From Sandaracinus amylolyticus (GTDB lineage: Bacteria > Myxococcota_A > Polyangia > Polyangiales > Sandaracinaceae), in assembly GCF_021631985.1 (NCBI RefSeq), contig NZ_CP070225.1:10478001-10542000 (forward strand): a stretch of 64,000 nucleotides of DNA. The letters run 5' to 3'. The notes under the pieces were generated by a model, which was not told the origin of the DNA, searched no databases, and saw only the letters and a list, made by a program, of their open reading frames with translations. Shown here in pieces: positions 1 through 64,000 of the stretch (within the stretch, counting starts at the first letter, position 1; the number at the start of each line of letters is the position of its first letter). The translations under genes were made by a program, and so were the position numbers.

Positions 1-1
1 A

Positions 2-52
2 GCGGACGGCAGCACGGGCCTCCTCTACCGCTCGCTCACCTGCAATCGCTGA
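2..52 (+). CDS. Possible C-terminal tail of a gene entering from the left edge
   Basis: An open frame runs from the window edge to a TGA and reads ADGSTGLLYRSLTCNR. The base use is compatible with coding, and a gene is expected somewhere to the left, but 16 residues cannot identify a family. It would overlap the 3' end of the opposite-strand hydrolase by 17 bp in a tail-to-tail arrangement, as other convergent pairs do in this window. It could equally be chance open frame. Confidence 0.25.
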   Translation, partial: ADGSTGLLYRSLTCNR

Positions 53-947
53 CGTCGTCGCTGGCTCGCGGACTCATCGCCGCGAAGTACGCGGCGAGCC
101 GATCACACGCGGGCTCGATGCGCGCGGGGTCGTCGTAGAAGTCGATCTGTCCCTGCGACTCGACCCACTCGAGCTTCGCGGGGCCTCCGAGCGCAGCCGC
201 GAATTTCTCCGCGAGCGCCGGCGCGAGCGCGCGCTTCGAGTGCACGAGCAGCGTCGGCACGCGGATCTGCGGGGCCGCCGACATCGCGTCGTAGGGGAGG
301 GTGTCGGCGCGCGACATCACCGCGAACGCGTTGACGTAGCCGGGCACCGCGCCGCGCGGCGTGCCGTAGTACTCGAACGCCTCGGCGAGCGGCATCGCGA
401 CCGGACCTTCGCGCCCGACCGCCGGGATCGTGATCGACTCGCCGGTCGCCTCGAACCGACGTCGCGCCGTCTCTGCCTCGTCGAGCGCGCGATCGTAGCC
501 CTCGCCCATCCACGCGCGCTGCTGCGCCGCGTCGTGGAAGAACCCCGCGACCGCGCCGAACGCCTTCACCCGTGCATCGCGCGCGGCGACCGACGCGGCG
601 TACCCCGCGCCCGCGCACACCCCGACGACCGCGAGCCGCGCGGCGTCGACCTCGGGACGCATCGCGAGGACGTCGAGCGCGCGGTGCATGTCCTCGATCT
701 TCTTCGGCGGTGACTCGTACTGCCGGGGCTGCCCGCCGCTCTCTCCGAAGTACCGGTGATCGAGCGCGAGCGCGACGAAGCCGCGCGCAGCGAGGGCGCG
801 CGCGTAGTTTCCCGAGGCTTGCTCCTTGATCGACGTCATCGGCCCGTCGATCACGACCGCCGGGTGCGGGCCACTGCGATCCGGCAAGCACAAGAGGCCG
901 ACGACGGAATCGGATCCGACGTCGAACACGACACGTTCGGTGCGCAT
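36..947 (-). CDS. Alpha/beta hydrolase, dienelactone-hydrolase-like (Cys nucleophile)
   Basis: A 303-residue soluble protein with the alpha/beta-hydrolase layout. An oxyanion-loop strand (PAVVIDGPM) comes first, then DHRYFGESGG, then a nucleophile elbow GVCAGAG in which the centre is Cys rather than Ser, as in dienelactone hydrolases and COG1073 proteins. A late strand VPTLLVHS follows. Where the catalytic His would fall the protein reads QGQIDFYDD, so a Gln may occupy that place; some relatives in this family also read QFDFYD there, so this is noted rather than called inactivating. I chose the ATG at 947 because the 66 upstream codons of the open frame look non-coding and cross the intergenic palindrome. 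The gene is divergent from a LysR regulator, its probable controller. The substrate is unknown. Confidence 0.8.
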   Translation of the reverse strand: MRTERVVFDVGSDSVVGLLCLPDRSGPHPAVVIDGPMTSIKEQASGNYARALAARGFVALALDHRYFGESGGQPRQYESPPKKIEDMHRALDVLAMRPEVDAARLAVVGVCAGAGYAASVAARDARVKAFGAVAGFFHDAAQQRAWMGEGYDRALDEAETARRRFEATGESITIPAVGREGPVAMPLAEAFEYYGTPRGAVPGYVNAFAVMSRADTLPYDAMSAAPQIRVPTLLVHSKRALAPALAEKFAAALGGPAKLEWVESQGQIDFYDDPARIEPACDRLAAYFAAMSPRASDDVSDCR

Positions 948-989
948 GGCCCGAGCATGATGACGCCCGCCGGACGCGCGCGAATCGAA

Positions 990-1013
990 CGTGCGAATGG
1001 ATCCATTCGCACG
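990..1013. promoter_or_regulatory. 24-bp perfect palindrome, candidate LysR operator
   Basis: The half-site CGTGCGAATGGA is followed directly by its exact reverse complement, giving a 24-bp palindrome with no mismatches. It lies in the 97-bp gap between the divergent hydrolase (start 947) and LysR gene (start 1045). LysR regulators classically bind an inverted repeat in the shared promoter of themselves and a divergent target. That it is the operator is inferred from position and symmetry. Confidence 0.65.
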
Positions 1014-1044
1014 CGTGATGCACGCGAGTGCGATAGTCGCGCGG

Positions 1045-1965
1045 ATGTCCACGTCGCCGCGCCTGTCGTCGCTCGATCTCAACCTGCTCGTCGCGCTCGA
1101 CGCGCTCCTGCGCGAGCGCAGCGTGACGACGGCCGGGCGGCGCATCGGGCTCAGTCAGCCCGCGATGAGCCACGCGCTCTCGCGCCTGCGCGAGCTGCTC
1201 GGCGACCCGATCCTCGCGCGAGAAGGACGCGTGATGCGCCACACCGCGCTCGCCGAGCGCCTCGCGCCCCAAGTGCGCCGCCTGCTCGGCGAGATCGAGT
1301 CGACGCTGCTCGGACATCGCGCGTTCGTCCCCGCCCGCGCCCAGCGCACCTTCCGCGTCGCGACCAACGATCACTGCGGCGCCGTGCTGATCCCCGAGCT
1401 GCTCGCGCGCATCCGCGACGAGGCGCCGCTCGTCGAGCTCGAGATGCACGCGCATCGCGGCGAAGCACCGGCGCACGAGCTCGAGCGCGGCGAGCTCGAC
1501 GTCGCGGTCGGCGTGTTCCTGCGCGTCGCGCCCGGGCTCGTGTGCGAAGAGCTCTTCCAGGAGTCGTTCGCGTGCATCGTGCGCAAGGGCCATCCGCGGG
1601 TCGGCAAGGCGCTCACGCTCGAGCGCTTCCTCGAGCTCGATCACGTGCTCGTGAGCGCGCCCGACTACGGGCCGGGGGTCGTCGACTTCGCGCTCGCGAA
1701 ACAGTCGTTGCGACGCCGCGTCGCGGTGCGCGTCCCGAGCTTCCTCGTCGCGCCCGCGCTGATCGCGCGCACCGACATGATCTGCACCGTGCCGCGCCGG
1801 ATCGCCGAGCTCGCGGCGCGCGCGCATGCGTTGCGCGTCGTCGCGCCTCCGATCGAGATCCCGCCCTTCGCGGTGCAGATGGCGCGGCGCGCGGGCGCGG
1901 ATTCCGATGTCGCGCTGCGCTGGCTCCGCGCGCACTTCGTCGCCGCCGCCCAGCGCGTTTCCTGA
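1045..1965 (+). CDS. LysR-family transcriptional regulator
   Basis: A 306-residue protein of normal LysR length. The N-terminal winged helix-turn-helix (about residues 8-65) shows LDLNLLVALDALL, then SVTTAGRRIGLSQPAMSHALSRLR and GDPILAR, the standard LysR DNA-binding signature. The rest is a periplasmic-binding-like effector domain (about residues 90-295). I chose the ATG at 1045, which begins MSTSPRLSSLDLN; the upstream ATG at 991 would place codons inside the palindrome. It is divergent from the alpha/beta hydrolase and probably regulates it and itself. The inducer cannot be told from the sequence. Confidence 0.92.
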   Translation: MSTSPRLSSLDLNLLVALDALLRERSVTTAGRRIGLSQPAMSHALSRLRELLGDPILAREGRVMRHTALAERLAPQVRRLLGEIESTLLGHRAFVPARAQRTFRVATNDHCGAVLIPELLARIRDEAPLVELEMHAHRGEAPAHELERGELDVAVGVFLRVAPGLVCEELFQESFACIVRKGHPRVGKALTLERFLELDHVLVSAPDYGPGVVDFALAKQSLRRRVAVRVPSFLVAPALIARTDMICTVPRRIAELAARAHALRVVAPPIEIPPFAVQMARRAGADSDVALRWLRAHFVAAAQRVS

Positions 1966-2054
1966 TCCATCGATCGCGCGAATCGGTGCATCCGATCGTC
2001 GGATTGGGCACCTCGAGCTCGCATGCGCATCGTGCCGCGCATGGAGGTCGAGCG

Positions 2055-2840
2055 ATGACGAAGGTGCACCGGGTCGAAGGGCGCGTGATGCCCGTGAATG
2101 CCTATCTGGTCGAGTCCGACGCCGGCGTGGTGCTCGTCGACGGCATGTTGACGGTGTCGGACGCGCAGCGCGTGCGCGACGCGATCACCGCGATCGGCAA
2201 GCCTCTCCAGGCCGCGATCGTCACCCACGCGCACCCCGATCACTACGCGGGGCTCGCGACGATCCTCGGCGATCGCGCGGTGCCGATCCACGCGACGCCC
2301 GCGGTGCGCGCCGCGATCGAGCGCGACGACGCCGTGAAGAACGCGATCGTCGGGCCGATGATGAAGGACGAGTGGCCGGCGAGGCGTGTGTTCCCCGATG
2401 CCGACGTCGCGCCGGGCACCACGCTGCGCGTCGCGGGCGTGCCCTTCGACGTGATCGACGTCGGGCCCGCCGAGTCCCCCGCCGACAGCCTCTACCGGAT
2501 CTCGGAGCGCGAGTGGTTCGTCGGAGATCTCGTGTACGCGCGGATGCACGCGTACCTCGCCGACGGGTTCGCGTCGCAGTGGCTCGCGGCGCTCGATCGT
2601 CTCGAGCGCGAGCTCCCGCGCGACGCGCTGCTCTACGTCGGTCACGGCGAGCCCGGCGATCGCGCGCTGATCGCCGCGCAGCGCCGATACGTCGAGGTGT
2701 TCGCGGAGTCCGTCGCTCGCCATCGTGACGAGCCGCGCGATCAGCGACGCGCCGCGGTGGTCGCGGACATGAAGCGGCACCTGCCGACCGACGATCTCCT
2801 CTTCCTGATGGAGCTCAGCGTCGATCCGTTCGCCGGCTGA
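2055..2840 (+). CDS. MBL-fold metallo-hydrolase
   Basis: A 261-residue metallo-beta-lactamase-fold protein. The zinc-binding motif HxHxDH is intact as HAHPDH (residues 58-63), preceded by the strand pattern NAYLVESDAGVVLVDG. Later ligands are probably the Asp in GDLVYARMH and His197 in YVGHGEP. There is no signal peptide, so it should act in the cytoplasm. Members hydrolyse thioesters, lactones or glyoxalase-type substrates, and nothing here picks one. The start at 2055 has a good ribosome-binding site (GGAGGTC, 6 nt upstream). It follows the LysR gene by 89 bp on the same strand and could be regulated separately. Confidence 0.85.
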   Translation: MTKVHRVEGRVMPVNAYLVESDAGVVLVDGMLTVSDAQRVRDAITAIGKPLQAAIVTHAHPDHYAGLATILGDRAVPIHATPAVRAAIERDDAVKNAIVGPMMKDEWPARRVFPDADVAPGTTLRVAGVPFDVIDVGPAESPADSLYRISEREWFVGDLVYARMHAYLADGFASQWLAALDRLERELPRDALLYVGHGEPGDRALIAAQRRYVEVFAESVARHRDEPRDQRRAAVVADMKRHLPTDDLLFLMELSVDPFAG

Positions 2841-2881
2841 CCTTTCATCGCGCGGAGCGCTGGCCTATCGTTGCGCCCGCA

Positions 2882-4243
2882 ATGAGCCCCAACCCGCCGC
2901 TCGACTGGACCGCGATCACCGCCGAGGCGATCGAGCACTTCAAGGCCCTGCTCCGCATTCCGACGGTGAACCCGCCGGGCAACGAGCGACCCGCGGCGGA
3001 CTATCTCGCTCGGCTCTTCGAGGCCGAGGGCATCGAGCACACGATCGTCGAGAGCGAGCCGACGCGCGCGTCGATCGTCGCGCGCCTCCGCGCGAAGACG
3101 CCGAGCGGGAAGGGCCCGCTGCTGCTCAACGGGCACCTCGACGTCGTCGGCGTCGATCGCCACAAGTGGACGCACGATCCCTTCGGCGCGGTCGAGGCCG
3201 ACGGCTGCATCTGGGGCCGCGGCGCGATCGACATGAAGAACATGGTGACGATGAGCGCCATGACCCTCGTGCTGCTCAAGCGCGCGAGGGTCGCGCTCGA
3301 TCGCGACATCATCTTCGCGGGCGTCGCGGACGAGGAGTCGGGCTCGAACAAGGGCGCGGTGTTCCTCGTCGAGAAGCACCGCGAGCTCGTGCAGAGCGAG
3401 TACGTCCTCAACGAGGTCGGCGGTCACACGCTGCACATGGGCGCGGCTCGTTACTATCCGATCCAGGTCGCCGAGAAGGGCATCTGCTGGTTCGAGATCA
3501 CGGCCGACGGCGAGCCCGGTCACGGATCGATGCCGCACCCCGGCAACGCCGTGGTGCGCATCGCGCGCGCGATCGCCGCGCTCGGCGACTCACGACTGCC
3601 CCAGCACACGTCGCCGGTCGTCGAGAATTTCCTGCGCACCATCGCGAAGGGCGCGCCGTTCCCGCAGTCGAAGGTGCTGCCCCTGCTGCTCAATCCGCGC
3701 CTCGCGGGCACGCTGCTCGAGATCGTGCAGCGCATCGAGCCCGACCGCGCGAAGGGCCTGAACGCGATGCTGCGCAACACCGCGTCGCCCACGATCCTCG
3801 AGGCGGGCAACAAGGTGAACGTCATCCCGTCTCACGCGAGCGCGCACGTCGACGGGCGCGTGCTCCCGGGCATGACCGAGCGCCAGTTCCTCGACGAGGT
3901 CCAGCGCGTGATCGGCCCCGGGCTGCGCGTCACGGTGCACGAGCAGCACGACGGAGTGGAGTTCACGACGGACACCCCGCTCTATCGCGCGATCGAGTCG
4001 ACGCTCGCGGTGCACGACCCCGGCGGCGTGCCCGTCCCCTACATGATCCCGGGCTTCACCGACTCGTTCGCGTACGCGCGGCTCGGCGCGATCTGTTACG
4101 GCTTCTCGCCGGTGCGCCTCGGGCCCGAGCTCGAGTTCACGAAGATGTACCACGGGCACGACGAGCGGATTCCGATCGAAGGATTCGCGTGGGGCATGCG
4201 AGTGCTCTACGAGCTCGTGCGCGACTTCTGCGCGCGCAGCTGA
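2882..4243 (+). CDS. M20-family metallopeptidase (ArgE/DapE/carboxypeptidase-like)
   Basis: A 453-residue di-zinc M20 peptidase. The metal-binding signature runs LLLNGHLDVV (His85, Asp87), then GRGAIDMKN (Asp117 bridging) and the catalytic Glu pair in ADEESGS (Glu151-Glu152). The dimerisation lid starts near GEPGHGSMPHPGNAV. The late His ligand is probably in TKMYHGHDERI. Family members remove N-acyl groups or cleave C-terminal residues from small peptides. There is no signal peptide, so a cytoplasmic role in amino acid or peptide turnover is likely. It starts 41 bp after the MBL gene, close enough for one transcript. The exact substrate is not resolved. Confidence 0.9.
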   Translation: MSPNPPLDWTAITAEAIEHFKALLRIPTVNPPGNERPAADYLARLFEAEGIEHTIVESEPTRASIVARLRAKTPSGKGPLLLNGHLDVVGVDRHKWTHDPFGAVEADGCIWGRGAIDMKNMVTMSAMTLVLLKRARVALDRDIIFAGVADEESGSNKGAVFLVEKHRELVQSEYVLNEVGGHTLHMGAARYYPIQVAEKGICWFEITADGEPGHGSMPHPGNAVVRIARAIAALGDSRLPQHTSPVVENFLRTIAKGAPFPQSKVLPLLLNPRLAGTLLEIVQRIEPDRAKGLNAMLRNTASPTILEAGNKVNVIPSHASAHVDGRVLPGMTERQFLDEVQRVIGPGLRVTVHEQHDGVEFTTDTPLYRAIESTLAVHDPGGVPVPYMIPGFTDSFAYARLGAICYGFSPVRLGPELEFTKMYHGHDERIPIEGFAWGMRVLYELVRDFCARS

Positions 4244-4307
4244 TCGCCACGCGGCGTGCGCGAGCACGCTGCGCATCGCCCATCGGTGGCGTATCGTCGG
4301 CGGGCTC

Positions 4308-7300
4308 ATGCACACGATCCCGCTCGGCCCCTTCGAGCTGCACGGCCGCGTCGCGCAGGGCGGCATGGGTGAGATCTGGCGCGGCGTCCACCGTGCGCAG
4401 GGCGTCCCGGTCGCCGTGAAGGTGATGACCGGCGAGGCGATGCAGGACGCTCGTTACTACGACGAGTTCCGCCGCGAGGTGCAGGCCGCCGCGCGCCTCT
4501 CGCACCCGCGCATCGCGATGGTGTTCGAGTACGGCGCGATCCCCGCCGAGGCCGGTCGCGCGTCGGGCGGCGCGCTCGTCGCGGGCAGCCCTTATCTCGT
4601 CATGGAGTGGGCCTCGCGCGGCTCGCTCGACGATCTCAAGAGGCCGCTCTCGTGGCGTGAGCTGCGCGGCCTCCTGCTCGCGCTGCTCGATGCGCTCTCG
4701 CACGCGCACGCGCTCGGCATCGTCCATCGCGATCTCAAGCCCGGCAACGTGCTGCTCGCCGACGAGGGCCCCTTCGATCGCGCGGTGCGCCTCAGCGACT
4801 TCGGGATCGCGCGCGCGCAGCCGCGCGAAGAAGAGAGCTGCGCGTCGTCGGAGGGCGAGATGTCGGGCCTCACCGAGACGCCCTCGGGCACGCCGTTCTA
4901 CATGGCGCCCGAGCAGGTGTTCGGTCGGTTCCGCGACTACGGCGCGTGGACCGATCTCTACGCGCTCGGGATCCTGACGTGGGAGCTGGTCTGCGGCGAG
5001 CTGCCGTTCACCGGCTCGAACGTGCTCGCGATCTTCTATCAGCACCTCGAGCAGCCGCTGCCTCCGCTGCGCCCGCGCATCGCGGTGCCGGCAGGGCTCG
5101 AGGCGTGGCTCGCGAAGCTCTGCGCCAAGCGCACCCGCGATCGCTTCCGCTGTGCGGCCGATGCGGCGTGGGCGCTCTCGTCGCTGCGCTTCGACGAGAC
5201 GACGAGCGATCCCCCGCCGAGCGTCGCGCCGCGCTCGATCGAGCCCGCGGCGTTCTGGGACACGCTGCCCTCGATGCCCGGCGTGCCGCAGTCGGCGTCG
5301 ATCCGCATCGAGCCGGCATCGAGCGAGAAGCCGCTGCTCGAGCTCGCGGTCGAAGGAGACGACGAGACGATCCCGCCGCAGCCCGGGCACTGGGGTCGCG
5401 GTGCGGATGCACAGCCCACGTCGATGCGCCTCGTCGGCGCAGGGCTCGGCCTGTGGTCGCTGCGCACCGTGCCGATGGTCGATCGCACGAGCGAGCGCGA
5501 CGCGCTCTGGGAGGCGCTGCGCAACGTGCGGCTCGAGCGCGCACCGCGCGCGGTGGTGCTGCGCGGAAGCGCAGGCTGCGGCAAGAGCCGTCTCGCGCAA
5601 TGGCTCGTCGAGCGCGCGCACGAGGTCGGCGCCGCGGAGACGCTGGTCACGTCGCACCAGGCAGTGCCGGATCGACGTCAGGGCCTCGCGCGCCTCATCG
5701 AGCGACACTTCCGGTGTGGCTCGCTCGACGCGGAGCGCGCGCTCGCGCGCATCGAGGAGCAGCTGCGCGAGGACGGCGTCGACGATGCGTACGAGTGGCG
5801 CGCGCTCGGCGGCATCCTTCTCGGAGAAGGCGGCGAGAACGCGCGCTTCTCGATCGCGCCGACCACGCCCGGCGAGAGGCACGTGCTGCTCACGCGCCTC
5901 TTCGCGCGCATGACCCGCGAGCGCCCGCTGATCGTATGGCTCGACGACGCGCAGTGGGGCGAGGCCTCGCTCGCCCTCGCACGCCACGTGCTCGAGAGCG
6001 CGCCCGATCTCCCGGTGCTCTTCGTGCTCACCGTGCGCGACGAAGAGCTCGACGCGCGACCGCGCGAGCGTGCATCGCTCGCGGCGATCGAGGCGATGCC
6101 GCGCACCCGCACCTCGTGGATCGGACCGCTGCCGCGCTCCGACGTGCGGATGCTCGCCGAGGACGCGCTCGGCCTCTCGTCGGAGCTCGCGCGACAGCTC
6201 GAGGCGCGCGTCGCGGGACATCCGCTCTTCGCGCTGCAGATCGTCGGCGACTGGATCGATCGCGGCCTGCTCGCGGTGGGTGAGCGCGGGTTCGTGCTGC
6301 GTCAGGGCGCGCGCATGGCGGTGCCCGACGACATGCACGCGTTGTGGATCGGCCGCATCGATCAGGTGCTCTCGAGCCGATCGCCGCACGCGCGCGCGCT
6401 GGTCGAGCTCGCCGCGGTGCTCGGCAACGACGTCGACGCCGACGAGTTCGCGCGCGCCTGCGCGGTGCTCGGCCTCGAGTTCCCTGCGGACCTGCTCGAG
6501 CCGCTGATCCTCCATCGCATGATCGTGCCCGGCGAGAGCGGCTGGTCGTTCGCGCACGGCCTCTTGCGCGAGAGCCTGGTGCGCGCGGCACGCGAGACCG
6601 ATCGCCTGGTCACGCTCCACCGCGCGTGCGCGGCGATGCTCGAGCAGACGCCCGACGCGCCGGGCGCCGCCGAGCGCCTCGCGTTCCATCGCCTCGGCGC
6701 GGGGGATCTCGAGACCGCGCTCGATCCGCTGCTGCGCGCGGTGCGGGCGCGCCTCGCGACCTCCGATCTCGATGCCGCGTTCGGCCTGCTCGACGACTAC
6801 GAGCGCACCCTCGCGACGCTGTCGATCCCCACGACCGATACGCGCGCGCTGCGCGGCGCGATGGTGCGCGCCGACGCGCACCGCCTGCACTGGGACTTCG
6901 AGTCGTGCGAGCGAGTCGCGCAGCAGACGCTCGATCTCGCGACGCGCGCCGCCGACGTGCCCGCGCGCGCCGAGGCGATCGCGATGCTCGCGGTGTGCGC
7001 GCGACAGAAGGGCGATCTCGCGCTCGCGATGAGCCGCAACCGCACCGCGCTCGGCTTGTTCGATCGTCTCGACGACTCGGTGGGTCGCGCCCGCACGCTG
7101 CTCGCGATGGCGGTGGTCGCGCGCCAGCAGGGCACGGTCGATCGCGCGATGGAGCTCTACGAGCGCGCGCTCGCCCTCTTCGAGGTGCTCGAGGACGCAT
7201 CGGGTCGCGGCTCCTGTCTGCTGGGCTTGGGCAACCTGCACCGCGCGGCGCAGCGCTGGAGCGAGGCGAAGTCGTACTACGCGCAGTCGCGCGACGTGTT

Positions 7301-7835
7301 CGAACGCCTCGGAAATCAAGGAAATCTCGCGCACTCGGTGAACGGCCTCGCCGAGGTCGCGCGCTACGAGGGCGATCTCGAGAGCGCGGAGCGCGGCTAC
7401 CGCGAGGTGCTGCGCATCCAGGGCACGATCGGATCGAAGGCGACGTTCATCGGCCGCATGAACCTCGGGCTCGTCCTGATCACGCGGCGTGATCTGGAGG
7501 GCGCGCGCCGCGAGCTCGAGGGCGCGCTCGCCCAGCTCGAGAAGGGACGCCAGCGGGGCTACCTCGGATACACGCACGCGCTGCTCCTCCCGTGCGCGGC
7601 GGGCAGCCGCGACGGCGCGCTCTTCGATCGCCACCGCGAGGCGGCGGAGCCGCTGCTCGCGGAGACGTCGATGATCGATCCCGACATCGCGAGCGCGGCC
7701 GAGCTCGCAGGCCGCCTCTGGCTCGATGCCCACGACCTGACGCGCGCGCGCCAGTCCTTCGCGCTCGCGCACGCGCAGTGGGCCGCACTGGGCGACGACG
7801 CGCGCGCGGCGGCAGCGCAGCGCGCAGTCGAGTGA
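4308..7835 (+). CDS. Ser/Thr protein kinase with NTPase domain and TPR-type repeats
   Basis: An 1175-residue signalling protein. The N-terminal Hanks-type kinase (about residues 8-285) has the glycine loop GRVAQGGMGEIWRG, the ATP-anchoring Lys in VAVKVM, HRDLKPGN with catalytic Asp142, DFGIA, and the APE motif MAPEQ. A P-loop NTPase domain follows: Walker A GSAGCGKS near residue 420 and Walker B IVWLDDAQW near 545, like the STAND/AAA modules of large adenylate-cyclase-type regulators. The C-terminal third (about 770-1170) is helical TPR-like repeats with the recurrent pattern A..LY.RAL.LFE. No membrane segment is seen, so it should be cytosolic. This architecture is common in myxobacteria, where it links protein interactions to phosphorylation. 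Partners are unknown. Confidence 0.93.
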   Translation: MHTIPLGPFELHGRVAQGGMGEIWRGVHRAQGVPVAVKVMTGEAMQDARYYDEFRREVQAAARLSHPRIAMVFEYGAIPAEAGRASGGALVAGSPYLVMEWASRGSLDDLKRPLSWRELRGLLLALLDALSHAHALGIVHRDLKPGNVLLADEGPFDRAVRLSDFGIARAQPREEESCASSEGEMSGLTETPSGTPFYMAPEQVFGRFRDYGAWTDLYALGILTWELVCGELPFTGSNVLAIFYQHLEQPLPPLRPRIAVPAGLEAWLAKLCAKRTRDRFRCAADAAWALSSLRFDETTSDPPPSVAPRSIEPAAFWDTLPSMPGVPQSASIRIEPASSEKPLLELAVEGDDETIPPQPGHWGRGADAQPTSMRLVGAGLGLWSLRTVPMVDRTSERDALWEALRNVRLERAPRAVVLRGSAGCGKSRLAQWLVERAHEVGAAETLVTSHQAVPDRRQGLARLIERHFRCGSLDAERALARIEEQLREDGVDDAYEWRALGGILLGEGGENARFSIAPTTPGERHVLLTRLFARMTRERPLIVWLDDAQWGEASLALARHVLESAPDLPVLFVLTVRDEELDARPRERASLAAIEAMPRTRTSWIGPLPRSDVRMLAEDALGLSSELARQLEARVAGHPLFALQIVGDWIDRGLLAVGERGFVLRQGARMAVPDDMHALWIGRIDQVLSSRSPHARALVELAAVLGNDVDADEFARACAVLGLEFPADLLEPLILHRMIVPGESGWSFAHGLLRESLVRAARETDRLVTLHRACAAMLEQTPDAPGAAERLAFHRLGAGDLETALDPLLRAVRARLATSDLDAAFGLLDDYERTLATLSIPTTDTRALRGAMVRADAHRLHWDFESCERVAQQTLDLATRAADVPARAEAIAMLAVCARQKGDLALAMSRNRTALGLFDRLDDSVGRARTLLAMAVVARQQGTVDRAMELYERALALFEVLEDASGRGSCLLGLGNLHRAAQRWSEAKSYYAQSRDVFERLGNQGNLAHSVNGLAEVARYEGDLESAERGYREVLRIQGTIGSKATFIGRMNLGLVLITRRDLEGARRELEGALAQLEKGRQRGYLGYTHALLLPCAAGSRDGALFDRHREAAEPLLAETSMIDPDIASAAELAGRLWLDAHDLTRARQSFALAHAQWAALGDDARAAAAQRAVE

Positions 7836-7837
7836 TC

Positions 7838-8260
7838 ATGGCCGAGCGGTGGGAGCCGATCATCGCGTTCGGTTTCGCGGGGCTGTCCCTCGGAATCCTC
7901 GACGGCTCGCAATGGGCGGTGGGAGACGCCGACGAACAGGTCGCGATCACGACGCGCACCGCTGTTCGAGCTCTCCCGGTGCTCGAGCTCGACCCAGAGG
8001 AGTCTCTGAGGCTCATTTCCGAGCGACTCCGTCAAATAGAACGTGTCCCACCCATCGACACAGTCCTCGCCACGTTGATCGCCGACGCGGTGTCGCACGG
8101 GCGATCGTATTGGACCGACCTCGGCATGCGCTGGGTGGAAGCACTCCAGCCCACCCCCGCGCTGGTCGAGATTGCAGCGCAGGTCTCGAGCTCGAGCTGG
8201 GCATCGCAGCGCGCGCGACACGCAGCCCGACGCGTCATTCGGCGCGCCGAGCGACCGTGA
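7838..8260 (+). CDS. Hypothetical protein
   Basis: A 140-residue protein starting MAERWEPIIAFGFAG, only 2 bp after the kinase stop and so probably co-transcribed with it. It has a hydrophobic N-terminal stretch but no clear signal peptide, and otherwise looks like a small helical domain (LRLISERLRQIERVPPID). I recognise no family. It could be an accessory protein of the kinase; that is inference from spacing only. Confidence 0.6.
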   Translation: MAERWEPIIAFGFAGLSLGILDGSQWAVGDADEQVAITTRTAVRALPVLELDPEESLRLISERLRQIERVPPIDTVLATLIADAVSHGRSYWTDLGMRWVEALQPTPALVEIAAQVSSSSWASQRARHAARRVIRRAERP

Positions 8261-8274
8261 GGGAGCCCGCGCGC

Positions 8275-8907
8275 GTGAGTCGCAACGACAAGCGTGCCTC
8301 GCGGTTCGTCGTGGGTGCCATCGCCGGCGCTGCCGTCGTCTGGATCGTGCTCGTGCGCTCGTGCGGGCCCGCGTCGAGGCGCGTCCGCGCGAGTGAAGCC
8401 TGCCACTACCACGACCTCGTTGCCGGCTCCGACGCCCGCTTCACGATCCGCGATTCCGAGGGCGATGGCGAACGTCTCTGCGTCAGCGGCGAGTGGGTCT
8501 GCAAGACGTCGGATTGGCGCTCTCGGGGTGAAGGCGCACTACGACGCTCAGCTCGGCGCGCCGACAGACTCCCCGGGTCGTCGAGCCATTACTGGGTTCC
8601 CGCCGCAACTGGCTGCGACGGTGTGGCGTCCGTCGCTCTCGCTTGGTGCGACGCACCTGCCGCGTGCGTGGTGGAGAGTGGCTGGTGCGTGGAGCGCAGT
8701 CGTCAGGCTCTCCGCGATTGCCGGACCGGCGATTCGGAGCCGATCCAGCTGACCGACTTCGCATCGAATAGCCACCCCGTGGGCGTGGAGTCGCTCGGGG
8801 CGCTGTTCGATGATGTCACCGCGCCAGGTCAGGTGCTCGACAACGTACTGCGCACGGCCGCCGGCGAGCAGTTGTCCGACTTTCGCGCTCCTGGCTGCGA
8901 GGAGTGA
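8275..8907 (+). CDS. Hypothetical membrane-anchored Cys-rich protein
   Basis: A protein of 210 residues with one N-terminal membrane segment (FVVGAIAGAAVVWIVLV, about residues 11-27) after a basic leader, then a probably periplasmic part with about ten Cys (EACHYHD, RLCVSGEWVCK, GWCVER, APGCEE). I chose the GTG at 8275 because GAGGGAG lies about 11 nt upstream; an in-frame GTG at 8257 would overlap the previous stop as GTGA and add six residues. Its base use is less extreme than its neighbours, with more A and T at third positions. Function is unknown. Position suggests it belongs with the kinase and the small gene before it. Confidence 0.6.
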   Translation: MSRNDKRASRFVVGAIAGAAVVWIVLVRSCGPASRRVRASEACHYHDLVAGSDARFTIRDSEGDGERLCVSGEWVCKTSDWRSRGEGALRRSARRADRLPGSSSHYWVPAATGCDGVASVALAWCDAPAACVVESGWCVERSRQALRDCRTGDSEPIQLTDFASNSHPVGVESLGALFDDVTAPGQVLDNVLRTAAGEQLSDFRAPGCEE

Positions 8908-8958
8908 GATCCCGTCGGTCACGGCTGCGGCGGGAACGCCGCGCAAAGTCCGAATCGC

Positions 8959-10275
8959 TCAGGACGACGTCATGTGCGTCGGGTCGAGGAGCGTCCGCGC
9001 CTGATCGTTGGTGTCGCGCATCTCCATCAGGTCCGTCACGATCTGCGTGAGCTCCTCCGCGCGCGATCCGAGCCTCGCTTCGATCACGATCCCGATCGGT
9101 GAGAGCACCGAGCCGAGCACGAGCTCCATCAGCTCGTGCTCTTCTTCCTCGAAGCCGAACGGAAGCGCGCGCCACACCGCGGACTCCGCGACGAGCTCCT
9201 CGAGGTACTCGCGGACCAGCTCGAACGCCGACTGCGCCTCTGGCGACACCTCGCCGTCGAGGCGCGCCATCGTGTCGACGATGCTGCGGTGCTGCGCGTC
9301 GAAGGTCGCCGCGTGCAGCATCAGCGAGTCGAGCTCGCTCGCGTCGGTCTGGATCGTCGTGCCGCGCCAGTCGCGCGTGCCCGAGACCTGCACCGTGCAC
9401 GCCGGCGCAGGCGTCACGCCGAACGTGTCGTTCACCTCGATGCGCAGCGAGCTCGCGCGACCCGCGGGCACCGCGAGCGTGCCGGTGATGGTCGGCGCGG
9501 TGCCGCTGACCATGTCGGCGATCATCCCGCCGTGCTCTTCGTCGAACACGCGATACGCGGGCGCGCCGCTGTCGCAGCTCACCTGGAGAGTTGCCTCGGG
9601 CATCGCCGCGCTCTCGCCCTCGACGATCACCGACACCCGCCCGCCCGCGGGCGCGACCAGGATCATCGGCCGCCTCGCGACGTAGTCGGTGTCGACGCGC
9701 AGCCGCACGTCCGCCGTCGCGTCGACCAGCTCGGTGTAGCGCTCGCGCATGTGCGTGAGCAGCACCGCGAGATCGTCGCGCAGGTCGCTCAGCGCGTCCG
9801 TCATCGCAGCGTTGTCGGGGAAGCCCTCGAGCGCGAGCTCGCCGACGTCGATGATCGCGCGCTCGAGCTGCCGCACCACGACGAGCGCGGGGATCGCCGC
9901 CGCGCCGAGCGAGCGCGTCTCGATCCCCTTCTCGCCGATCACACCCGCGATGTCGATCACGCTCTTCTCGCCGATCACCGCGTCGAGTCGCACCGAGAGC
10001 ACGTCGATGCGCACCAGATCGATGTCGGTGCGCATCGCTTCGGGGATGTCGGCGACCGCGTCCTGCACCACCGCGAGGCTCGTCTGCGCCGCTTCGCGCG
10101 ACATCGTGATCGGCCCCGGCAGCTCGACGAACGCGTCGACACCGGCATCGCTGCTCGCATCGCTCGGCACCGTCGCGTCGAGCTCGATCGCCGCGTCCAC
10201 GCCCGCGTCGACGTCGCCTCCACCACCGCCGCCGCATCCGGCGAGCACCGCCGCGATCACGATCGCGCGTCGCAT
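8959..10275 (-). CDS. Lipoprotein with doubled VIGEK motif (downstream paralogue)
   Basis: A 438-residue lipoprotein. The signal peptide MRRAIVIAAVLAGCG ends in a lipobox, followed by a Gly run and the Asp/Ala-rich linker common in myxobacterial surface lipoproteins. The mature part has a helical half with the motif VIGEK twice (RLDAVIGEKS and AGVIGEKG), then a beta-rich segment with two Cys and TRDWRGTTI. The gene before it encodes a clear paralogue with the same motifs in the same order, and its TGA overlaps this ATG (TGATG), so the pair is translationally coupled. It should sit in the outer membrane or periplasm. I recognise no named family. Confidence 0.82.
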   Translation of the reverse strand: MRRAIVIAAVLAGCGGGGGGDVDAGVDAAIELDATVPSDASSDAGVDAFVELPGPITMSREAAQTSLAVVQDAVADIPEAMRTDIDLVRIDVLSVRLDAVIGEKSVIDIAGVIGEKGIETRSLGAAAIPALVVVRQLERAIIDVGELALEGFPDNAAMTDALSDLRDDLAVLLTHMRERYTELVDATADVRLRVDTDYVARRPMILVAPAGGRVSVIVEGESAAMPEATLQVSCDSGAPAYRVFDEEHGGMIADMVSGTAPTITGTLAVPAGRASSLRIEVNDTFGVTPAPACTVQVSGTRDWRGTTIQTDASELDSLMLHAATFDAQHRSIVDTMARLDGEVSPEAQSAFELVREYLEELVAESAVWRALPFGFEEEEHELMELVLGSVLSPIGIVIEARLGSRAEELTQIVTDLMEMRDTNDQARTLLDPTHMTSS

Positions 10276-11618
10276 CAGAGCCCGCTCATGTGCGTCGGCG
10301 CGAGCGTCTGGCGCGCCGTGTCCTCGGTCATGCGCAGCGCCGCGAGGTCGCTGCGCACCGTGTCGAACACGCCCGACGACGTGAGCGCCGGGCTCGTCTC
10401 GAGGTGGGCGCCGACCACGTCGATCACCCGCGTGAACAGGAGGTCGTGGATCTCGTAGTCGTCCTCGTGCAGCGCGCCGATCGGCCCGCGCCACGTCCCG
10501 GTGTCGCCGCTCATCTCCGCGATGAACGCGCGCACTGCCGTCGCGGCCTCGCGCTCTCCCGCGCCACCCGACGCGATGATCGCCTCGAGCGCCCCTTGCA
10601 GCATGGCGTTGTGCATCCGCCAGTCGTTGGTGAGCGTGTCGAGCGTCGTGTTCTCTCCATCGTCGAGCTCGATCGCGTCGCCGCGCCAGTGTCGATGCCC
10701 GAACACCTGGAACGTGCACTGCGTCCAGTTGCCGTCGCTCACCGAGTCCTCGACCGCGATCCGGATCGAGCTCGGCGTCTCCGCAGGGAGCGGCACCGTG
10801 ATGCCGCCGAGCATGACCATCTCGCGCCCGACGATCTGCGTTCCTCCGCGCTCCTCGTCGAACACCGTGACGAACACCGCGCGCCCGCAGTCGACCGAGA
10901 TGTTCGCCTCGGCCGCCGTGACCTGGCGACCCTCGACGATCGCGTGCATGTCGATCCCGCCCGGGGGCACCATCACGACCATCGCGTCCTCGTACTCCGT
11001 GTCCTCCGGGTACGTCGTGATCGGCACCGAGTCGACGATCTCGCGATAACGATCCCACACGAGATCGCGCAGCGCCGCGAGCGAGTCGCGTGCCTCGGTC
11101 AGCCGCGTCCGCAGCGCCATGCGCAGCGGCTCGGTCGACGCAGCCCACGCCGCGTTCGCGAGCTGATCGTCGATGTCGCGCACCACGCGCGCGAGCTGTC
11201 GCGCCACGACGATCGCGGGGATCGCGTTGATCGGCAGCGACGCCGGACGGATGAGCCGCTTCTCGCCGATCACCCCGACGAGATCGATCAGGCTCGTGCT
11301 CTTCTCGCCGATGACCGCGTCGAGCCGCACGAACGTGAGGTCGACCGCGAGCAGCTCCGCGCTCTCGCGCGATGCCGCGGGGATCATCCCGAACGCCTCG
11401 GTGGCCTCGGCGACCTGCATGCGCGCGTCGTCGCGCGCCATCTCGATCGGGCTCGGCGGCCCGGCGTCGGGCTCGCCCGCATCGACTGGGGGTGTGCCCG
11501 CGTCGGTGCCGGCGTCGAGCGACCCGGCATCGATCACGAGGGGGACGTCGTCGTCGCCGCAGCCGACGGTGAGCGCGACGAGGAGCGTCGTGAGAGCGAT
11601 CGAAGTGAAGGACTGCAT
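10275..11618 (-). CDS. Lipoprotein with doubled VIGEK motif (upstream paralogue)
   Basis: A 447-residue lipoprotein starting MQSFTSIALTTLLVALTVGCG, with a lipobox and a linker of DAG repeats. The mature protein matches the downstream lipoprotein along its length: RLDAVIGEKS and VGVIGEKR, a helical AIPAIVVARQL segment, FDEERGG against FDEEHGG, and HRHWRGDAI against TRDWRGTTI. Both end in P-THM plus two residues. This indicates tandem duplication of one gene. A second ATG at 11627 would add three residues. It is divergent from the halogenase-like operon. Function is unknown; two Cys in the C-terminal half could form a disulfide in the periplasm. Confidence 0.82.
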   Translation of the reverse strand: MQSFTSIALTTLLVALTVGCGDDDVPLVIDAGSLDAGTDAGTPPVDAGEPDAGPPSPIEMARDDARMQVAEATEAFGMIPAASRESAELLAVDLTFVRLDAVIGEKSTSLIDLVGVIGEKRLIRPASLPINAIPAIVVARQLARVVRDIDDQLANAAWAASTEPLRMALRTRLTEARDSLAALRDLVWDRYREIVDSVPITTYPEDTEYEDAMVVMVPPGGIDMHAIVEGRQVTAAEANISVDCGRAVFVTVFDEERGGTQIVGREMVMLGGITVPLPAETPSSIRIAVEDSVSDGNWTQCTFQVFGHRHWRGDAIELDDGENTTLDTLTNDWRMHNAMLQGALEAIIASGGAGEREAATAVRAFIAEMSGDTGTWRGPIGALHEDDYEIHDLLFTRVIDVVGAHLETSPALTSSGVFDTVRSDLAALRMTEDTARQTLAPTHMSGL

Positions 11619-11744
11619 CGCGTACATGGTACCCGTCCCTGCTTCCGGTTGACGGTGGTGTGACGCCGACGGATGATTCAGGCGATTTCGGGGGTGTTTC
11701 GCGCGTTTGCGTGCGTACCTCGGCCCGGCAGGAGAATCGACGCG

Positions 11745-13379
11745 GTGAAGGAGAGAAAGCTCGACGTGGTGATCCTGGGGGGCGGCCTCGCAGGCACGCT
11801 CCTCGGCCGCCAGCTGCGCATGGCGAAGCCCGAGCTCGCGATGGAGATCTTCGAGCGGGACATCGAGCGCGGCTTCAAGGTCGGCGAGAGCACCGTCGAG
11901 ATCGCGGCGAACTATCTCATCCGCCGCCAGAAGCTCAATCGCTACCTGTTCATGAACCAGCTGCCGAAGAACAGCCTCCGGTTCTTCTTCGACAACGCGC
12001 AGAAGAACGCCCCGCTCGAGCAGATGAGCGAGATCGGCGTCTACCACCTGCCGCCGCTGCCCTCGTTCCAGCTCGATCGCGCGCGCCTCGAGCAGGACCT
12101 GATCGAGATGAACGACGCGGAGGGCACGCCGGTGCACCTCGGCGCGACGGTGCGCGAGGTCCACCTCGACGGCGAGCGCGAGCATCGCGTCGTCATCGAG
12201 CATCGTGGCGGCGAGAAGGAGACGATCCGCGCGCGCTGGGTGCTCGACTGCACCGGTCGCGCATCGCCGATCGCGCGCCAGCGCGGCTATCGCATGCGCA
12301 CGCCGGAGCACCACATCGCGGCGGTCTGGGCGCGCGGCGCGAACGTGACCGACATGGATCAGTGGCCCGTCGAGGAGTGGCGCGCGAAGGCTCGTTTCAC
12401 GCCGCGCACGCTGTCGACGAACCACTTCTGTTACGACGGCTACTGGATCTGGTTCATCCCGCTCTCGTGCGATCTCATCTCGCTCGGGATCGTCATCGAC
12501 GCCGAGAAGTTCGATCCGCGCTGGCGCACCAAGGAGGGCTTCCTCTCGTGCCTGCGCGCGCACGGCGCTCCGGGCTCGATGCTCGAGAAGGCCGAGCTCG
12601 TCGACGTCGGCAGCTACGCGCAGCTCAGCTATCGCAGCAAGAAGGTCTTCGCGGGCGAGGAGCGGTGGGGCTTCAGCGGTGAGAGCGCGGCGTTCACCGA
12701 CCCGTTCTACTCGCCGGGCTCCGACTTCATCGCGATCGAGAACGACATGCTCAGCGACCTCGTGGTGCGCGAGCTGAACGGCGAGGACATCCGCGAGCGC
12801 AGCGCGCTCTACGACGAGATGGTCCAGTTCCGGTTCGAGAACACGCTCCTGCTCTACGCCGGTCTCTACAAGACCTTCGGCAGCTACGAGCTCTTCAAGG
12901 AGAAGTGCTACTTCGACTGCGCGTCGTACTACAACCTCTGGGTCGACGCGTACATGCAGGACCACCACCTGGACCTGCGCTGGGTGCGCACGCAGCTGCG
13001 CCGCAAGGACTACGTCCTCTCGGCGATGCGCAACTTCAACCGCTTCTTCCAGCGCGCGGCCGACGACTTCAAGAAGGACGGCCGCTACTTCCGCAAGAAC
13101 CTCGGCCACGACGTGCTCAACGGCGTCGAGGCGTTCGGCGTGTTCGACGGACTCGGCAAGGGCCGCACGCGCCGCGAGATCAACGACCGCACCGAGATGA
13201 TCTTCAACAAGACGCGCGAGGCGATGTTGAAGATCATCGCCGACGAGCGCGTCGAGGTCCCGATGCCCGAGAGCATGCAGTACGTGCAGCCGGAGCTCCC
13301 GAAGGGCCCGGTGCCCCTCGAGGACTTCATGGGTGACGTCGATCTCCGCACGATGAAGCCCGTCGCGACGACGACCTGA
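11745..13379 (+). CDS. Flavin-dependent halogenase / tryptophan-halogenase-like monooxygenase
   Basis: A 544-residue FAD protein. The N-terminal dinucleotide fold is VVILGGGLAGTLLGRQL, then FKVGEST, the position of the conserved GES/GEAT motif of this group. The halogenase signature WxWxIP is present as WIWFIP in a GYWIWFIPL strand. FTDPFYSPGSDF matches the FAD-contacting C-terminal part of the fold. WxWxIP distinguishes flavin halogenases from ordinary monooxygenases, so halogenation of a phenolic, pyrrole or acyl-type substrate is likely but not proven. The GTG at 11745 follows AGGAG by 10 nt; the earlier ATG at 11673 would add an unlikely leader. Its stop overlaps the start of an acyltransferase, suggesting a lipid-linked substrate. 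Confidence 0.82.
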   Translation: MKERKLDVVILGGGLAGTLLGRQLRMAKPELAMEIFERDIERGFKVGESTVEIAANYLIRRQKLNRYLFMNQLPKNSLRFFFDNAQKNAPLEQMSEIGVYHLPPLPSFQLDRARLEQDLIEMNDAEGTPVHLGATVREVHLDGEREHRVVIEHRGGEKETIRARWVLDCTGRASPIARQRGYRMRTPEHHIAAVWARGANVTDMDQWPVEEWRAKARFTPRTLSTNHFCYDGYWIWFIPLSCDLISLGIVIDAEKFDPRWRTKEGFLSCLRAHGAPGSMLEKAELVDVGSYAQLSYRSKKVFAGEERWGFSGESAAFTDPFYSPGSDFIAIENDMLSDLVVRELNGEDIRERSALYDEMVQFRFENTLLLYAGLYKTFGSYELFKEKCYFDCASYYNLWVDAYMQDHHLDLRWVRTQLRRKDYVLSAMRNFNRFFQRAADDFKKDGRYFRKNLGHDVLNGVEAFGVFDGLGKGRTRREINDRTEMIFNKTREAMLKIIADERVEVPMPESMQYVQPELPKGPVPLEDFMGDVDLRTMKPVATTT

Positions 13380-14215
13380 TGCCTCGCTGGCTGCGCATCA
13401 TCCTGACCGGCTGGGCGTTCTTCCTCTTCTTCGTGGGGAGCCCGCTGATCGGCATCGTCGTGCTCCCGCTCCTTCGCCTCGTCGCGAAGGATCGCGAGGA
13501 TCACCGGCGTCGCTGCACGCGCGTGATCGGTCGGCTGCACCGCGTGTTCACGTGGTGGATGAAGGTCTCCGGTCTCGTCGCGCCGCCCGCGATGCCCGAG
13601 CTCCCCGGCGTCGCGCCCGGCGCGCCCTACGTGATGATCACGAACCACCCCTCGCTCATCGACGTGATCCTGCTGCTGGGATCGTTCGAGGGCCTCACCT
13701 GCGTGGTGAAGGGGAGCTGGTATCGCTCGCTCGTGCTCGGCCCGCTGCTCAAGCAGACCGCGTATCTGCCCGGGCCCGGCAGCGGCGCCGAGGAGAGCGA
13801 CGACATGCTGGGCACGATGGTCGAGCACCTGCAGACGGGTCACCCGCTGCTCGTGTTCCCCGAGGGCACGCGCTCGCTGAAGAACCGCATGCATCGGTTC
13901 CGTCGCGGCGCGGTCGAGGCCGCGGTGCGCGCGAAGGTGCCGATCGTCGCGCTCTTCGTCGCGATCGATCGCCCTTTCCTCATGAAGGGCGTTCCGTTCT
14001 GGCACGTGCCGAAGGACACCGCGACGTACTCGATCGAGACGCTCGAGGTGATCGACACGCGCGACGTCCCGGTCGAGCGCGCGAAGGCGCTCAACGCGGA
14101 GCTGCAGGCGAAGTTCCAGGCGCGCTTCCAGCGCATGCTCGCGGACCGCGTCGAGCACGCGGTCCACCCCTCCGCGCCGCCGCCCGCGCCGCGCGAGGAC
14201 CGCGCCGCCGCCTGA
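13379..14215 (+). CDS. 1-acyl-sn-glycerol-3-phosphate acyltransferase family (PlsC-like)
   Basis: A 278-residue membrane-associated acyltransferase. One N-terminal membrane segment (ILTGWAFFLFFVGSPLIGIVVL) is followed by the catalytic HX4D motif as NHPSLID, and the acyl-acceptor motif FPEGTRS appears about 75 residues later. Family members transfer acyl groups from acyl-CoA or acyl-ACP to lysophosphatidate or other hydroxyl acceptors at the inner membrane. The start overlaps the halogenase stop as TGATG, so the two are translated together and may work on one lipid. The C-terminus is Pro/Ala-rich and dispensable-looking. A REP-like repeat begins exactly at its stop codon. Confidence 0.88.
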   Translation: MPRWLRIILTGWAFFLFFVGSPLIGIVVLPLLRLVAKDREDHRRRCTRVIGRLHRVFTWWMKVSGLVAPPAMPELPGVAPGAPYVMITNHPSLIDVILLLGSFEGLTCVVKGSWYRSLVLGPLLKQTAYLPGPGSGAEESDDMLGTMVEHLQTGHPLLVFPEGTRSLKNRMHRFRRGAVEAAVRAKVPIVALFVAIDRPFLMKGVPFWHVPKDTATYSIETLEVIDTRDVPVERAKALNAELQAKFQARFQRMLADRVEHAVHPSAPPPAPREDRAAA

Positions 14216-14300
14216 GGCCTACCGGAGTGCTCGTCCCGCCGGTCCCGGACGGGAGCGCGCGGAGCGCGCGGACGGTAAGGGCCGGCGGGCGAGCCGATGT
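14213..14300. repeat. REP-like hairpin repeat, solitary copy
   Basis: This stretch is a single copy of the roughly 88-bp unit found in tandem at 33591-33811. It starts at the TGA of the acyltransferase and can fold into a long stem: GCTCGTCCCGCCGGTCCC pairs with the GGCCGGCGGGCGAGC side with one-base bulges, enclosing an inner GCGCGC-GGA-GCGCGC hairpin. There is no T-run on either strand. A dispersed extragenic palindrome that also protects or ends transcripts fits best. Transposition machinery is absent nearby. Confidence 0.75.
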
Positions 14301-14502
14301 TTCGACAGCCGCGAAGAGTGACCAGGACGTCCGGTTTTCCTCGGAAAACGCGGTCGTGATTGGTCTCACGTGCATCCACTTGCAGCTCGCTGCGAGCTCT
14401 TCGACGGCTCACCCGCGTCCTGGCACCGTTCACCGGAATCGCAGGACCGCTCACCGATCGCGCCTCTAGAGTCCCCGGCCGATACCGACGGAGGGATGAC
14501 TT
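14301..14502. other. Non-coding leader between repeat and mvaS
   Basis: No gene is supported in this 202-bp stretch. It holds a small inverted repeat, GTTTTCC / GGAAAAC with a 2-bp centre at 14334-14349, too tight for a hairpin terminator but possible as a protein-binding site, and the inverted repeat AGCTCG / CGAGCT near 14384-14398. The mvaS ribosome-binding site GAGGGATGA lies at its 3' end. Confidence 0.4.
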
Positions 14503-15699
14503 ATGCAATCGATCGGAATCGACGCGATGGCGATCGCGGTGCCCGAGGGCTACCTCGAGCTGCGTGACCTCGCCGAGGCGCGCGGCGTGCCGCCCGCGAA
14601 GTACGTCGACGGGCTCGGGGTGGTGCGCATGGCGGTCGCCGCGCCCCACGAAGATCCGGTCGCGCTGGCCGCGGACGCGGTGCGTCGCGTCTTCGAGCTC
14701 GGCGAGATCGACCCGAGCACGATCGGTCTCTGCATCGTCGGCACCGAGACCGCGGTCGATCACAGCAAGCCGATCGCCGCGTACCTGCATCGCCTCGCGG
14801 GGCTGCCCGATCGCTGCCGCGTGTACGAGGCGAAGCACGCGTGCTTCGGCGGCACTGCGGGCCTGATGACCGCGGTCGACTGGATTGCGTCGGGCAGCGC
14901 GCGCGGCCGCAAGGCGCTCGTCGTGTGCAGCGACATCGCGCGCTACGGCGTGAAGAGCGCGGGCGAGCCCACCCAGGGCGCGGGCGCGGTCGCGATGATC
15001 ATCTCGACGAATCCGCGCCTGCTCGTGCTCGAGCCCGGCGTCACCGGATCGTTCGCGCGCGACGTCGACGACTTCTGGCGCCCGCTCTACTCGAAGGACG
15101 CGGTCGTCGACGGCAAGCACTCGGTGCAGTGCTACCTCGACGCGCTGATCGGCGCGTACGAGGCGTACGCCGAGGCTGCGCGCGAAGCGGGCATCGATCC
15201 CGATGGCGTCGTGCGGCGCTGCTACCACGTGCCCTACGGCAAGATGGCGAGGAAGGCGCATCGCGCGCTGCTCGCGCACCGTGGACTGAGCGAGGACGAG
15301 GCGGACGCGCGCTTCGCGGGCGAGGTCGGCAGCTCGCTGCGCTTCTCCGCGGAGATCGGCAACGTCTACACGGGCTCGCTCTACCTCGCGCTCGCGTCGA
15401 TGCTCGAGGCCGAGGCGGGCGAGCTCGAGGGCGAGCGCATCGGGCTCTTCAGCTACGGCTCGGGCTGCTGCGCCGAGATGTTCGCGGGCCGCGTGCAGAA
15501 GGGCGCGGCTGCGTTCGTGCGGAAGCTCGCGCTCGGTGCGCCGCTCGAGGCGCGTCGCGCGCTGTCGATCCCCGCGTACGAGGCGATCCGCGCGGCGGAT
15601 GCGGAGATCGATCGCCGCCCGCCCTCGGAGCCGCCGATCGCGTCGCGCGGTGTGGCGTTCGCGGGCGTCGAGGCCGAGCGTCGCCTCTATCTCGGCTGA
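14503..15699 (+). CDS. mvaS: Hydroxymethylglutaryl-CoA synthase
   Basis: A 398-residue thiolase-fold synthase that condenses acetyl-CoA with acetoacetyl-CoA to HMG-CoA, the committed step of the mevalonate route to isoprenoids. The catalytic Cys114 sits in KHACFGGT; the conserved His242 lies in CYHVPYGKM; IGNVYTGSLYLAL and FSYGSGCCAEMF complete the signature of bacterial HMG-CoA synthases. Length is normal. In myxobacteria this enzyme also feeds the leucine-independent route to isovaleryl groups. No other mevalonate gene lies in the window, so it is a stand-alone copy. Its 3' end overlaps the convergent AraC gene by 13 bp. Confidence 0.95.
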   Translation: MQSIGIDAMAIAVPEGYLELRDLAEARGVPPAKYVDGLGVVRMAVAAPHEDPVALAADAVRRVFELGEIDPSTIGLCIVGTETAVDHSKPIAAYLHRLAGLPDRCRVYEAKHACFGGTAGLMTAVDWIASGSARGRKALVVCSDIARYGVKSAGEPTQGAGAVAMIISTNPRLLVLEPGVTGSFARDVDDFWRPLYSKDAVVDGKHSVQCYLDALIGAYEAYAEAAREAGIDPDGVVRRCYHVPYGKMARKAHRALLAHRGLSEDEADARFAGEVGSSLRFSAEIGNVYTGSLYLALASMLEAEAGELEGERIGLFSYGSGCCAEMFAGRVQKGAAAFVRKLALGAPLEARRALSIPAYEAIRAADAEIDRRPPSEPPIASRGVAFAGVEAERRLYLG

Positions 15700-16733
15700 G
15701 CACCGCGCTGGAACGCGGTGGGGCTCACGCCGCACACGCGTCGGAACGCGCGCGTGAAGTTCGCTGCGTCGCTGTAGCCCAGGTCGATCCCGATCGTCGT
15801 GATCGAGCGATCGCCCTGGGCGAGCCATTTGCGCGCGAGCCCGATGCGCACGTCGTCGAGCACGTCGCGGAACGACGTGCCCTCGTCGACGAGGCGACGT
15901 CGCAGCGTGCGGCTCGATGCGCCGAGCGCGCGCGACACCGACTCGAGATCGGGGAAGGGCGGCCCCGCGTGCTCGAGGTGGTGTCGCACCGCGGTCGCGA
16001 TGCGATCGGGCACCGGCAGCGCCGCGAGGAGCTCGTCGCACGCGCGGCATGCGCGGGCGTGGGCGCGCGCGTCGGCGAGCGGTGAGCGCACGTCGATCAC
16101 CGAGCGCGGCACGCGCAGCTCGTGCGACGGACGCCGGTAGAAGATCTTCGGTCGCACCGCGGCGACCCAGCGCGGCAGCTCGCCCGGTCGCGCGTACGGG
16201 AGGTCGACCTCGACGCGCCCCGCGTGCTCGAGCGCGGGCACGTGGCCGCCGATCAAGAACATGCCCTGCGCGAACAAGCTGCCGAGGATCGTCTCGACGT
16301 GGAAGCGCTCGGCGCGCGCGTGGATCGCCCACGCGGGGCGCAGCGTGATGCGCGCCACGTGGGCCTCGATCGTGTAGTCGAGCACGAAGAGCGGCGCGAC
16401 GAGCCGGAAGTAGCGCTGCGCGATGCGGATCGCGGCGTCGACGTCGGGCGCGGTGAGCCCCGCGGTGCCGACCGCACCGTGGCTCGGCAGGTGGAAGCGA
16501 CGACCGAGCTCGAGCGCGAGCGACTCGTCGCGGGTGAGGCGCGCCGCGCGCAGCACGAGCCTCTCGACCTCGTCGATCGAGAGGAAGCCGTCCTCGTCGC
16601 GGAGGCGCTCGAGATCGATCCCGGTGCGCGCGAGCAACGTCGTGCGCTCGATGCCGCGCTCCGCGAGGAACGCGACGAGCGCGTCGTAGTAGCGCGCGGG
16701 AACGAACGCGATCTGCGGCCGCGCGAGGGTCAC
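15687..16733 (-). CDS. AraC-family transcriptional regulator
   Basis: A 348-residue regulator. The N-terminal two-thirds match the OruR/ArgR-like arabinose-binding-type domain of this subgroup (LLARTGIDLERL, DALVAFLAERG). The C-terminal AraC DNA-binding domain spans about residues 245-345: SVSRALGASSRTLRRRLVDEGTSF is the first helix-turn-helix and SITTIGIDLGYSDAANFTRAFRR the second. The open frame and ATG at 16733 give a normal family length. It is divergent from the four-gene operon starting at 16832, with a striking nested dyad in the 98-bp gap, so it is very probably that operon's regulator. The effector is unknown but may be a lipid or hydroxylated compound, as for relatives. Confidence 0.92.
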   Translation of the reverse strand: MTLARPQIAFVPARYYDALVAFLAERGIERTTLLARTGIDLERLRDEDGFLSIDEVERLVLRAARLTRDESLALELGRRFHLPSHGAVGTAGLTAPDVDAAIRIAQRYFRLVAPLFVLDYTIEAHVARITLRPAWAIHARAERFHVETILGSLFAQGMFLIGGHVPALEHAGRVEVDLPYARPGELPRWVAAVRPKIFYRRPSHELRVPRSVIDVRSPLADARAHARACRACDELLAALPVPDRIATAVRHHLEHAGPPFPDLESVSRALGASSRTLRRRLVDEGTSFRDVLDDVRIGLARKWLAQGDRSITTIGIDLGYSDAANFTRAFRRVCGVSPTAFQRGAQPR

Positions 16734-16741
16734 ACGATCAG

Positions 16742-16777
16742 TGTGTCCGAATATGACAAGCGATTGTCAAGAACGGA
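16742..16777. promoter_or_regulatory. Nested 36-bp dyad, candidate operator of the AraC/M24 divergent promoter
   Basis: Two concentric inverted repeats share one centre. The outer arms are TGTCCG and CGGACA, the inner arms TGACAA and TTGTCA, each exact, with 4-nt spacers on both sides and a 4-nt centre GCGA. The element begins 9 bp from the AraC start codon and ends 55 bp before the M24 start. The even spacing puts the four half-sites on a regular lattice, as expected for a dimer of dimers or for two adjacent sites. Function is inferred. Confidence 0.65.
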
Positions 16778-16831
16778 CAGGCTCGCCGATCGGGCGCGGC
16801 ACATCGTGGAGCAACTGCTCGGAGGTGCATC

Positions 16832-17704
16832 GTGCGCTTGATCGACTTCGACGAGGCCGACCTCGGCGGGTTCCGCGCTGCGCAGCGGCTCGCGTACTCG
16901 TGCGCGAGCGAGGTCGCGCGCCAGCTCGCGCCCGGGATCACCGAGAAGGAAGCGGCGCGGCGCATGGAACGCTGGATGCGTCACGCCGGCGTGCGGACGT
17001 TCTTCCATCGACCGTTCGCGTGGTTCGGCGATCGCACCGCGTTCCGGGGCGTGCGGCACGAGCTCGACTTCTTCCCGACCGAGCGACGGCTCGAGCCCGG
17101 CATGCCCGCGATCCTCGACGTCGCGCCGATCGTCGACGGCTACGTCGCGGACATCGGCTATGCGACGTCGCTCGGCGAGAACCGCGTGCAGGAGCGAATG
17201 CGCGAGGACCTGCTCGAGTGTCGCGCGCAGATCCTCGCGGGCGTTCGCGCGCGCAAGACGTTCAAGGCGATCTACGAGGAGCTCGATCGCTGGATCGTGC
17301 AGCACGGCTACGAGAACGCGCATCGGCGTTATCCCGAGCGCGTGCTCGCGCATCGTGTGGTGCGTCTCGACCCCGCGCGCGTGTCGACGCGACACTTCCT
17401 CGGGTTCGGGCTGGACCAGTATCGCTGGCTCATCCCGAGCGCGCTGCGTGCGCGCTTCTCGAAGCGCGATTCGCCGCTGTGGAACGACCGTGCGGAGTCG
17501 GATCACGCGCCGCAGCCCGGGCTCTGGGCGGTCGAGCCGCACCTCGCGCTGCGCGGTGTGGGCGCGAAGTGGGAGGAGATCCTCGTCGTCACCGAGCACG
17601 ACGCGCACTGGCTCGACGACGACGTGCCGCACGTGCGCGAAGGGCTGCGTCGAGAGTGGCCCGCCGCCGCGATCGCGAGCCGGGGACACGAGGTGCGGGC
17701 ATGA
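16832..17704 (+). CDS. M24-family metallopeptidase (Xaa-Pro aminopeptidase-like)
   Basis: A 290-residue protein with the pita-bread fold of M24 enzymes. Likely metal ligands, in order, are the two Asp in ILDVAPIVDGYVADIGYA, the His in RHFLGFGLDQ, and two Glu in WAVEPHLAL and VVTEHDAHW. It lacks the separate N-terminal domain of classical Xaa-Pro aminopeptidases, so it is the short form, and some short M24 proteins are not peptidases. It is the first gene of a four-gene operon whose members overlap by ATGA. It is divergent from the AraC regulator. Peptide or amide hydrolysis is the default; the operon context of hydrolases and a dehydrogenase suggests a small-molecule pathway. Confidence 0.78.
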   Translation: MRLIDFDEADLGGFRAAQRLAYSCASEVARQLAPGITEKEAARRMERWMRHAGVRTFFHRPFAWFGDRTAFRGVRHELDFFPTERRLEPGMPAILDVAPIVDGYVADIGYATSLGENRVQERMREDLLECRAQILAGVRARKTFKAIYEELDRWIVQHGYENAHRRYPERVLAHRVVRLDPARVSTRHFLGFGLDQYRWLIPSALRARFSKRDSPLWNDRAESDHAPQPGLWAVEPHLALRGVGAKWEEILVVTEHDAHWLDDDVPHVREGLRREWPAAAIASRGHEVRA

Positions 17705-18615
17705 GCCGCGTGCGTCGTGTGCGCGCCGAAGGCGTGGATCTGCACGTCGTGGAGGACGGAGAGCCGGGCCGTCCGCCCGTGCTCCTCGTGCACGGCTTCC
17801 CCGACGATCACGAGGTCTATTCGCGCGTCGTGCCGGAGCTCGCGCGCGACTTCCACGTCGCACGCTTCGATCTGCGCGGCGTCGGTGCGAGCAGCGCGCC
17901 CGCGAGCCCGAGCGGCTATCGCATCGACGCGGTGATCCGCGATCTCGACGCGGTGATCGACGCGACGTTCGGCACCGGTGCGCGCGCCCACGTCGTCGGG
18001 CACGACTGGGGATCGATCCTCGCGTTCTCGTACGTCGCCGATGCGATCGGCAGCACGCGCGCGCGCTCGTTCACCAGCGTGAGCGGACCGCACCTCGGGA
18101 TCGCGTGGTCGACGATGTTGCGCTCGCTCCGCTCGAGCGCGCATCGCGGCGGCGCGCTGAGGCAGCTCGCGTCGAGCTGGTACACCCTCGCGTTCCACGC
18201 GCCGTTCGCGCCGTCGTTCCTCGCGAGCGGCTCCGGCATGCGAGCGATGCGGCGCGCGCTGATCGAAGGCGGCGTGCCGCTCGACGATCCCTATCTCGAC
18301 GTGAGCAGCCTCGCGATCGCGTCGCGCACCCGCCACGCGATCGAGCTCTACCGGCAGAACATGCTGCGGCCGCCGCCCGCGCCACGCGCGATCGACGTGC
18401 CGACGCTGGTGGTGATCCCGGAGCGCGATCCCTTCGTGCGCCCCGAGGTGCACGCGTTCCTCGGCGAGCACGCGAAGGACCTCGAGGTGCGTCGGCTCGA
18501 CGCGGGCCACTGGGTCCCGCGCTCGCACCCTCGGTGGCTCGCCTCGGCGATCCGCGAATTCACCGCACGCGTGGACGCGCGCAAGCGTGGCGCGTCCGAG
18601 GAGGTGAGCCGATGA
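17701..18615 (+). CDS. Alpha/beta hydrolase, epoxide-hydrolase/dehalogenase-like
   Basis: A 304-residue alpha/beta hydrolase. The oxyanion segment VLLVHGFPDDHEVYS is followed by the nucleophile elbow VGHDWGS, in which Asp is the nucleophile, as in epoxide hydrolases and haloalkane dehalogenases. The acid is probably Asp in VVIPERDPFV and the base His in DAGHWVPR. Asp as nucleophile argues against a simple esterase. The ATG at 17701 overlaps the M24 stop (ATGA), so the two are coupled. Within this operon it could open an epoxide made by a diiron or other oxygenase and pass a diol or alcohol to the next gene's dehydrogenase; that order is inference. Confidence 0.85.
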   Translation: MSRVRRVRAEGVDLHVVEDGEPGRPPVLLVHGFPDDHEVYSRVVPELARDFHVARFDLRGVGASSAPASPSGYRIDAVIRDLDAVIDATFGTGARAHVVGHDWGSILAFSYVADAIGSTRARSFTSVSGPHLGIAWSTMLRSLRSSAHRGGALRQLASSWYTLAFHAPFAPSFLASGSGMRAMRRALIEGGVPLDDPYLDVSSLAIASRTRHAIELYRQNMLRPPPAPRAIDVPTLVVIPERDPFVRPEVHAFLGEHAKDLEVRRLDAGHWVPRSHPRWLASAIREFTARVDARKRGASEEVSR

Positions 18616-19448
18616 CGATGCAGGAGCTCCGAGATCGCGTGGTGCTCGTCACCGGCGCGGCCAGTGGGATCGGACGGCAGACTGCGTTCGCGTTCGCCGA
18701 GGAGGGCGCGCGCCTCGAGCTCGTCGATCTCGATCCGCGCGGGCTCGAGATCACGGCGCGCCTCGCGAGCGCGTTCGGCGCGAAGGTGAGCACGCACGTC
18801 GCCGACGTGTCGGAAGCCGCGTCGATGGAGGCGCTCGCCGCTCGCACGCCGTGCGTCGACGTGCTGGTGAACAACGCGGGCATCGGCGCGGCGGGCGCGT
18901 TCCTCGACGCGAGCCTCGAGACGTGGCGCCGCACCCTCGACGTGAACCTGATGGGTGTGGTGCACGGCTGTCGCGCGTTCGTGCCCGCGATGGTGGCGCG
19001 ACGCGCGGGCGGTCACGTGGTCAACGTCGCGTCGGTCGCGGGCCTCGCCGCACCGCGCGCGATGTCGGTCTACGCCGCGAGCAAACATGCGGTCGTCGGG
19101 CTCTCCGAGAGCCTGCGCGCCGAGCTCGCGCCGCATCGCATCGGCGTGAGCTGCATCTGTCCCGGCGTGATCGACACGCCGATCGTCGAGAAGACGCGCT
19201 TCGACGGAGAGTCGCTCGGATCGGCGGTGGTGCGCGATCGCATCGAGCGCTTCTATCGCTGGCGTCGTTATCCGCCGCGCAAGGTCGCGGACGCGATCGT
19301 GCGCGCGGTCCGGCGTGACGCCGGGATCGTCCCGGTCTCGCCCGAGAGCTGGGCGATCTGGATCGCACAGCGCGTCGCGCCGGGGCTCGTCGCGCGGCTC
19401 GGCGACGCGGAGCAGGTCTTCGCGCGCGGTGTGGAGGCGGCGCGATGA
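18612..19448 (+). CDS. Short-chain dehydrogenase/reductase
   Basis: A 278-residue classical SDR. The cofactor motif TGxxxGxG is TGAASGIG (about residues 14-21), NNAG is present, and the catalytic triad is Ser in NVASVAG plus YxxxK as YAASK. Asp in ELVDLD suggests NAD rather than NADP. PGVIDTPIV follows the active site. SDRs interconvert alcohols and ketones. The start overlaps the hydrolase stop (ATGA) and its own stop overlaps the next start in the same way. The C-terminal extension (WAIWIAQRVAPGLVARL) is typical of SDRs that act on hydrophobic substrates. It probably oxidises or reduces an intermediate handled by its operon partners. Confidence 0.9.
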   Translation: MTMQELRDRVVLVTGAASGIGRQTAFAFAEEGARLELVDLDPRGLEITARLASAFGAKVSTHVADVSEAASMEALAARTPCVDVLVNNAGIGAAGAFLDASLETWRRTLDVNLMGVVHGCRAFVPAMVARRAGGHVVNVASVAGLAAPRAMSVYAASKHAVVGLSESLRAELAPHRIGVSCICPGVIDTPIVEKTRFDGESLGSAVVRDRIERFYRWRRYPPRKVADAIVRAVRRDAGIVPVSPESWAIWIAQRVAPGLVARLGDAEQVFARGVEAAR

Positions 19449-20344
19449 CCCACCGCATCGAGAAGCGCGCGGTCCGCTTCGATTGGGAGGACGTGCCGCT
19501 GCACTGGGTCCCCGGCGACCCGTTCACCACGCACGTCGCGAACGTGCTGCACATGCTGCTGCCCGCGGGCGAGCGCTGGTTCTGCGCGGTGTACGTCGAG
19601 GCGGAGCCGCTGGTCTCGGATCCGCGTCTCGCCGAGGACGTTCGCGGCTTCATCGAGCAGGAAGCCACGCACGCGCAGGCCCACGCGGTGTTCCTCCGCG
19701 CGCTCGCGGCGAAGGGCATCGACACCGACGACTACACGCGCGAGCTTCGCTTCCTGTTCGGCAAGCTCCTCGGCCCGGCGCCGCTCGGCATCGTGGCGCT
19801 GCGCGATCCGATGCGCCGCGAGTGGCTCGTATTCCGCGTCGGTGCGATCGCGGCGATCGAGCAGTTCACGTGCGTGCTCGGGAAATGGGTGCTCGAGGCC
19901 GAGGCGCTCGACGAGGCAGGCGCGCATCCCACGATGCTCGAGATGCTGCGCTGGCACGGCGCCGAGGAGGTCGAGCACCGCAGCGTCGCGTTCGATCTCT
20001 ACGAGCACCTCGCGGGCGATGGCTCGAAGCGCTTCGTGCACATGGCGATCGTCGCGCCGGTGATGTTCGCGCTCTGGATCCGCGGGATGCGCTACCTCTT
20101 CGCGCGCGATCCCGCGACTCCCGAGCTCGCGCGCGCGCCGCTGCGCGAGCTGGTCGATCGCATCGAGCGCGTCTCGCGCGAGACCGGTCGCCTCCCGAGC
20201 CTGAAGGCGCTCGGTCGTGCGGCACTGCGCTACATCGAGAAGGACTTCCATCCGCGCGGCGAGGCCTCGCTCGAGGTCGCGCTCGAGTGGCTCGCGCGCT
20301 CGCCCGCGGTGGCGGCCGGGGTCGCGCGTCGCGCCGAGCGGTGA
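19445..20344 (+). CDS. Predicted metal-dependent hydrolase, PF10118-type
   Basis: A 299-residue protein with the features of the PF10118 metal-dependent hydrolase family: DWEDVPLHWVPGDPFTTH, ERWFCAVYVE, then two acidic-His motifs, FIEQEATHAQAH and GAEEVEHRSVAFD, about 100 residues apart. A mostly helical protein with two ExxH motifs resembles a ferritin-like diiron centre, so oxygen chemistry is possible as well as hydrolysis. Start and SDR stop overlap as ATGA. The family is poorly characterised biochemically. Co-occurrence with an SDR, an Asp-type alpha/beta hydrolase and an AraC regulator is the best clue to its role. Confidence 0.75.
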   Translation: MTHRIEKRAVRFDWEDVPLHWVPGDPFTTHVANVLHMLLPAGERWFCAVYVEAEPLVSDPRLAEDVRGFIEQEATHAQAHAVFLRALAAKGIDTDDYTRELRFLFGKLLGPAPLGIVALRDPMRREWLVFRVGAIAAIEQFTCVLGKWVLEAEALDEAGAHPTMLEMLRWHGAEEVEHRSVAFDLYEHLAGDGSKRFVHMAIVAPVMFALWIRGMRYLFARDPATPELARAPLRELVDRIERVSRETGRLPSLKALGRAALRYIEKDFHPRGEASLEVALEWLARSPAVAAGVARRAER

Positions 20345-20394
20345 GCGCGGCATCGTGCGTGCAGCTCGGCCATCGCCACGAAAGGTGATGACCG

Positions 20395-20655
20395 ATGAAC
20401 ACGCATCGCAGCATTCTCGCCACGATCGTTGCGCTCGCCCTCACCGCAGGCCTCGGCGCGTGCGACCCCGGCAGTGACACGCCCGAGACGACCACGACGA
20501 GCGGCGACGAGAAGCCCGAGATCCGCACCGACGACGACGAGGGCCTGATCGACGATCAGACCTTCGACGACGAAGAAGGCCTGGTCGACGACGAAGAGGG
20601 CGTCGTGCCCGACGACACCTTCGGCGACGAGGGCATCATCGACGACAATCCGTGA
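20395..20655 (+). CDS. Small acidic lipoprotein
   Basis: An 86-residue lipoprotein. The signal peptide MNTHRSILATIVALALTAGLGAC ends in an LGAC lipobox. The mature part of about 63 residues is extremely acidic and built from degenerate repeats of the type DDEGLIDDQTFDDEEGLVDD, in which GL/GI is flanked by Asp and Glu. No folded domain is recognised. It follows the four-gene operon by 50 bp with its own site (AAAGGTGATG). A calcium- or cation-binding surface tether is possible, but nothing shows it. Confidence 0.75.
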   Translation: MNTHRSILATIVALALTAGLGACDPGSDTPETTTTSGDEKPEIRTDDDEGLIDDQTFDDEEGLVDDEEGVVPDDTFGDEGIIDDNP

Positions 20656-20701
20656 CGCGAACGACGCGCCGGGCTCGGTCTCGAGCTCGGCGCGCCGCGT
20701 T

Positions 20702-21757
20702 TCAGAGCGCGAACACGTCGGCGAGCACGCTGTCGTCGTCGAGGCGCCGCAGGTCGCTCGGTGCGTCGTACACGACGAGCATCGAGTCGCCCTCGTCGAA
20801 CCAGTCGAACGTGCACGCGCCCTCGGCGCGATCGCGCCCGAGCTGCATCGGCAGATCGAAGAGCGGCTCGAGCGCGCCGCGACCCTGGTGCACCAGCGTG
20901 TCGTCCTTGCCCGTGTCGCGGCGCCATCGGAACACGCGATGCGCACCATCGAGCGTCATCGTCGGGCCTGCGACGATCAACACGTCGTCGCCGTGCACCA
21001 TCAGATCGCGCACGCCGAGCCCGTCGAGATCGAGCGCGTGCTTGCGATACGCGCGCTTGCGACGGCGACGCGGCGCGAGCCTGCCGTCGTCCTGCGGCTC
21101 CATCTCGAGCTCGATGACGAACGCCCACCCACGCAGCACCGGGCCGCGCAGGCCGAGCAGCACGTGATCGTCGTGGATCGCGAGCCCTTCGACGTCGAAG
21201 CCGTTGTCCTTCCCGGGGATCGGAACGCGCTCCTCGCGCGGCAGGAACGGATCGAGGTGCTCGTCGCCCTCGAGCAGATCGATCAGCGACTCCGCGTGCT
21301 CGTCGCGCGCCGCGAGGTGCGCGCAGCGGTCGAGCTGCGGCGATCCGCCCTCGAGCGGGATGCGCGTGAGCACGAAGCGCGAGAGGTCGGTCTCGATCTG
21401 CGCGAGCCGCGCCAGGTCTTCCTTGCCCTTGCGCCTCGGCTTCTTGCGCTTCGCGCTGTGCGAGCCGACCACCCAGAGCGCCTCGCCGTCGACGTGCAGC
21501 CCTTCGATGTCGATCTCGCAGTCCTCCTCGAGCCCGAGCGCGCTCGCGATCGAGACGCGACTGTGCGCGCCGTACGCGTGCGCGTGCGGTCCCTCGGGGC
21601 GCAGCGCGTCGAGCGCGGCGAGCTCGTCGGCCGCGAGCCAGAGCGTTCCGTCGTCCTCTCGCGTGACCGCCGAGAGGTTCTCGGGCACGGCGATGGCGGC
21701 ATCACCGCCGAAACCGAGCCGGATGCGACCGAGGAGACAACCGGTGCGTGCGCCCAT
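20702..21757 (-). CDS. DUF3616-family protein
   Basis: A 351-residue protein that matches DUF3616: paired motifs CEIDIEGLHVDGEALWVVGSH and NGFDVEGLAIHDDHVLLGLRGP in a beta-propeller-like repeat pattern, with RGWAFVIELEM and GVRDLMVHGDDVLIVAGPT later. No signal peptide is seen, so it is probably cytoplasmic or leaderless. No catalytic residues are evident; such propellers often bind ligands or act on phytase-like substrates. It is tail-to-tail with the acidic lipoprotein. Function unknown. Confidence 0.82.
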   Translation of the reverse strand: MGARTGCLLGRIRLGFGGDAAIAVPENLSAVTREDDGTLWLAADELAALDALRPEGPHAHAYGAHSRVSIASALGLEEDCEIDIEGLHVDGEALWVVGSHSAKRKKPRRKGKEDLARLAQIETDLSRFVLTRIPLEGGSPQLDRCAHLAARDEHAESLIDLLEGDEHLDPFLPREERVPIPGKDNGFDVEGLAIHDDHVLLGLRGPVLRGWAFVIELEMEPQDDGRLAPRRRRKRAYRKHALDLDGLGVRDLMVHGDDVLIVAGPTMTLDGAHRVFRWRRDTGKDDTLVHQGRGALEPLFDLPMQLGRDRAEGACTFDWFDEGDSMLVVYDAPSDLRRLDDDSVLADVFAL

Positions 21758-21830
21758 CGATCGCGATCATAGGCGCCGCGGGGCGCGGATCTGCGTGGGG
21801 CTTGCTCCTTCTGCTACCGTTCCGATCGCG

Positions 21831-22349
21831 ATGCGCCGCGCGACGAGAGCCCTGCTGCCAGCCGTGCTGTGGCTCGGCGCGTGCGCGCCGCACGACGGCA
21901 TCGACAGCGACCTCGAGCGCTCGCGCACGCTGGCGTCGCTCTCGCGCGAGGAGTCGGTCGCGCTGTGCGAGGCGCACGACGCGTACCTCGAGATGATGTG
22001 GAACGACGCGACGTGGGCCGAGCAGCGCTGCGTCGCAATCGCGATCGCGACCCCCGACGTGCGCAGCATCGAGCACTGCGAGCTGATCGTGCAGGACTGT
22101 CTCGAGAACCCCGATCCGTACGATCACGCGGACTGCAGCAGCGCTGGTCCGGCGCCCGCCGGGTGTCCCATCACCGTCGGCGATTCCGAGGACTGCCGCG
22201 TCGATCAGTACGAGCTGACGCGCAACGGCGGGCTCGCGTGCGAGGACCTCACGAGCCCGGACCTCCCCGAGCGCTTCGTCGAGCTCTGGCTCGAGTCGCC
22301 GCCGAGCTGCGAGCGGCTCCTCGTGCCCGAGTGCCGCCCGCCGCGCTGA
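21831..22349 (+). CDS. Cys-rich lipoprotein, hypothetical
   Basis: A 172-residue lipoprotein with signal MRRATRALLPAVLWLGAC and LGAC lipobox. The mature part contains about ten Cys (VALCEAHD, QRCVAI, EHCELIVQDC, GLACEDL, PSCERL), a pattern found in several small myxobacterial lipoproteins in this window and suggestive of disulfide-stabilised helices. No family is recognised. It is divergent from the DUF3616 gene by 73 bp and convergent with the flippase fusion, with a long hairpin between. Confidence 0.72.
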   Translation: MRRATRALLPAVLWLGACAPHDGIDSDLERSRTLASLSREESVALCEAHDAYLEMMWNDATWAEQRCVAIAIATPDVRSIEHCELIVQDCLENPDPYDHADCSSAGPAPAGCPITVGDSEDCRVDQYELTRNGGLACEDLTSPDLPERFVELWLESPPSCERLLVPECRPPR

Positions 22350-22375
22350 GGTCGGCACGGCAGACGATCGTCGCC

Positions 22376-22438
22376 GTTCACGTCGCCGTTCACGTCAACG
22401 TCAACGACGTGGACGTGAACGTGGTCGGCGACGTGAAC
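22376..22438. terminator. Bulged long hairpin between convergent genes, candidate bidirectional terminator
   Basis: A 21-nt arm (22376-22396) pairs with 22412-22420 and 22427-22438, with a single 6-nt bulge (GTGGTC) and a 15-nt loop that itself contains ACGTC/GACGT. All other positions pair exactly. The sequence is made of repeating hexamers of the kind GTTCAC / GTGAAC. It lies between the stops of two convergent genes (22349 and 22456). No T-tract follows on either strand, so rho-independent function is uncertain. Confidence 0.5.
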
Positions 22439-22455
22439 GACGCCGTCCTCCGCGA

Positions 22456-25400
22456 TCACTCCTCGCAGGCTTCGCCGGTCAGGTACCCGAGCTCGCACAG
22501 CTGACGCCGCGAGTCCGGATCGAGCTCGACCTCTTCGCCCTGCACCGCGCCCTGCGCCGCCTGCACGCGCGCCGCCTGCAGCGCGCGCTCGGTGTGCTCG
22601 AGCCCGCTCGCGTCCTCCGCGCTCACGTCGCGCGTCTCGCGCGGATCGAGATCGGTGCGGAACAGCTCGCGCGCCGGCAGACCGCGCGGATTGCCCGCGT
22701 TCGCCGTGATCAGCTTGAGCTCGTCGGTCCCGCGCAGCTCGCGCACCGACTCGAGCACGTTGCCCTCGTGGCTCTCCTCCGCGTACACGCGCGACGTGCC
22801 CTCGAAGAGGCTGCCGCCCTGCACGCCCTCGGGGCGCTCGATGCCCGCCTCGGCGAGCAGCGTCGGCATGATGTCGACGCTCTGCACCCAGTGGCGCACC
22901 ACCGTGCCCGCGCGACGACCACGCGGCAGCTTCACGAAGAGCGGCACGCGGATCTGCTCGTCGTAGAGCGTCGTGCCGTGCCAGAAGCCGCCGTGCTCGC
23001 CGAACTCCTCGCCGTGATCCGCGGTGATGACGATCGTCATGTCGTCGTAGAGACCGCGACGGCGCAGGTCCTCGACGAGCCGCCCGAAGTGCTCGTCCCA
23101 GTACGTGATCTCTCCGTCGTAGAGATGACGAAGGTGATCCGCCTCCTCGAGCGACGGAGCCTGGTGCGCCGCGCGCGCGTAGCCCGAGCCCGTGTACGGG
23201 TGCTCGAAGTACGGATCGTGCGGATCCATGTACCCGACGAACATCATCCACGGCTCGCGCGGCGCACGATCGAGCCAGCGGAAGAGGTGCGAGTTCACCG
23301 TCTCCGCGTCGCGGTACGCGGTGCCCGGCTGCACGCCGAAGAACGCGTCGCGCACGCCCTCGATGCGCTGCCGCAGGAACTGCACGAGCAGCAGCTTCGC
23401 CGCCGAGTCGTCGGCCCAGAGCACGAACTCGGGCTCGAGGTAGTGGTACTCGTCGAAGCCCTGATCGAAGTGGAAGTAGGGCCCGACGTTGTAGTTCGTG
23501 ACGAAGCCCGTGGTCTGCCAGCCGCTCGACGCGTAGGCCTCGGCCATCGTCGTCAGGTCCTCGGGCAGCGCGTCGCTCTTCGCCATCACGCCGTGCGACG
23601 ACGGATATCGACCGGTCATGATCGAGGCGAAGCTCGGGCGCGTCCAGCTCGCGTTCGCGAACGCCTGATCGAAGCGGATCGCGTCCTGCGCGAACGCATC
23701 GAGGTTCGGCGTGCGACCGCTCTCGTAGCCGTAGCTCGGCAGGTGATCGGCGCGCAGCGTGTCGACGACGACGACCAGCACGTTGCCCGCGCCCTCGGGG
23801 GCCGGCGGGCGGGTGCGACCGTTCGCGGCCTCGGCGGGCTGTCCACCCACGAGCACCGTCGTGATGCCCAGCACGATCACGCTCGCGCTCACCACGACCG
23901 GCGAGCCCCACGCGCGCAGCATCACCGCGCCCGGCTTGCGCGCGACCACGAAGCGGATCGTCGCCGCGAGCGCGAGATAGAGCACCGCCGCCGCGACCAC
24001 GCACCCGAGGAGCACCGCGAGACCCTGCGCGCTCACCCAGCGCAGCTGCTCCTCGAACACGTCGCGACGGATGCGGAACGCGCCGAGCCCGAGCGCGATC
24101 ACCGCGACCATCATCGCCGCCGAGCGCGCGTACGCCGCGGGCTCCGCGACCGCTTCGCGCTTGATGAGGCGCCCGGTCCACGCGAGGAAGCCGCCCATCA
24201 CCGCGCCGCCGAGCGCGCAGAACATCGAGTACGCGATCGCGCCGTACGCGATCACCCACCACCCGGTGCGACCCGACGCGACCACCACGACGCCCTCGCC
24301 GATGCCCACGATCAGACCCGCGAGAAGCCCCGCGCCCATGCCGATCGTCACGCCGCGACCGATCTGCGGCCACGCGCGCTCGGGCACCTCGGGGATCGCC
24401 GCCGCTGCGACCTTCTCGCGATCGGGATCGTCGACCTCGATCTTCGGCGCGTAGCCGCTGCGGCGCGCGAGGAAGAAGAACGCGCCGGTCATGCTCACGC
24501 TCATCTCGACCGCGAAGCCGAGCACCGGGATGAGCACCGCGACCGCCGTCGACACGCCGAGCGACTCGTAGAGCGCGAGCGCGGTGAGCTCGCGGATGCC
24601 GATGCCGTTCGGCGTGATCGGCACCATCGTCGCGAGGATCTGCAGCGCCGAGCCGAAGAAGACCTCGCCCACGCCGACCTGCGTCGCGCCGACCGCCTGC
24701 GCGGTGCACACGTAGATGAGGAAGTGCGTCGTGTGCACGCCCACCGCGCAGAGCACCGCGGTCACGAGCAGCGAGCTCTTGCCGCGATAGGCCTGCAGCG
24801 AGTCGACGAGCGTCTGCACGCGCACCCGCACCTTCGCGGGCAGCACGTTCGCGACCGTCGCGAAGAGCGCGGGCTTCGCGAGGAAGAGCACGCCCACCGC
24901 GATGAGCGACGCGAACGCGCCGTTCACCAGGAGCACGCCGCTCGAGCCGAGGAAGCGCGCGCCGAAGATCGAGCCGAGCATCACGACGCTGCCGAACGCG
25001 AGCCACCCGACCATCGTCTCGACCGCGATGGTCGCGGTCGCGCGCGCGACCTTCCCGGTGTGCTTCGCGACGTCGTAGATGCGCCAGCCGCCGAACCCGG
25101 TGAACCCACCTGGCGTGACCGCGCCGAAGAAGCGCGCGATCAGCAGCGACCCGACGAGGAACGACAGAGTCGGACGGATGCCCTGTCCCTTCAGCAGCGC
25201 ACGCCAGCGCACCACGTTGCAGGACACGCCCACGACGTGCACTCCGAGCGCGACCGCGATCCACTCCCAGCGCAGGCGCGCCATCACGTCGCCGATGCCC
25301 TCGGCGCCACGCTGCGCGCCCACGGTGCGCACGATGTACGCGAGCATCGCGATCGCGAGGGCGAGCTTCACGCCCATCACGATCCACTTGCGGACGCCTC

Positions 25401-25458
25401 CATTCTTCGGCGGCGAGGTCGGGGTCGAAGTCGTCGTCGGAGTCGTCTGCTCGGTCAT
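22456..25458 (-). CDS. UPF0104/LPG-synthase-type membrane domain fused to a sulfatase/phosphatase-fold domain
   Basis: A 1000-residue fusion. Residues about 20-340 are a multi-pass lysylphosphatidylglycerol-synthase-type membrane domain (GAVTPGGFTGFGGWRIYDV, PNGIGIRELTALALYESLG), the flippase-like family UPF0104. Further membrane segments lie at about 360-560. Residues about 560-950 are an alkaline-phosphatase-superfamily domain: VVVVDTLRADHLPSYG with metal ligand Asp566, then SWTRPSFASIMTGRYPSSHG. In sulfatases the nucleophile is formylglycine from Cys or Ser; here Thr606 is at that place, as in phosphoethanolamine and phosphoglycerol transferases. ITADHGEEFGEHG supplies later ligands. A membrane enzyme that transfers a phospho-group to an envelope lipid or glycan is therefore more likely than a sulfatase. 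Divergent from a glycosyltransferase. Confidence 0.85.
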   Translation of the reverse strand: MTEQTTPTTTSTPTSPPKNGGVRKWIVMGVKLALAIAMLAYIVRTVGAQRGAEGIGDVMARLRWEWIAVALGVHVVGVSCNVVRWRALLKGQGIRPTLSFLVGSLLIARFFGAVTPGGFTGFGGWRIYDVAKHTGKVARATATIAVETMVGWLAFGSVVMLGSIFGARFLGSSGVLLVNGAFASLIAVGVLFLAKPALFATVANVLPAKVRVRVQTLVDSLQAYRGKSSLLVTAVLCAVGVHTTHFLIYVCTAQAVGATQVGVGEVFFGSALQILATMVPITPNGIGIRELTALALYESLGVSTAVAVLIPVLGFAVEMSVSMTGAFFFLARRSGYAPKIEVDDPDREKVAAAAIPEVPERAWPQIGRGVTIGMGAGLLAGLIVGIGEGVVVVASGRTGWWVIAYGAIAYSMFCALGGAVMGGFLAWTGRLIKREAVAEPAAYARSAAMMVAVIALGLGAFRIRRDVFEEQLRWVSAQGLAVLLGCVVAAAVLYLALAATIRFVVARKPGAVMLRAWGSPVVVSASVIVLGITTVLVGGQPAEAANGRTRPPAPEGAGNVLVVVVDTLRADHLPSYGYESGRTPNLDAFAQDAIRFDQAFANASWTRPSFASIMTGRYPSSHGVMAKSDALPEDLTTMAEAYASSGWQTTGFVTNYNVGPYFHFDQGFDEYHYLEPEFVLWADDSAAKLLLVQFLRQRIEGVRDAFFGVQPGTAYRDAETVNSHLFRWLDRAPREPWMMFVGYMDPHDPYFEHPYTGSGYARAAHQAPSLEEADHLRHLYDGEITYWDEHFGRLVEDLRRRGLYDDMTIVITADHGEEFGEHGGFWHGTTLYDEQIRVPLFVKLPRGRRAGTVVRHWVQSVDIMPTLLAEAGIERPEGVQGGSLFEGTSRVYAEESHEGNVLESVRELRGTDELKLITANAGNPRGLPARELFRTDLDPRETRDVSAEDASGLEHTERALQAARVQAAQGAVQGEEVELDPDSRRQLCELGYLTGEACEE

Positions 25459-25582
25459 GCGTCGGCTCGTCGCGCCCGGGTGATGCGGCTGAACAAGCGT
25501 TCATCGAGGAACGCGCGAGCCGCTGAACGGGAATGCGGTAGCCGGGTGCGTTACCTGGACTCGCACCAGAGCGCAAGGAAAC

Positions 25583-25590
25583 TGCTATAC
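25583..25590 (+). promoter_or_regulatory. Possible extended -10 promoter of the glycosyltransferase gene
   Basis: The octamer TGCTATAC is an extended -10 element in a region that is otherwise nearly all G and C. A start of transcription about 7 nt downstream would fall a few bases before the GTG at 25601, so the message could be almost leaderless. No good -35 is seen at the usual distance. Weak, based on one motif. Confidence 0.3.
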
Positions 25591-25600
25591 GCCGCCGCGC

Positions 25601-27316
25601 GTGACGGCCGTCGACTCCAAGCGCGCGATCGTCCTCCCCCTCGCGCTGGTCTGGCTCGCGTTCACGCTGGTCAACCTCGGCAAGGCCGCGCACGTCGACG
25701 ACGCCGCGCACCTCGAGATCGCGCGATGGATCGCGGCGCATCCGCTCCATCCGATGAGCGGTCTGGTCGACTGGAGCGACGGCCCCGCGCCGATCCACCA
25801 CCTCAACCAGCCGCACCTCTTCTTCTATCTGCTCGCGCTCGCCGGTCCTTCCTTGATCGGCGCGCAGCTCGTGGTCGCGGCGTTCGGCGCGCTCGGCATC
25901 GCGAGCTTCCACGCGTGGTGGAGGCGCTACGTCGGCCCGCGGGGCGAGGTGCTGGGCCCGGCGCTGCTCTTCCTCGGCCCCGCGTACGTGCCCGGGCAGA
26001 ACGTGATGACCGACGCGCCGCTGCTCGCGCTGTGGTGCGCGTTCGGCGCGGGGCTCGTCGCGCGCAGCACGCGCGGCCTCGTGCTCGCCGCGATCGCGTG
26101 CGCGGCCGCTTGCCTCGTGAAGTACACGAGCCTCGTGCTCCTGCCGATCCTCGCGCTCGACGTGCTCCTGCGCGGGCGCGATGCGCGACGCCTGCTGCTC
26201 GTGCTGCTGATCCCGATCGGCACGCTCGCGGCGTGGTCGCTCTTCAACCTCTACGACTACGGCGGCGTGCACCTCGTGGGGCGCCCCATCGAGAGCGCGC
26301 GCTTCAGCGCGCTCGAGGCGCTCGGGATCACGTTCGGCCGCGGCGCGCTGTGGATCCTGACGCTCGGCGCGGCCTCGCCCTTCGTGATCGCGATGATCCC
26401 GGTGCTGCACCGCGAGCCTCGATGGCGCCGCGCGGCGCTGATCTCCGCGATCGCGATCGTGATCCTCACCGTCGCGACCCAGCTGATCGCGGCCCATGTG
26501 CCGCCCATGCGCGGCGAGACGATCGCCCACTCGGCGGCCCGCGCGATCTTCTTCGTCGCCGGGATCGCGGTGCTCGCGCTCGTGGTGCGATCGGCGCGGA
26601 TCATCGACGACCGGACGCGCGTCACCACCGTGCTCGTCGCGTGGCTCGCCGTGACCGCGCTCTTCGTGATCGTGCTCTCGCCCTTCGTCGCGATGCGACA
26701 CGTGCTGCTCGTGATGCCGATCGCGATGACGGTGATCGCGCGCGCGCACCTGCCCGCGCTCGCCTCGATCGCGACACGCCCCTTCCTGAACGCGGCCATC
26801 GGACTCACGGTCGCGCTCGGCATGCTGCTCGGGATCTCCGATCGACGTTGGGCCGAGCGCTACCGCGAGGTGGCGGCGCGCGAAGGCGACGCGGCGGTGG
26901 CGAGCGGATTACGCACCTTCTTCGTCGGGCACTGGGGCTGGCAGTGGTACGCCGCGAACGCCGGGCTCGAGCCCTACGCGCCCGGTCGCACCGAGCTGCG
27001 CAGCGGCGACCGGATCATCCGGCCCTGGCTCGTGGACCAGCCGGCGTGGGACGAGCGCGACGCACCGCGTCTCGAGCTCGATCACGTCGACGAGATCGCC
27101 CCGACGCCGCTCGACTGGCTCCGCACCACCACCGATCGCCTCGGCTACTACTCGGTGTGGCACGGATTGCCCTACACGATCAGCGGCGCGCCGGTGGAGC
27201 GGTTCGAGACTTGGATCGTGGACCGCGCGATTTCTCTACAACGTGAGCCACACGACGCCCCACAGGCGTCGGACAGCAGGACGCGGTCATCTGGGCAACG
27301 CGCACCACGCCTGTGA
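25601..27316 (+). CDS. Membrane glycosyltransferase, GT39/PMT-like (dolichyl-phosphate-mannose type)
   Basis: A 571-residue multi-pass membrane protein. The first loop after membrane segment 1 carries HVDDAAHLEIARWIAAHP, the acidic DD/DE motif of GT-C enzymes such as PMT and ArnT. About ten further hydrophobic segments follow (LVVAAFGALGIASFHAW, LLLVLLIPIGTLAAWSLF and others). Such enzymes move a sugar from a polyprenyl-phosphate carrier to protein or lipid on the outer face of the inner membrane. The C-terminal 25 residues are Arg/Ser/Asp-rich and look unconserved. The GTG start is divergent from the flippase fusion, and the neighbouring GT2 gene on the same strand suggests one envelope-glycan locus. 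Confidence 0.82.
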   Translation: MTAVDSKRAIVLPLALVWLAFTLVNLGKAAHVDDAAHLEIARWIAAHPLHPMSGLVDWSDGPAPIHHLNQPHLFFYLLALAGPSLIGAQLVVAAFGALGIASFHAWWRRYVGPRGEVLGPALLFLGPAYVPGQNVMTDAPLLALWCAFGAGLVARSTRGLVLAAIACAAACLVKYTSLVLLPILALDVLLRGRDARRLLLVLLIPIGTLAAWSLFNLYDYGGVHLVGRPIESARFSALEALGITFGRGALWILTLGAASPFVIAMIPVLHREPRWRRAALISAIAIVILTVATQLIAAHVPPMRGETIAHSAARAIFFVAGIAVLALVVRSARIIDDRTRVTTVLVAWLAVTALFVIVLSPFVAMRHVLLVMPIAMTVIARAHLPALASIATRPFLNAAIGLTVALGMLLGISDRRWAERYREVAAREGDAAVASGLRTFFVGHWGWQWYAANAGLEPYAPGRTELRSGDRIIRPWLVDQPAWDERDAPRLELDHVDEIAPTPLDWLRTTTDRLGYYSVWHGLPYTISGAPVERFETWIVDRAISLQREPHDAPQASDSRTRSSGQRAPRL

Positions 27317-27505
27317 ATCCCCGGACACTGTACGCGCGTCCCGTCCCCACTCGAAACAAAGACTTCTCGACTGGCACGCGGCGTGATTCCACGTCGCGGT
27401 CGGCCGCCCGGCAAGAAATGGCGGCGCAGGACTTCCACCGTGCTAACCCTCGGCCCAACCGAGTCGCTTAACGCAACTCTCCGAGCGACGGAGCGCTCCC
27501 ACCGT

Positions 27506-28570
27506 ATGAGCGAGATGCGGCACCTGAGCATCGTCATTCCTTCGTACAACGCGCGGGCGCTTCTTCGACGCACCCTCCGCACGTTGCAGGTGGCGGCTCC
27601 AGAGGCGGAGATCATCGTCGTCGACGGCCGGTCGCGCGACGGATCTCCAGAGATGGTCCGCGACGAGTTCCCCGACGTCGCGCTCCACCGCTACGAGAAC
27701 CACGGCTTCGCGCACGCGGTGAACCGCGGGCTCGAGCAGGCGAGCGGCGAGTACATCCTCCTGCTCAACTCCGATCTCTTCGTGAGCAAGGCCGCGCTCG
27801 ACGCGATGATCGGCCGGCTCGCGGCGGATCGTTCGGTCGCCGCCGTCGCGCCGATCCTGCACAACGAGGACGGCACGCGTCAGCACCTCTTCGGCTGGCC
27901 CTTCGGCGCGTTCTACTGGCCGAACTGGCTCCGCGTCCGCAACGTCTCGCGCGTCCCGCTGCTCAACGGCGCGTGCTTCATGACGAGGCGCGACGTGCTG
28001 CGCGAGATCGGCGCGTTCGACGAGAACTTCTTCCTCTACAACGAGGAGTACGACTGGTGCGTCCGCGCGCAGCGCGCGGGATACCACCTCGAGCTGGTGC
28101 CCGAGCCGGTCGTGCACGTGGGCGGTGGCAGCACCGCGCCCTCGCCCGATCTCTGGCTCGAGGCGCAGCGCGGCTTCCTCTACTTCACGCAGAAGCACGG
28201 CTCGCCGCTCGCCACCGAGATGCTGCGTCGCGCGATGCAGTTCCAGGGCTTCTGCTACAAGCGCACCGACCCGCGCGCGCGGCACCGCGCGATGTGGGCG
28301 AAGCTCGAGTCGCTGACGTCGCGCGAGGCGTACCTCGAGAGCCCGTTCGAGCTCTCGGGGCGCGGTGATCGTCCTGCGCGGCCGATGTGGCAGGGCGTGA
28401 TGCGCGAGCGTCCCGCTGCGGTCGTCCAGGAGACGACGAGCACGCACGCGATGTCCGAGAGCGCGAGCGAGGCGCCGGTGGAGAACGGCGCGAGTGTCGT
28501 CCGCCTCGCGGCGGAGCGCCTGCGCATCGCGTCGCGCCGCCTGCCGAAGGTCGCAGGCGCCGCAGGCTGA
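27506..28570 (+). CDS. Glycosyltransferase family 2
   Basis: A 354-residue GT2 enzyme. The GT-A fold is clear: LSIVIPSYNARALLRRTLRTL at the N-terminus, VVDGRSRDGSPEMV, the metal-binding motif region LLLNSDLFVS (N-S-D), and NEEYDWCVRAQRAGY near the acceptor site. It matches rhamnosyl/galactosyl-transferase-like members that build cell-surface polysaccharide from nucleotide sugars. I chose the ATG at 27506 (MSEMRHLSIV); the open frame extends 41 codons further upstream but that part is Arg-rich and unlike the family. It leads an operon with a UPF0104 membrane protein and an MMPL transporter. Confidence 0.9.
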   Translation: MSEMRHLSIVIPSYNARALLRRTLRTLQVAAPEAEIIVVDGRSRDGSPEMVRDEFPDVALHRYENHGFAHAVNRGLEQASGEYILLLNSDLFVSKAALDAMIGRLAADRSVAAVAPILHNEDGTRQHLFGWPFGAFYWPNWLRVRNVSRVPLLNGACFMTRRDVLREIGAFDENFFLYNEEYDWCVRAQRAGYHLELVPEPVVHVGGGSTAPSPDLWLEAQRGFLYFTQKHGSPLATEMLRRAMQFQGFCYKRTDPRARHRAMWAKLESLTSREAYLESPFELSGRGDRPARPMWQGVMRERPAAVVQETTSTHAMSESASEAPVENGASVVRLAAERLRIASRRLPKVAGAAG

Positions 28571-28581
28571 TCGGATCGCCG

Positions 28582-29583
28582 GTGCCTTCGGAGGCAGCAG
28601 CAGTGGCTCCGGAGGCGCCCGCGACGTGGAAGCGCGCGCTGCGCGCGCTCTTGTTGATCGCAGGCATCGCGATGCTCGCGATCCTCATCCGAGGCGCGGG
28701 CCCCGAGCGCGTGCTCGAGACCGTGATCGGCGCGGCGGCGTGGATGCCGCTGGTGATCGCGTTCGACCTCGGGTTCTTCGCGTGCGAGGCGATGGCGCAC
28801 CGCGCGGTGCTGGGCCCGCGTCGCACCGAGATCCCGTGGTCGCGCTTCGTGCGCAGCTCGTTCCTCTACTACTGCGTGCTCGCGATCGCGCCGCTCGGTC
28901 GTGCGGGCGCGGAGGTCGCGCGCGCTGCGTCGTTCGCGCCGTGGGTCGGCGGTGGTCGCGCCGCGGCGGCCGCGGCGAACGTGCAGGGTGGGGTGCTGAT
29001 CGCGAACCTCGTGATCTCGGTGCCGTGCTGGATCGCGGTGTCGAGCACCGTCGGCGTCGATCACGCGCTCGCGTGGCTGCTCGCGCTGAACGGGATCGGC
29101 ACCGGCATCGCGGGCGCGTTCACGCTCTTGATCGTGCGGCGATCACGGGTGGGCACGTGGCTCGGCACGCGCTTCCCGCGCCTCGCGAAGATGGGCGCGG
29201 AGCTCGACGACGCGGTGGTCGCGCCGCGTCGTGATCTGATCGTCGCGACCGCGTGGTGCTGCGCCGCGCGCATCGTGCAGATCGGGATGTACGCGTCGCT
29301 GCTCGCCGCGATCGGCGCGAGCGTGACGCTCGGTGGGACGCTCGTCGCGCTCGGCGTGCACCTCGTGGGCGCGGGCTTCGGTGACTTCGTGCCCAACCAG
29401 ATCGGCATCCTCGAGGGTGCGTATCGGATCTTCGCGGACGCGGTCGGGCTCGCCCACGACCCTGCGCGCGCGATCTCGATCGCGCTGCTCGCGCGCGTCG
29501 CGCAGTTCGTGATCGCAGGCTCGGGCATGCTCGCGCTCGCGATGTGGCGTCGCGACGCCGCGGTGGTGAGCGCGCCCTCGTGA
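28582..29583 (+). CDS. UPF0104 / lysylphosphatidylglycerol-synthase-type membrane protein
   Basis: A 333-residue multi-pass membrane protein. Hydrophobic segments include LLLIAGIAMLAILI, WMPLVIAFDLGFFACEAM and VLIANLVISVPCWIAV; the family motifs are IAPLGRAGAEVARA and FGDFVPNQIGILEGAYRIF. This matches the flippase-like domain of the fusion at 22456-25458. Proteins of this family are thought to move or modify lipids in the inner membrane. The GTG at 28582 is 12 bp after the GT2 stop. The next gene, an MMPL transporter, overlaps its stop as GTGA. Together they look like synthesis and export of an envelope lipid. Confidence 0.8.
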   Translation: MPSEAAAVAPEAPATWKRALRALLLIAGIAMLAILIRGAGPERVLETVIGAAAWMPLVIAFDLGFFACEAMAHRAVLGPRRTEIPWSRFVRSSFLYYCVLAIAPLGRAGAEVARAASFAPWVGGGRAAAAAANVQGGVLIANLVISVPCWIAVSSTVGVDHALAWLLALNGIGTGIAGAFTLLIVRRSRVGTWLGTRFPRLAKMGAELDDAVVAPRRDLIVATAWCCAARIVQIGMYASLLAAIGASVTLGGTLVALGVHLVGAGFGDFVPNQIGILEGAYRIFADAVGLAHDPARAISIALLARVAQFVIAGSGMLALAMWRRDAAVVSAPS

Positions 29584-32036
29584 GCGAGGAGAAGGAGCCG
29601 CGGCTCGAGCGCGCGCTGGGTGCGCTCGGTCGCTTCGTGAGCCGGCACGCGAGCGCGGTGGTGATCGTGCTGCTGCTCTCGCTGATCCCGGCGGGGTGGC
29701 TCTCGATGCGCCTCGCGGTGAGCGCGTCGTTCCTCGATCTGCTGCCCGACGACGAGCTGCCGGTGCGACAGCTCGACCAGGTGCTGCACCACGCGCGCGG
29801 CGCGAGCGACGTCGTGATCGCGATCTCGACCGAGGATCGCGAGCTCGCCGAGCGCTTCGGTCGCGCGATGATCGCGGAGCTCCAGCGCGACCAGGGCATC
29901 CAGGGCATCGGCGGTCACGTCGACACCGAGTGGTTCCGCCAGCGGCAGCTGCTCTTCGTGCCGGAGCGCGAGCTCGAGGATCTGATCGCGCGCGCCGAAG
30001 AAGCGATCGATCGCGAGACGATGCGCCGCTCGGGGTTCGACCTCGGGCTCGACGACGAAGAGGAAGACGACGAGGGCACGAGCGAGCTGCTCGCGGAGGT
30101 CGATCGCGGCGAGGAGCGCCTCGGTCGTCGCGAGTGGGTCGAGACCCGCGACGGTCGGTATCTCGCGGTGTGGGCCTTCTTCTCGGGCAACACCGGCGAT
30201 CTCGAGTTCGGACGTCAGGCGTGGGCGCGCGTGCGCGCGGTCGCGGATCGACTGCGCGACGGCGAGCGCTTCCCGCGCGATCTCGAGGTGCGCTACGCGG
30301 GCGGCATCCCGAGCCGCGTCGAGGACGAGCGCGCGCTCGTGTCCGATCTGCAGATCGCGGGCGCGGTCGGGTTCCTCGGAGTGATCCTGCTGATCGTCGC
30401 GGCGCTGCGCGCGCCGCGCGCGATCATCCTGCTCGCGGTGCCGCTCTTCACCGGGCTCTTGTGGACGTTCGCGTTCGCACGGCTCGCGGTCGGGCACCTC
30501 AACATCATCAGCGGGTTCCTGTTCTCGATCCTCTCGGGCCTCGGCATCGAGTACGGCATCCACCTGCTGCATCGTTATCGCGAGCTGCGCGAAGAAGGGC
30601 TCCCGCTCGATCGCGCGATCGAGAAGCTGGTGTCGACGACCGGGCGCGCGCTGCTCTCGGGCTCGATGACGAACGCGGGCGTGTTCGCGGTGATCGCGGC
30701 CGCGCAGTTCCGCGGGTTCAGCGAGTTCGGTCTGATCGCGTCGGTCGGTCTGCTGCTCACGCTCGTCGCGACGTTGCTCGGCATGCCCGCGCTGCTCGTG
30801 ATCGGCGAGCGCGTCGCGCCGATGAAGATGCGCGCCGCGCCCGACGACGCGAAGCCGCCGCTCCGCGTGCCCGCCGCGCTGCGATGGATCGTCGTGATCG
30901 CGATCCCGATCGCCGCGATCGCGGGCGCGACGTTGATCGCGCGCGGCGACGTGCGCTTCGACGGCAACTGGCGCCTGCTCGCGGGCGACAGCGACGCGAC
31001 GCGCTTCGGCGAGTACCTGCGGCACCAGCTCTCGGGACGCTTCAACGCGGCCGTGCTGTGGGTGCCCGACGACGCGGATCTTCCGCGCGTCGAAGAGGTG
31101 ATCGACTCGGTGCGCGAGGCGCGCACCGCGCGCGGAGAGCCCTTCGACGTGGTCGAGGTCGCGACGCTCGCGGACGTGTTCCCGTCGCCCGAGGCGCAGG
31201 CGCGACGCGCCGCGCTCGCACAGGATCTCGGCGCGCAGCTGCGGCGCATCCGCCCCGCGATGCTCGACGACGCGGGCCGCGCGCGGCTCGAAGAAGGCCT
31301 CGCGCTGGTGGAGAGCGCGCGACCGTTCTCGCTCGACGAGATGCCGTACTCGGTGGTCGGTCATCTCCTGACGTCGGACGGGCGCGGATCGATCGTGCAC
31401 GTGCGCGCCGCGGAGACCGACGACGCCGACACCGGCGTCCTCGTCGCGTGGGCCGCGCAGGCGCGCGAGATCGCGGCGGCCTTCGTGGGCGCGGGCGTCG
31501 ACGCGCCGATGCTCAGCGAGAACTGGATCGCCGGCGAGATCTTCGAGCGCATCGCGCACGACGGACGCTTCCTGGTGATCGGCACCGTGCTCGCAGTGTT
31601 CGTGGTGCTGCTCCTCGACTTCCGCCGCCCGTTCGCGGCCGCCGCGGTGCTGAGCTCGGTGCTGCTCGGCGTCGTCGCGATGGCGGTGGGGCTCTGGCTC
31701 GCGGGCGTGCAGCTCAACTTCATGAACGCCGCGATCCTCCCGGTGTGCGTGAGCATCTCGCTCGACAACGCGATCCACGTCTACCACCGGTGGCGCGAGG
31801 GCGGGCCGGGCTCGATCCCGATCGTCCTGCGCCACACCACGATGGCGAACCTGCTCGCGTCGGCGACGAACCTGCTCGGCTTCGCGGCGCTCGTGCTGAC
31901 GCACCACGCCGGGCTGCGCTCGGTCGCGTACCTCGCGATCATCGGAGTCACCTCGACCTACCTGTCGACGACGGTGTGGTTCCCGATGGTGCTCGCGACG
32001 ATCGACGCGTGGTCCGCGAAGACGAAGCGCGGTTGA
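29580..32036 (+). CDS. RND-superfamily (MMPL/HpnN-like) lipid transporter
   Basis: An 818-residue RND-type transporter in two homologous halves. Membrane segment 1 is VVIVLLLSLIPAGW, then a large periplasmic loop, then five clustered segments (LQIAGAVGFLGVILLIVAAL through GLLLTLVATLLGMPALLVI); the second half repeats this with a segment near residue 445 and a cluster at about 680-805. The motif GLGIEYGIHLLHRYRE and its counterpart SISLDNAIHVYHRWRE mark the proton-relay segments and resemble HpnN-type hopanoid exporters and MMPL proteins. The first loop carries a very acidic patch, LDDEEEDDEG. The start overlaps the UPF0104 stop by GTGA. Likely role: moving a lipid made by the operon to the outer membrane. 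Confidence 0.87.
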   Translation: MSEEKEPRLERALGALGRFVSRHASAVVIVLLLSLIPAGWLSMRLAVSASFLDLLPDDELPVRQLDQVLHHARGASDVVIAISTEDRELAERFGRAMIAELQRDQGIQGIGGHVDTEWFRQRQLLFVPERELEDLIARAEEAIDRETMRRSGFDLGLDDEEEDDEGTSELLAEVDRGEERLGRREWVETRDGRYLAVWAFFSGNTGDLEFGRQAWARVRAVADRLRDGERFPRDLEVRYAGGIPSRVEDERALVSDLQIAGAVGFLGVILLIVAALRAPRAIILLAVPLFTGLLWTFAFARLAVGHLNIISGFLFSILSGLGIEYGIHLLHRYRELREEGLPLDRAIEKLVSTTGRALLSGSMTNAGVFAVIAAAQFRGFSEFGLIASVGLLLTLVATLLGMPALLVIGERVAPMKMRAAPDDAKPPLRVPAALRWIVVIAIPIAAIAGATLIARGDVRFDGNWRLLAGDSDATRFGEYLRHQLSGRFNAAVLWVPDDADLPRVEEVIDSVREARTARGEPFDVVEVATLADVFPSPEAQARRAALAQDLGAQLRRIRPAMLDDAGRARLEEGLALVESARPFSLDEMPYSVVGHLLTSDGRGSIVHVRAAETDDADTGVLVAWAAQAREIAAAFVGAGVDAPMLSENWIAGEIFERIAHDGRFLVIGTVLAVFVVLLLDFRRPFAAAAVLSSVLLGVVAMAVGLWLAGVQLNFMNAAILPVCVSISLDNAIHVYHRWREGGPGSIPIVLRHTTMANLLASATNLLGFAALVLTHHAGLRSVAYLAIIGVTSTYLSTTVWFPMVLATIDAWSAKTKRG

Positions 32037-32072
32037 ATCGGGGGCAGGGGCAAGCCAGTCTAGTCGCGAAGC

Positions 32073-33593
32073 ATGCGACGGGCCCCGATCGCCGTTCTCG
32101 CGCTCCTCGCCCTCCTGCTGGTCTCCGCGAGCCCAGCGCGCGCGCAGGATCTCTCCGATGAAGTGACCGAGCGCGCGGTGCGCGCCGCGGTGCGCATCCA
32201 GGTCGACGTCCCGGGCGGATCGTCGACCGGCTCGGGGACGATCATCGATCCGCGCGGGTACGTGCTCACGAACTTCCACGTCGTCGGGTTCGTGCGACAC
32301 GGCAGCGGGGGCTCGCCCGGACAGTTCCTCGGCGACGGACAGCACGTGCAGATCGCGACGGTCAATTCCGATCGCGACACCGCGCGCACCCGCTGGATCG
32401 GGCGCATCGTGCGGGCCGACGTGCGGATGGACCTCGCGCTGGTCCGCATCGTCGCGCAGGCCGATGGCTCGCCGGTCCCCGAGGGCACCACGTTCCCCGC
32501 GATGGAGATGGCGGCGACCGCCGAGCTGCGTCCGGGCGCGAGCGTCTGGTGCTTCGGCTTCCCGCTCGGCGTCCGCACCATCAACGTCACCGGCGGTCAC
32601 ATCACCGGGTTCCAGATGAACACGCGCGGCGAGGTCGCGTGGATCCGCAGCGACGCGGAGTTCAATCCGGGCAACTCGGGCGGGATGCTCGTCGATCGCG
32701 GAGGCCGCATCGTCGCGGTGCCCACCGCGGTCGTGAGCGGCAGCGACACGCTCGAGCCGATCGAGGTCGCGCGCCCGGTGGAGCGCGTGCCGAGCGAGTG
32801 GCGCGAAGCGCTCGCGCGCGGACCGATCGACGACGTGCGCGTCGGTGGCCTGCTCGCGCTCACCGCGGGCACCGAGCACGCCGACGAGAGCGTGGGCGAC
32901 GGCGCCGCGCTCGACGCGCCCGAGGTCCACTACTACACGCTGCCGCCCGATCGCCCGCTCCAGATCACCGTCGCGCCGCGCTTCCCGATCGGGCTGATCG
33001 CGCCGAACGGCCGCCCGCTGCGCGAGGCCGAGGGCGCGATGGCGGTGCTGCCGAGCGATCCGCCGGGCTCGCTCTTCGCGGTGCTGGTGCCGCGCGCCGA
33101 CGACGGATCGACGGTGCAGCTCCGCGTGCGCCTCGAGCGTCCGGTCGCGCAGCCGTATGCGGGCGCGCAGCCCTACGGTGGTCCGCAGCCGTACTCGGGC
33201 GTGCTGCAGCCGCGCACCGGTCCGCAGCCGTACGGCGCGCCGCAGCAGCAGGTGATCCCGCCGGGCTCGGTGATGGTGCGAGGGCGGATGGTCGACGCGC
33301 GCACCGGGATGCCGGTGCAGGGCATGGTGCTGATCGGGCAGCCCGGCGTGGATCTGCAGCAGCACGTCGCGCTCTTCCTCGCGGGGCGGCTCACCGACGC
33401 GCAGTTCCAGTCGCGGCTCGTCGCGAGCGCGCGCACCGATGCCAACGGGTTCTACGAGCTGCGCGGGGTGCCGCGTGGGTCGTATCCCGGCGCCGGCATG
33501 AGCACCGGATATCGACCTGCGACGCTCACGCTCACGATCCGTCCGACCGACGCGCTCGTGATCGACGTGAACCCGATCCAGATGGCGCGCTGA
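32073..33593 (+). CDS. Secreted trypsin-like serine protease (S1C) with QPY repeats and C-terminal beta domain
   Basis: A 506-residue exported protease. The signal peptide MRRAPIAVLALLALLLVSASPARA is followed by a trypsin-fold domain of the DegP/HtrA branch: His69 in LTNFHVV, Asp120 in RMDLALV, Ser202 in NPGNSGG, all three present. No PDZ domain is seen. A region near residues 365-395 repeats QPY four times (AQPYAGAQPYGGPQPYSG...GPQPYG), then a carboxypeptidase-regulatory-like beta domain (VRGRMVDARTGMPVQG to DANGFYELRGVPRGSY). It should act in the periplasm or outside the cell. Its TGA is also the first codon of the REP-like repeat array that follows. Confidence 0.85.
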   Translation: MRRAPIAVLALLALLLVSASPARAQDLSDEVTERAVRAAVRIQVDVPGGSSTGSGTIIDPRGYVLTNFHVVGFVRHGSGGSPGQFLGDGQHVQIATVNSDRDTARTRWIGRIVRADVRMDLALVRIVAQADGSPVPEGTTFPAMEMAATAELRPGASVWCFGFPLGVRTINVTGGHITGFQMNTRGEVAWIRSDAEFNPGNSGGMLVDRGGRIVAVPTAVVSGSDTLEPIEVARPVERVPSEWREALARGPIDDVRVGGLLALTAGTEHADESVGDGAALDAPEVHYYTLPPDRPLQITVAPRFPIGLIAPNGRPLREAEGAMAVLPSDPPGSLFAVLVPRADDGSTVQLRVRLERPVAQPYAGAQPYGGPQPYSGVLQPRTGPQPYGAPQQQVIPPGSVMVRGRMVDARTGMPVQGMVLIGQPGVDLQQHVALFLAGRLTDAQFQSRLVASARTDANGFYELRGVPRGSYPGAGMSTGYRPATLTLTIRPTDALVIDVNPIQMAR

Positions 33594-33811
33594 GCCCTTG
33601 CGGGAGTGCTCGTCCCGCAGGTCCCGGACGGGAGCGCGCGAAGCGCGCGGACGGTAGGGACCGGCGGGCGAGCCGATGTGAGCCCTTGCCGGAGTGCTCG
33701 TCCCGCAGGTCCCGGACGGGAGCGCGCGAAGCGCGCGGAACGGTAGGGACCGGCGGGCGAGCCGATGTGAGCCCTTGCCGGAGTGCTCGTCCCGAAGGTC
33801 GGGGACGGTAG
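33591..33811. repeat. Tandem array of REP-like hairpin repeat, 2.5 units
   Basis: Three unit starts of TGAGCCCTTG occur at 33591, 33679 and 33768, giving two full units of 88-89 bp and a third internally deleted one ending near 33811. Each full unit folds into a stem pairing GCTCGTCCCGCAGGTCCC with GGGACCGGCGGGCGAGC and encloses GCGCGC-GAA-GCGCGC. The units differ by single bases. The same element at 14213-14300 is related in sequence and also starts at a stop codon. This explains the recurring open frames on both strands here. Confidence 0.85.
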
Positions 33812-33831
33812 GATGCTTCGACGCTCATCGA

Positions 33832-33867
33832 GTACACGGGATGTACGTCGGCGTACATCCCGTGTAC
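33832..33867. terminator. 16-bp perfect-stem hairpin
   Basis: The arm GTACACGGGATGTACG is followed by the 4-nt loop TCGG and its exact reverse complement. With a 16-bp stem it is one of the strongest hairpins in the window. It lies between the repeat array and the DUF998 gene. No T-tract follows on either strand. It may end transcripts from the protease gene or bind a regulator; its symmetry (GTAC at the ends and near the loop) allows both readings. Confidence 0.55.
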
Positions 33868-33947
33868 GTCGTGTGCTGGGTCGAGACGCGAAGATGCCGC
33901 GGATTCCGCGGCTCGCGCGAGGCACGACGTCTGCTGGGCGGCGCGGC

Positions 33948-34661
33948 ATGAGCACACTCTCGGTCCCGACGCTCGCGCGCAGCAGCCAGGCGCTGATCGT
34001 CGCTTCCTTCGTCACCGTCGTCGCGCTGCACCTCGCGGATGCGACGCTCATCGGCTCGACGGGCGCGACGCTCGCGTACGACGGCCGGCTCAACTTCCTG
34101 AGCGAGCTCGCGCGCACCGACCTCGGCCCGGCGATGACGAGCGTGTTCGTCGTGCTCGGGCTCGCCTCGGCGCTCAGCGCGCTCGGGATGCATCGCAGCG
34201 AGCGCGTGCGAGAGGCGCGATGGGTCGCGGGCGTCGCGATCGTGTTCGTGCTGCTCGCGCTCCTGCCGACCGACCTCCGAGACTTCCGCGGCGCGATCAA
34301 CGCCAGCACCTGCGGTGATCCCTCGCGCATCGAGCCGTGCACCTGGGTCGGCCGCGCGCACGACGTGCTGCCGAACGTGCTCTTCGCGCTGATCGGGCTG
34401 ACGTGGTGGGAGCTGCGTCGCTCGCGCGCGATCGCGTGGGCGCCCGCGGTGCAGGCCGGGCGTGTGTGCGGCGCGATCGCGCTCGTGCTGCTGATCGCGG
34501 CGGAGGTGTACCTGCGGGTGGCGCTCCCCGAGGCGCCGATCTGGGTGGGGCTCACGCAGAAGGCGGTCGTCGCGCCTGCGCTCGTGTGGTTCGCGCTGGT
34601 GAACGAGACGCTGGTGCGCGCGTCGGCGCCGTCGATCGCGGTGCGCGCGCTCGCTGCGTGA
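33948..34661 (+). CDS. DUF998 membrane protein
   Basis: A 237-residue membrane protein with six predicted segments, including ALIVASFVTVVALHLADAT, SVFVVLGLASALSALGM, WVAGVAIVFVLLALLP and VCGAIALVLLIAAEVYLRV. DUF998 traits are the conserved LNFLSELARTD after the first segment and the HD in GRAHDVLPN. No function is established for the family. The start at ATG 33948 leaves 80 bp after the preceding hairpin. It is convergent with a Cys-rich lipoprotein, and their stops are adjacent. Confidence 0.78.
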   Translation: MSTLSVPTLARSSQALIVASFVTVVALHLADATLIGSTGATLAYDGRLNFLSELARTDLGPAMTSVFVVLGLASALSALGMHRSERVREARWVAGVAIVFVLLALLPTDLRDFRGAINASTCGDPSRIEPCTWVGRAHDVLPNVLFALIGLTWWELRRSRAIAWAPAVQAGRVCGAIALVLLIAAEVYLRVALPEAPIWVGLTQKAVVAPALVWFALVNETLVRASAPSIAVRALAA

Positions 34662-35612
34662 TCACTCGGGCAGACAGCGGCCGATCACGGTCGAGCCGAA
34701 GCGCACGATGCGCTCGGGATCGCTGTGGCAGGCAGTGCCGCTCGGGCACGCGGCGCCGCTGCCGTCGAGCGCGCACAGCTGGATGCAGGTCCACGTCGCT
34801 CCGTCGGTCGACGCAGTGCAGGTCGTGCCGGCCGCGCACACGAGGGGCTCCGGGCCTGCGCACGACTCGCCGTGCCCGCGCGCGCCCGCGAGCGGCCGGC
34901 ACTCGAGCGCGAGGATCGGCACGCTGAACGAGTCGGGCACGCTCACGAGATCGCACGCGTCGCCGGGCAGACAGCCCTCGTTGGTGCGGGGATCGCACGC
35001 GATGGTGCAGCCGTAGCCGTCCATCACGTCGGGGTGGCGCACGCGCACGCACGACGAGGGCGTCGTGCCCGAGGGCTCGCAGGTGCCGCCGGCCTCGGTG
35101 CAGGGGACGCGGCACGCGTCGGCGCTCGCGCCGATGCGCGAGCAGAGCTCGCCCTCGTCGCAGTCGTCGCGCGACGTGCAAGCGCGGCGCGGGATCCATG
35201 CGGGCGCTCCCGCGTCGGGCGTCGTCCCCGCGTCGTGCGGCGTCACGTCGTCGGGGCGCGTGCACACGCCCTCGTCGCAGACGCCGCCCGCGGGGCAGCT
35301 CCCGTCGAGGCAGGGATCGAGGCACGCGCCGTCGACGCACACGAGGTCGCCGCCGCACGACGTCGCGTCGCATCGATCGTCGGCGAGCGTGCACGCGCCG
35401 AGGCCGTCGTTGCCGCGCACGCAGCGCGCCATGAGCGGGCAGTCGCGATGATCGCCGCACTCCTCGCGGCAGCGCGACTCCGCGCACACGAGCGGCGCCG
35501 GGCACTCGCTGGTGCGCGTGCAGACGCGGCCCAGCGTGACGCCGGGATCGCACGCGCCGAGCACGAGCGCGAGGGAGAGTGGAAGAACGACCCGAACGAG
35601 CGCGGCCCCCAT
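34662..35612 (-). CDS. Cys-rich lipoprotein with EGF/Dickkopf-like repeats
   Basis: A 316-residue lipoprotein. I chose the ATG at 35612 (MGAALVRVVLPLSLALVLGAC), which places the lipobox correctly; ATGs at 35624 and 35627 would lengthen the leader. The mature part has more than 25 Cys in repeats of the type C-x-DC-x-C (TRTSECPAPLVC, GDHRDCPLMARC, SRDDCDEGELC), typical of myxobacterial extracellular proteins, and a DAGTTPDAG linker in the middle. Disulfide-rich folding at the cell surface is likely. No enzyme motif is seen. Confidence 0.8.
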   Translation of the reverse strand: MGAALVRVVLPLSLALVLGACDPGVTLGRVCTRTSECPAPLVCAESRCREECGDHRDCPLMARCVRGNDGLGACTLADDRCDATSCGGDLVCVDGACLDPCLDGSCPAGGVCDEGVCTRPDDVTPHDAGTTPDAGAPAWIPRRACTSRDDCDEGELCSRIGASADACRVPCTEAGGTCEPSGTTPSSCVRVRHPDVMDGYGCTIACDPRTNEGCLPGDACDLVSVPDSFSVPILALECRPLAGARGHGESCAGPEPLVCAAGTTCTASTDGATWTCIQLCALDGSGAACPSGTACHSDPERIVRFGSTVIGRCLPE

Positions 35613-35643
35613 GTCGCTCTTCATCATGCGCCGATCGCGATCC

Positions 35644-36309
35644 TCAGCGATATGCCGGCGGCACCGGCGGCAGCGCGCCGCCCGCGCCCGCGACCATCGC
35701 GTCGGGCGGCGGCTCGCCCGCGCCGCAGGGCACGAAGCGGAAGCTGCCGTCGGTCGCGCCGAGCTGGCGAAGGCACTGCACGGTGCAGCGATCGCCGCCG
35801 AAGTAGTCGTACTGCACGACGTACATCGCGCCCGCGATCGGTCGGTGCGCGACGCCGGCGCGGCACGCGCCGTCGACGATGCGATCCGTGACCTGCACCC
35901 AGCGCTGCTCGGGCACCTGCCGCGTGCAGTAGCGGGTGCGCGTCGACGAGGTGGCGCCGAAGCCCGTGGTCTCGGTGCCGCACGCGTACTGCTCGGTGCG
36001 GTACTCGGTGCGCATCTCCATGCGCGTGACCGTGTGGAAGTAGGTCGTCGCGAACGCCCACTGCGCGAGCTCGGGGCGCACGCGGATCGCGCGCAGCGAC
36101 TCGCGCGGCTGCCCGCTCATCGGCTCGGGCACGGCCACCGCGTACTCGTTCCACCGCACGTCTTCGGAGAGCTGCGGGCCCGGGCTGTCGTGGTGGACGA
36201 CGCGCACCTTCACGATCGCGTGGGGCTCGTCGAGGCGCGGCTCCTCGAAGCGGCGCACGCACGCGGAGAGAGCGAGCAACGCGATCAACGCGGACAGGAC
36301 TGGACGCAC
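35644..36309 (-). CDS. Lipoprotein, hypothetical
   Basis: A 221-residue lipoprotein starting at a GTG (VRPVLSALIALLALSAC) with a textbook AGGAGG 7 nt upstream at 36317-36322; the longer open frame is rejected because its first 40 residues are Arg-rich and antisense to nothing conserved. The lipobox is LSAC. The mature part has Tyr/Thr-rich strands (MRTEYRTEQYACGTETTG, AMYVVQYDYFGGDRC) and four or five Cys, and it ends in a Pro/Gly tail. It overlaps the preceding small lipoprotein gene by 25 bp. No family recognised. Confidence 0.72.
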   Translation of the reverse strand: MRPVLSALIALLALSACVRRFEEPRLDEPHAIVKVRVVHHDSPGPQLSEDVRWNEYAVAVPEPMSGQPRESLRAIRVRPELAQWAFATTYFHTVTRMEMRTEYRTEQYACGTETTGFGATSSTRTRYCTRQVPEQRWVQVTDRIVDGACRAGVAHRPIAGAMYVVQYDYFGGDRCTVQCLRQLGATDGSFRFVPCGAGEPPPDAMVAGAGGALPPVPPAYR

Positions 36310-36479
36310 CACGAGGCCTCCTGACTGCACTGCCCGAGCGCCGCCGACGTCGTCGCGTCGATCACGCACGCGTGGTTCACGCGCTCGCAGTGCGCGAGGC
36401 ACTGGTTGCGTGCGTGGTTGTGCGCGCACGCGGTCGTGAGCGCGACGAGCGAGAGGAGAGCGGCGAGGGCAGGGCGCAC
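36285..36479 (-). CDS. Small Cys-rich lipoprotein
   Basis: A 64-residue lipoprotein, MRPALAALLSLVALTTAC with lipobox TTAC, then a 46-residue mature part with paired Cys (NQCLAHCERVNHAC, GQCSQEASWCVQSC). The spacing is like a small helical-hairpin disulfide domain. Its 3' end overlaps the next lipoprotein gene by 25 bp and contains that gene's ribosome-binding site, so the two are probably translated together. Function unknown. Confidence 0.65.
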   Translation of the reverse strand: MRPALAALLSLVALTTACAHNHARNQCLAHCERVNHACVIDATTSAALGQCSQEASWCVQSCPR

Positions 36480-36513
36480 GGCGCGCGGATGGTACTCGCG
36501 CGCCGTCCTCGCG

Positions 36514-37251
<738 letters not shown>

Positions 37252-37304
37252 CCGGGCCGATGTCTAGGACCCAATCGCGGTTCTGCCCAGCGATCTCCCA
37301 AGCG

Positions 37305-37336
37305 AAAAGGGCGGTCGCCCGCGCGGGCGCCGCCCT
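37305..37336 (-). terminator. Intrinsic terminator of tdh
   Basis: Read on the minus strand, GGGCGG-CGCCCGC pairs with GCGGGCG-A-CCGCCC in a GC-rich stem of 13 bp with one bulge, followed directly by TTTTCG. Stem plus T-run at the 3' end of the tdh transcript fits rho-independent termination, and the site is 26 bp past the tdh stop. It separates tdh from terC. Confidence 0.7.
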
Positions 37337-37361
37337 CTTCGTGCATCGGTGCGGAGCGAGC

Positions 37362-38396
37362 TCAGGCTACCCAGTCGAGCACGATCTTGCCCGAGCGACC
37401 GGAGCGCATGACCTCGAACGCTTCCTGGTACTCGTCGACGCGATAGCGGTGCGTGAGCACCGGCGTGACGTCGAGCCCGCTCTGGAGCATCGCGATCATC
37501 TTGTACCAGGTCTCGAACATCTCGCGGCCGTAGATGCCCTTCATCACGAGGCCCTTGAAGATGACCTGGTTCCAGTCGATCGACGTGTCGCCCGGCGGGA
37601 TGCCGAGGATCGCCACGCGACCACCGTGGTTCATCACCGTGAGCATGTCGCGGAAGGCCTGGCCGTTGCCGCTCATCTCGAGGCCGACGTCGAAGCCCTC
37701 GGTCATGCGCAGGTCGCGCATCACGTCGACGAGCTTCTCCTTGCGCACGTCGACCGCGCGCGTCGCGCCCATCTTGCGCGCGAGGTCGAGGCGGTACTCG
37801 TTCACGTCGCTGATGACGACGTGGCGCGCGCCGACGTGCTTCGCGATCGCGACCGCCATGCAGCCGATCGGGCCCGCGCCGGTGATGAGCACGTCCTCGC
37901 CGACGAGGTCGAACGAGAGCGCGGTGTGCGCCGCGTTGCCGAGCGGATCGAGGAACGCCGCGACGTCGTCGCCCACGTCGTCGGGGAGCTTGAACGCGTT
38001 GACCGCGGGGATGACGAGGTACTCGGCGAACGCGCCCGCGCGGTTCACGCCGACGCCGACGGTGTTGCGGCAGAGGTGACGCTTGCCCGCGCGGCAGTTG
38101 CGGCAGTAGCCGCACGTGATGTGGCCTTCGCCGCTGACGCGATCACCGACCTCGAAGCCGCGCACGTGCGAGCCGAGCTCGACGATCTTGCCGACGTACT
38201 CGTGGCCCACGTGCATCGGGACCGGGATCGTCTTCTGGGCCCACTCGTCCCAGTTGTAGATGTGGATGTCGGTCCCGCAGATCGCCGTCTTGGTGATCTG
38301 GATCTTCACGTCGTTGGGGCCGACCTCGGGGATCTCGGCCTCGCCCATCCAGATGCCGGGCTCACGACGGGCCTTGATCAACGCTTTCATCTTCAT
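37362..38396 (-). CDS. tdh: L-threonine 3-dehydrogenase
   Basis: A 344-residue zinc-dependent medium-chain dehydrogenase that oxidises L-threonine to 2-amino-3-ketobutyrate with NAD. Strong similarity to the E. coli enzyme is visible throughout: [16 protein letters not shown] with catalytic-zinc Cys40, VGHEYVG, the structural-zinc Cys cluster [21 protein letters not shown] as the NAD-binding motif and [14 protein letters not shown] near the end. The start MKMKALIK uses ATG 38396; ATG 38390 is an alternative. Its partner kbl is not adjacent, as it is in enterobacteria, but lies 5 kb upstream on the same strand. Confidence 0.96.
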
Positions 38397-38450
38397 AGGG
38401 GTCGCGCAGTCTATGAGGTGCCTCCGAAGAGTGGCAACGCGCGTGAGCGC

Positions 38451-39593
38451 ATGACTACGCTGCTGCGCGTGAGAGCGATCACCGTCGCGCTCGTCGGATG
38501 CGCCGCGTCGATCGTGTGCGCGGGTTGCTACTTGTCGCACGACGTCGCGAGCACGCGTGACGGAAGCGTGAGCGACGCACCAATCACGCTCGACGCGTCG
38601 CGTGACGCAGCGCGTGATGCGACGCTCGCGGTGAGCTGTGATCGGCCGCCGCGCGAGTGGTCGGAGACGTACGCCGTCTATCCGGGCGAGTACACGCGCG
38701 GGGCGACGCGCATCCGATTCGGCGACACGACCTGGGTCGCAGCGCACGCGCCGAGCCACGGGACCGAGGTGCTGCAGCTCGTCGACGGCGAGCGCGGCGC
38801 GCCGGTGCTCGAGCGCGTGATCGAGGTCGACGGTGAGCTGCTTCGGCCGATCGCGGGCGCGCGCGACGACGGGTACGTCGCGCTCGCGCTCGCGGATCGC
38901 ACCGACCTGCAGATCCACGTGCTCGATGTCGAGGGCGAGCCGCTCGCGCGCGGGCTGCGCGAGCCGCTCGGCGCGCGCGTCACGATGGCGTTGCGCGAGC
39001 GCCGCATCGGCATGGTGCTCGAGCGCGAGCCCGACACGAGCGCGACCGCGTGGGTGCTCGACGCGAGCAGCGCGCTCGACCTCGTGCGCGTGGAGCTCGA
39101 AGGATTCGAGCACGCAGGCATCGGATTCGGTCGATCGTCGTTCGCGATCGTCGCGACGCCCTCCGCCGGTGAGAGCCGTCTGTGGGGCCTCGACGACGCG
39201 GGTGTGATCGACGCGGGCGCGATCGGCGCGCGCATGATCGGCGTGACGTGGGACGAGTCGACGGCGTTCGCGCTCGACGAGCGATCGCTGCTCGTGCGTC
39301 GACCCGGGCGCGCGGTCGAGCGCATCGCACGCGGGCTCTCGGGCGGCCCCGAGGTCTCGATCGATCCGTCGGGCGCGGTGCGGGGCGATGCGATCTGGCA
39401 CGCGACCGGGACGCAGATGGGCACGGTCGAATTCCTCGACGGCGAGGGCCCGCTCGCGTCGCGCTCGGTCGAGGGGCTCGAGATCCGCGCGGTGATGGCG
39501 CACGCGTCGCGCCGCCATCGCGGCGCGTTCGTGCTCGTCGAGTCGCTGCGCGCGCTGGTGTGGGTCGGGTGGTCGTGTGATCCCGACGCGTGA
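38451..39593 (+). CDS. Lipoprotein, beta-propeller-like, hypothetical
   Basis: A 380-residue lipoprotein. A basic leader and hydrophobic core end in a CAGC lipobox (VCAGCYLSH), then an Asp/Ser/Ala-rich linker ([20 protein letters not shown]). The mature part shows repeating short strands with W/D motifs ([49 protein letters not shown]), suggesting a propeller, with few Cys. No enzyme motif is recognised. It is divergent from tdh by 54 bp, and convergent with a small barrel-like gene that ends 4 bp away. Confidence 0.72.
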
Positions 39594-39596
39594 TCG

Positions 39597-40136
39597 TCAG
39601 AGCGTGATCTCGCCGCCGACGCGCGCGGTCGCGGAGAACGAGAACGTGTCGAGGCCCTCGCCGTGCTCGCGCAGGGGCAGCCAGCGCGCTTGGTAGCCGA
39701 TGCCGACGAAGAAGCCGTGCTCGCGGTAGTCGAGCTGCACGGTGAGGAACCCTCCCGCCGCGAGTGACGTGTCGATGCCGATCATCGGCGCGAGGTCGTT
39801 CCAGAGCATCGACGCACCGAGCCCTCCACCGAGCTGGAGGCCGCGTGGGCCGCGATGGTGGATCCACGCGCGATAGGTCGCGCCGGCGTCGATCTCGAGC
39901 GTGAGGATCTTGCCGAGCGTGGTGCCGGCGCGGAGCATCCCGCCGAAGCCCGAGGGCGCGTGCAGCCGCACGTCGAGCGAGGCGGTCGCGCCGGTCCACT
40001 CGATCTGCTCACCGGGCTCGCGCAGCTGCGCGACGCCATGATCGAAGCCGATCTCGAGCGCCGCGCGACCGGGCCGCTCCTGCGCGTGCACCGTGGACGC
40101 GACGAGCAGACACGCGACGAACGCGAGCGCACGCAT
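39597..40136 (-). CDS. Outer-membrane beta-barrel-like protein, hypothetical
   Basis: A 179-residue exported protein with signal peptide MRALAFVACLLVASTVHAQ. The mature part alternates short amphipathic strands ending in aromatic residues (AGATYRAWIHH, LTVQLDYREHGFFVGIGYQARW, FSFSATARVGGEITL), the usual look of an eight-stranded outer-membrane barrel; the C-terminus ends in a strand with Leu rather than Phe. The ATG overlaps the stop of the CxxCH lipoprotein (TGATG), so the two are translationally coupled and probably act together at the outer membrane. Confidence 0.68.
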   Translation of the reverse strand: MRALAFVACLLVASTVHAQERPGRAALEIGFDHGVAQLREPGEQIEWTGATASLDVRLHAPSGFGGMLRAGTTLGKILTLEIDAGATYRAWIHHRGPRGLQLGGGLGASMLWNDLAPMIGIDTSLAAGGFLTVQLDYREHGFFVGIGYQARWLPLREHGEGLDTFSFSATARVGGEITL

Positions 40137-41488
40137 CACGGGGCCTCCTGCTCGGTCAGCACGATCGGATACGCGCTCATGTCGGTGACGAGCCCGGGCT
40201 CGACGCGCACGAACCACTGCATGCCGAGCTCGCGCGCCGAGTAGCCCTGGTAGAGCGTGCCGTCGACGTCGACCTGCAGCGCGACGAAGTACTCGCCGGG
40301 CGGCACTGCGACCACGAACGAGCGATCGAAGAGCTCGTCGCGCGCGTCGAAGTCGCGCCCCGCGTCGACCTCGATCGGCGGGCCGATCGCGAAGCCACCG
40401 GGCGGCGCCGCGGGATCGCTGGTGAGCGCGAAGCCCATCGGGAGTGGGTTGGGCACGCCGGGGAGCGCGGCGAAGCGCCCGCGGATCCAGCCGATCTCCG
40501 CGGGCTCGGCGCCCGGCTCGTCGAGCGACGAGACGTGCGTGTGGCAGACCGTGCACGAGCCGTTGCCGACGCGGCCGCCGAAGCGCGGATCGATCGTCGC
40601 GCTGCGCACGCCCATCGCGCCGAGCCCGTGCGAGCCGAGCGAGTGCTCGGTCGCGGGGCGTGCCGCGAACCCGGCCTCGACCTCCTCGATCTCGCGCATG
40701 CGGCGATCGACCTCGTCGCGCCACGGCCAGCGATGCGCGGAGTTCGCGCGCAGCGCGGTGAAGTAGGCGCGGCGCGCGTCGTCGAGGTCACCGGCGCGGA
40801 CCGCCATGTCGCCGATCATCGCCATCATCGCGGGGATGCCGAAGGGCGCGATCGGCGAGTCGAAGATGCGGCGCGAGCGCGCGATCGAGCGACGATCGGT
40901 GCCGTGCTGGAGCGCCATCGTCGCGACGTTCACCTCGTCGAACGCGCGGCGCGCTTCGTCGACGAGCTCGGGCGACGCGCCTTCGTAGCTGCCGACCGAG
41001 AGCGTGAAGCCGAAGAGGTTGAACTCGGGGTAGCGCTCGGCGCTGACGCGCAGCGCGTCGAGCGCGCTCTCGATGCCCACCTCGTCCTGCGCGTTGCGTG
41101 CGACCGCGAAGCGGATGAACGCGTGCCACATCGGAAGTCGGTCGTCGTCGGGGAACGCGACGATCGCTTCTTCGAACGCGGCGAGGCCCTCGTCGGCGAG
41201 CTCGGTGCGATCCAGCTCGGACAAGCCGAGCATCGCCGCGGCGCCGATCGCGCGCGCGCGCTCGGGCCCCGGGGGCACGTCGTCGTGCAGCCATTGCCAC
41301 ACGTCGTCGAACGCGCGGAGGTCGTAGCCCATCGTCCACATGACCGCGGTCATCGGGTCGGCCGGATCGACGGGCCGCGCCGGTGGCGTCTCGGGCTCGA
41401 TCCAGCTGGGAGGAGGTGCGACCTGGGTCGACGACACACAGCCCGCGAGCGCGATCATCAGCGCGGGCCAAGGAGCAGCGAATCTCAT
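40136..41488 (-). CDS. Lipoprotein with one c-type haem motif
   Basis: A 450-residue lipoprotein; signal MRFAAPWPALMIALAGC with ALAGC lipobox. The first 280 residues look like helical TPR-type repeats (RAIGAAAMLGLSEL, DLDDARRAYFTALRAN). After a hinge, GSCTVCHTHV provides a single CxxCH c-type haem site near residue 310, with Met residues downstream as possible axial ligands. A C-terminal beta-rich domain follows (FVVAVPPGEYFVALQVDVDG). A one-haem tetratricopeptide lipoprotein at the cell surface could take part in electron transfer or in gas or redox sensing. It is coupled by TGATG to a barrel-like gene. Family not recognised. Confidence 0.75.
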   Translation of the reverse strand: MRFAAPWPALMIALAGCVSSTQVAPPPSWIEPETPPARPVDPADPMTAVMWTMGYDLRAFDDVWQWLHDDVPPGPERARAIGAAAMLGLSELDRTELADEGLAAFEEAIVAFPDDDRLPMWHAFIRFAVARNAQDEVGIESALDALRVSAERYPEFNLFGFTLSVGSYEGASPELVDEARRAFDEVNVATMALQHGTDRRSIARSRRIFDSPIAPFGIPAMMAMIGDMAVRAGDLDDARRAYFTALRANSAHRWPWRDEVDRRMREIEEVEAGFAARPATEHSLGSHGLGAMGVRSATIDPRFGGRVGNGSCTVCHTHVSSLDEPGAEPAEIGWIRGRFAALPGVPNPLPMGFALTSDPAAPPGGFAIGPPIEVDAGRDFDARDELFDRSFVVAVPPGEYFVALQVDVDGTLYQGYSARELGMQWFVRVEPGLVTDMSAYPIVLTEQEAP

Positions 41489-41544
41489 CCACGGAAGCTA
41501 GTGATCCGCGGGGATCGCCTCCATGCATCGAAGGTCACGAACGA

Positions 41545-41567
41545 AGGTCATGGGTGACCCATGACCT
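41545..41567. promoter_or_regulatory. 23-bp perfect palindrome, candidate operator
   Basis: AGGTCATGGGT is followed by one G and the exact reverse complement. A further half-site, AAGGTCACG, lies about 14 bp away at 41531-41539. The palindrome lies upstream of the haem-lipoprotein operon (start 41488) and just past the stop of the response-regulator gene (41569). NarL-type regulators often bind short inverted repeats, so control of the lipoprotein genes by the neighbouring two-component pair is plausible. Confidence 0.55.
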
Positions 41568-41568
41568 C

Positions 41569-42210
41569 TCAGATCAGACCGAGCTCCTTGGCGCGGATCG
41601 CGGCCTCGGTGCGGCTCGTCACGCCGAGCTTCTCGAAGATGCTCGTGACGTGGTTCTTCACGGTGCCCTCGGTGACGAAGAGCGCTGCCGCGATCTCCTT
41701 GTTCGACGCGCCGCGCCCGAGATAGCGCAGCACGTCGAGCTCGCGCGCGGTGACGAGCGTGCTCGCGGCGGCCGGGCGCGCGCGCAGGCGCGAGAGCTCG
41801 GCGATCACCTTCGAGGCCACCGAGGGCTCGAGGAACGACTCGCCGCGCGCGGCCGCGCGGATCGCCTCGCCGAGCTGGGCAGTCGATGCGTCCTTCAGCA
41901 GGTAGCCGACCGCGCCCGCGCGCAGGCCCTCGAAGATCACCTCGTCGTCGTCGAAGGTCGTGAGCACGACGACCTTGCAGCGCGGCTGCTGCACCTGGAG
42001 GCGACGCGTGGCCGCGACTCCGTCGAGGACCGGCATCTTCATGTCCATCAGCACGACGTCGGGGCGCAGCCGCTCGCACGCGCGCAACGCCTCCTCGCCG
42101 TTCGACGCCTCGCCCACGACCTCGAGCTCGGGATCGACCGAGAGCACCGCGCGCAGCCCCTCGCGGAAGAGCGACTGATCGTCGACCACGAGCACTCGGA
42201 TGCGCGTCAC
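41569..42210 (-). CDS. NarL/LuxR-type response regulator
   Basis: A 213-residue regulator. The receiver domain (about residues 4-118) has the acidic pair VVDDQ, phospho-acceptor Asp56 in VVLMDMKMP, Thr in VVLTTF and Lys in GYLLKDAS. The C-terminal LuxR helix-turn-helix (about 150-210) reads TARELDVLRYLGRGASNKEIAAAL, VTEGTVKNHVTSIFEKLGV. The GTG start at 42210 overlaps the stop of the histidine kinase (GTGA), so they are a coupled pair. Targets are unknown; a 23-bp palindrome lies immediately beyond its stop, before the haem-lipoprotein operon. Confidence 0.93.
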   Translation of the reverse strand: MTRIRVLVVDDQSLFREGLRAVLSVDPELEVVGEASNGEEALRACERLRPDVVLMDMKMPVLDGVAATRRLQVQQPRCKVVVLTTFDDDEVIFEGLRAGAVGYLLKDASTAQLGEAIRAAARGESFLEPSVASKVIAELSRLRARPAAASTLVTARELDVLRYLGRGASNKEIAAALFVTEGTVKNHVTSIFEKLGVTSRTEAAIRAKELGLI

Positions 42211-43349
42211 GCCGGCACCTCCACGCGCACGGTGAGCCCCTCGCCCGCGGCGGTCTCGAATTCGACGGTCCCTCCGCCGAGCGCCACGCGCTCGCGCAGC
42301 CCGGTGAGGCCATGTCCGAGCGCGAGCGCGTCGGTGCCCACGCCGTCGTCCGCGATGCTCAGCACCACTCGCTCGGGCTCGTACACGAGGCGCACCGTCG
42401 CGCGCCGCGCGCGCGCGTGACGACGCACGTTCGTGAGCGCCTCCTGCGCCGCGCGATAGAGCGTGAACCCGATCGCGCCCGGCAGCGTGCGCGGTGCGCC
42501 CTCGGTCACGAGCTCCACCGCGAGATCGGGCGCGCGCGAGCCCTCGACGAGCTCGGCGATCGCCCGCGCGAACGCCTGCGGGCTCGAGGGGGACACCCGC
42601 AGCATCGACACCGATCGCCGCAGCTCGCCGAGCCCGTCGCGCAGGATGTGCTGCACGCGCTCGAGCCGCTCGTCGACCTCGCGATCCTCGATGCGCGTAC
42701 GCGCCGCCTGGAGCTGCACGCTCGCGACGGTGAGCGTGTGGCCGAGCCCGTCGTGCACCTCGCGCGCGATGCGGTTGCGCTCCTTCGTCGTCGCGAGCTC
42801 CTCGACCTGCGTCACGTAGTCGGCGAGCCGATCGTGGAGGCGCTCGACCTCCGCGCGCGCCTCGCGCTCGCGCCGCATGAGCTGCGAGAACACGACGACG
42901 AAAGCGGACGCCGATGCGAACCCGACCGTCGCCTGCGCCGCGCCGGAGAGCGAGAGCGATCGCGTGATGATCACCGCGAACACCGCGACGAGCGCGACGA
43001 CCAGCGCGATCGCGTGGCGCAGCCGCAGGAAGAGCACGGCCATGCTCACGAGCGGCATCGCGACGAGGTACGCGCGTCCCTCGCTCAGCGCGATCGTCGC
43101 GACGACCAGCGGGACCTGCAGCGCGAGCATCTGTGCGGGGCGCTGCGGCTCGTTGCGCTCCGCCCACGCCATGCCGGCGGTCGCGATCGCGAGGTAGGCC
43201 GCGCTCACCGCGACCAGCAGCGGGAGCCACGTCGTGCTCGACGCGAGCGCGCCCGACACGCCCGCGAGCACGACCACCACGATGGTCGCGATGATCGTGC
43301 CCGCGCCCACGAAGCGGGCGCGCGCCGCCGGTGCCACGTCGTCCCGCAC
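42207..43349 (-). CDS. Membrane histidine kinase, HisKA_3 (NarX/DesK type)
   Basis: A 380-residue kinase. About six N-terminal membrane segments (TIIATIVVVVLAGVSGAL through ATVGFASASAFVVVFSQL) lead into a coiled-coil linker and the HisKA_3 phospho-acceptor motif ERNRIAREVHDGLGHTL. The ATPase part shows EALTNVRRHARA, IADDGVGTD and GHGLTGLRERV. The start is a GTG at 43349 (VRDDVAPAARA), 14 bp after the kbl stop; another GTG at 43337 is possible. Partner of the response regulator that overlaps its stop. The signal is probably sensed in or at the membrane, as in the DesK group. Confidence 0.92.
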   Translation of the reverse strand: MRDDVAPAARARFVGAGTIIATIVVVVLAGVSGALASSTTWLPLLVAVSAAYLAIATAGMAWAERNEPQRPAQMLALQVPLVVATIALSEGRAYLVAMPLVSMAVLFLRLRHAIALVVALVAVFAVIITRSLSLSGAAQATVGFASASAFVVVFSQLMRREREARAEVERLHDRLADYVTQVEELATTKERNRIAREVHDGLGHTLTVASVQLQAARTRIEDREVDERLERVQHILRDGLGELRRSVSMLRVSPSSPQAFARAIAELVEGSRAPDLAVELVTEGAPRTLPGAIGFTLYRAAQEALTNVRRHARARRATVRLVYEPERVVLSIADDGVGTDALALGHGLTGLRERVALGGGTVEFETAAGEGLTVRVEVPA

Positions 43350-43363
43350 GAACGACGGATGCG

Positions 43364-44563
43364 TCAGCTGACGAGACCCATCTCGCGGCCGATCTTCGTG
43401 AACGCCGCGATCGCGCGATCGACGTGCTCGGGCGAGTGCGCCGCGCTCATCTGGGTGCGGATGCGCGCCGCGCCGCGCGGCACCACCGGGAACGAGAAGC
43501 CGATCACGTAGATGTGCTCGCGCATCATGCGGTCGGCCATCTCCGACGCGACCTTCGCGTCGCCGAGCATCACCGGGATGATCGGATGGCCCGCGCCCGC
43601 GAGCGTGAAGCCCGCGGCCTCCATGCCTTCGCGGAAGCGCGCGCTGTTCGCGCGCAGGCGGGTGCGCAGATCGTCGCTCGACTCCAGCAGATCGAGGCAC
43701 GCGATCGACGTCTTCGCGATCACCGGCGCGAGCGTGTTGGAGAAGAGATACGGCCGCGAGCGCTGGCGCAGCCACTCGACGATCTCCTTGCGAGCCGAGG
43801 TGTATCCGCCCGACGCGCCGCCGAGCGCCTTGCCCAGCGTGCCGGTGAGGATGTCGACGCGGCCGAGCACCCCGCAGTGCTCGTGGGTGCCGCGACCGCT
43901 CGGACCGACGAAGCCCACCGCGTGCGAGTCGTCGACCATCGTCATCGCGCCGTACTGGTCCGCGAGATCGCAGATCGTCTTCAGGTCGGCGAGGATGCCG
44001 TCCATCGAGAACACGCCGTCGGTCGCGATCAGGATCCGCTTCGCGCCGTCCGCGCGCGCCTGCTTCAGGTTGCGCTCGAGGTCCGCCATGTCGTTGTTCG
44101 CATAGCGGTAGCGCTTGGCCTTGCAGAGGCGGATGCCGTCGATGATCGACGCGTGGTTGAGCGCGTCCGAGACGATCGCGTCCTCTTCGCCCAGCAGCGC
44201 CTCGAAGAGGCCGCCGTTCGCGTCGAAGCACGACGAATAGAGGATCGTGTCCTCGGTCCCGAGGAAGCGCGACAGGCGCCACTCGAGCTCCTTGTGCACG
44301 TCCTGGGTGCCGCAGATGAAGCGCACGCTCGCCATGCCGAACCCGAGCTTCGGGAGCGCCTCGACCGCGGCGTGCACGAGCGTCGGGTGGTTCGCGAGAC
44401 CGAGGTAGTTGTTCGCGCAGAAGTTGAGGACCTCGGTGCCGTCCTTCACGCGGATGATCGCGTCCTGCGGGGACGTGATCACGCGCTCGGCCTTGTAGAG
44501 CCCCTGGTCCTTCAGCGAGCCCAGCTCGCGCTGCAGATGTACGAGGAAATCCTGGTCCGCCAT
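43364..44563 (-). CDS. kbl: Glycine C-acetyltransferase (2-amino-3-ketobutyrate CoA ligase)
   Basis: A 399-residue PLP enzyme of the alpha-oxoamine synthase family. It cleaves 2-amino-3-ketobutyrate, the product of Tdh, with CoA to glycine and acetyl-CoA. The PLP Lys245 is in [24 protein letters not shown] and [16 protein letters not shown] are family motifs; [14 protein letters not shown] is in the N-terminal part. It is first in line before a two-component pair and may be co-transcribed with it. tdh is on the same strand but 5 kb downstream, so this pathway pair has been separated here. Confidence 0.96.
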
Positions 44564-44646
44564 GCGGCGGGCACGCTAGCACGCAGGCGCGGCGCGGACC
44601 CCGGATCGAGGCCCACGCCGCGTGCGTCGTCTCGCGCCGCGCCGCG

Positions 44647-45582
44647 TCAGCGCTGCTGCTGCGCGCCGCCCGGGAGCGTCTGCAGATGGATCTCGACGCG
44701 GCGGTTGTTCGCGCGTCCCTCCGCGCTGTCGTTGCTGTCGACGGGCTCCGACTCGCCGCGCCCCACCGCCTGCAGGCGCGCCGCGGGGACGCCCTCGCCG
44801 ATCAGGTATTCGCGCACGGCGTCGGCACGTCGCTGCGAGAGCTGCATGTTGTAGGAGTCCGAGCCGCGCGAGTCGGTGTGGCCTTCGATGACCGCGAGGC
44901 GATCCGGCGCGGCGCGCAACGCATCGGCCACCGCGAGCAGGCGCTCCCGCGCGGTGCTCCGCAGGTTCGCGCTGTCGGTCTCGAAGATCACCTCGCCGCT
45001 CAGCGTGATGATCGTCTCCTCGCGCTCCTGGCGGACCGCCGCGAGCTCGCGCAGCCGCTGCATCGAGTCCTGCGCGCGCTGCTCCGCCTCCATGCGCGCC
45101 TGTTCGCTGCGCTCGAGCGCCTGCTGCTGCTCCGCGAGCGTCGCCTCCTGCTGCGCGACGATGCTCTGCTGCTCGGCGAGCGCGCGCTCGCGCTCCTGGA
45201 GCGTCGCGCCGCGGCTGCGCGCGATCTGCTCGAGCTCGGTGCCGTAGCGCGCACGGTCCGCCGTCATCTGCTGCTCGAGCTCGATCTGCCGCGCCTCCGC
45301 CATCGCGATGCGGGTCTGGCGCTCCGCGATGTACGCGTAGTGCGCCTCGGCCCGCGAGCCGCGCTCCGAAGCCTCGGCGACGTCGAGCGTGCGCTGCGCG
45401 ACCAATAGGCCATCGGGCTTGAGCCGCGCCGCAGCGCTCTCGCGCGCCTCGATCATCGTCGCGCGCGCGTCACGCAGCTGCGGCGTCGGCGCCGCGGCAC
45501 CGCATCCCGCGATCGCCGCGCCCGTGAGCAACGCGCCACCGAGCACCGCGCCCGTCATCGTCTTCAGGTTGATCTGGTCCAT
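44647..45582 (-). CDS. OmpA-family lipoprotein
   Basis: A 311-residue lipoprotein with lipobox IAGC after a 26-residue signal. A long coiled-coil (about residues 110-205, LAEQQSIVAQQEATLAEQQQ repeated) links to a C-terminal OmpA peptidoglycan-binding domain: GEVIFETDSANLRSTARERL, IEGHTDSRGSDSYNMQLSQRRADAVREYL and GRGESEPV. It should anchor the outer membrane to peptidoglycan. The N-terminal part before the coil resembles DUF4398, as does the adjacent gene, and the two are a common pair. The start has GAGAGGA about 4 nt upstream. Confidence 0.9.
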   Translation of the reverse strand: MDQINLKTMTGAVLGGALLTGAAIAGCGAAAPTPQLRDARATMIEARESAAARLKPDGLLVAQRTLDVAEASERGSRAEAHYAYIAERQTRIAMAEARQIELEQQMTADRARYGTELEQIARSRGATLQERERALAEQQSIVAQQEATLAEQQQALERSEQARMEAEQRAQDSMQRLRELAAVRQEREETIITLSGEVIFETDSANLRSTARERLLAVADALRAAPDRLAVIEGHTDSRGSDSYNMQLSQRRADAVREYLIGEGVPAARLQAVGRGESEPVDSNDSAEGRANNRRVEIHLQTLPGGAQQQR

Positions 45583-45596
45583 GGCGTCCTCTCTGC

Positions 45597-45968
45597 TCAG
45601 CGGCGATGCTCTTGCTCGAGCGTCTCGACCTGCTCGCGCACCTCGGCCGCCTGATTGCGCGTGTCCGCTTCGTTCGTGAGCGCGCTCGCGAGGTCCGCGT
45701 CGGCCTTCGCGCGCATCAGCGCGCCGCCCGCCTCCTGCATGCGCCCGTCCTGGATCAGCCGCTCCGCGCTGCGCACCTGCTCGCGCGCCAGCTCGAGGTG
45801 ATAGGCCGCCTGCGGCTGCTCCTGCGCGCCGATCGCTTCCGCCGATCGCACCGCGGCGATCGCCTCCGCCTGTGCGCGCGTCGGCGGGGGAGCGCCTCCG
45901 CAGCCCGCCGCTGCCGTGATGAGGATCGTGCCCAGCACGGGCACGGCCATGGCTCGTCTCGTCTGCAT
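45597..45968 (-). CDS. DUF4398 lipoprotein
   Basis: A 123-residue lipoprotein, MQTRRAMAVPVLGTILITAAAGC with lipobox AAGC. The mature part is a helical DUF4398 domain (AAYHLELAREQVRSAERLIQDG, ALMRAKADADLASAL). The start is supported by AGGAGG about 6 nt upstream. It lies 14 bp before the OmpA-like gene and is almost always found next to one, which suggests a shared role in outer-membrane stability. No enzymatic function is known. Confidence 0.85.
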   Translation of the reverse strand: MQTRRAMAVPVLGTILITAAAGCGGAPPPTRAQAEAIAAVRSAEAIGAQEQPQAAYHLELAREQVRSAERLIQDGRMQEAGGALMRAKADADLASALTNEADTRNQAAEVREQVETLEQEHRR

Positions 45969-46169
45969 GCTCGCCTCCTGCGATTTCCGCCGGTCCATCG
46001 AGCAACGTCGGCGCCAACTCGCCGGAACCGCCGGGAGCGCGATCGTGAGTGGCGCGCGGCCACACGATCGCCGTCGCGCTCTGCGACGCCCGGGAAGCGC
46101 GATGGAGGCCGCGCGCCGCGAGCGCGTGCATGCTGGCGGCATGGTGCGCATGGAATGGCAGGAGGCTCG
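45969..46169. other. Intergenic region between divergent lipoprotein genes
   Basis: A 201-bp stretch with no supported gene. It should hold the promoters for the DUF4398/OmpA operon on one side and a small lipoprotein on the other. I see no clear -10/-35 pair, only a strong AGGAGG near each end that belongs to the flanking starts. Confidence 0.4.
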
Positions 46170-46457
46170 ATGAGCGCGCGTGCTCCATTGGGGATCCTCG
46201 CGGTGCTCGTCCTCGTCGCGTGTGGATCGGACGAGGACGAGGCGCGCGAGGCGTGCATGGACGTCGAGAGGGCGCTCGCGGCACGTTGCGACGCCCCCTT
46301 CGACGAAGAATTCGCGGAGGACCAGTGCCGCGACGTGGTCGGCATCCGCGATCGCGAGGAGCTCTACGAAGAGTGCATCCCCGCGATCGAGGCGCTGCCG
46401 TGCGGCGAGGGGGAGGTCCCCGAGAGCTGCATCGGGCAGCTCTACGTCGACGAGTGA
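46170..46457 (+). CDS. Small Cys-containing lipoprotein
   Basis: A 95-residue lipoprotein, MSARAPLGILAVLVLVACGSDED, with a VAC lipobox. The mature part has six Cys and many Glu/Asp (EACMDVERALAARCDAP, DQCRDVVG, EECIPAIEALPC, ESCIGQL), arranged like a helical disulfide bundle. AGGAGG lies immediately upstream of the ATG. No family is recognised. It is convergent with the creatininase-family gene, with 4 bp between stops. Confidence 0.7.
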   Translation: MSARAPLGILAVLVLVACGSDEDEAREACMDVERALAARCDAPFDEEFAEDQCRDVVGIRDREELYEECIPAIEALPCGEGEVPESCIGQLYVDE

Positions 46458-46461
46458 GTGA

Positions 46462-47223
46462 TCAGGTCGACGCGTGGAGCTCGCGCGCCGCGCTCGCGAA
46501 CACGTCGGCGAGCTCGCCGTAGAGCTGCTCGCCCTCGGCCGCGCTCGCCGCGGCGGGATCGCCGAAGTACGCGCTCGGGCCGCCCGCCTCGAGGAAGGTC
46601 TTCTTGCCGTCGCGGATCGCGCGGCTCAGCGACGTCGGGTTCGGCGCGAGCGCCTCGGCGCGATCGGTGCGCACCAGGAACGGATCGGCGGCGAGCACGA
46701 GGCTCGTCTCGTAGCTACCCGCATGGCACGCGCCGCTCTTGAACTCCTCGCCGAGACGCAGCGCGTGGGGCTTTCGCGTGACGTCGGGGAACGCGACACG
46801 CGCGCCCTTCGCCCGCGCTTCGTCGCACGCCTCTCGCAGCGCGCGCAGGTTCTCGGGCTCGAGGTGCGCGTTGCAGATCACGACCCCGCGCAGCCCGGTG
46901 CGCACCGCGCCGAGGATGACGTCGCGCGCGAGCATCTTCGCGGTCTCGAAGGGCAGCGAGATCGTCCCTTCGAACTCGCTCGCGTACTCGGTCACCGCGT
47001 ACGCGAGCGGCGGCAGCACGATCGCGGGCACGCCGTCGCGCGCGAGTAGGCGATGCGCACGCCGCGCCGCCTCGCGCGAGATCACGACGTCGGTCGCGAG
47101 CGGCAGGTGCGGCCCGTGCGCCTCGGTCGCGCCGGTGGGCAGGAGCGCGATCGCGCCCTGCGCAATCCGCTCGCGCGCCTCCTCGAAGGTCATCTCCGCG
47201 AGCTCGATCGGCGTCTCACGCAT
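46462..47223 (-). CDS. Creatininase-family amidohydrolase
   Basis: A 253-residue protein of the creatininase / MftE family of metal-dependent amidases. The metal site is visible in ATEAHGPHLPLATD (Glu, His, Asp) and CNAHLEPENL, with HAGSYETSLVL near the C-terminus. Relatives act on creatinine, formamides of flavin intermediates, or mycofactocin precursor peptides. No mycofactocin genes are present, so MftE itself is not claimed. Its ATG overlaps the stop of the CoA-ligase-like gene by 8 bp, so they are probably one operon. Confidence 0.85.
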   Translation of the reverse strand: MRETPIELAEMTFEEARERIAQGAIALLPTGATEAHGPHLPLATDVVISREAARRAHRLLARDGVPAIVLPPLAYAVTEYASEFEGTISLPFETAKMLARDVILGAVRTGLRGVVICNAHLEPENLRALREACDEARAKGARVAFPDVTRKPHALRLGEEFKSGACHAGSYETSLVLAADPFLVRTDRAEALAPNPTSLSRAIRDGKKTFLEAGGPSAYFGDPAAASAAEGEQLYGELADVFASAARELHAST

Positions 47224-48781
47224 CCGTCAGCTCCCGGCGCAGCACCTTGCCGCGATCGTTGCGCGGCAGCGCGTCCACGAAGCGCACGATGCGCGGGAAC
47301 TTGTAGCGCGCGAGGTGCGTCTTCGCGTGCTCCTGCAGCGCGGCGATCGTTTCTTGGTTGGCTGACCAACCATCGCGCAGCGCGACGACCGCCTTGGGCA
47401 CCGTCATGCCGTCCTCGTCGAGCGCGCCGACCACCGCGCACTCCTTCACGCTCGGATGCGTCGCGAGGCAGTCCTCGATCTCCAGGGGCGAGACGAACAT
47501 GCCGCGCACCTTGAGGATGTCGTCGCCGCGACCCGAGTAGTAGAAATACCCGTCGGCGTCGCGCGTGAAGAGATCCGCGCTGACCACCCAGTCGCCGCCG
47601 ACGAACGTGCTCTTGCTCTTCTCCTGGTCGCCCCAGTAGCAGAGTGCCGCGCTGTCCCCACGAACCCAGAGGCGCCCGATCTCACCCGGCGCGACGTCCT
47701 GCCCGTCGGCGCCGACGATGCGAGCCTCGTAGCCCGGCACCAGCTTGCCGAGCGAGCCGAGCTTCACGTCGCCCGGGTAGTTCGAGACGTAGATGTGGAA
47801 GAGCTCGGCGCTCCCGATGCCGTCGAGGATCTCGCACCACCCGCGGCCGCGCCATCGCTCGTAGAGCGGCGGCGGCAGCGCCTCGCCCGCCGAGAGACAC
47901 ATGCGCAGTGACGAGAGATCCGCGCTCTCGTTCTCCGGGTGATCGACCATCTGGCGGATCATCGCGGGCACGTTCGAGAGCACGGTCACGCGGTGCTTCG
48001 CGATCTCCGCGAAGAGCTTCTCGGGCGTCGGCTTGTCGGGGAAGAACACCGCGGTCCCGCCGAAGCGGAACGGGAACATCAGGTTCGTGCCCGTCGCGTA
48101 GCCGAAGAAGAGGCGCGAGACGCTGAGGAACACGTCGTCCTCGCGCAGCTGCAGGACCTGCTTCGGATAGAGCTCGGTGTTGAACGCGAAGTCGTGGTGG
48201 AAGTGCACCGCGCCCTTGGGCTTGCCGGTGGTGCCGCTGGTGAAGAGCCAGCCCGCGACGTCGTCGCGCGAGGTGTCGGCGTTCTCGGTGCGATCGCTCG
48301 CGCTCGCCATCGCGCGATCGAGGGGCTCGAACCCGGCGCGCTGCATCTCTTCGCTCACCTCTCCGGTGACGAGCCGCACGCGGCAGCGCGGGTGCTTCGC
48401 GAGCGCGGGGGCGAGGCGATCGAGCGTGCTCGCGTCCGCGACCACGGCGCGGGCGCGCGTGTAGCCGAGCAGGTAGTCGAGGTCGGCCTCGGTCGCGAGC
48501 GGGTTCCCCATGCAGAACACCGCGCCTGCCTTGAGGATCCCGAACCACGTCGCGGCGAACTCGATCCCGTCGAAGAGCAGGATCAGCACGCGATCCTCGA
48601 GATCGATCCCGCGATCACGCAGCGCGTGCGACGCGCGGTTCGCGAGCGACTGCACCTCGGCGTAGGTCCACGATCGATCGCCGACCTTCACCGCGGTGCG
48701 CGCTCCGCGGCCCTCGCGGATGCGATCGTCGAGGAAGTAGTCGGCGAGGTTGAAGCGCTCGGGGAAGTGCGGAGCGTCCAT
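47216..48781 (-). CDS. Benzoate-CoA-ligase-family (ANL) enzyme
   Basis: A 521-residue adenylate-forming enzyme. The ATP motif is LFTSGTTGKPKGAVH, with the later signatures GIGSAELFHIYVSN, the hinge YYSGRGDDILKVRGMFVSP, and Lys near the C-terminus in LPRNDRGKVLRREL. The overall match is to benzoate/4-hydroxybenzoate-CoA ligases, which activate aromatic acids through an acyl-AMP. Two acyl-CoA dehydrogenases lie about 1.5 kb away on the same strand. Its 3' end overlaps a creatininase-family gene by 8 bp. The real acid substrate is not known. Confidence 0.9.
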   Translation of the reverse strand: MDAPHFPERFNLADYFLDDRIREGRGARTAVKVGDRSWTYAEVQSLANRASHALRDRGIDLEDRVLILLFDGIEFAATWFGILKAGAVFCMGNPLATEADLDYLLGYTRARAVVADASTLDRLAPALAKHPRCRVRLVTGEVSEEMQRAGFEPLDRAMASASDRTENADTSRDDVAGWLFTSGTTGKPKGAVHFHHDFAFNTELYPKQVLQLREDDVFLSVSRLFFGYATGTNLMFPFRFGGTAVFFPDKPTPEKLFAEIAKHRVTVLSNVPAMIRQMVDHPENESADLSSLRMCLSAGEALPPPLYERWRGRGWCEILDGIGSAELFHIYVSNYPGDVKLGSLGKLVPGYEARIVGADGQDVAPGEIGRLWVRGDSAALCYWGDQEKSKSTFVGGDWVVSADLFTRDADGYFYYSGRGDDILKVRGMFVSPLEIEDCLATHPSVKECAVVGALDEDGMTVPKAVVALRDGWSANQETIAALQEHAKTHLARYKFPRIVRFVDALPRNDRGKVLRRELTDA

Positions 48782-48886
48782 GCGCCGCCAGCCTACTCGA
48801 TTCGCTCGTACGTCCAGCTCGCGTGCGCGTGATCGCCCGCACGATGCCGGGAGAAACCTGCGCGGATCGCGTACGATCGCGCCGTG

Positions 48887-49882
48887 ATGCGATCGACGTG
48901 GCTCGTGATCCCGCTGCTCGTGCTCTGCGGCTGCAAGAACCTGCGGCCAGGCATGGGCGGTGGCGAAGAGACGTGTGTGCCCGGGGAGACGCTGATCATC
49001 GGGTGCGCCGCGGAGTGCGGGATCGGCTCGTGCCAGGGCTCGCCGCGGATCCGCGTGTGCGACGGAACGCTCGGCCGCGACGGATGCGCCGACGCGACCG
49101 ACACGATGTTCGTGCAGATCGACGGCAACTCGTGCGGGGGCTCGACGTCGTGCCCGCGTGGTCGCGTGGTGTGCCCGCCCTCGGGCTCGGTGATCGTGGC
49201 GCCCTTCGCGAGCTTCGGAGAGTGGAGCTGCGAGTGGGAGGTCGAGCACCGCGGCATCCTCCCGCCCGGCGGGCGCAACGGCGAGACGATCACGTGCAAC
49301 CCCGGCGCGGCCTACGTGGTCGGATGCGCGCAGCTCTGCGGCGCGGGTGAGTGCGAGGGGAGCCCGAGCCTGCGCGTGTGCGACGGAACGCTGTCGGTCG
49401 CGGACTGCATGAGCGAGTCGAGCATGCAGCTCGACTCGGGCACGAGCTTCCGCAGCTGCGGCGGCTGCCCGCATCGCGTCGTGCGCTGTCCCGAGTCGGG
49501 CCGCATGACGATCGCACCGCGCACCGTCGACGATCAGATCTGCGAGTGGGAGGCGCGCGAGGCGCCGCATCGCGCCGACGGCACCGAGGTGTGCAGCCCG
49601 GGCCAGCGCGTCGTGGTCGGGTGCGCGTCGGCGTGCGGCCTCGGCGCGTGCGAGGCGGAGACGTTCCTGCGCATCTGCGACGGCAACTCGACCCCCGAGC
49701 AGTGCCAGGCCGACGGCGCGAGCTACCTCGCGGAGGACGACGAGAGCTGCGACGGCGTGTGCCCCGAGGTCGCGGTCACGTGCCCCGGCAGCGGCGCGAT
49801 CACGGTGACCTCGCGCGGCTGGGGCGAGGACGAGCCCTTCGCGTGCGACTGGGCGGTGCGCCCGGCAGGGATCGGAGAGTGA
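48887..49882 (+). CDS. Cys-rich lipoprotein with three repeats
   Basis: A 331-residue lipoprotein (MRSTWLVIPLLVLCGC). The mature part has three copies of a module of about 95 residues, each with C-x-PG....GCAAxCG.GxC, RVCDG or RICDG, a SC.....C pair, a C-P-x-SG strand and a closing C.W. Each has eight or more Cys, so each is probably a disulfide-held unit. The following gene encodes a fourth, single module. The ATG at 48887 is preferred; a GTG at 48884 adds one residue. No family is recognised. Divergent from the CoA-ligase-like gene. Confidence 0.75.
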   Translation: MRSTWLVIPLLVLCGCKNLRPGMGGGEETCVPGETLIIGCAAECGIGSCQGSPRIRVCDGTLGRDGCADATDTMFVQIDGNSCGGSTSCPRGRVVCPPSGSVIVAPFASFGEWSCEWEVEHRGILPPGGRNGETITCNPGAAYVVGCAQLCGAGECEGSPSLRVCDGTLSVADCMSESSMQLDSGTSFRSCGGCPHRVVRCPESGRMTIAPRTVDDQICEWEAREAPHRADGTEVCSPGQRVVVGCASACGLGACEAETFLRICDGNSTPEQCQADGASYLAEDDESCDGVCPEVAVTCPGSGAITVTSRGWGEDEPFACDWAVRPAGIGE

Positions 49883-50298
49883 TCGCGAGAGGCGTCGCGC
49901 TGCTGCTCGGGATCGCGCTCGTGGGGTGCGGCTACGGGCGCGATCCCGCGACGGTCTCGTGCACGCCGGGGGAGGCGATCGAGATCGGGTGCGCGGATGC
50001 GTGTGGCCTCGGATCGTGCAGCGGCGACGCGGTGCTGCGCGTGTGCGACGGATCGGAGGCCGACGTGCGCGGGTGCGCCGATGCGACCGCGGTGCTGCGC
50101 GAGAGCGACGATGCGTGCGGCTCGGTGTGCCCGCTGGTGCGCGTCGCGTGCCCCGAGAGCGGGCGCGTCACCGTGATCCATCGCGCGTTCGCGGAAGGCG
50201 CGTCGACGTGTGACTGGGACGTGCGGAGCGCGACCGGGCCGATCGAAGAAGATCCGGTGCCGCAGGTCGACGCGGGCGTGGACGCGGCAGTGCCGTGA
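49879..50298 (+). CDS. Cys-rich lipoprotein with one repeat
   Basis: A 139-residue lipoprotein (VIARGVALLLGIALVGC) that holds one copy of the module found three times in the gene before it: CTPGEAIEIGCADACGLGSC, RVCDGSE, SVCPLVRVACPESGRVTVIHR and CDWDV. It ends in a DAGVDAAVP tail. The GTG start overlaps the previous stop (GTGA), so the pair is coupled. This looks like partial duplication of a neighbour. Function unknown. Confidence 0.72.
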   Translation: MIARGVALLLGIALVGCGYGRDPATVSCTPGEAIEIGCADACGLGSCSGDAVLRVCDGSEADVRGCADATAVLRESDDACGSVCPLVRVACPESGRVTVIHRAFAEGASTCDWDVRSATGPIEEDPVPQVDAGVDAAVP

Positions 50299-50301
50299 TC
50301 G

Positions 50302-50336
50302 CGCACGAGCACGAGCGATGGGCTCGTGCTCGTGCG
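50302..50336. terminator. 15-bp perfect-stem hairpin between convergent genes
   Basis: CGCACGAGCACGAGC, a 5-nt loop (GATGG) and the exact reverse complement. It fills the 45-bp gap between a lipoprotein gene and an acyl-CoA dehydrogenase that converge on it. No T-run follows, but the location and stem strength fit a bidirectional transcription stop. Confidence 0.65.
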
Positions 50337-50343
50337 CTCGGGA

Positions 50344-51519
<1,176 letters not shown>

Positions 51520-51536
51520 TCTCGTCTACTCCTCTC

Positions 51537-52709
51537 TCACGCCTGGGCAGGGAGCCCGAGGATCCACTTCGCGATGACGTTGCGCTGGATCTCGTTGGAC
51601 CCGCCGTAGATCGTCGTCGCGCGCGTGTAGTTGAAGGCCGAAGGGATCCACTGCTCGCTCGGCGAGAGCACGCCCGGCGGCGTGAACCACGCCATGCAGC
51701 TCGGTCCCATCACGTCCATCGCGAGCTCCATCGCCTGCTGCAGGATCTCGGAGCCGCGGATCTTCAGCACGCTCGACTCGGGCCCCGGCGCGTGACCGAG
51801 CTGCGCGCCCACGAGCGCTCGATAGTTCTGCATCCGCAGCGCCTCGAGCTCGATCTCGAGCCGCGCGATGCGACCGCGCCACGCCGGATCGGCGAGCAGC
51901 CCGTGCTCCTGCGCGATGCGCTTCACGCGGATCAGCGCGCGCGTCGACGTGCCCACCGCGGCGATCAGCGTGCGCTCGTGGCCGAGCAGCGCCTTCGCCA
52001 TCGTCCATCCGCCGTCGACCGGACCGACGACGTTCTCCTTCGGCACCACGACGTTGTCGAAGTAGGTGTCGCAGAACGCCGGCGTGTGCCCGGTCGTCAG
52101 CATCGGCACCGCCTTCACGCCCGGCGTCTTCATGTCGATCAGCAGGAACGAGATGCCCGTCTGCTTCTTGCCCGTCTGGTTCGTGCGCACGAGGCAGAAG
52201 ATCCAGTCCGCGTACTGCCCGTACGTGGTCCACGTCTTCTGCCCGTTGACGACGAAGTTGCCCTTGCCGTCGTCGACCGCGGTGGTGCGCAGCGACGCGA
52301 GGTCGCTGCCCGCCTCGGGCTCCGAGTAGCCCTGGCACCACGCCTCTTCACCGCTGAGGATCTTCGGCAGGAAGCGCTGCTTCTGCGCGTCGGATCCGAA
52401 CTGGATGATCAGCGGTCCGACCATCGCGAGGCCGAACGGCGAGAGCGTCGGCGCGCCCGCCTTCTCGAGCTCCTCGGAGAAGATGAAGCGACGCGCGGCG
52501 TCCCATCCGGTGCCGCCGACCTCCTTCGGCCAGTGCGGCGCGACCCACCCCTTGCGGTAGAGGATCTTCTGCCACTCCATCACTTCTTCGTGCTCGAAGT
52601 GCCCGTCGACCGCGGCCTTCGCCGCGAGGTGCGGCGGCATCTGGGTGCGGATGAACTCGCGCACCTCCTCGCGGAAGGCTTCTTGATCGGGCGTGAACGA
52701 GAGGTCCAT
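51537..52709 (-). CDS. Acyl-CoA dehydrogenase, likely catalytic subunit
   Basis: A 390-residue flavoenzyme. MDLSFTPDQEAFREEVREFI is the N-terminal helical domain; WCQGYSEPEAGSDLASLRT and WTTYGQYADWIFCLVRT are the FAD/substrate strand motifs; KALLGHERTLIAAVG carries the probable catalytic Glu, placed as in isovaleryl-CoA dehydrogenase rather than at the usual C-terminal site; TTIYGGSNEIQRNVIAKWIL ends the fold. It oxidises an acyl-CoA at C2-C3. GAGGAG lies 6 nt upstream. It is followed by the non-catalytic-looking partner, and both probably form one enzyme with a bulky or unusual acyl substrate. Confidence 0.92.
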   Translation of the reverse strand: MDLSFTPDQEAFREEVREFIRTQMPPHLAAKAAVDGHFEHEEVMEWQKILYRKGWVAPHWPKEVGGTGWDAARRFIFSEELEKAGAPTLSPFGLAMVGPLIIQFGSDAQKQRFLPKILSGEEAWCQGYSEPEAGSDLASLRTTAVDDGKGNFVVNGQKTWTTYGQYADWIFCLVRTNQTGKKQTGISFLLIDMKTPGVKAVPMLTTGHTPAFCDTYFDNVVVPKENVVGPVDGGWTMAKALLGHERTLIAAVGTSTRALIRVKRIAQEHGLLADPAWRGRIARLEIELEALRMQNYRALVGAQLGHAPGPESSVLKIRGSEILQQAMELAMDVMGPSCMAWFTPPGVLSPSEQWIPSAFNYTRATTIYGGSNEIQRNVIAKWILGLPAQA

Positions 52710-52831
52710 CTCAGCTCCTCGTCTGGCGCGCGTACGCGCGCACGGACCTGGGAGGATAGGTGCGAGGTGCGCGAAAATGAAGCGCGGTTCAGTGCTGGCC
52801 CTCGCCCCGCCCGGACCTAGGTCGCTCGATC

Positions 52832-53794
52832 GTGCGCGTGTTGCTCTCGGGCGCGACCGGCTTCGTGGGCCACCTGCTCGAGCCGGTGCTCCGCGCCTCG
52901 GGTCACGACGTGGTGTGTGGCAGTCGTGACCCGGAGCGCGCGCGTGCGCGCTGGCGCGATCGCAGCTGGGTCCACCTCGACCTCGACGATCGCGAGAGCA
53001 TCGCGCGCGCGATCCACGGCTGCGACGCCGCGTACTACCTCGTGCACGCGATCTCGAGCGCGCGCGACTACCCGGAGCGCGAGGCGCGCGAGGCGCACCG
53101 GTTCGCGATGGAGGCGGCGGCGAGCGGGCTGCAGCGCATCGTGTACCTCGGCGGCGTCGCGCCGAGCGGGCGCACGTCGCGCCACCTGCGATCGAGACTG
53201 CGCACCGGCGAGCTGCTGCGCACCGGCGCGCCGTGCTGCATCGAGCTGCGCGCCGCGATGATCATCGGCGAGGGCAGCGCGAGCTGGGCGATGGTGCGCG
53301 ACCTCTCCGCGCGGCTGCCCGCGATGGTGCTGCCGAGGTGGACGCAGTTCCGCAGCGCGCCGGTCGCGATCGACGACGTGCTGGTCGCGCTCTCTCTCGC
53401 GCTCGAGCTCGACGTGCCGGGCTCGTGCTGGCTCGACGTGCCGGGGCCCGAGCGGATGACCCACGAGGAGCTCCTGCGTCGTGTGTCGGCGAAGCTCGGT
53501 CATCGTCCGCCGATGATCCCGGTGCCGGTGCTCACGCCTTCGCTCTCGAGCTGGTGGGTCGCGCTCGTGACCGACGTGCCGCTCCCGATGGCGCGCGAGC
53601 TCGTGCAGGGGCTCCAGAGCGATCTGGTTCCGAGCGGCGAGTCGATCTGGGATCGGATCCCCGATCACGCGCCGATGACGCTCGAGCTCGCGGTCGATCG
53701 CGCGATGCGCGCGCGGCGTGGACCGGAGCGCGGTCTCGTCGCGACGCTCGCGGATCGCGCGCGCCTGCGCGGCCCGAGCGCGGCGCGGGGATGA
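52832..53794 (+). CDS. NAD(P)-binding Rossmann-fold protein, epimerase-like
   Basis: A 320-residue protein of the extended SDR / NAD-dependent epimerase group. The cofactor motif is VLLSGATGFVGHLLEPVL, with RDPERARARW and Asp in HLDLDD. YYLVHAIS follows, but the YxxxK motif is not evident, so it is like NmrA / complex-I-associated members that bind NAD(P) without classical catalysis. The start is a GTG at 52832; GTG 52838 is possible. It is divergent from the acyl-CoA dehydrogenase pair and overlaps the next gene as ATGA. Confidence 0.8.
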   Translation: MRVLLSGATGFVGHLLEPVLRASGHDVVCGSRDPERARARWRDRSWVHLDLDDRESIARAIHGCDAAYYLVHAISSARDYPEREAREAHRFAMEAAASGLQRIVYLGGVAPSGRTSRHLRSRLRTGELLRTGAPCCIELRAAMIIGEGSASWAMVRDLSARLPAMVLPRWTQFRSAPVAIDDVLVALSLALELDVPGSCWLDVPGPERMTHEELLRRVSAKLGHRPPMIPVPVLTPSLSSWWVALVTDVPLPMARELVQGLQSDLVPSGESIWDRIPDHAPMTLELAVDRAMRARRGPERGLVATLADRARLRGPSAARG

Positions 53795-54411
53795 CGATGC
53801 TCCGCGTCTCGCCGCGCGTCGCGTGGCTCGCGTTCGGGCTCGCGCTCGTCGCGCTCTCCGCGTCGCTCGCGATCCGCGGCGAGGTGAGCGTGTGGGCGAG
53901 CACCGCGACCGCCGGTGTGATCGGCATCGCCGCGACGCTCGCGACGACGCGCATCGAGCTGCGCACCTCGCCGCGCTGGATCGCGATCGGCGTCGCGTCG
54001 GGGCTCGCGATGGCGATCGCGACGCACGTGCTCTACCCGATCGGCCTCGCGCTCGTGCCCGGCCTCGAGCGCGAGGTCCTCGCGCTCTACGACGAGCTGC
54101 ACGCGCCGCCGGGACCGCGCGCCGCCGTGCCGCTCCTGCTGCTCGTGGTGCTCGCGGAGGAGCTGGTGTTCCGCGGCCTGCTCGTCGCGCTGCTGGAGCG
54201 CTGGGGCGTGCGGCGCAGCGCCGTGCTCGTCGCAGCGATCGCGCTCTACACGGTGCCGCAGATCGCCGGCGGCTCGGTGGTGTTGATCGCGCTCGCGATC
54301 GCGTGCGGCGCGCTGTGGACGTGGCAGCGACAGCTCAGCGGCGGGATCGTGGTCCCGCTGATCACGCACGCGCTGTGGGACGTGATCGTGTTCGTGCTGG
54401 TGCCGCTCTGA
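53791..54411 (+). CDS. CPBP-family intramembrane metalloprotease
   Basis: A 206-residue protein with about six membrane segments. The CPBP/CAAX (Abi) signature is present: VLAEELVFRGLLVALLERWG with paired Glu and Arg, and THALWDVIVFV with the His ligand. Members include CAAX prenyl endopeptidase Rce1 and bacterial immunity proteins for self-made peptides. The ATGA overlap with the epimerase-like gene suggests translation as a unit. The protein it cleaves is unknown. Confidence 0.88.
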   Translation: MTMLRVSPRVAWLAFGLALVALSASLAIRGEVSVWASTATAGVIGIAATLATTRIELRTSPRWIAIGVASGLAMAIATHVLYPIGLALVPGLEREVLALYDELHAPPGPRAAVPLLLLVVLAEELVFRGLLVALLERWGVRRSAVLVAAIALYTVPQIAGGSVVLIALAIACGALWTWQRQLSGGIVVPLITHALWDVIVFVLVPL

Positions 54412-54420
54412 TCGCGACGA

Positions 54421-54735
54421 TCAGACCTTCGGCGCGTCCTTGAACATCTGGTTGAACGCCCAGACTTCCTTGGCGCGAAGGCTCCCGAACTGGATGCCGA
54501 CGAGGCCGTCCTTGATCCAGCGGACGATCGCCGGGATCTCGGCGTCTTCCTTGAGTGGCGGAAGACGCAGGCGTAGCCTGACCTCCGCACCGAACGTGAT
54601 GCGATCCTTGATCTCGATCAGCGCACCACCGAGGCTGACGTTCTGCGTCAGGCCCGCCGACTCACCGTCGGGGTGCTTGAGGGTCACGTCCAGCGCGAGC
54701 GCATATCGCTCGTGGACACGGCGTCCGCTGCTCAT
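54421..54735 (-). CDS. PilZ-domain protein
   Basis: A 104-residue single-domain protein. The c-di-GMP motifs RxxxR (RRVHER) and NxSxxG (NVSLGG) are both intact near residues 5-10 and 33-38, so it should bind c-di-GMP. No effector domain is attached. Stand-alone PilZ proteins act as soluble receptors in control of motility, pili or exopolysaccharide, which are important in gliding myxobacteria. Tail-to-tail with the CPBP gene. Confidence 0.9.
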   Translation of the reverse strand: MSSGRRVHERYALALDVTLKHPDGESAGLTQNVSLGGALIEIKDRITFGAEVRLRLRLPPLKEDAEIPAIVRWIKDGLVGIQFGSLRAKEVWAFNQMFKDAPKV

Positions 54736-54761
54736 GGGCAGGTCGACACTGACCCCTCGCC

Positions 54762-55604
54762 ATGAGTGAAGTCAAGCATCGTCTCCGCGTCGGGCCGGAT
54801 CTGCTCGCGGCGATGCTCGTCGTCGTTCCGTCCTCACTGCTCGTCGCGATCTGGCTCGCGCCGCGCGCCGCGATTCCCGCGGAAATTCCCCCGCTCTCGC
54901 TCGACGCCGCCGAGGCACGCGCGTCGATCGCGCAGGAGCATCGCGTCGCCGCGCATGCCCCGACCGACGACGATGCGCGACGCCGTCGCGAGCTCTACGA
55001 AGCGCAGAACCTCGCGTCGATCCACGGTGAGCCCGCGGAGCGCGGCGAGGCGCGGCGCGCCGAGCTGCGCGAGGTGCTCGATCGGATGATCGACGCGCAC
55101 GGCGAGGCCGTGGTCGAGGTGGTCCGCGCCGAGGACGTCGAGCGCATGATCCCTGCGCTCGCGGGCGAGGGTGACGACACCTCGCGCGCCGCGCTGCTCG
55201 GCGACTTCCGCGAGGCGCTCGAGCGATGGGGCGCGATCGCCGGCGAGCGTCGCGTCGCGCCCGACCTCGTGGTGCGCGCGCTCTACGCCGCGCGCTGGAA
55301 CGCGGTGCACGGGCGACCGCTCACCGAGGGCCTCGACGAGGTCCGACTGCGCGCGTACCACGGCTGGCTCGCGCTCCACGGTGACGCGGCCGACGAGAAC
55401 CTCCGCCTCGCCGCGCTCGACGCCTACGAGCGCGCGGGCGGCGCGAACGCCGACGAAGCGCGCGGCGTGCTCGCGTGGCGCGCCGGCGACGCCGAGGCCG
55501 CAGCCCTCGCGTTCACCCGCGGCCACGAGCGAACCGGCGACCTCCGCCTGCGCAACCACGCCCTCGCCGCCGCGATGCGCGCCGCGGGTCCGGGCGACCC
55601 CTGA
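54762..55604 (+). CDS. Membrane-anchored helical protein, hypothetical
   Basis: A 280-residue protein with one N-terminal membrane segment (LLAAMLVVVPSSLLVAIWLA) and a long helical exterior part rich in Ala, Arg and Glu (DDDARRRRELYEAQNLAS, ARRAELREVLDRMIDAHG). The C-terminal 100 residues show a TPR-like rhythm (LAALDAYERAGG, DAEAAALAFTRGHE). No enzyme motif. Divergent from the PilZ gene by 26 bp, so they share a promoter region. Function unknown. Confidence 0.65.
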   Translation: MSEVKHRLRVGPDLLAAMLVVVPSSLLVAIWLAPRAAIPAEIPPLSLDAAEARASIAQEHRVAAHAPTDDDARRRRELYEAQNLASIHGEPAERGEARRAELREVLDRMIDAHGEAVVEVVRAEDVERMIPALAGEGDDTSRAALLGDFREALERWGAIAGERRVAPDLVVRALYAARWNAVHGRPLTEGLDEVRLRAYHGWLALHGDAADENLRLAALDAYERAGGANADEARGVLAWRAGDAEAAALAFTRGHERTGDLRLRNHALAAAMRAAGPGDP

Positions 55605-55726
55605 GCGAGTGTCAAAACGGCTCGCCGACGCAGGGCCCTCTGTCCGCGTGCGCGGCACGCTCCCGTAGGCCCCTCCGCCAGCGAGCACTCCAGGTGGACC
55701 GAGCCGCCTTGCACGTCGTCGACCTC

Positions 55727-55756
55727 GGGACATTCTTCGCGCTTTGCGCGTAGACT
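55727..55756 (+). promoter_or_regulatory. Possible promoter of the phosphatidylserine synthase gene
   Basis: GGGACA and TAGACT, 18 bp apart, match four of six bases of each consensus hexamer for the housekeeping sigma factor and lie 40 bp before the start codon. This is the least GC-rich stretch in the 190-bp gap. Weak, from pattern alone. Confidence 0.35.
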
Positions 55757-55795
55757 GGGCGGCGTTTCGTGCGTGACGGGAAGCAGGGGAGGGCC

Positions 55796-56635
55796 ATGCG
55801 TTTCGATCTGAGGAAGACGCTCTTCATCCTCCCGAACCTCTTCACGCTCTCCAGTATCTTCTGCGGCTTCTACGCGATCGTCGCGTGCACCACCGCGAAC
55901 GGAGCGGGCGAGACCAGCGCCGAGGACTTCTATCGCGCGGCGCTGCTGATCGTGTTCGCGATGTTCTTCGACGTGATCGACGGTCGTGTCGCGCGCCTGA
56001 CCAAGACGCAGAGCGCGTTCGGCGTGCAGATCGACTCGCTCGCCGACGTCGTCTCGTTCGGCATCGCGCCCGCGATCCTCGTCTACCGCTGGTCGCTCCA
56101 CACGCTCGGCGTCGGCGGGCTCATCGCGAGCTTCGCGTACGTGGCGTGCGGCGCCATCCGGCTCGCGCGCTTCAACGTGATGGCGACCAGCCCGAGCGGC
56201 GCGCCGAAGAAGCCGGGCAAGTACATCATGGGCCTGCCGATCCCCGGCGCGGCGGGCGCGCTGGTGTCGATCATCGTCGCGAACTTCGCGGTGACCGGCT
56301 CGCTGCAGAGCGCGCCCGAGGTGATGCTCGGCGTGGTGATCGCGCTCTCGTTCTTCATGGTGAGCACGGTCCCGTTCCGCTCGTTCAAGGACATCAAGCT
56401 CGGCTGGCGCAGCGTGATCTTCGTCGGGCTCACGATCGCGTCGAGCGCGGTGATCGCAGCGACGTACCACCCCTCGTTCGCGCTGGTGTGGCTCATCGTG
56501 GGCTACGTCGCGATCGCGGTGCTCGAGGCCGTGCTCGAGATCTCGCGCAAGGCGGCGCGCCTCGCGGGACGTCGGGGACAGTCGCCGGCGACGGTCGAGC
56601 CCGCCGAAGAGAAGCAGCGCCCCAGCGTTCCGTGA
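55796..56635 (+). CDS. pssA: CDP-diacylglycerol-serine O-phosphatidyltransferase
   Basis: A 279-residue membrane enzyme that joins CDP-diacylglycerol and L-serine to phosphatidylserine, the precursor of phosphatidylethanolamine. The CDP-alcohol phosphotransferase signature DxxDGxxARxxxxxxxxGxxxDxxxD is complete, beginning FFDVIDGRVARL and ending IDSLAD. Eight or so membrane segments follow. I chose the ATG at 55796, preceded by GGGGAGGG; an upstream GTG at 55769 would add nine residues. The motif and the N-terminal ILPNLFTLSSIFCGF are as in Gram-positive-type (subclass II) enzymes. Followed by a coupled lipoprotein gene. No psd gene in the window. Confidence 0.93.
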   Translation: MRFDLRKTLFILPNLFTLSSIFCGFYAIVACTTANGAGETSAEDFYRAALLIVFAMFFDVIDGRVARLTKTQSAFGVQIDSLADVVSFGIAPAILVYRWSLHTLGVGGLIASFAYVACGAIRLARFNVMATSPSGAPKKPGKYIMGLPIPGAAGALVSIIVANFAVTGSLQSAPEVMLGVVIALSFFMVSTVPFRSFKDIKLGWRSVIFVGLTIASSAVIAATYHPSFALVWLIVGYVAIAVLEAVLEISRKAARLAGRRGQSPATVEPAEEKQRPSVP

Positions 56636-57147
56636 TGATGCGAAGGTGGGCGGTCCTGATCGCGGGCCTCGCGCTCGCGGCGTGCGGTGATGAGAGCGAG
56701 CCGGACGACCTCGCGGCGAGCTGCGACGGCGAGCGCGTGCTCGAGTGCGATCCCTACGAGTACACGGCGATCGCGAGCGCGTCGGTGACGCCCGAGCGCA
56801 TCGGGCCGCTCGATCCCACCGCGCGCGCGACGGTGCACGTCGAGCTCGAGGCGTGCGACATGCGCCCGGGCGCGGCGAGCGTGCAGCTCTTCGCGTTGAT
56901 CGCGCCGGCCGACGCGGGCGCCGACGAGGTGCGCGTGGTCGACCTCGGGCTGACGGTGCGCGACGACGGGACCAACGGCGACGAGACCGCGAACGACGGC
57001 GTGATCGACCAGACGGTCGGCAACCCGTTCGGCCGCGAGATCCCGGAGCGCAGCGACATCACGCTGCGCTTCGTCCCGGTGCTCCAGGGCTGTCAGGGCG
57101 ATCCGCTCGAGCTCGCGTACCCGACCGGGACGCGTTTCGAGATCTGA
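56635..57147 (+). CDS. Lipoprotein, hypothetical
   Basis: A 170-residue lipoprotein, MMRRWAVLIAGLALAAC with lipobox LAAC. Its start overlaps the pssA stop (TGATG). The mature part has four Cys and beta-strand-like stretches (ATVHVELEACDM, ITLRFVPVLQGCQGD), with the acidic TNGDETANDGVID in the middle, suggesting a small immunoglobulin-like or cation-binding domain. No family recognised. Its 3' end is just 1 bp before the ECF41 promoter motif. Confidence 0.68.
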   Translation: MMRRWAVLIAGLALAACGDESEPDDLAASCDGERVLECDPYEYTAIASASVTPERIGPLDPTARATVHVELEACDMRPGAASVQLFALIAPADAGADEVRVVDLGLTVRDDGTNGDETANDGVIDQTVGNPFGREIPERSDITLRFVPVLQGCQGDPLELAYPTGTRFEI

Positions 57148-57148
57148 G

Positions 57149-57174
57149 CGTCACAACCCGCCACGTCGATCGTC
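57149..57174 (+). promoter_or_regulatory. ECF41-type autoregulated promoter
   Basis: CGTCACA (57149-57155) and CGTC (57171-57174) are separated by 15 nt. Published ECF41 sigma factors use a TGTCACA -35 and a CGTC -10 about 16 nt apart, upstream of their own carboxymuconolactone-decarboxylase-like gene. Position and sequence fit this rule with one mismatch in the -35 and a 1-nt shorter spacer. It sits 26 bp before the start codon. Confidence 0.6.
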
Positions 57175-57199
57175 ATCTCCTCAGAAGGAGAGACACGAC

Positions 57200-57631
57200 A
57201 TGAGCAGCTCGAACGACATCCGCTTCGACAAGGAGATCCCCGCCGTCCTCACGGCCCTCGGCGCGGTCCACCACGCGATCGACGAGCGCCCGCTCGAGCG
57301 CAAGCTGCACCACCTCGTGGTGCTCCGCGCCTCGCAGATCAACGGCTGCGCGTTCTGCGTCCGCATGCACACCCGCGAGGCGCGCGAGGACGGCGAGACC
57401 AACGAGCGGCTCGATCGCCTCGTCGTGTGGCGGCACTCGAGCGAGTTCAGCGAGCGCGAGCGGGCTGCGCTCGCGTGGACCGAGGCGCTCACGAGGCTCG
57501 ACCACGAGACCGACTATGCGACGCTGCGCACGCAGCTGCGCGCTTCGTTCTCCGACGCCGAGATCGCGGCGCTCACCGCGACCGTCGGCATGATCAACCT
57601 CTGGAACCGGCTCCAGGTCTCGAGGCACTGA
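57200..57631 (+). CDS. Carboxymuconolactone-decarboxylase/AhpD-like protein
   Basis: A 143-residue helical protein of the CMD family. The redox or proton-relay motif is NGCAFCVRMHT, with CxxC and a following His as in AhpD-type alkylhydroperoxidases. RKLHHLVVLRASQ and WTEALTRLD are family features. AGGAG lies 8-12 nt upstream of the ATG. It is the partner gene of the next ORF, an ECF41 sigma factor, an arrangement known for this sigma group, and the start of that gene overlaps this stop (TGATG). A peroxide or organic-oxidant response is likely. Confidence 0.9.
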   Translation: MSSSNDIRFDKEIPAVLTALGAVHHAIDERPLERKLHHLVVLRASQINGCAFCVRMHTREAREDGETNERLDRLVVWRHSSEFSERERAALAWTEALTRLDHETDYATLRTQLRASFSDAEIAALTATVGMINLWNRLQVSRH

Positions 57632-58491
57632 TGACCCAGACGGCCCACGACGACGCGTTCACCGAGGCGCGCCCGATGCTGCTCGGGCTCGCGTACCGCA
57701 TCCTCGGCTCGCGCGCCGACGCCGAGGACGCGGTGCAGGACACGTACGTGAAGTGGCTCGGCGCGCACGACGTGGAGAGCCCGGGCGCGTGGCTCACCGC
57801 GACGTGCACCCGGCGCTGCATCGACATGCTGCGCGCCGCGCACCGCTCGCGCGTCGACTACGTGGGCCCCTGGCTGCCCGAGCCGCTGCACACGCCGATC
57901 GAGGAGCCGGGCGACGTGGGTCTCGCCGCGTCGCTCGGCACCGCGTTCCTGCTCGTGCTCGAGCGCCTCACGCCCAAGGAGCGCGCCGCGTACCTGCTGC
58001 ACGAGGTGTTCGACGTCTCCTACGCCGAGACCGCGCGCACCCTCGAGATCAACGAGACCGCGTGCCGCAAGCTCGTCTCGCGCGCCCGTGCCCACGTCGA
58101 TCAGGCGAAGGTCCGCCACGTCACGCCGCGCGAGCGACAGGACGAGCTGCTCGCGGCGTTCGAGGTCGCGATCACCTCGGGCGAGCTCGATCGCCTCTCC
58201 GCGCTCCTCGCCGACGACGTCGAGCTGCGCGCCGACGGCGGGGGCAAGGCCAGCGCGATCCCGAAGCCGCTCCACGGCAAGCGCGACGTGCTCGTGTTCG
58301 TCGGCAAGCTGCGCGAGTGGTGGCGCGGCTACGAGTGGGTCGCGACCGAGCTCAACGGCGGTCGGGGCGTCGTGCTGCGCATGGACGGCGCGATCACCGC
58401 CTCGCTCTCGTTCGCCTACGACGAGTCGGGCGCGGTCACGCACCTCTACATCGTGCGCAACCCCGACAAGCTCGCGGCGCTCGCGTCCTGA
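57631..58491 (+). CDS. ECF41-family RNA polymerase sigma factor with SnoaL-like C-terminus
   Basis: A 286-residue ECF sigma factor of the SigJ/ECF41 group. Sigma region 2 reads MLLGLAYRILGSRADAEDAVQDTYVKW, and region 4 includes LTPKERAAYLLHEVFDVSYAETARTL. The C-terminal extension (about 165-286) is a SnoaL/NTF2-like domain used as a built-in regulator. All three ECF41 marks are visible: WLPEP in the linker, DGGGK and NPDKL near the C-terminus. It is translated with the CMD-like gene (TGATG) and followed by an MFS gene. There is no anti-sigma gene, as expected for ECF41. Confidence 0.95.
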   Translation: MTQTAHDDAFTEARPMLLGLAYRILGSRADAEDAVQDTYVKWLGAHDVESPGAWLTATCTRRCIDMLRAAHRSRVDYVGPWLPEPLHTPIEEPGDVGLAASLGTAFLLVLERLTPKERAAYLLHEVFDVSYAETARTLEINETACRKLVSRARAHVDQAKVRHVTPRERQDELLAAFEVAITSGELDRLSALLADDVELRADGGGKASAIPKPLHGKRDVLVFVGKLREWWRGYEWVATELNGGRGVVLRMDGAITASLSFAYDESGAVTHLYIVRNPDKLAALAS

Positions 58492-58498
58492 GGCCGAC

Positions 58499-59872
58499 GT
58501 GGCGGGCTGGAGGGAGCTCTTCGCCGGCGCGGGCGCGATGCGCGCGCTCGTGCTGGTCGGCGGGGTCGCGCTGCACGCGATCGATCTCTACGTCGCGACG
58601 ACGATCCTGCCCTCGGTCGTCGCGGAGATCGGCGGGCTCGAGCGCTATGCCTGGAGCACGGCGCTCTTCGTGGTCGCGTCGATCGTCGCGTCGGCGCTCT
58701 CGGCGCGCCTGCTCGCGCGGCTCGGCGCGCGTCACGCCTACGTCGCCGCGTCGATCGTGTTCGGCGTGGGCGCGTGGATCTCCGCGAGCGCGACGTCGAT
58801 GGACGCGATGCTCGCGGGTCGCGTGGTGCAGGGGCTCGGCGGCGGGCTCCTCGTCGCGCTCCCCTACGGGATGATCCGCGCGCTCTACGACGAGCGGCTC
58901 TGGCCCCGCGCGATGGCGCTGGTCTCGGGGATGTGGGGCGTGGCGACCCTGGTGGGCCCGGCGATCGGCGGTGTGCTCGCCGAGCTCGGCGCATGGCGCG
59001 CCGCGTTCGGATCGCTGATCCCCGCGACCGCGCTCTTCGTCGTGCTCGCGCTGCGGGCGCTTCCGGGACGGATCGACGCGACCTCCGCGCCGCCGGTCGC
59101 GTGGGCCCAGCTCGCGCTCCTCGCCGCGTCGGTGCTCGCGCTCTCCGGGGCGAGCGTCGCGCGCTCGAGCGGGCTGCTCGTCGTGCTCGCCGGAGTGCTC
59201 GTGGTCGCGCTCTTCGTCGTCGAGCGACGCGCGTCGTCGCGCCTCTTCCCGCGGCTCGGCGCCCCGCTGGTGCGGCTCTACGCGGTGCTCTCGCTGCTCG
59301 CGATCACCGTCACCAGCACCGAGATCTTCGCGCCGCTCTTCCTGCAGGTGCTGCACGGGCGCTCGCCGCTGGTCGCCGGTGCGCTCGCCGCGCTCATGGC
59401 GGGCGGATGGACGCTGGGCTCGATCGCCGGCTCGAGCGCGCGCGACCCCGGCACCGTCGAGCGCGCGCTGCGAATCGCGCCGGTGATCGTGCTCGTCGCG
59501 ACGATCGCCTGCGCGTGGCTCGTGCCGGCGCGCGCCGAGGACGGCGCGCTCGTCGTGCCGATCGCCGCCGCGCTCGCGATGGTCGGAGTCGGCGTCGGCA
59601 TCGCGTGGCCCCACGTGCTCACGCGCGTGCTCCAGGTCGCGCCCGCCGACGAGCCCGAGCTCGCATCGGCGTCGATCACCACGGTGCAGCTCTTCGCGAC
59701 CGCGCTCGGCGCCGCCCTGGCCGGTCTGATCGCGAACGGCGCAGGCCTCGGCACGCCCGACGGCGTCTCCCGCGCCGCGCTCGCGCTCTTCGCGACCTTC
59801 TCGCTCGCGCCCGCGGCGTGCCTCGCGATCTACTCGACGACCGGCAGCTTGCGCACCGAGCGCGCTTCGTAG
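58499..59872 (+). CDS. MFS transporter, drug-efflux-like
   Basis: A 457-residue major-facilitator protein with about 14 membrane segments, the DHA2-type size. The motif GGLLVALPYGMIRALYDERLWPRAMALVSGMWG spans the usual loop 2-3 region, then WGVATLVGPAIGGVLAELGAWRAAF is the family's motif C (GPxxGG). The start is a GTG at 58499, 7 bp after the sigma gene, so the sigma factor probably controls it. Its 3' end overlaps ttcA by 43 bp, tail to tail. Exports an unknown small molecule. Confidence 0.88.
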   Translation: MAGWRELFAGAGAMRALVLVGGVALHAIDLYVATTILPSVVAEIGGLERYAWSTALFVVASIVASALSARLLARLGARHAYVAASIVFGVGAWISASATSMDAMLAGRVVQGLGGGLLVALPYGMIRALYDERLWPRAMALVSGMWGVATLVGPAIGGVLAELGAWRAAFGSLIPATALFVVLALRALPGRIDATSAPPVAWAQLALLAASVLALSGASVARSSGLLVVLAGVLVVALFVVERRASSRLFPRLGAPLVRLYAVLSLLAITVTSTEIFAPLFLQVLHGRSPLVAGALAALMAGGWTLGSIAGSSARDPGTVERALRIAPVIVLVATIACAWLVPARAEDGALVVPIAAALAMVGVGVGIAWPHVLTRVLQVAPADEPELASASITTVQLFATALGAALAGLIANGAGLGTPDGVSRAALALFATFSLAPAACLAIYSTTGSLRTERAS

Positions 59873-60702
59873 CGCGCCTCGCGCGGCTCGGGCGCGCGCT
59901 CCGGCCGCACGTGCGCGGGACGCGCGCTCCACGCCTCGAGCACCTCCGGATCGAGCAGGTGGGTCGGACGCACGTTGCCGAGCGCGCGCATCATCACGCT
60001 GCGCACGTCGGGGTGCTGCGCCTCGAGCTGCGCGAGCAGCGCGCTCATGCGCTCGCGCTGCAGGCCCTCCTGCGAGCCGCAGAGGTTGCACGGCAGGATC
60101 GGGAACTGCTCGAGCGCCGCGTACTCCGCGATGCGCGCCTCGTCGCAGTCGATCAGCGGGCGGATCACCCGGAAGCGGCCGTCGTCGGTCACGTAGCTCG
60201 CCGGCATCGCCTGCAGCTTGCCCGCGAAGAACAGGTTCATCAGGAACGTCTCGAGCGCGTCGTCGCGATGGTGCCCGAGCGCGATCGCGCTGCACCCGAG
60301 GCGCTCCGCGGCGCTGTAGAGGATCCCGCGCCGCAGGCGCGAGCAGACCGTGCAGTACGTCCCGCCCGGCGCAGTGCGCGAGAGCACCTCGGAGTACGTG
60401 TCCTCGCGCAGGATCTCGTAGGGCCTGCCGCGCTGCGCGAGCCACGCCTCGAGCGGCGCGCCGTCGTAGCCGGGCTGCGCCTGATCGAGGTGCACCGCGA
60501 CCAGCTCGACCGCGAAGGGCAGCCGCGGCACGAGCTTGTCGAGCAGCGTGAGCAGCGTGTAGCTGTCCTTGCCGCCGCTGATCGCGACCATCACACGCTC
60601 GGCTCCGCCCGAAGCGGACGGACGCAGCAGCTCCCAGCGCTCGCAGGTGGTCTTCAGCGTGCGATAGAGGTGCTTCTCGAGGACGCGGCGCCGCTCTTCC
60701 AT
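59830..60702 (-). CDS. ttcA: tRNA 2-thiocytidine biosynthesis protein
   Basis: A 290-residue PP-loop ATPase that thiolates cytidine 32 of some tRNAs using an iron-sulfur cluster. The ATP motif SGGKDS is at residues 42-47; the cluster Cys lie in YCTVCSRLRRG and LPCNLCGSQ; GHHRDDALETFLMNLFF is a family motif. I use the ATG at 60702; an upstream ATG at 60720 would add six residues. The usual E. coli-type length is near 310, so this is close. Divergent from the PAS kinase. Confidence 0.93.
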   Translation of the reverse strand: MEERRRVLEKHLYRTLKTTCERWELLRPSASGGAERVMVAISGGKDSYTLLTLLDKLVPRLPFAVELVAVHLDQAQPGYDGAPLEAWLAQRGRPYEILREDTYSEVLSRTAPGGTYCTVCSRLRRGILYSAAERLGCSAIALGHHRDDALETFLMNLFFAGKLQAMPASYVTDDGRFRVIRPLIDCDEARIAEYAALEQFPILPCNLCGSQEGLQRERMSALLAQLEAQHPDVRSVMMRALGNVRPTHLLDPEVLEAWSARPAHVRPERAPEPREARYEARSVRKLPVVE

Positions 60703-60767
60703 CGCGCGTCGGACTAACACTCCGAGCCCGTCGAGTCGACGGCGCCCGCGGTGCCTAGTTGCGTCCT

Positions 60768-62711
60768 GTGGCCGGCCCGATCCCCGAAGGCTCGCTCACC
60801 GCGGGTGTCGCCGCTCGGGTCTCTCCGCTCGCCGACCTGATCGCGGCGCATCGCCACGCGCTCCTCGCGTGCGGGGCCCCGCCGTCGCGGGCGGCGGGAG
60901 CGTTCGATGCGCTCGTGGACGCGCTCGTCGCGAGCCTGCGCGCGGGGGCGATCCAGGGGGTGCGCGAGTCGGTCGGGCGAATCGACGACCTCGAGGCGTT
61001 CGTGCGCGAGCACGACGCGCTGCGGGAGTGCGTCCTCGATCTCGCGTCCTCGGGCTCACCTCCGATCGCGCTCGCCGAGCTGCGCATCGCGCTCGCGTTC
61101 CTGGCCGAGCGCGTCGCGGCGGGCGTCGCGTCGTTCGTCGCTGCGCGCGCCGAGCGCGCCGAGGCGCAGACCGCGGCGATCCTCGACGTCGCGCTCGACG
61201 CGATCATCTCGATGGACGCCGCCGGCCACGTCGTCGCGTGGAACCCCGCGGCGGTGCGGATGTTCGGGTACACCCGCGACGAGGCGCTGGGCCGACCGCT
61301 CGCGGAGCTGGTGATCCCGCCGCACCTGCGCGAGGCGCACACCCGCGGGGTCGCTCGCTACGGCGCGACGCGCGAGAGCCGCATCCTCGATCGACGCCTC
61401 GAGATGCCGGCGATCCGCCGCGACGGCTCGCACCTCACGGTCGAGCTCACGATCACCTGCGTGCCGAGCGGCGGAGCTCCGTGGTTCACCGGCTACCTCC
61501 GCGACATCACCGCGCACAAGCGCGCCGAGGAGCGACAGCGCGTGCTGCTCCGCGCGTCGGAGATCCTCGCGTCGTCGCTCGAGCTGCACACGACGCTCGC
61601 CTCGCTCGTCGAGCTCGCGGTGCCGGCGATCGCGGACTGCTGCGTGGTGGAGATCCCGGGCGAGCGCGGGCACGAGGGAACGCTGCTGGTGCACCACGTC
61701 GACGACGAGCAGCGCGATCGGGCGCGCGCGCACCTCGCCGCGCGGCGCGAGCCGTCGCGCGTGCTGCGCACCGGAGAGGCCGAGCTCCATCCAGGCCTCG
61801 CGGTCGAGCTCTTGGCGGGCGACGTGGAGCTGGTCGCGCTGCACACGATCGGCGCGCGCTCGGTCATCCGCGTGCCGCTCTCCGCGCGCGGGAAGATCGT
61901 CGGCGCGCTGACGCTCGCGAGCGCGACCCGGCGCTACGCCCAGGACGACCTCGACTTCGCGCGCGAGCTCGCGGTGCGCGCCGCGCTCGCGATCGACAAC
62001 TCGAGTCTCTACGAGGCGGCGCGGCGCGCGGTGGTCGCCCGCGAGGACGTGCTCGCGATCGTCTCGCACGATCTCCGCAACCCGCTCTCCGCGATCCGCA
62101 CCAGCGCGTCGCTGCTGGTCCGCACCGCCGACCAGCACGCCGCGGGCAGGCTGATCGAGACGATCCAGCGCGCGTCGGGCCGCATGGAGCGTCTGATCCG
62201 CGACCTGCTCGATCTCGCCGCGATCCAGGCGGGGCGGCTGACGATCGTCGAGAAGCCCGAAGACCCCCGGGAGATCATCGCCGAGGCGCTCGAGCTGCAG
62301 GAGCCGCTCGCGCGCGAGAAGGAGCTGCGCCTGGTCGCCGACGTCGCGCTGGCGCCGGTCGCGGTGCGCTGCGATCGCGAGCGCGTGCTCCAGGTGTTCT
62401 CGAACCTCCTCGGCAACGCGATCAAGTTCTGCCGGCGCGGCGAGACGATCACGGTGCGCGCAGCGGTGCGCGATCGCGAGCTCGAGATCACGGTGGCCGA
62501 CACCGGCCCCGGCATCGCGCCCGCGGAGCTGCCCCACGTGTTCGATCCGTATTGGTCGGCGCGCCGCCACGCGCGCCGCGGCACCGGGCTCGGCCTCTAC
62601 ATCACCAAGGGCATCGTCGACGCCCACGGCGGCACGATCCGCGCGGACAGCACGATCGGCGTCGGCAGCTCCTTCACGTTCACCCTGCCGCTCGAGACGG
62701 TCACTCCGTGA
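60768..62711 (+). CDS. Hybrid-type sensor histidine kinase with PAS and GAF domains
   Basis: A 647-residue soluble kinase. The N-terminus (about residues 15-110) is helical and resembles the RsbRD/RsbT-co-antagonist N-terminal domain. A PAS domain follows (about 135-255: DAIISMDAAGHVVAWNPAAVRMFGY), then a GAF domain (about 265-420), then HisKA with SHDLRNPLSAIRTSASLL and HATPase with NLLGNAIKF, DTGPGIAP and GTGLGLYITKGIVDAHGG. No membrane segment, so it senses an internal signal. No receiver domain and no response regulator adjacent, so it is an orphan. The GTG at 60768 is preferred; TTG 60759 is also open. Its end overlaps the chitinase gene by 11 bp. Confidence 0.92.
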   Translation: MAGPIPEGSLTAGVAARVSPLADLIAAHRHALLACGAPPSRAAGAFDALVDALVASLRAGAIQGVRESVGRIDDLEAFVREHDALRECVLDLASSGSPPIALAELRIALAFLAERVAAGVASFVAARAERAEAQTAAILDVALDAIISMDAAGHVVAWNPAAVRMFGYTRDEALGRPLAELVIPPHLREAHTRGVARYGATRESRILDRRLEMPAIRRDGSHLTVELTITCVPSGGAPWFTGYLRDITAHKRAEERQRVLLRASEILASSLELHTTLASLVELAVPAIADCCVVEIPGERGHEGTLLVHHVDDEQRDRARAHLAARREPSRVLRTGEAELHPGLAVELLAGDVELVALHTIGARSVIRVPLSARGKIVGALTLASATRRYAQDDLDFARELAVRAALAIDNSSLYEAARRAVVAREDVLAIVSHDLRNPLSAIRTSASLLVRTADQHAAGRLIETIQRASGRMERLIRDLLDLAAIQAGRLTIVEKPEDPREIIAEALELQEPLAREKELRLVADVALAPVAVRCDRERVLQVFSNLLGNAIKFCRRGETITVRAAVRDRELEITVADTGPGIAPAELPHVFDPYWSARRHARRGTGLGLYITKGIVDAHGGTIRADSTIGVGSSFTFTLPLETVTP

Positions 62712-64000
62712 GCGCGCGCGTGAGGGTGTCCGATGCCTCGTCGCAGTTGAGCTCCCAGATCATCACGCCGCCGAGCCGCCGCGCGCGCGCGAAGTCGCGC
62801 TTGATCCGGATCGAGCGGGGATCGTCGTAGGTCACGAACACGCCGCTCGACGAGTTGTAGAGATAGGGGACCTGGCCCACCGGGTCCCAGCCCTGCGTGA
62901 ACCCGGCGTTCGGGAGGTAGTTGGCGGCGATGTCCTTCCACTCGATCACGCCGGGCTCCCAGGTGCCCGGGCCGGCGCCGGTCGCGCTCTGCCGCAGGCC
63001 CGAGCCGCCGCCGGTCACGCCGGTCCACGAGCGCCCGTAGAACGGCACGCCCATCACGATCCGGTCCGCCGGCACGCCGCCCTCGAGGAGGCCGTCGACC
63101 GCGTGCGCCACGCCCCAGCCCACCGGGTCACCCGGGGCCGTGACCATCGGCGCGTTGTGCCCGGTCATGCGCTCCCACGACCCGTGATAGTCGTAGGACA
63201 TCAGGTTGATCCAATCGAGCACGCGGCCGAGCTCGGGGAGCTCCAGGTTCGCGAACGCCTCGGGGCTCTGGCCCGACGCGATCGTGAGGAGGTAGGGCTC
63301 GCCGCGTCCCTGCGCCGACGCTCGCGCGACGAGCTGCCGCCGCAGCTCCTCGAGGAGCAGCGTGTAGTTGTGTCGGTCCTCGGGACGTCGGGTGTTGGTC
63401 TCGAGCCCGCCGCTGACCGGGAACTCCCAGTCGATGTCGAGCCCGTCGAAGCCGTAACGCACCATGATGTCGATGCACGACTCGGCGAACGTGCGCCGGC
63501 TCGCGTCGCTCAGCGCGACATCGGAGAACGAGCCGCTCCAGGTCCATCCGCCGACGCTGAGCAGCGTGCGCAGGTGCGGATGCGCCTGCTTCAGCAGCTC
63601 GAGCTGATGGAAGCTGCCGCGCACCGCGCCGCCCTCCCACGTGTCGCCGGGATAGGCACGCTCGATGTCGGCATAGGAGTCGCCGAGCACGCAGCGCCCG
63701 TTCTGGATGTTCAGGAACGCGTAGTTGATATGCGTCAGCTGCTCCGCCGGCATATCCATCACGTGATAGTTGCGCTGGTAGACGCTCCACGCCGAGAAAT
63801 ACCCGACCACGCGCGCACCGGGCACCGGCAGCGGATCACCCGCGTCGGTGTCGGGGTCGACCGGCCCGCCGTCGCTGCGTCCGGTCGTGCCGCCATCGTC
63901 GTCTCCCCCGTCGGCGCCGCTCGCTCCGCCGTCATCGTCGCGGCCCGGTGCGCCATCGGGAGCCGCGTCGAGCTCGGGGGTGGAACATCCGCAGGCGAGA
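62701..64000 (-). CDS. GH18 chitinase-like lipoprotein, cut by the window edge
   Basis: At least 433 residues; the N-terminal end lies beyond the right edge. The frame stays open past the GTG at 63825 up to the edge, and reads LACGCS, a lipobox, then a long Asp/Gly-rich linker, so it is a lipoprotein with its signal peptide outside the window. The GH18 domain begins VVGYFSAWSVYQRNYHV; the catalytic motif is DGLDIDWEFP with the acid Glu; LLSVGGWTW, INLMSYDYHG and GVPFYGRSW are the other GH18 strands; MIWELNCDE closes the barrel. It cleaves chitin or a related beta-1,4-GlcNAc polymer outside the cell, fitting a predatory or saprophytic myxobacterium. Confidence 0.93.
   Translation of the reverse strand, partial: LACGCSTPELDAAPDGAPGRDDDGGASGADGGDDDGGTTGRSDGGPVDPDTDAGDPLPVPGARVVGYFSAWSVYQRNYHVMDMPAEQLTHINYAFLNIQNGRCVLGDSYADIERAYPGDTWEGGAVRGSFHQLELLKQAHPHLRTLLSVGGWTWSGSFSDVALSDASRRTFAESCIDIMVRYGFDGLDIDWEFPVSGGLETNTRRPEDRHNYTLLLEELRRQLVARASAQGRGEPYLLTIASGQSPEAFANLELPELGRVLDWINLMSYDYHGSWERMTGHNAPMVTAPGDPVGWGVAHAVDGLLEGGVPADRIVMGVPFYGRSWTGVTGGGSGLRQSATGAGPGTWEPGVIEWKDIAANYLPNAGFTQGWDPVGQVPYLYNSSSGVFVTYDDPRSIRIKRDFARARRLGGVMIWELNCDEASDTLTRALTE

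Follow-up and report, generated by a model that had tools for sequence, protein, structure and literature searches.

A flippase-like domain, a five-helix membrane module and a Thr-type sulfatase-fold domain joined in one Sandaracinus amylolyticus protein

The window analysed here, a 64,000-nucleotide stretch of the Sandaracinus amylolyticus contig NZ_CP070225.1, contains an open reading frame without internal stops at 22456..25458 on the reverse strand (coordinates are window positions, and all features below lie on this strand). The ORF, its Pfam matches and full-length homologues define a gene for a protein of 1000 amino acids, in which three modules follow one another: a UPF0104/LPG_synthase_TM domain (residues 22–345; 24424..25395), a five-helix membrane domain (5-TM; residues 366–537; 23848..24363) and an alkaline-phosphatase-superfamily (Sulfatase) domain (residues 556–996; 22471..23793). 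The Pfam model LPG_synthase_TM matched residues 32–316 (E = 1.3e-21; 77.8 bits against a cut-off of 33.4) and the Sulfatase model matched residues 559–873 (E = 1.3e-45; 156.5 bits against a cut-off of 25). With the reading frame intact and both scores above their cut-offs, the original prediction of an N-terminal UPF0104 membrane domain fused to a Thr-type phosphatase-fold domain is borne out. The five-helix domain between the two parts (about residues 366–537) was missing from that description.

Two alignments underlie the conservation counts. The first comprises 39 fused rows, namely 19 of 23 near rows (L018, L024, L033 and L036 left out) and 20 distant fused rows; the second adds 19 unfused homologues to give 58 rows, with the truncated L048 left out. 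A full-length AlphaFold2 model built with the 39-row alignment reached a mean pLDDT of 86.8 and a pTM of 0.72, and the 5-TM and catalytic part modelled alone reached a pLDDT of 91.9. The modules, their order, the conserved Thr with its metal-ligand set, and the existence of the fusion alongside a split form are all read from sequence or model.

The helices of the flippase-like domain in the model can be read as TM1, TM2, 3a/3b, TM4, TM5, TM6, 7a/7b and TM8, with residues 98–112/118–134 and 263–277/288–298 as the split-helix candidates for 3a/3b and 7a/7b, names that are those used for subdomain 1 of RtMprF in the account of PMC8131360. As read from the model, this layout would fit the MprF type; the catalytic domain of the same protein took up the fold-search lists. 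Searches of PDB sequences with the flippase domain gave no convincing match, and the NCBIfam model TIGR00374 fell slightly short of its cut-off (41.2 against 43.2). Conservation within the domain is high: 24 positions are invariant across the 39 divergent rows, many of them polar (K31, R84, Q92, R109, D129, E147, R289 and E290), and K31, R84, W85, R109, E147, G285, G287, R289 and E290 are each found in 39/39. The last four form the GxGxRE motif, GIGIRE at residues 285–290 (24589..24606). In MprF, as described in PMC8131360, the gating Arg304 lies 24 residues past Glu280; here the residue 24 positions past Glu290 is Gly314, also invariant in the 39 rows. If Glu290 is the equivalent of Glu280, as the motif suggests, Gly314 would take the place of Arg304, and the cargo site probably differs from that of MprF.

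The 5-TM module, delimited by model helices and hydropathy, consists of helices at residues 366–394, 401–431, 439–467, 477–505 and 518–537. The predicted outer end of its third helix carries a mixed basic and acidic motif, FRIRRDVFEE (residues 461–470; 24049..24078), in which F461, R465, D466 and E470 are present in 39/39 fused rows; with the unfused homologues included, the counts are F 47, R 48, D 45 and E 56 of 58. This FRxRRD...E motif is a candidate site of lipid or substrate contact. If the MprF-type domain begins and ends inside the cell, the five further helices should place the catalytic domain in the periplasm by helix count. Basic loops at about 195–227, 332–340, 432–438 and 505–515 agree with this topology when read by eye, and the basic residues 462–465, at a predicted outer helix end, run contrary to the positive-inside rule.

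The catalytic domain has the fold of S1 sulfatases and phosphonate hydrolases. Its Sulfatase score and fold-comparison Z scores of up to 41.7 place it in the alkaline phosphatase superfamily; the best structural alignment was to 6hr5 (Z = 41.7; rmsd 2.2 Å; 344 aligned residues), and Foldseek matched 4uph with E = 1.2e-23. Structure-sequence and fold searches agree, with S1 sulfatases and phosphonate monoester hydrolases (4uph, 4upk) among the matches listed. The NCBIfam models gave the same ranking, with choline sulfatase at 124.5 bits and PehA at 116.5 bits, both under the models' own cut-offs, and with EptA at 34.8 bits against a cut-off of 561 and LtaS at 28.4 bits against a cut-off of 970. 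Neither LtaS nor EptA was among the 50 matches listed by the structural aligner, an absence that carries no weight, and the EptA N-terminal domain EptA_B_N (PF08019) had no match in the protein or the genome. Among the matches listed, the nearest kin of the domain are S1 sulfatases and phosphonate monoester hydrolases rather than LtaS or EptA. The likeness to EptA lies in the catalytic residues and the five-helix membrane anchor. To that extent the proposed comparison with LtaS and phosphoethanolamine transferases stands, whereas the fold and sequence scores favour the other two families.

Thr606 (23641..23643), the predicted nucleophile, lies in the context NASW-T606-RPSFASIMTGR and occupies the place of the sulfatase Cys, as had been claimed. 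It is Thr in 39/39 fused rows and in 57/58 rows overall, with Ser in 1/58 and Cys in 0/58, the alignment offers no other residue as nucleophile, and the preceding Trp605 is present in 58/58. Neither of the two results named beforehand as refuting, another nucleophile or Cys in the homologues, thus arose in the aligned rows. In HMMER alignments read by eye, T606 lies opposite the formylglycine (FGly) Cys of the phosphonate monoester hydrolase 4upk, F610 opposite the Arg of its FGly motif, and G828 opposite the Lys of 4upk and 6hhm. With T606 and F610 at these positions, the protein lacks the Cys or Ser of the CxPxR signature of FGly sulfatases. The predicted metal ligands are Asp566 in VDTLRAD (23761..23763; 58/58), which hhalign puts opposite Glu244 in the EptA motif VGETSR, and Asp814-His815 in DHGE (23014..23019; D 57/58, H 58/58), aligned with EptA D455-H456. 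His827 (22978..22980; 57/58) follows His815 by 12 residues, the spacing of EptA H456/H468 and, as given in PMC5216409, of MCR-1 H466/H478. His747 in MDPHDPY (23218..23220; 58/58) aligns with H385 in the GSHGP motif of EptA. Across the 39 fused rows, D566, T567, T606, H747, D814, H815, H822 and H827 are invariant. The profile alignment with Escherichia coli EptA sets ADHGEEFGEHGGFWHG opposite SDHGESLGENGIYLHG without a gap and H747 opposite the His of GSHGP; T606 misses EptA Thr280 by two columns, in a part of the alignment that has low confidence, which counts against our main reading. The protein thus carries an EptA-type set of a conserved Thr, a metal Asp-His pair and a His at +12, with the Thr displaced by two columns in that alignment.

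The other Sulfatase-family genes of the same genome served as a control. The genome has 11 Sulfatase-family matches, of which we read eight loci, the window gene and 7 of the 10 others. Four of these seven combine CxPxR with SDNG (L001, L002, L003 and L006), one has CSPTR with no D-N/H-G motif found (L004) and one has TDNG with no Cys motif found (L005). Only L008 has Thr (TKPSVAS), and only L008 has SDHGE...HG.

The architecture is unusual yet conserved in the phylum. The nearest relative, of the same genus, has 93% identity, and an exact-peptide contig search, which reaches close relatives only, gave an uncultured Sandaracinus MAG with 75% identity as the nearest named record; none of 409 matching plasmid records covered 80% of the protein. 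In the fusion census, which covers genomes of a single phylum, probably Myxococcota, to which Sandaracinus belongs, matches spanning both halves were counted by eye in 26/56 relatives and 55/282 phylum genomes (each count includes the genome itself and one match with an internal stop). This recurrence argues that the fusion is more than chance. Adding G101 and G231, where the fusion is broken by a contig end or frame, brings the count to 57/282. The pairing had been called unusual, and as an architecture it is; it is not a one-off, being conserved in the phylum and having a logical parallel in MprF.

Some lineages carry the flippase and enzyme modules as separate genes, and the 5-TM and catalytic unit is also found without the flippase domain. 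A search of 19 unfused-enzyme genomes, which left out G109, detected a separate flippase in 13 (flippase profile, E from 1.2e-41 to 6.7e-93) and none in the other 6 at E ≤ 1e-5. Across all 282 genomes, the flippase (E ≤ 1e-50) occurs in 83, the enzyme (E ≤ 1e-90) in 110 and both in 81. The profiles were built from family members, making co-occurrence in fused genomes trivial, and we therefore removed the 57 fused genomes. This left 24 genomes with both, 2 with the flippase only, 29 with the enzyme only and 170 with neither (Fisher p = 1.5e-15, treating genomes as independent of shared ancestry). The enzyme accordingly accompanies 24 of the 26 flippases outside fused genomes, and the two exceptions are incomplete assemblies (G162, 85% complete; G283, 65% complete). 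Conversely, 29 of the 110 enzyme-positive genomes lack the flippase at the thresholds used, with a weaker match in one of them (G233). From this table, the flippase rarely occurs without the enzyme, which speaks for a functional pairing, and the enzyme sometimes occurs without the flippase, which counts against our main reading. So does the distance between the separate genes: of the 24 genomes with both, 23 have them on different contigs and one, G079, has them ~165 kb apart (read by eye). In 20 stretches fetched, no separate flippase (profile E ≤ 1e-3) adjoins an unfused enzyme gene.

On the catalytic-domain tree, the fused proteins form two blocks with unfused lineages in between, and the deep branches have moderate support (91/87 and 89/83). 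The fused/unfused label needs two changes on this tree; the fusion may have a single origin. The flippase tree, midpoint-rooted, holds 21 of the 39 fused rows and 13 of the 15 fetched split loci (L139 and L150 were missed by a simple gene caller). Here, 11 of the 13 split flippases group in a single clade (100/100) attached to the fused domains of one block (100/99); the remaining two split flippases attach next (100/98). The opposite side of the tree holds the window-type fused domains together with a paralogue clade of the window genome (100/98). In 200 bootstrap trees the fused flippases never fell on one side of a branch, being intermixed with split ones. The meeting of L061 and L062 with paralogues in this tree comes with a long-branch warning. 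The two trees disagree in places, which counts against our main reading: the catalytic tree puts family f54 close to the window's fused block (89/83), and the flippase tree puts it with the other split flippases (100/100).

The gene neighbourhood offered no clear lipid pathway, and an operon logic was set aside. A GT2 gene and a trypsin-like gene recur as neighbours in close relatives only, while the recurring neighbours in the distant fused group include FeoB, GpsA, a Cys/Met PLP enzyme and NADH dehydrogenase subunits. At least two apparent recurring neighbour ORFs read as out of frame or of mixed frames.

On balance, we favour the reading that this three-module protein sits in the inner membrane and acts on envelope lipids, flipping a lipid and then modifying it by phospho-chemistry at Thr606. 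We infer the periplasmic topology, the number of metal ions and the chemistry. The N-terminal MprF-like domain would shift a lipid across the leaflets, as a flippase or a scramblase, while the 5-TM module would anchor the catalytic domain in the periplasm and present the lipid to it. A single metal ion, with Asp566, Asp814 and His815 as its ligands, could activate Thr606 for attack on the phosphorus atom of a phosphodiester, either a lipid or a lipid-linked one, giving a phospho-threonine intermediate. The phospho-group would then go on to an acceptor in the envelope, or to water, assisted by His747 and His827, and the flippase domain may either supply the substrate lipid from inside or return the spent lipid (for example, diacylglycerol). 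The earlier idea of a single protein coupling lipid movement with phospho-group chemistry is supported as an inference from these features. Neither LPG_synthase_C nor EptA_B_N was matched in the genome, and the cargo or the chemistry is therefore not explained by aminoacylation as in MprF or by a canonical EptA activity; LPG_synthase_C is also absent from the protein and was present in one of ten genomes searched.

In a rather unlikely rival reading, the protein is a hydrolase: a membrane phosphodiesterase or a phosphonate or phosphate monoesterase that strips outer-leaflet headgroups, in remodelling or phosphate scavenging, while the flippase domain returns the product. Hydrolysis would be as natural as transfer, given that both by fold and by sequence the protein has sulfatases and phosphonate hydrolases for neighbours. 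Phosphonate monoester hydrolases (4uph, 4upk) are among the nearest solved relatives listed, the Pfam Type I phosphodiesterase model (Phosphodiest) also scored on the protein (5.6e-14), and two Phosphodiest genes adjoin the unfused homologue L041. The 5-TM anchor, the Thr and the His at +12, however, make up an EptA-type arrangement, whose enzymes transfer, and we consider a transferase a little more likely than a plain hydrolase.

That the same fold serves a genuine sulfatase, with Thr as an unusual nucleophile, is very improbable. The S1-sulfatase fold itself would suit such an enzyme, but formylglycine is not expected from Thr, as argued in PMC5066984, the sulfatase Arg and Lys are missing, and the metal Asp is followed by His where this genome's DNG-type sulfatases have Asn. 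The flippase domain might instead be a degenerate anchor or regulator that moves no lipid, making the pairing structural only. The 29 enzyme-positive genomes without such a flippase would fit this account, which we hold to be improbable: a mere anchor would explain neither the strict conservation of the 24 flippase positions, many of them polar, nor the retention of separate flippase copies in split lineages.

Returning to the flip-then-modify enzyme, a broader form of it can be proposed only tentatively. The protein may be part of an undescribed, phylum-wide system for envelope lipids. In it, a scramblase of the MprF type would be integrated into a phosphotransferase that arose within the sulfatase fold, or would act alongside it; the lipid would be flipped outwards and then modified on the periplasmic side, giving a surface lipid, or a glycan linked to a lipid, so far not known from Myxococcota. 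Work on lipid flipping and on headgroup chemistry has mostly dealt with genes that do one or the other. With one pair available both fused and split, the way in which a scramblase-type domain and a periplasmic phospho-enzyme are coupled becomes open to direct test. Our data also back the warning in PMC5066984, which notes many Thr-bearing sequences in the PF00884 seed, that proteins annotated as 'sulfatase' but bearing Thr in place of the Cys are unlikely to be sulfatases.

Each known system shares part of this design. S1 sulfatases and phosphonate monoester hydrolases share the fold and give the highest sequence scores, but here Thr replaces the FGly Cys, Phe the Arg and Gly the Lys, and the protein is membrane-anchored. 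EptA and MCR share the 5-TM anchor, the Thr nucleophile and the DHGE...HG metal and His block with its +12 spacing; they differ in that the present protein lacks EptA_B_N, lies nearer to S1 sulfatases in fold and sequence, has an Asp for the Glu ligand and carries an extra flippase domain. LtaS likewise joins a membrane anchor to an extracytoplasmic Thr phosphotransferase domain, but its model scored far below cut-off here and, to our knowledge, it has no flippase domain. We know of only two bifunctional parallels, MprF and AglD. As described in PMC5898192, UPF0104 occurs in composite proteins in MprF and in an archaeal AglD fusion; AglD likewise joins it to a lipid-linked enzyme, though a cytoplasmic glycosyltransferase and not a phospho-enzyme. 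GpgF, in the account of PMC12713373, is a separate UPF0104 protein that goes with glucosaminyl-PG synthesis, and OmrA of Myxococcus, considered only by its description, is reported as an inner-membrane protein with eight predicted helices that adds amino acids to phospholipids. The open-access literature subset yielded no description of a fusion between UPF0104 and a phospho-enzyme. MprF comes closest in logic, with an LPG_synthase_TM domain and a lipid headgroup enzyme in one protein and a similar split-helix layout in the model. Its own enzyme, however, is a cytoplasmic aminoacyl transferase that acts before flipping, whereas a periplasmic phospho-enzyme is predicted here: MprF adds the headgroup inside and then exports the lipid, and the order proposed for the present protein is the reverse, to flip and then modify.

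The S. amylolyticus genome encodes a second Thr-type protein of the Sulfatase family, an 835-aa frame (L008, C1:3068546-3069457) with the motifs WTKPSVASVLTG and SDHGEEF...HG. Its match to the fusion-gene protein is restricted to the catalytic part. At L041, a stretch carrying an unfused Thr-type homologue, two Type I phosphodiesterase genes (2740-5867) immediately adjoin the homologue, placing three alkaline-phosphatase-superfamily genes in a row. Genes of the type at L041 2740-4407 are clustered in L042, L054 and L057 as well.

Several split-form genomes have two genes that follow or lie near the separate flippase gene (L141 5424-8842; similarly L144, L145, L150 and L151). The two L141 genes gave no Pfam match; judged by eye, those of the gene pairs that were read look like outer-membrane beta-barrels.

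Within the window, a DUF3616 gene on the minus strand (20702-21757; Pfam, 332.8 bits) adjoins the fusion gene, as one also adjoins its nearest orthologue (L010). Divergent from the fusion gene, on the plus strand, is a gene for a 571-aa multi-pass membrane protein (25601-27316), for which Pfam and NCBIfam searches returned no match and which, by eye, we take to resemble a GT39-type glycosyltransferase. The strand opposite to the fusion gene also carries a GT2 glycosyltransferase (27383-28570) and a weakly HpnL-like membrane protein (28387-29583; 23 bits), the latter preceding a plus-strand gene for an HpnN/BstA-like RND lipid transporter of the MMPL family (29544-32036), which scores 226.9 bits to TIGR03480, under the cut-off of 751.85 for that model. 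Together, the HpnN/BstA-like, HpnL-like and GT2 genes possibly constitute an envelope-lipid cluster adjoining the fusion gene on the opposite strand.
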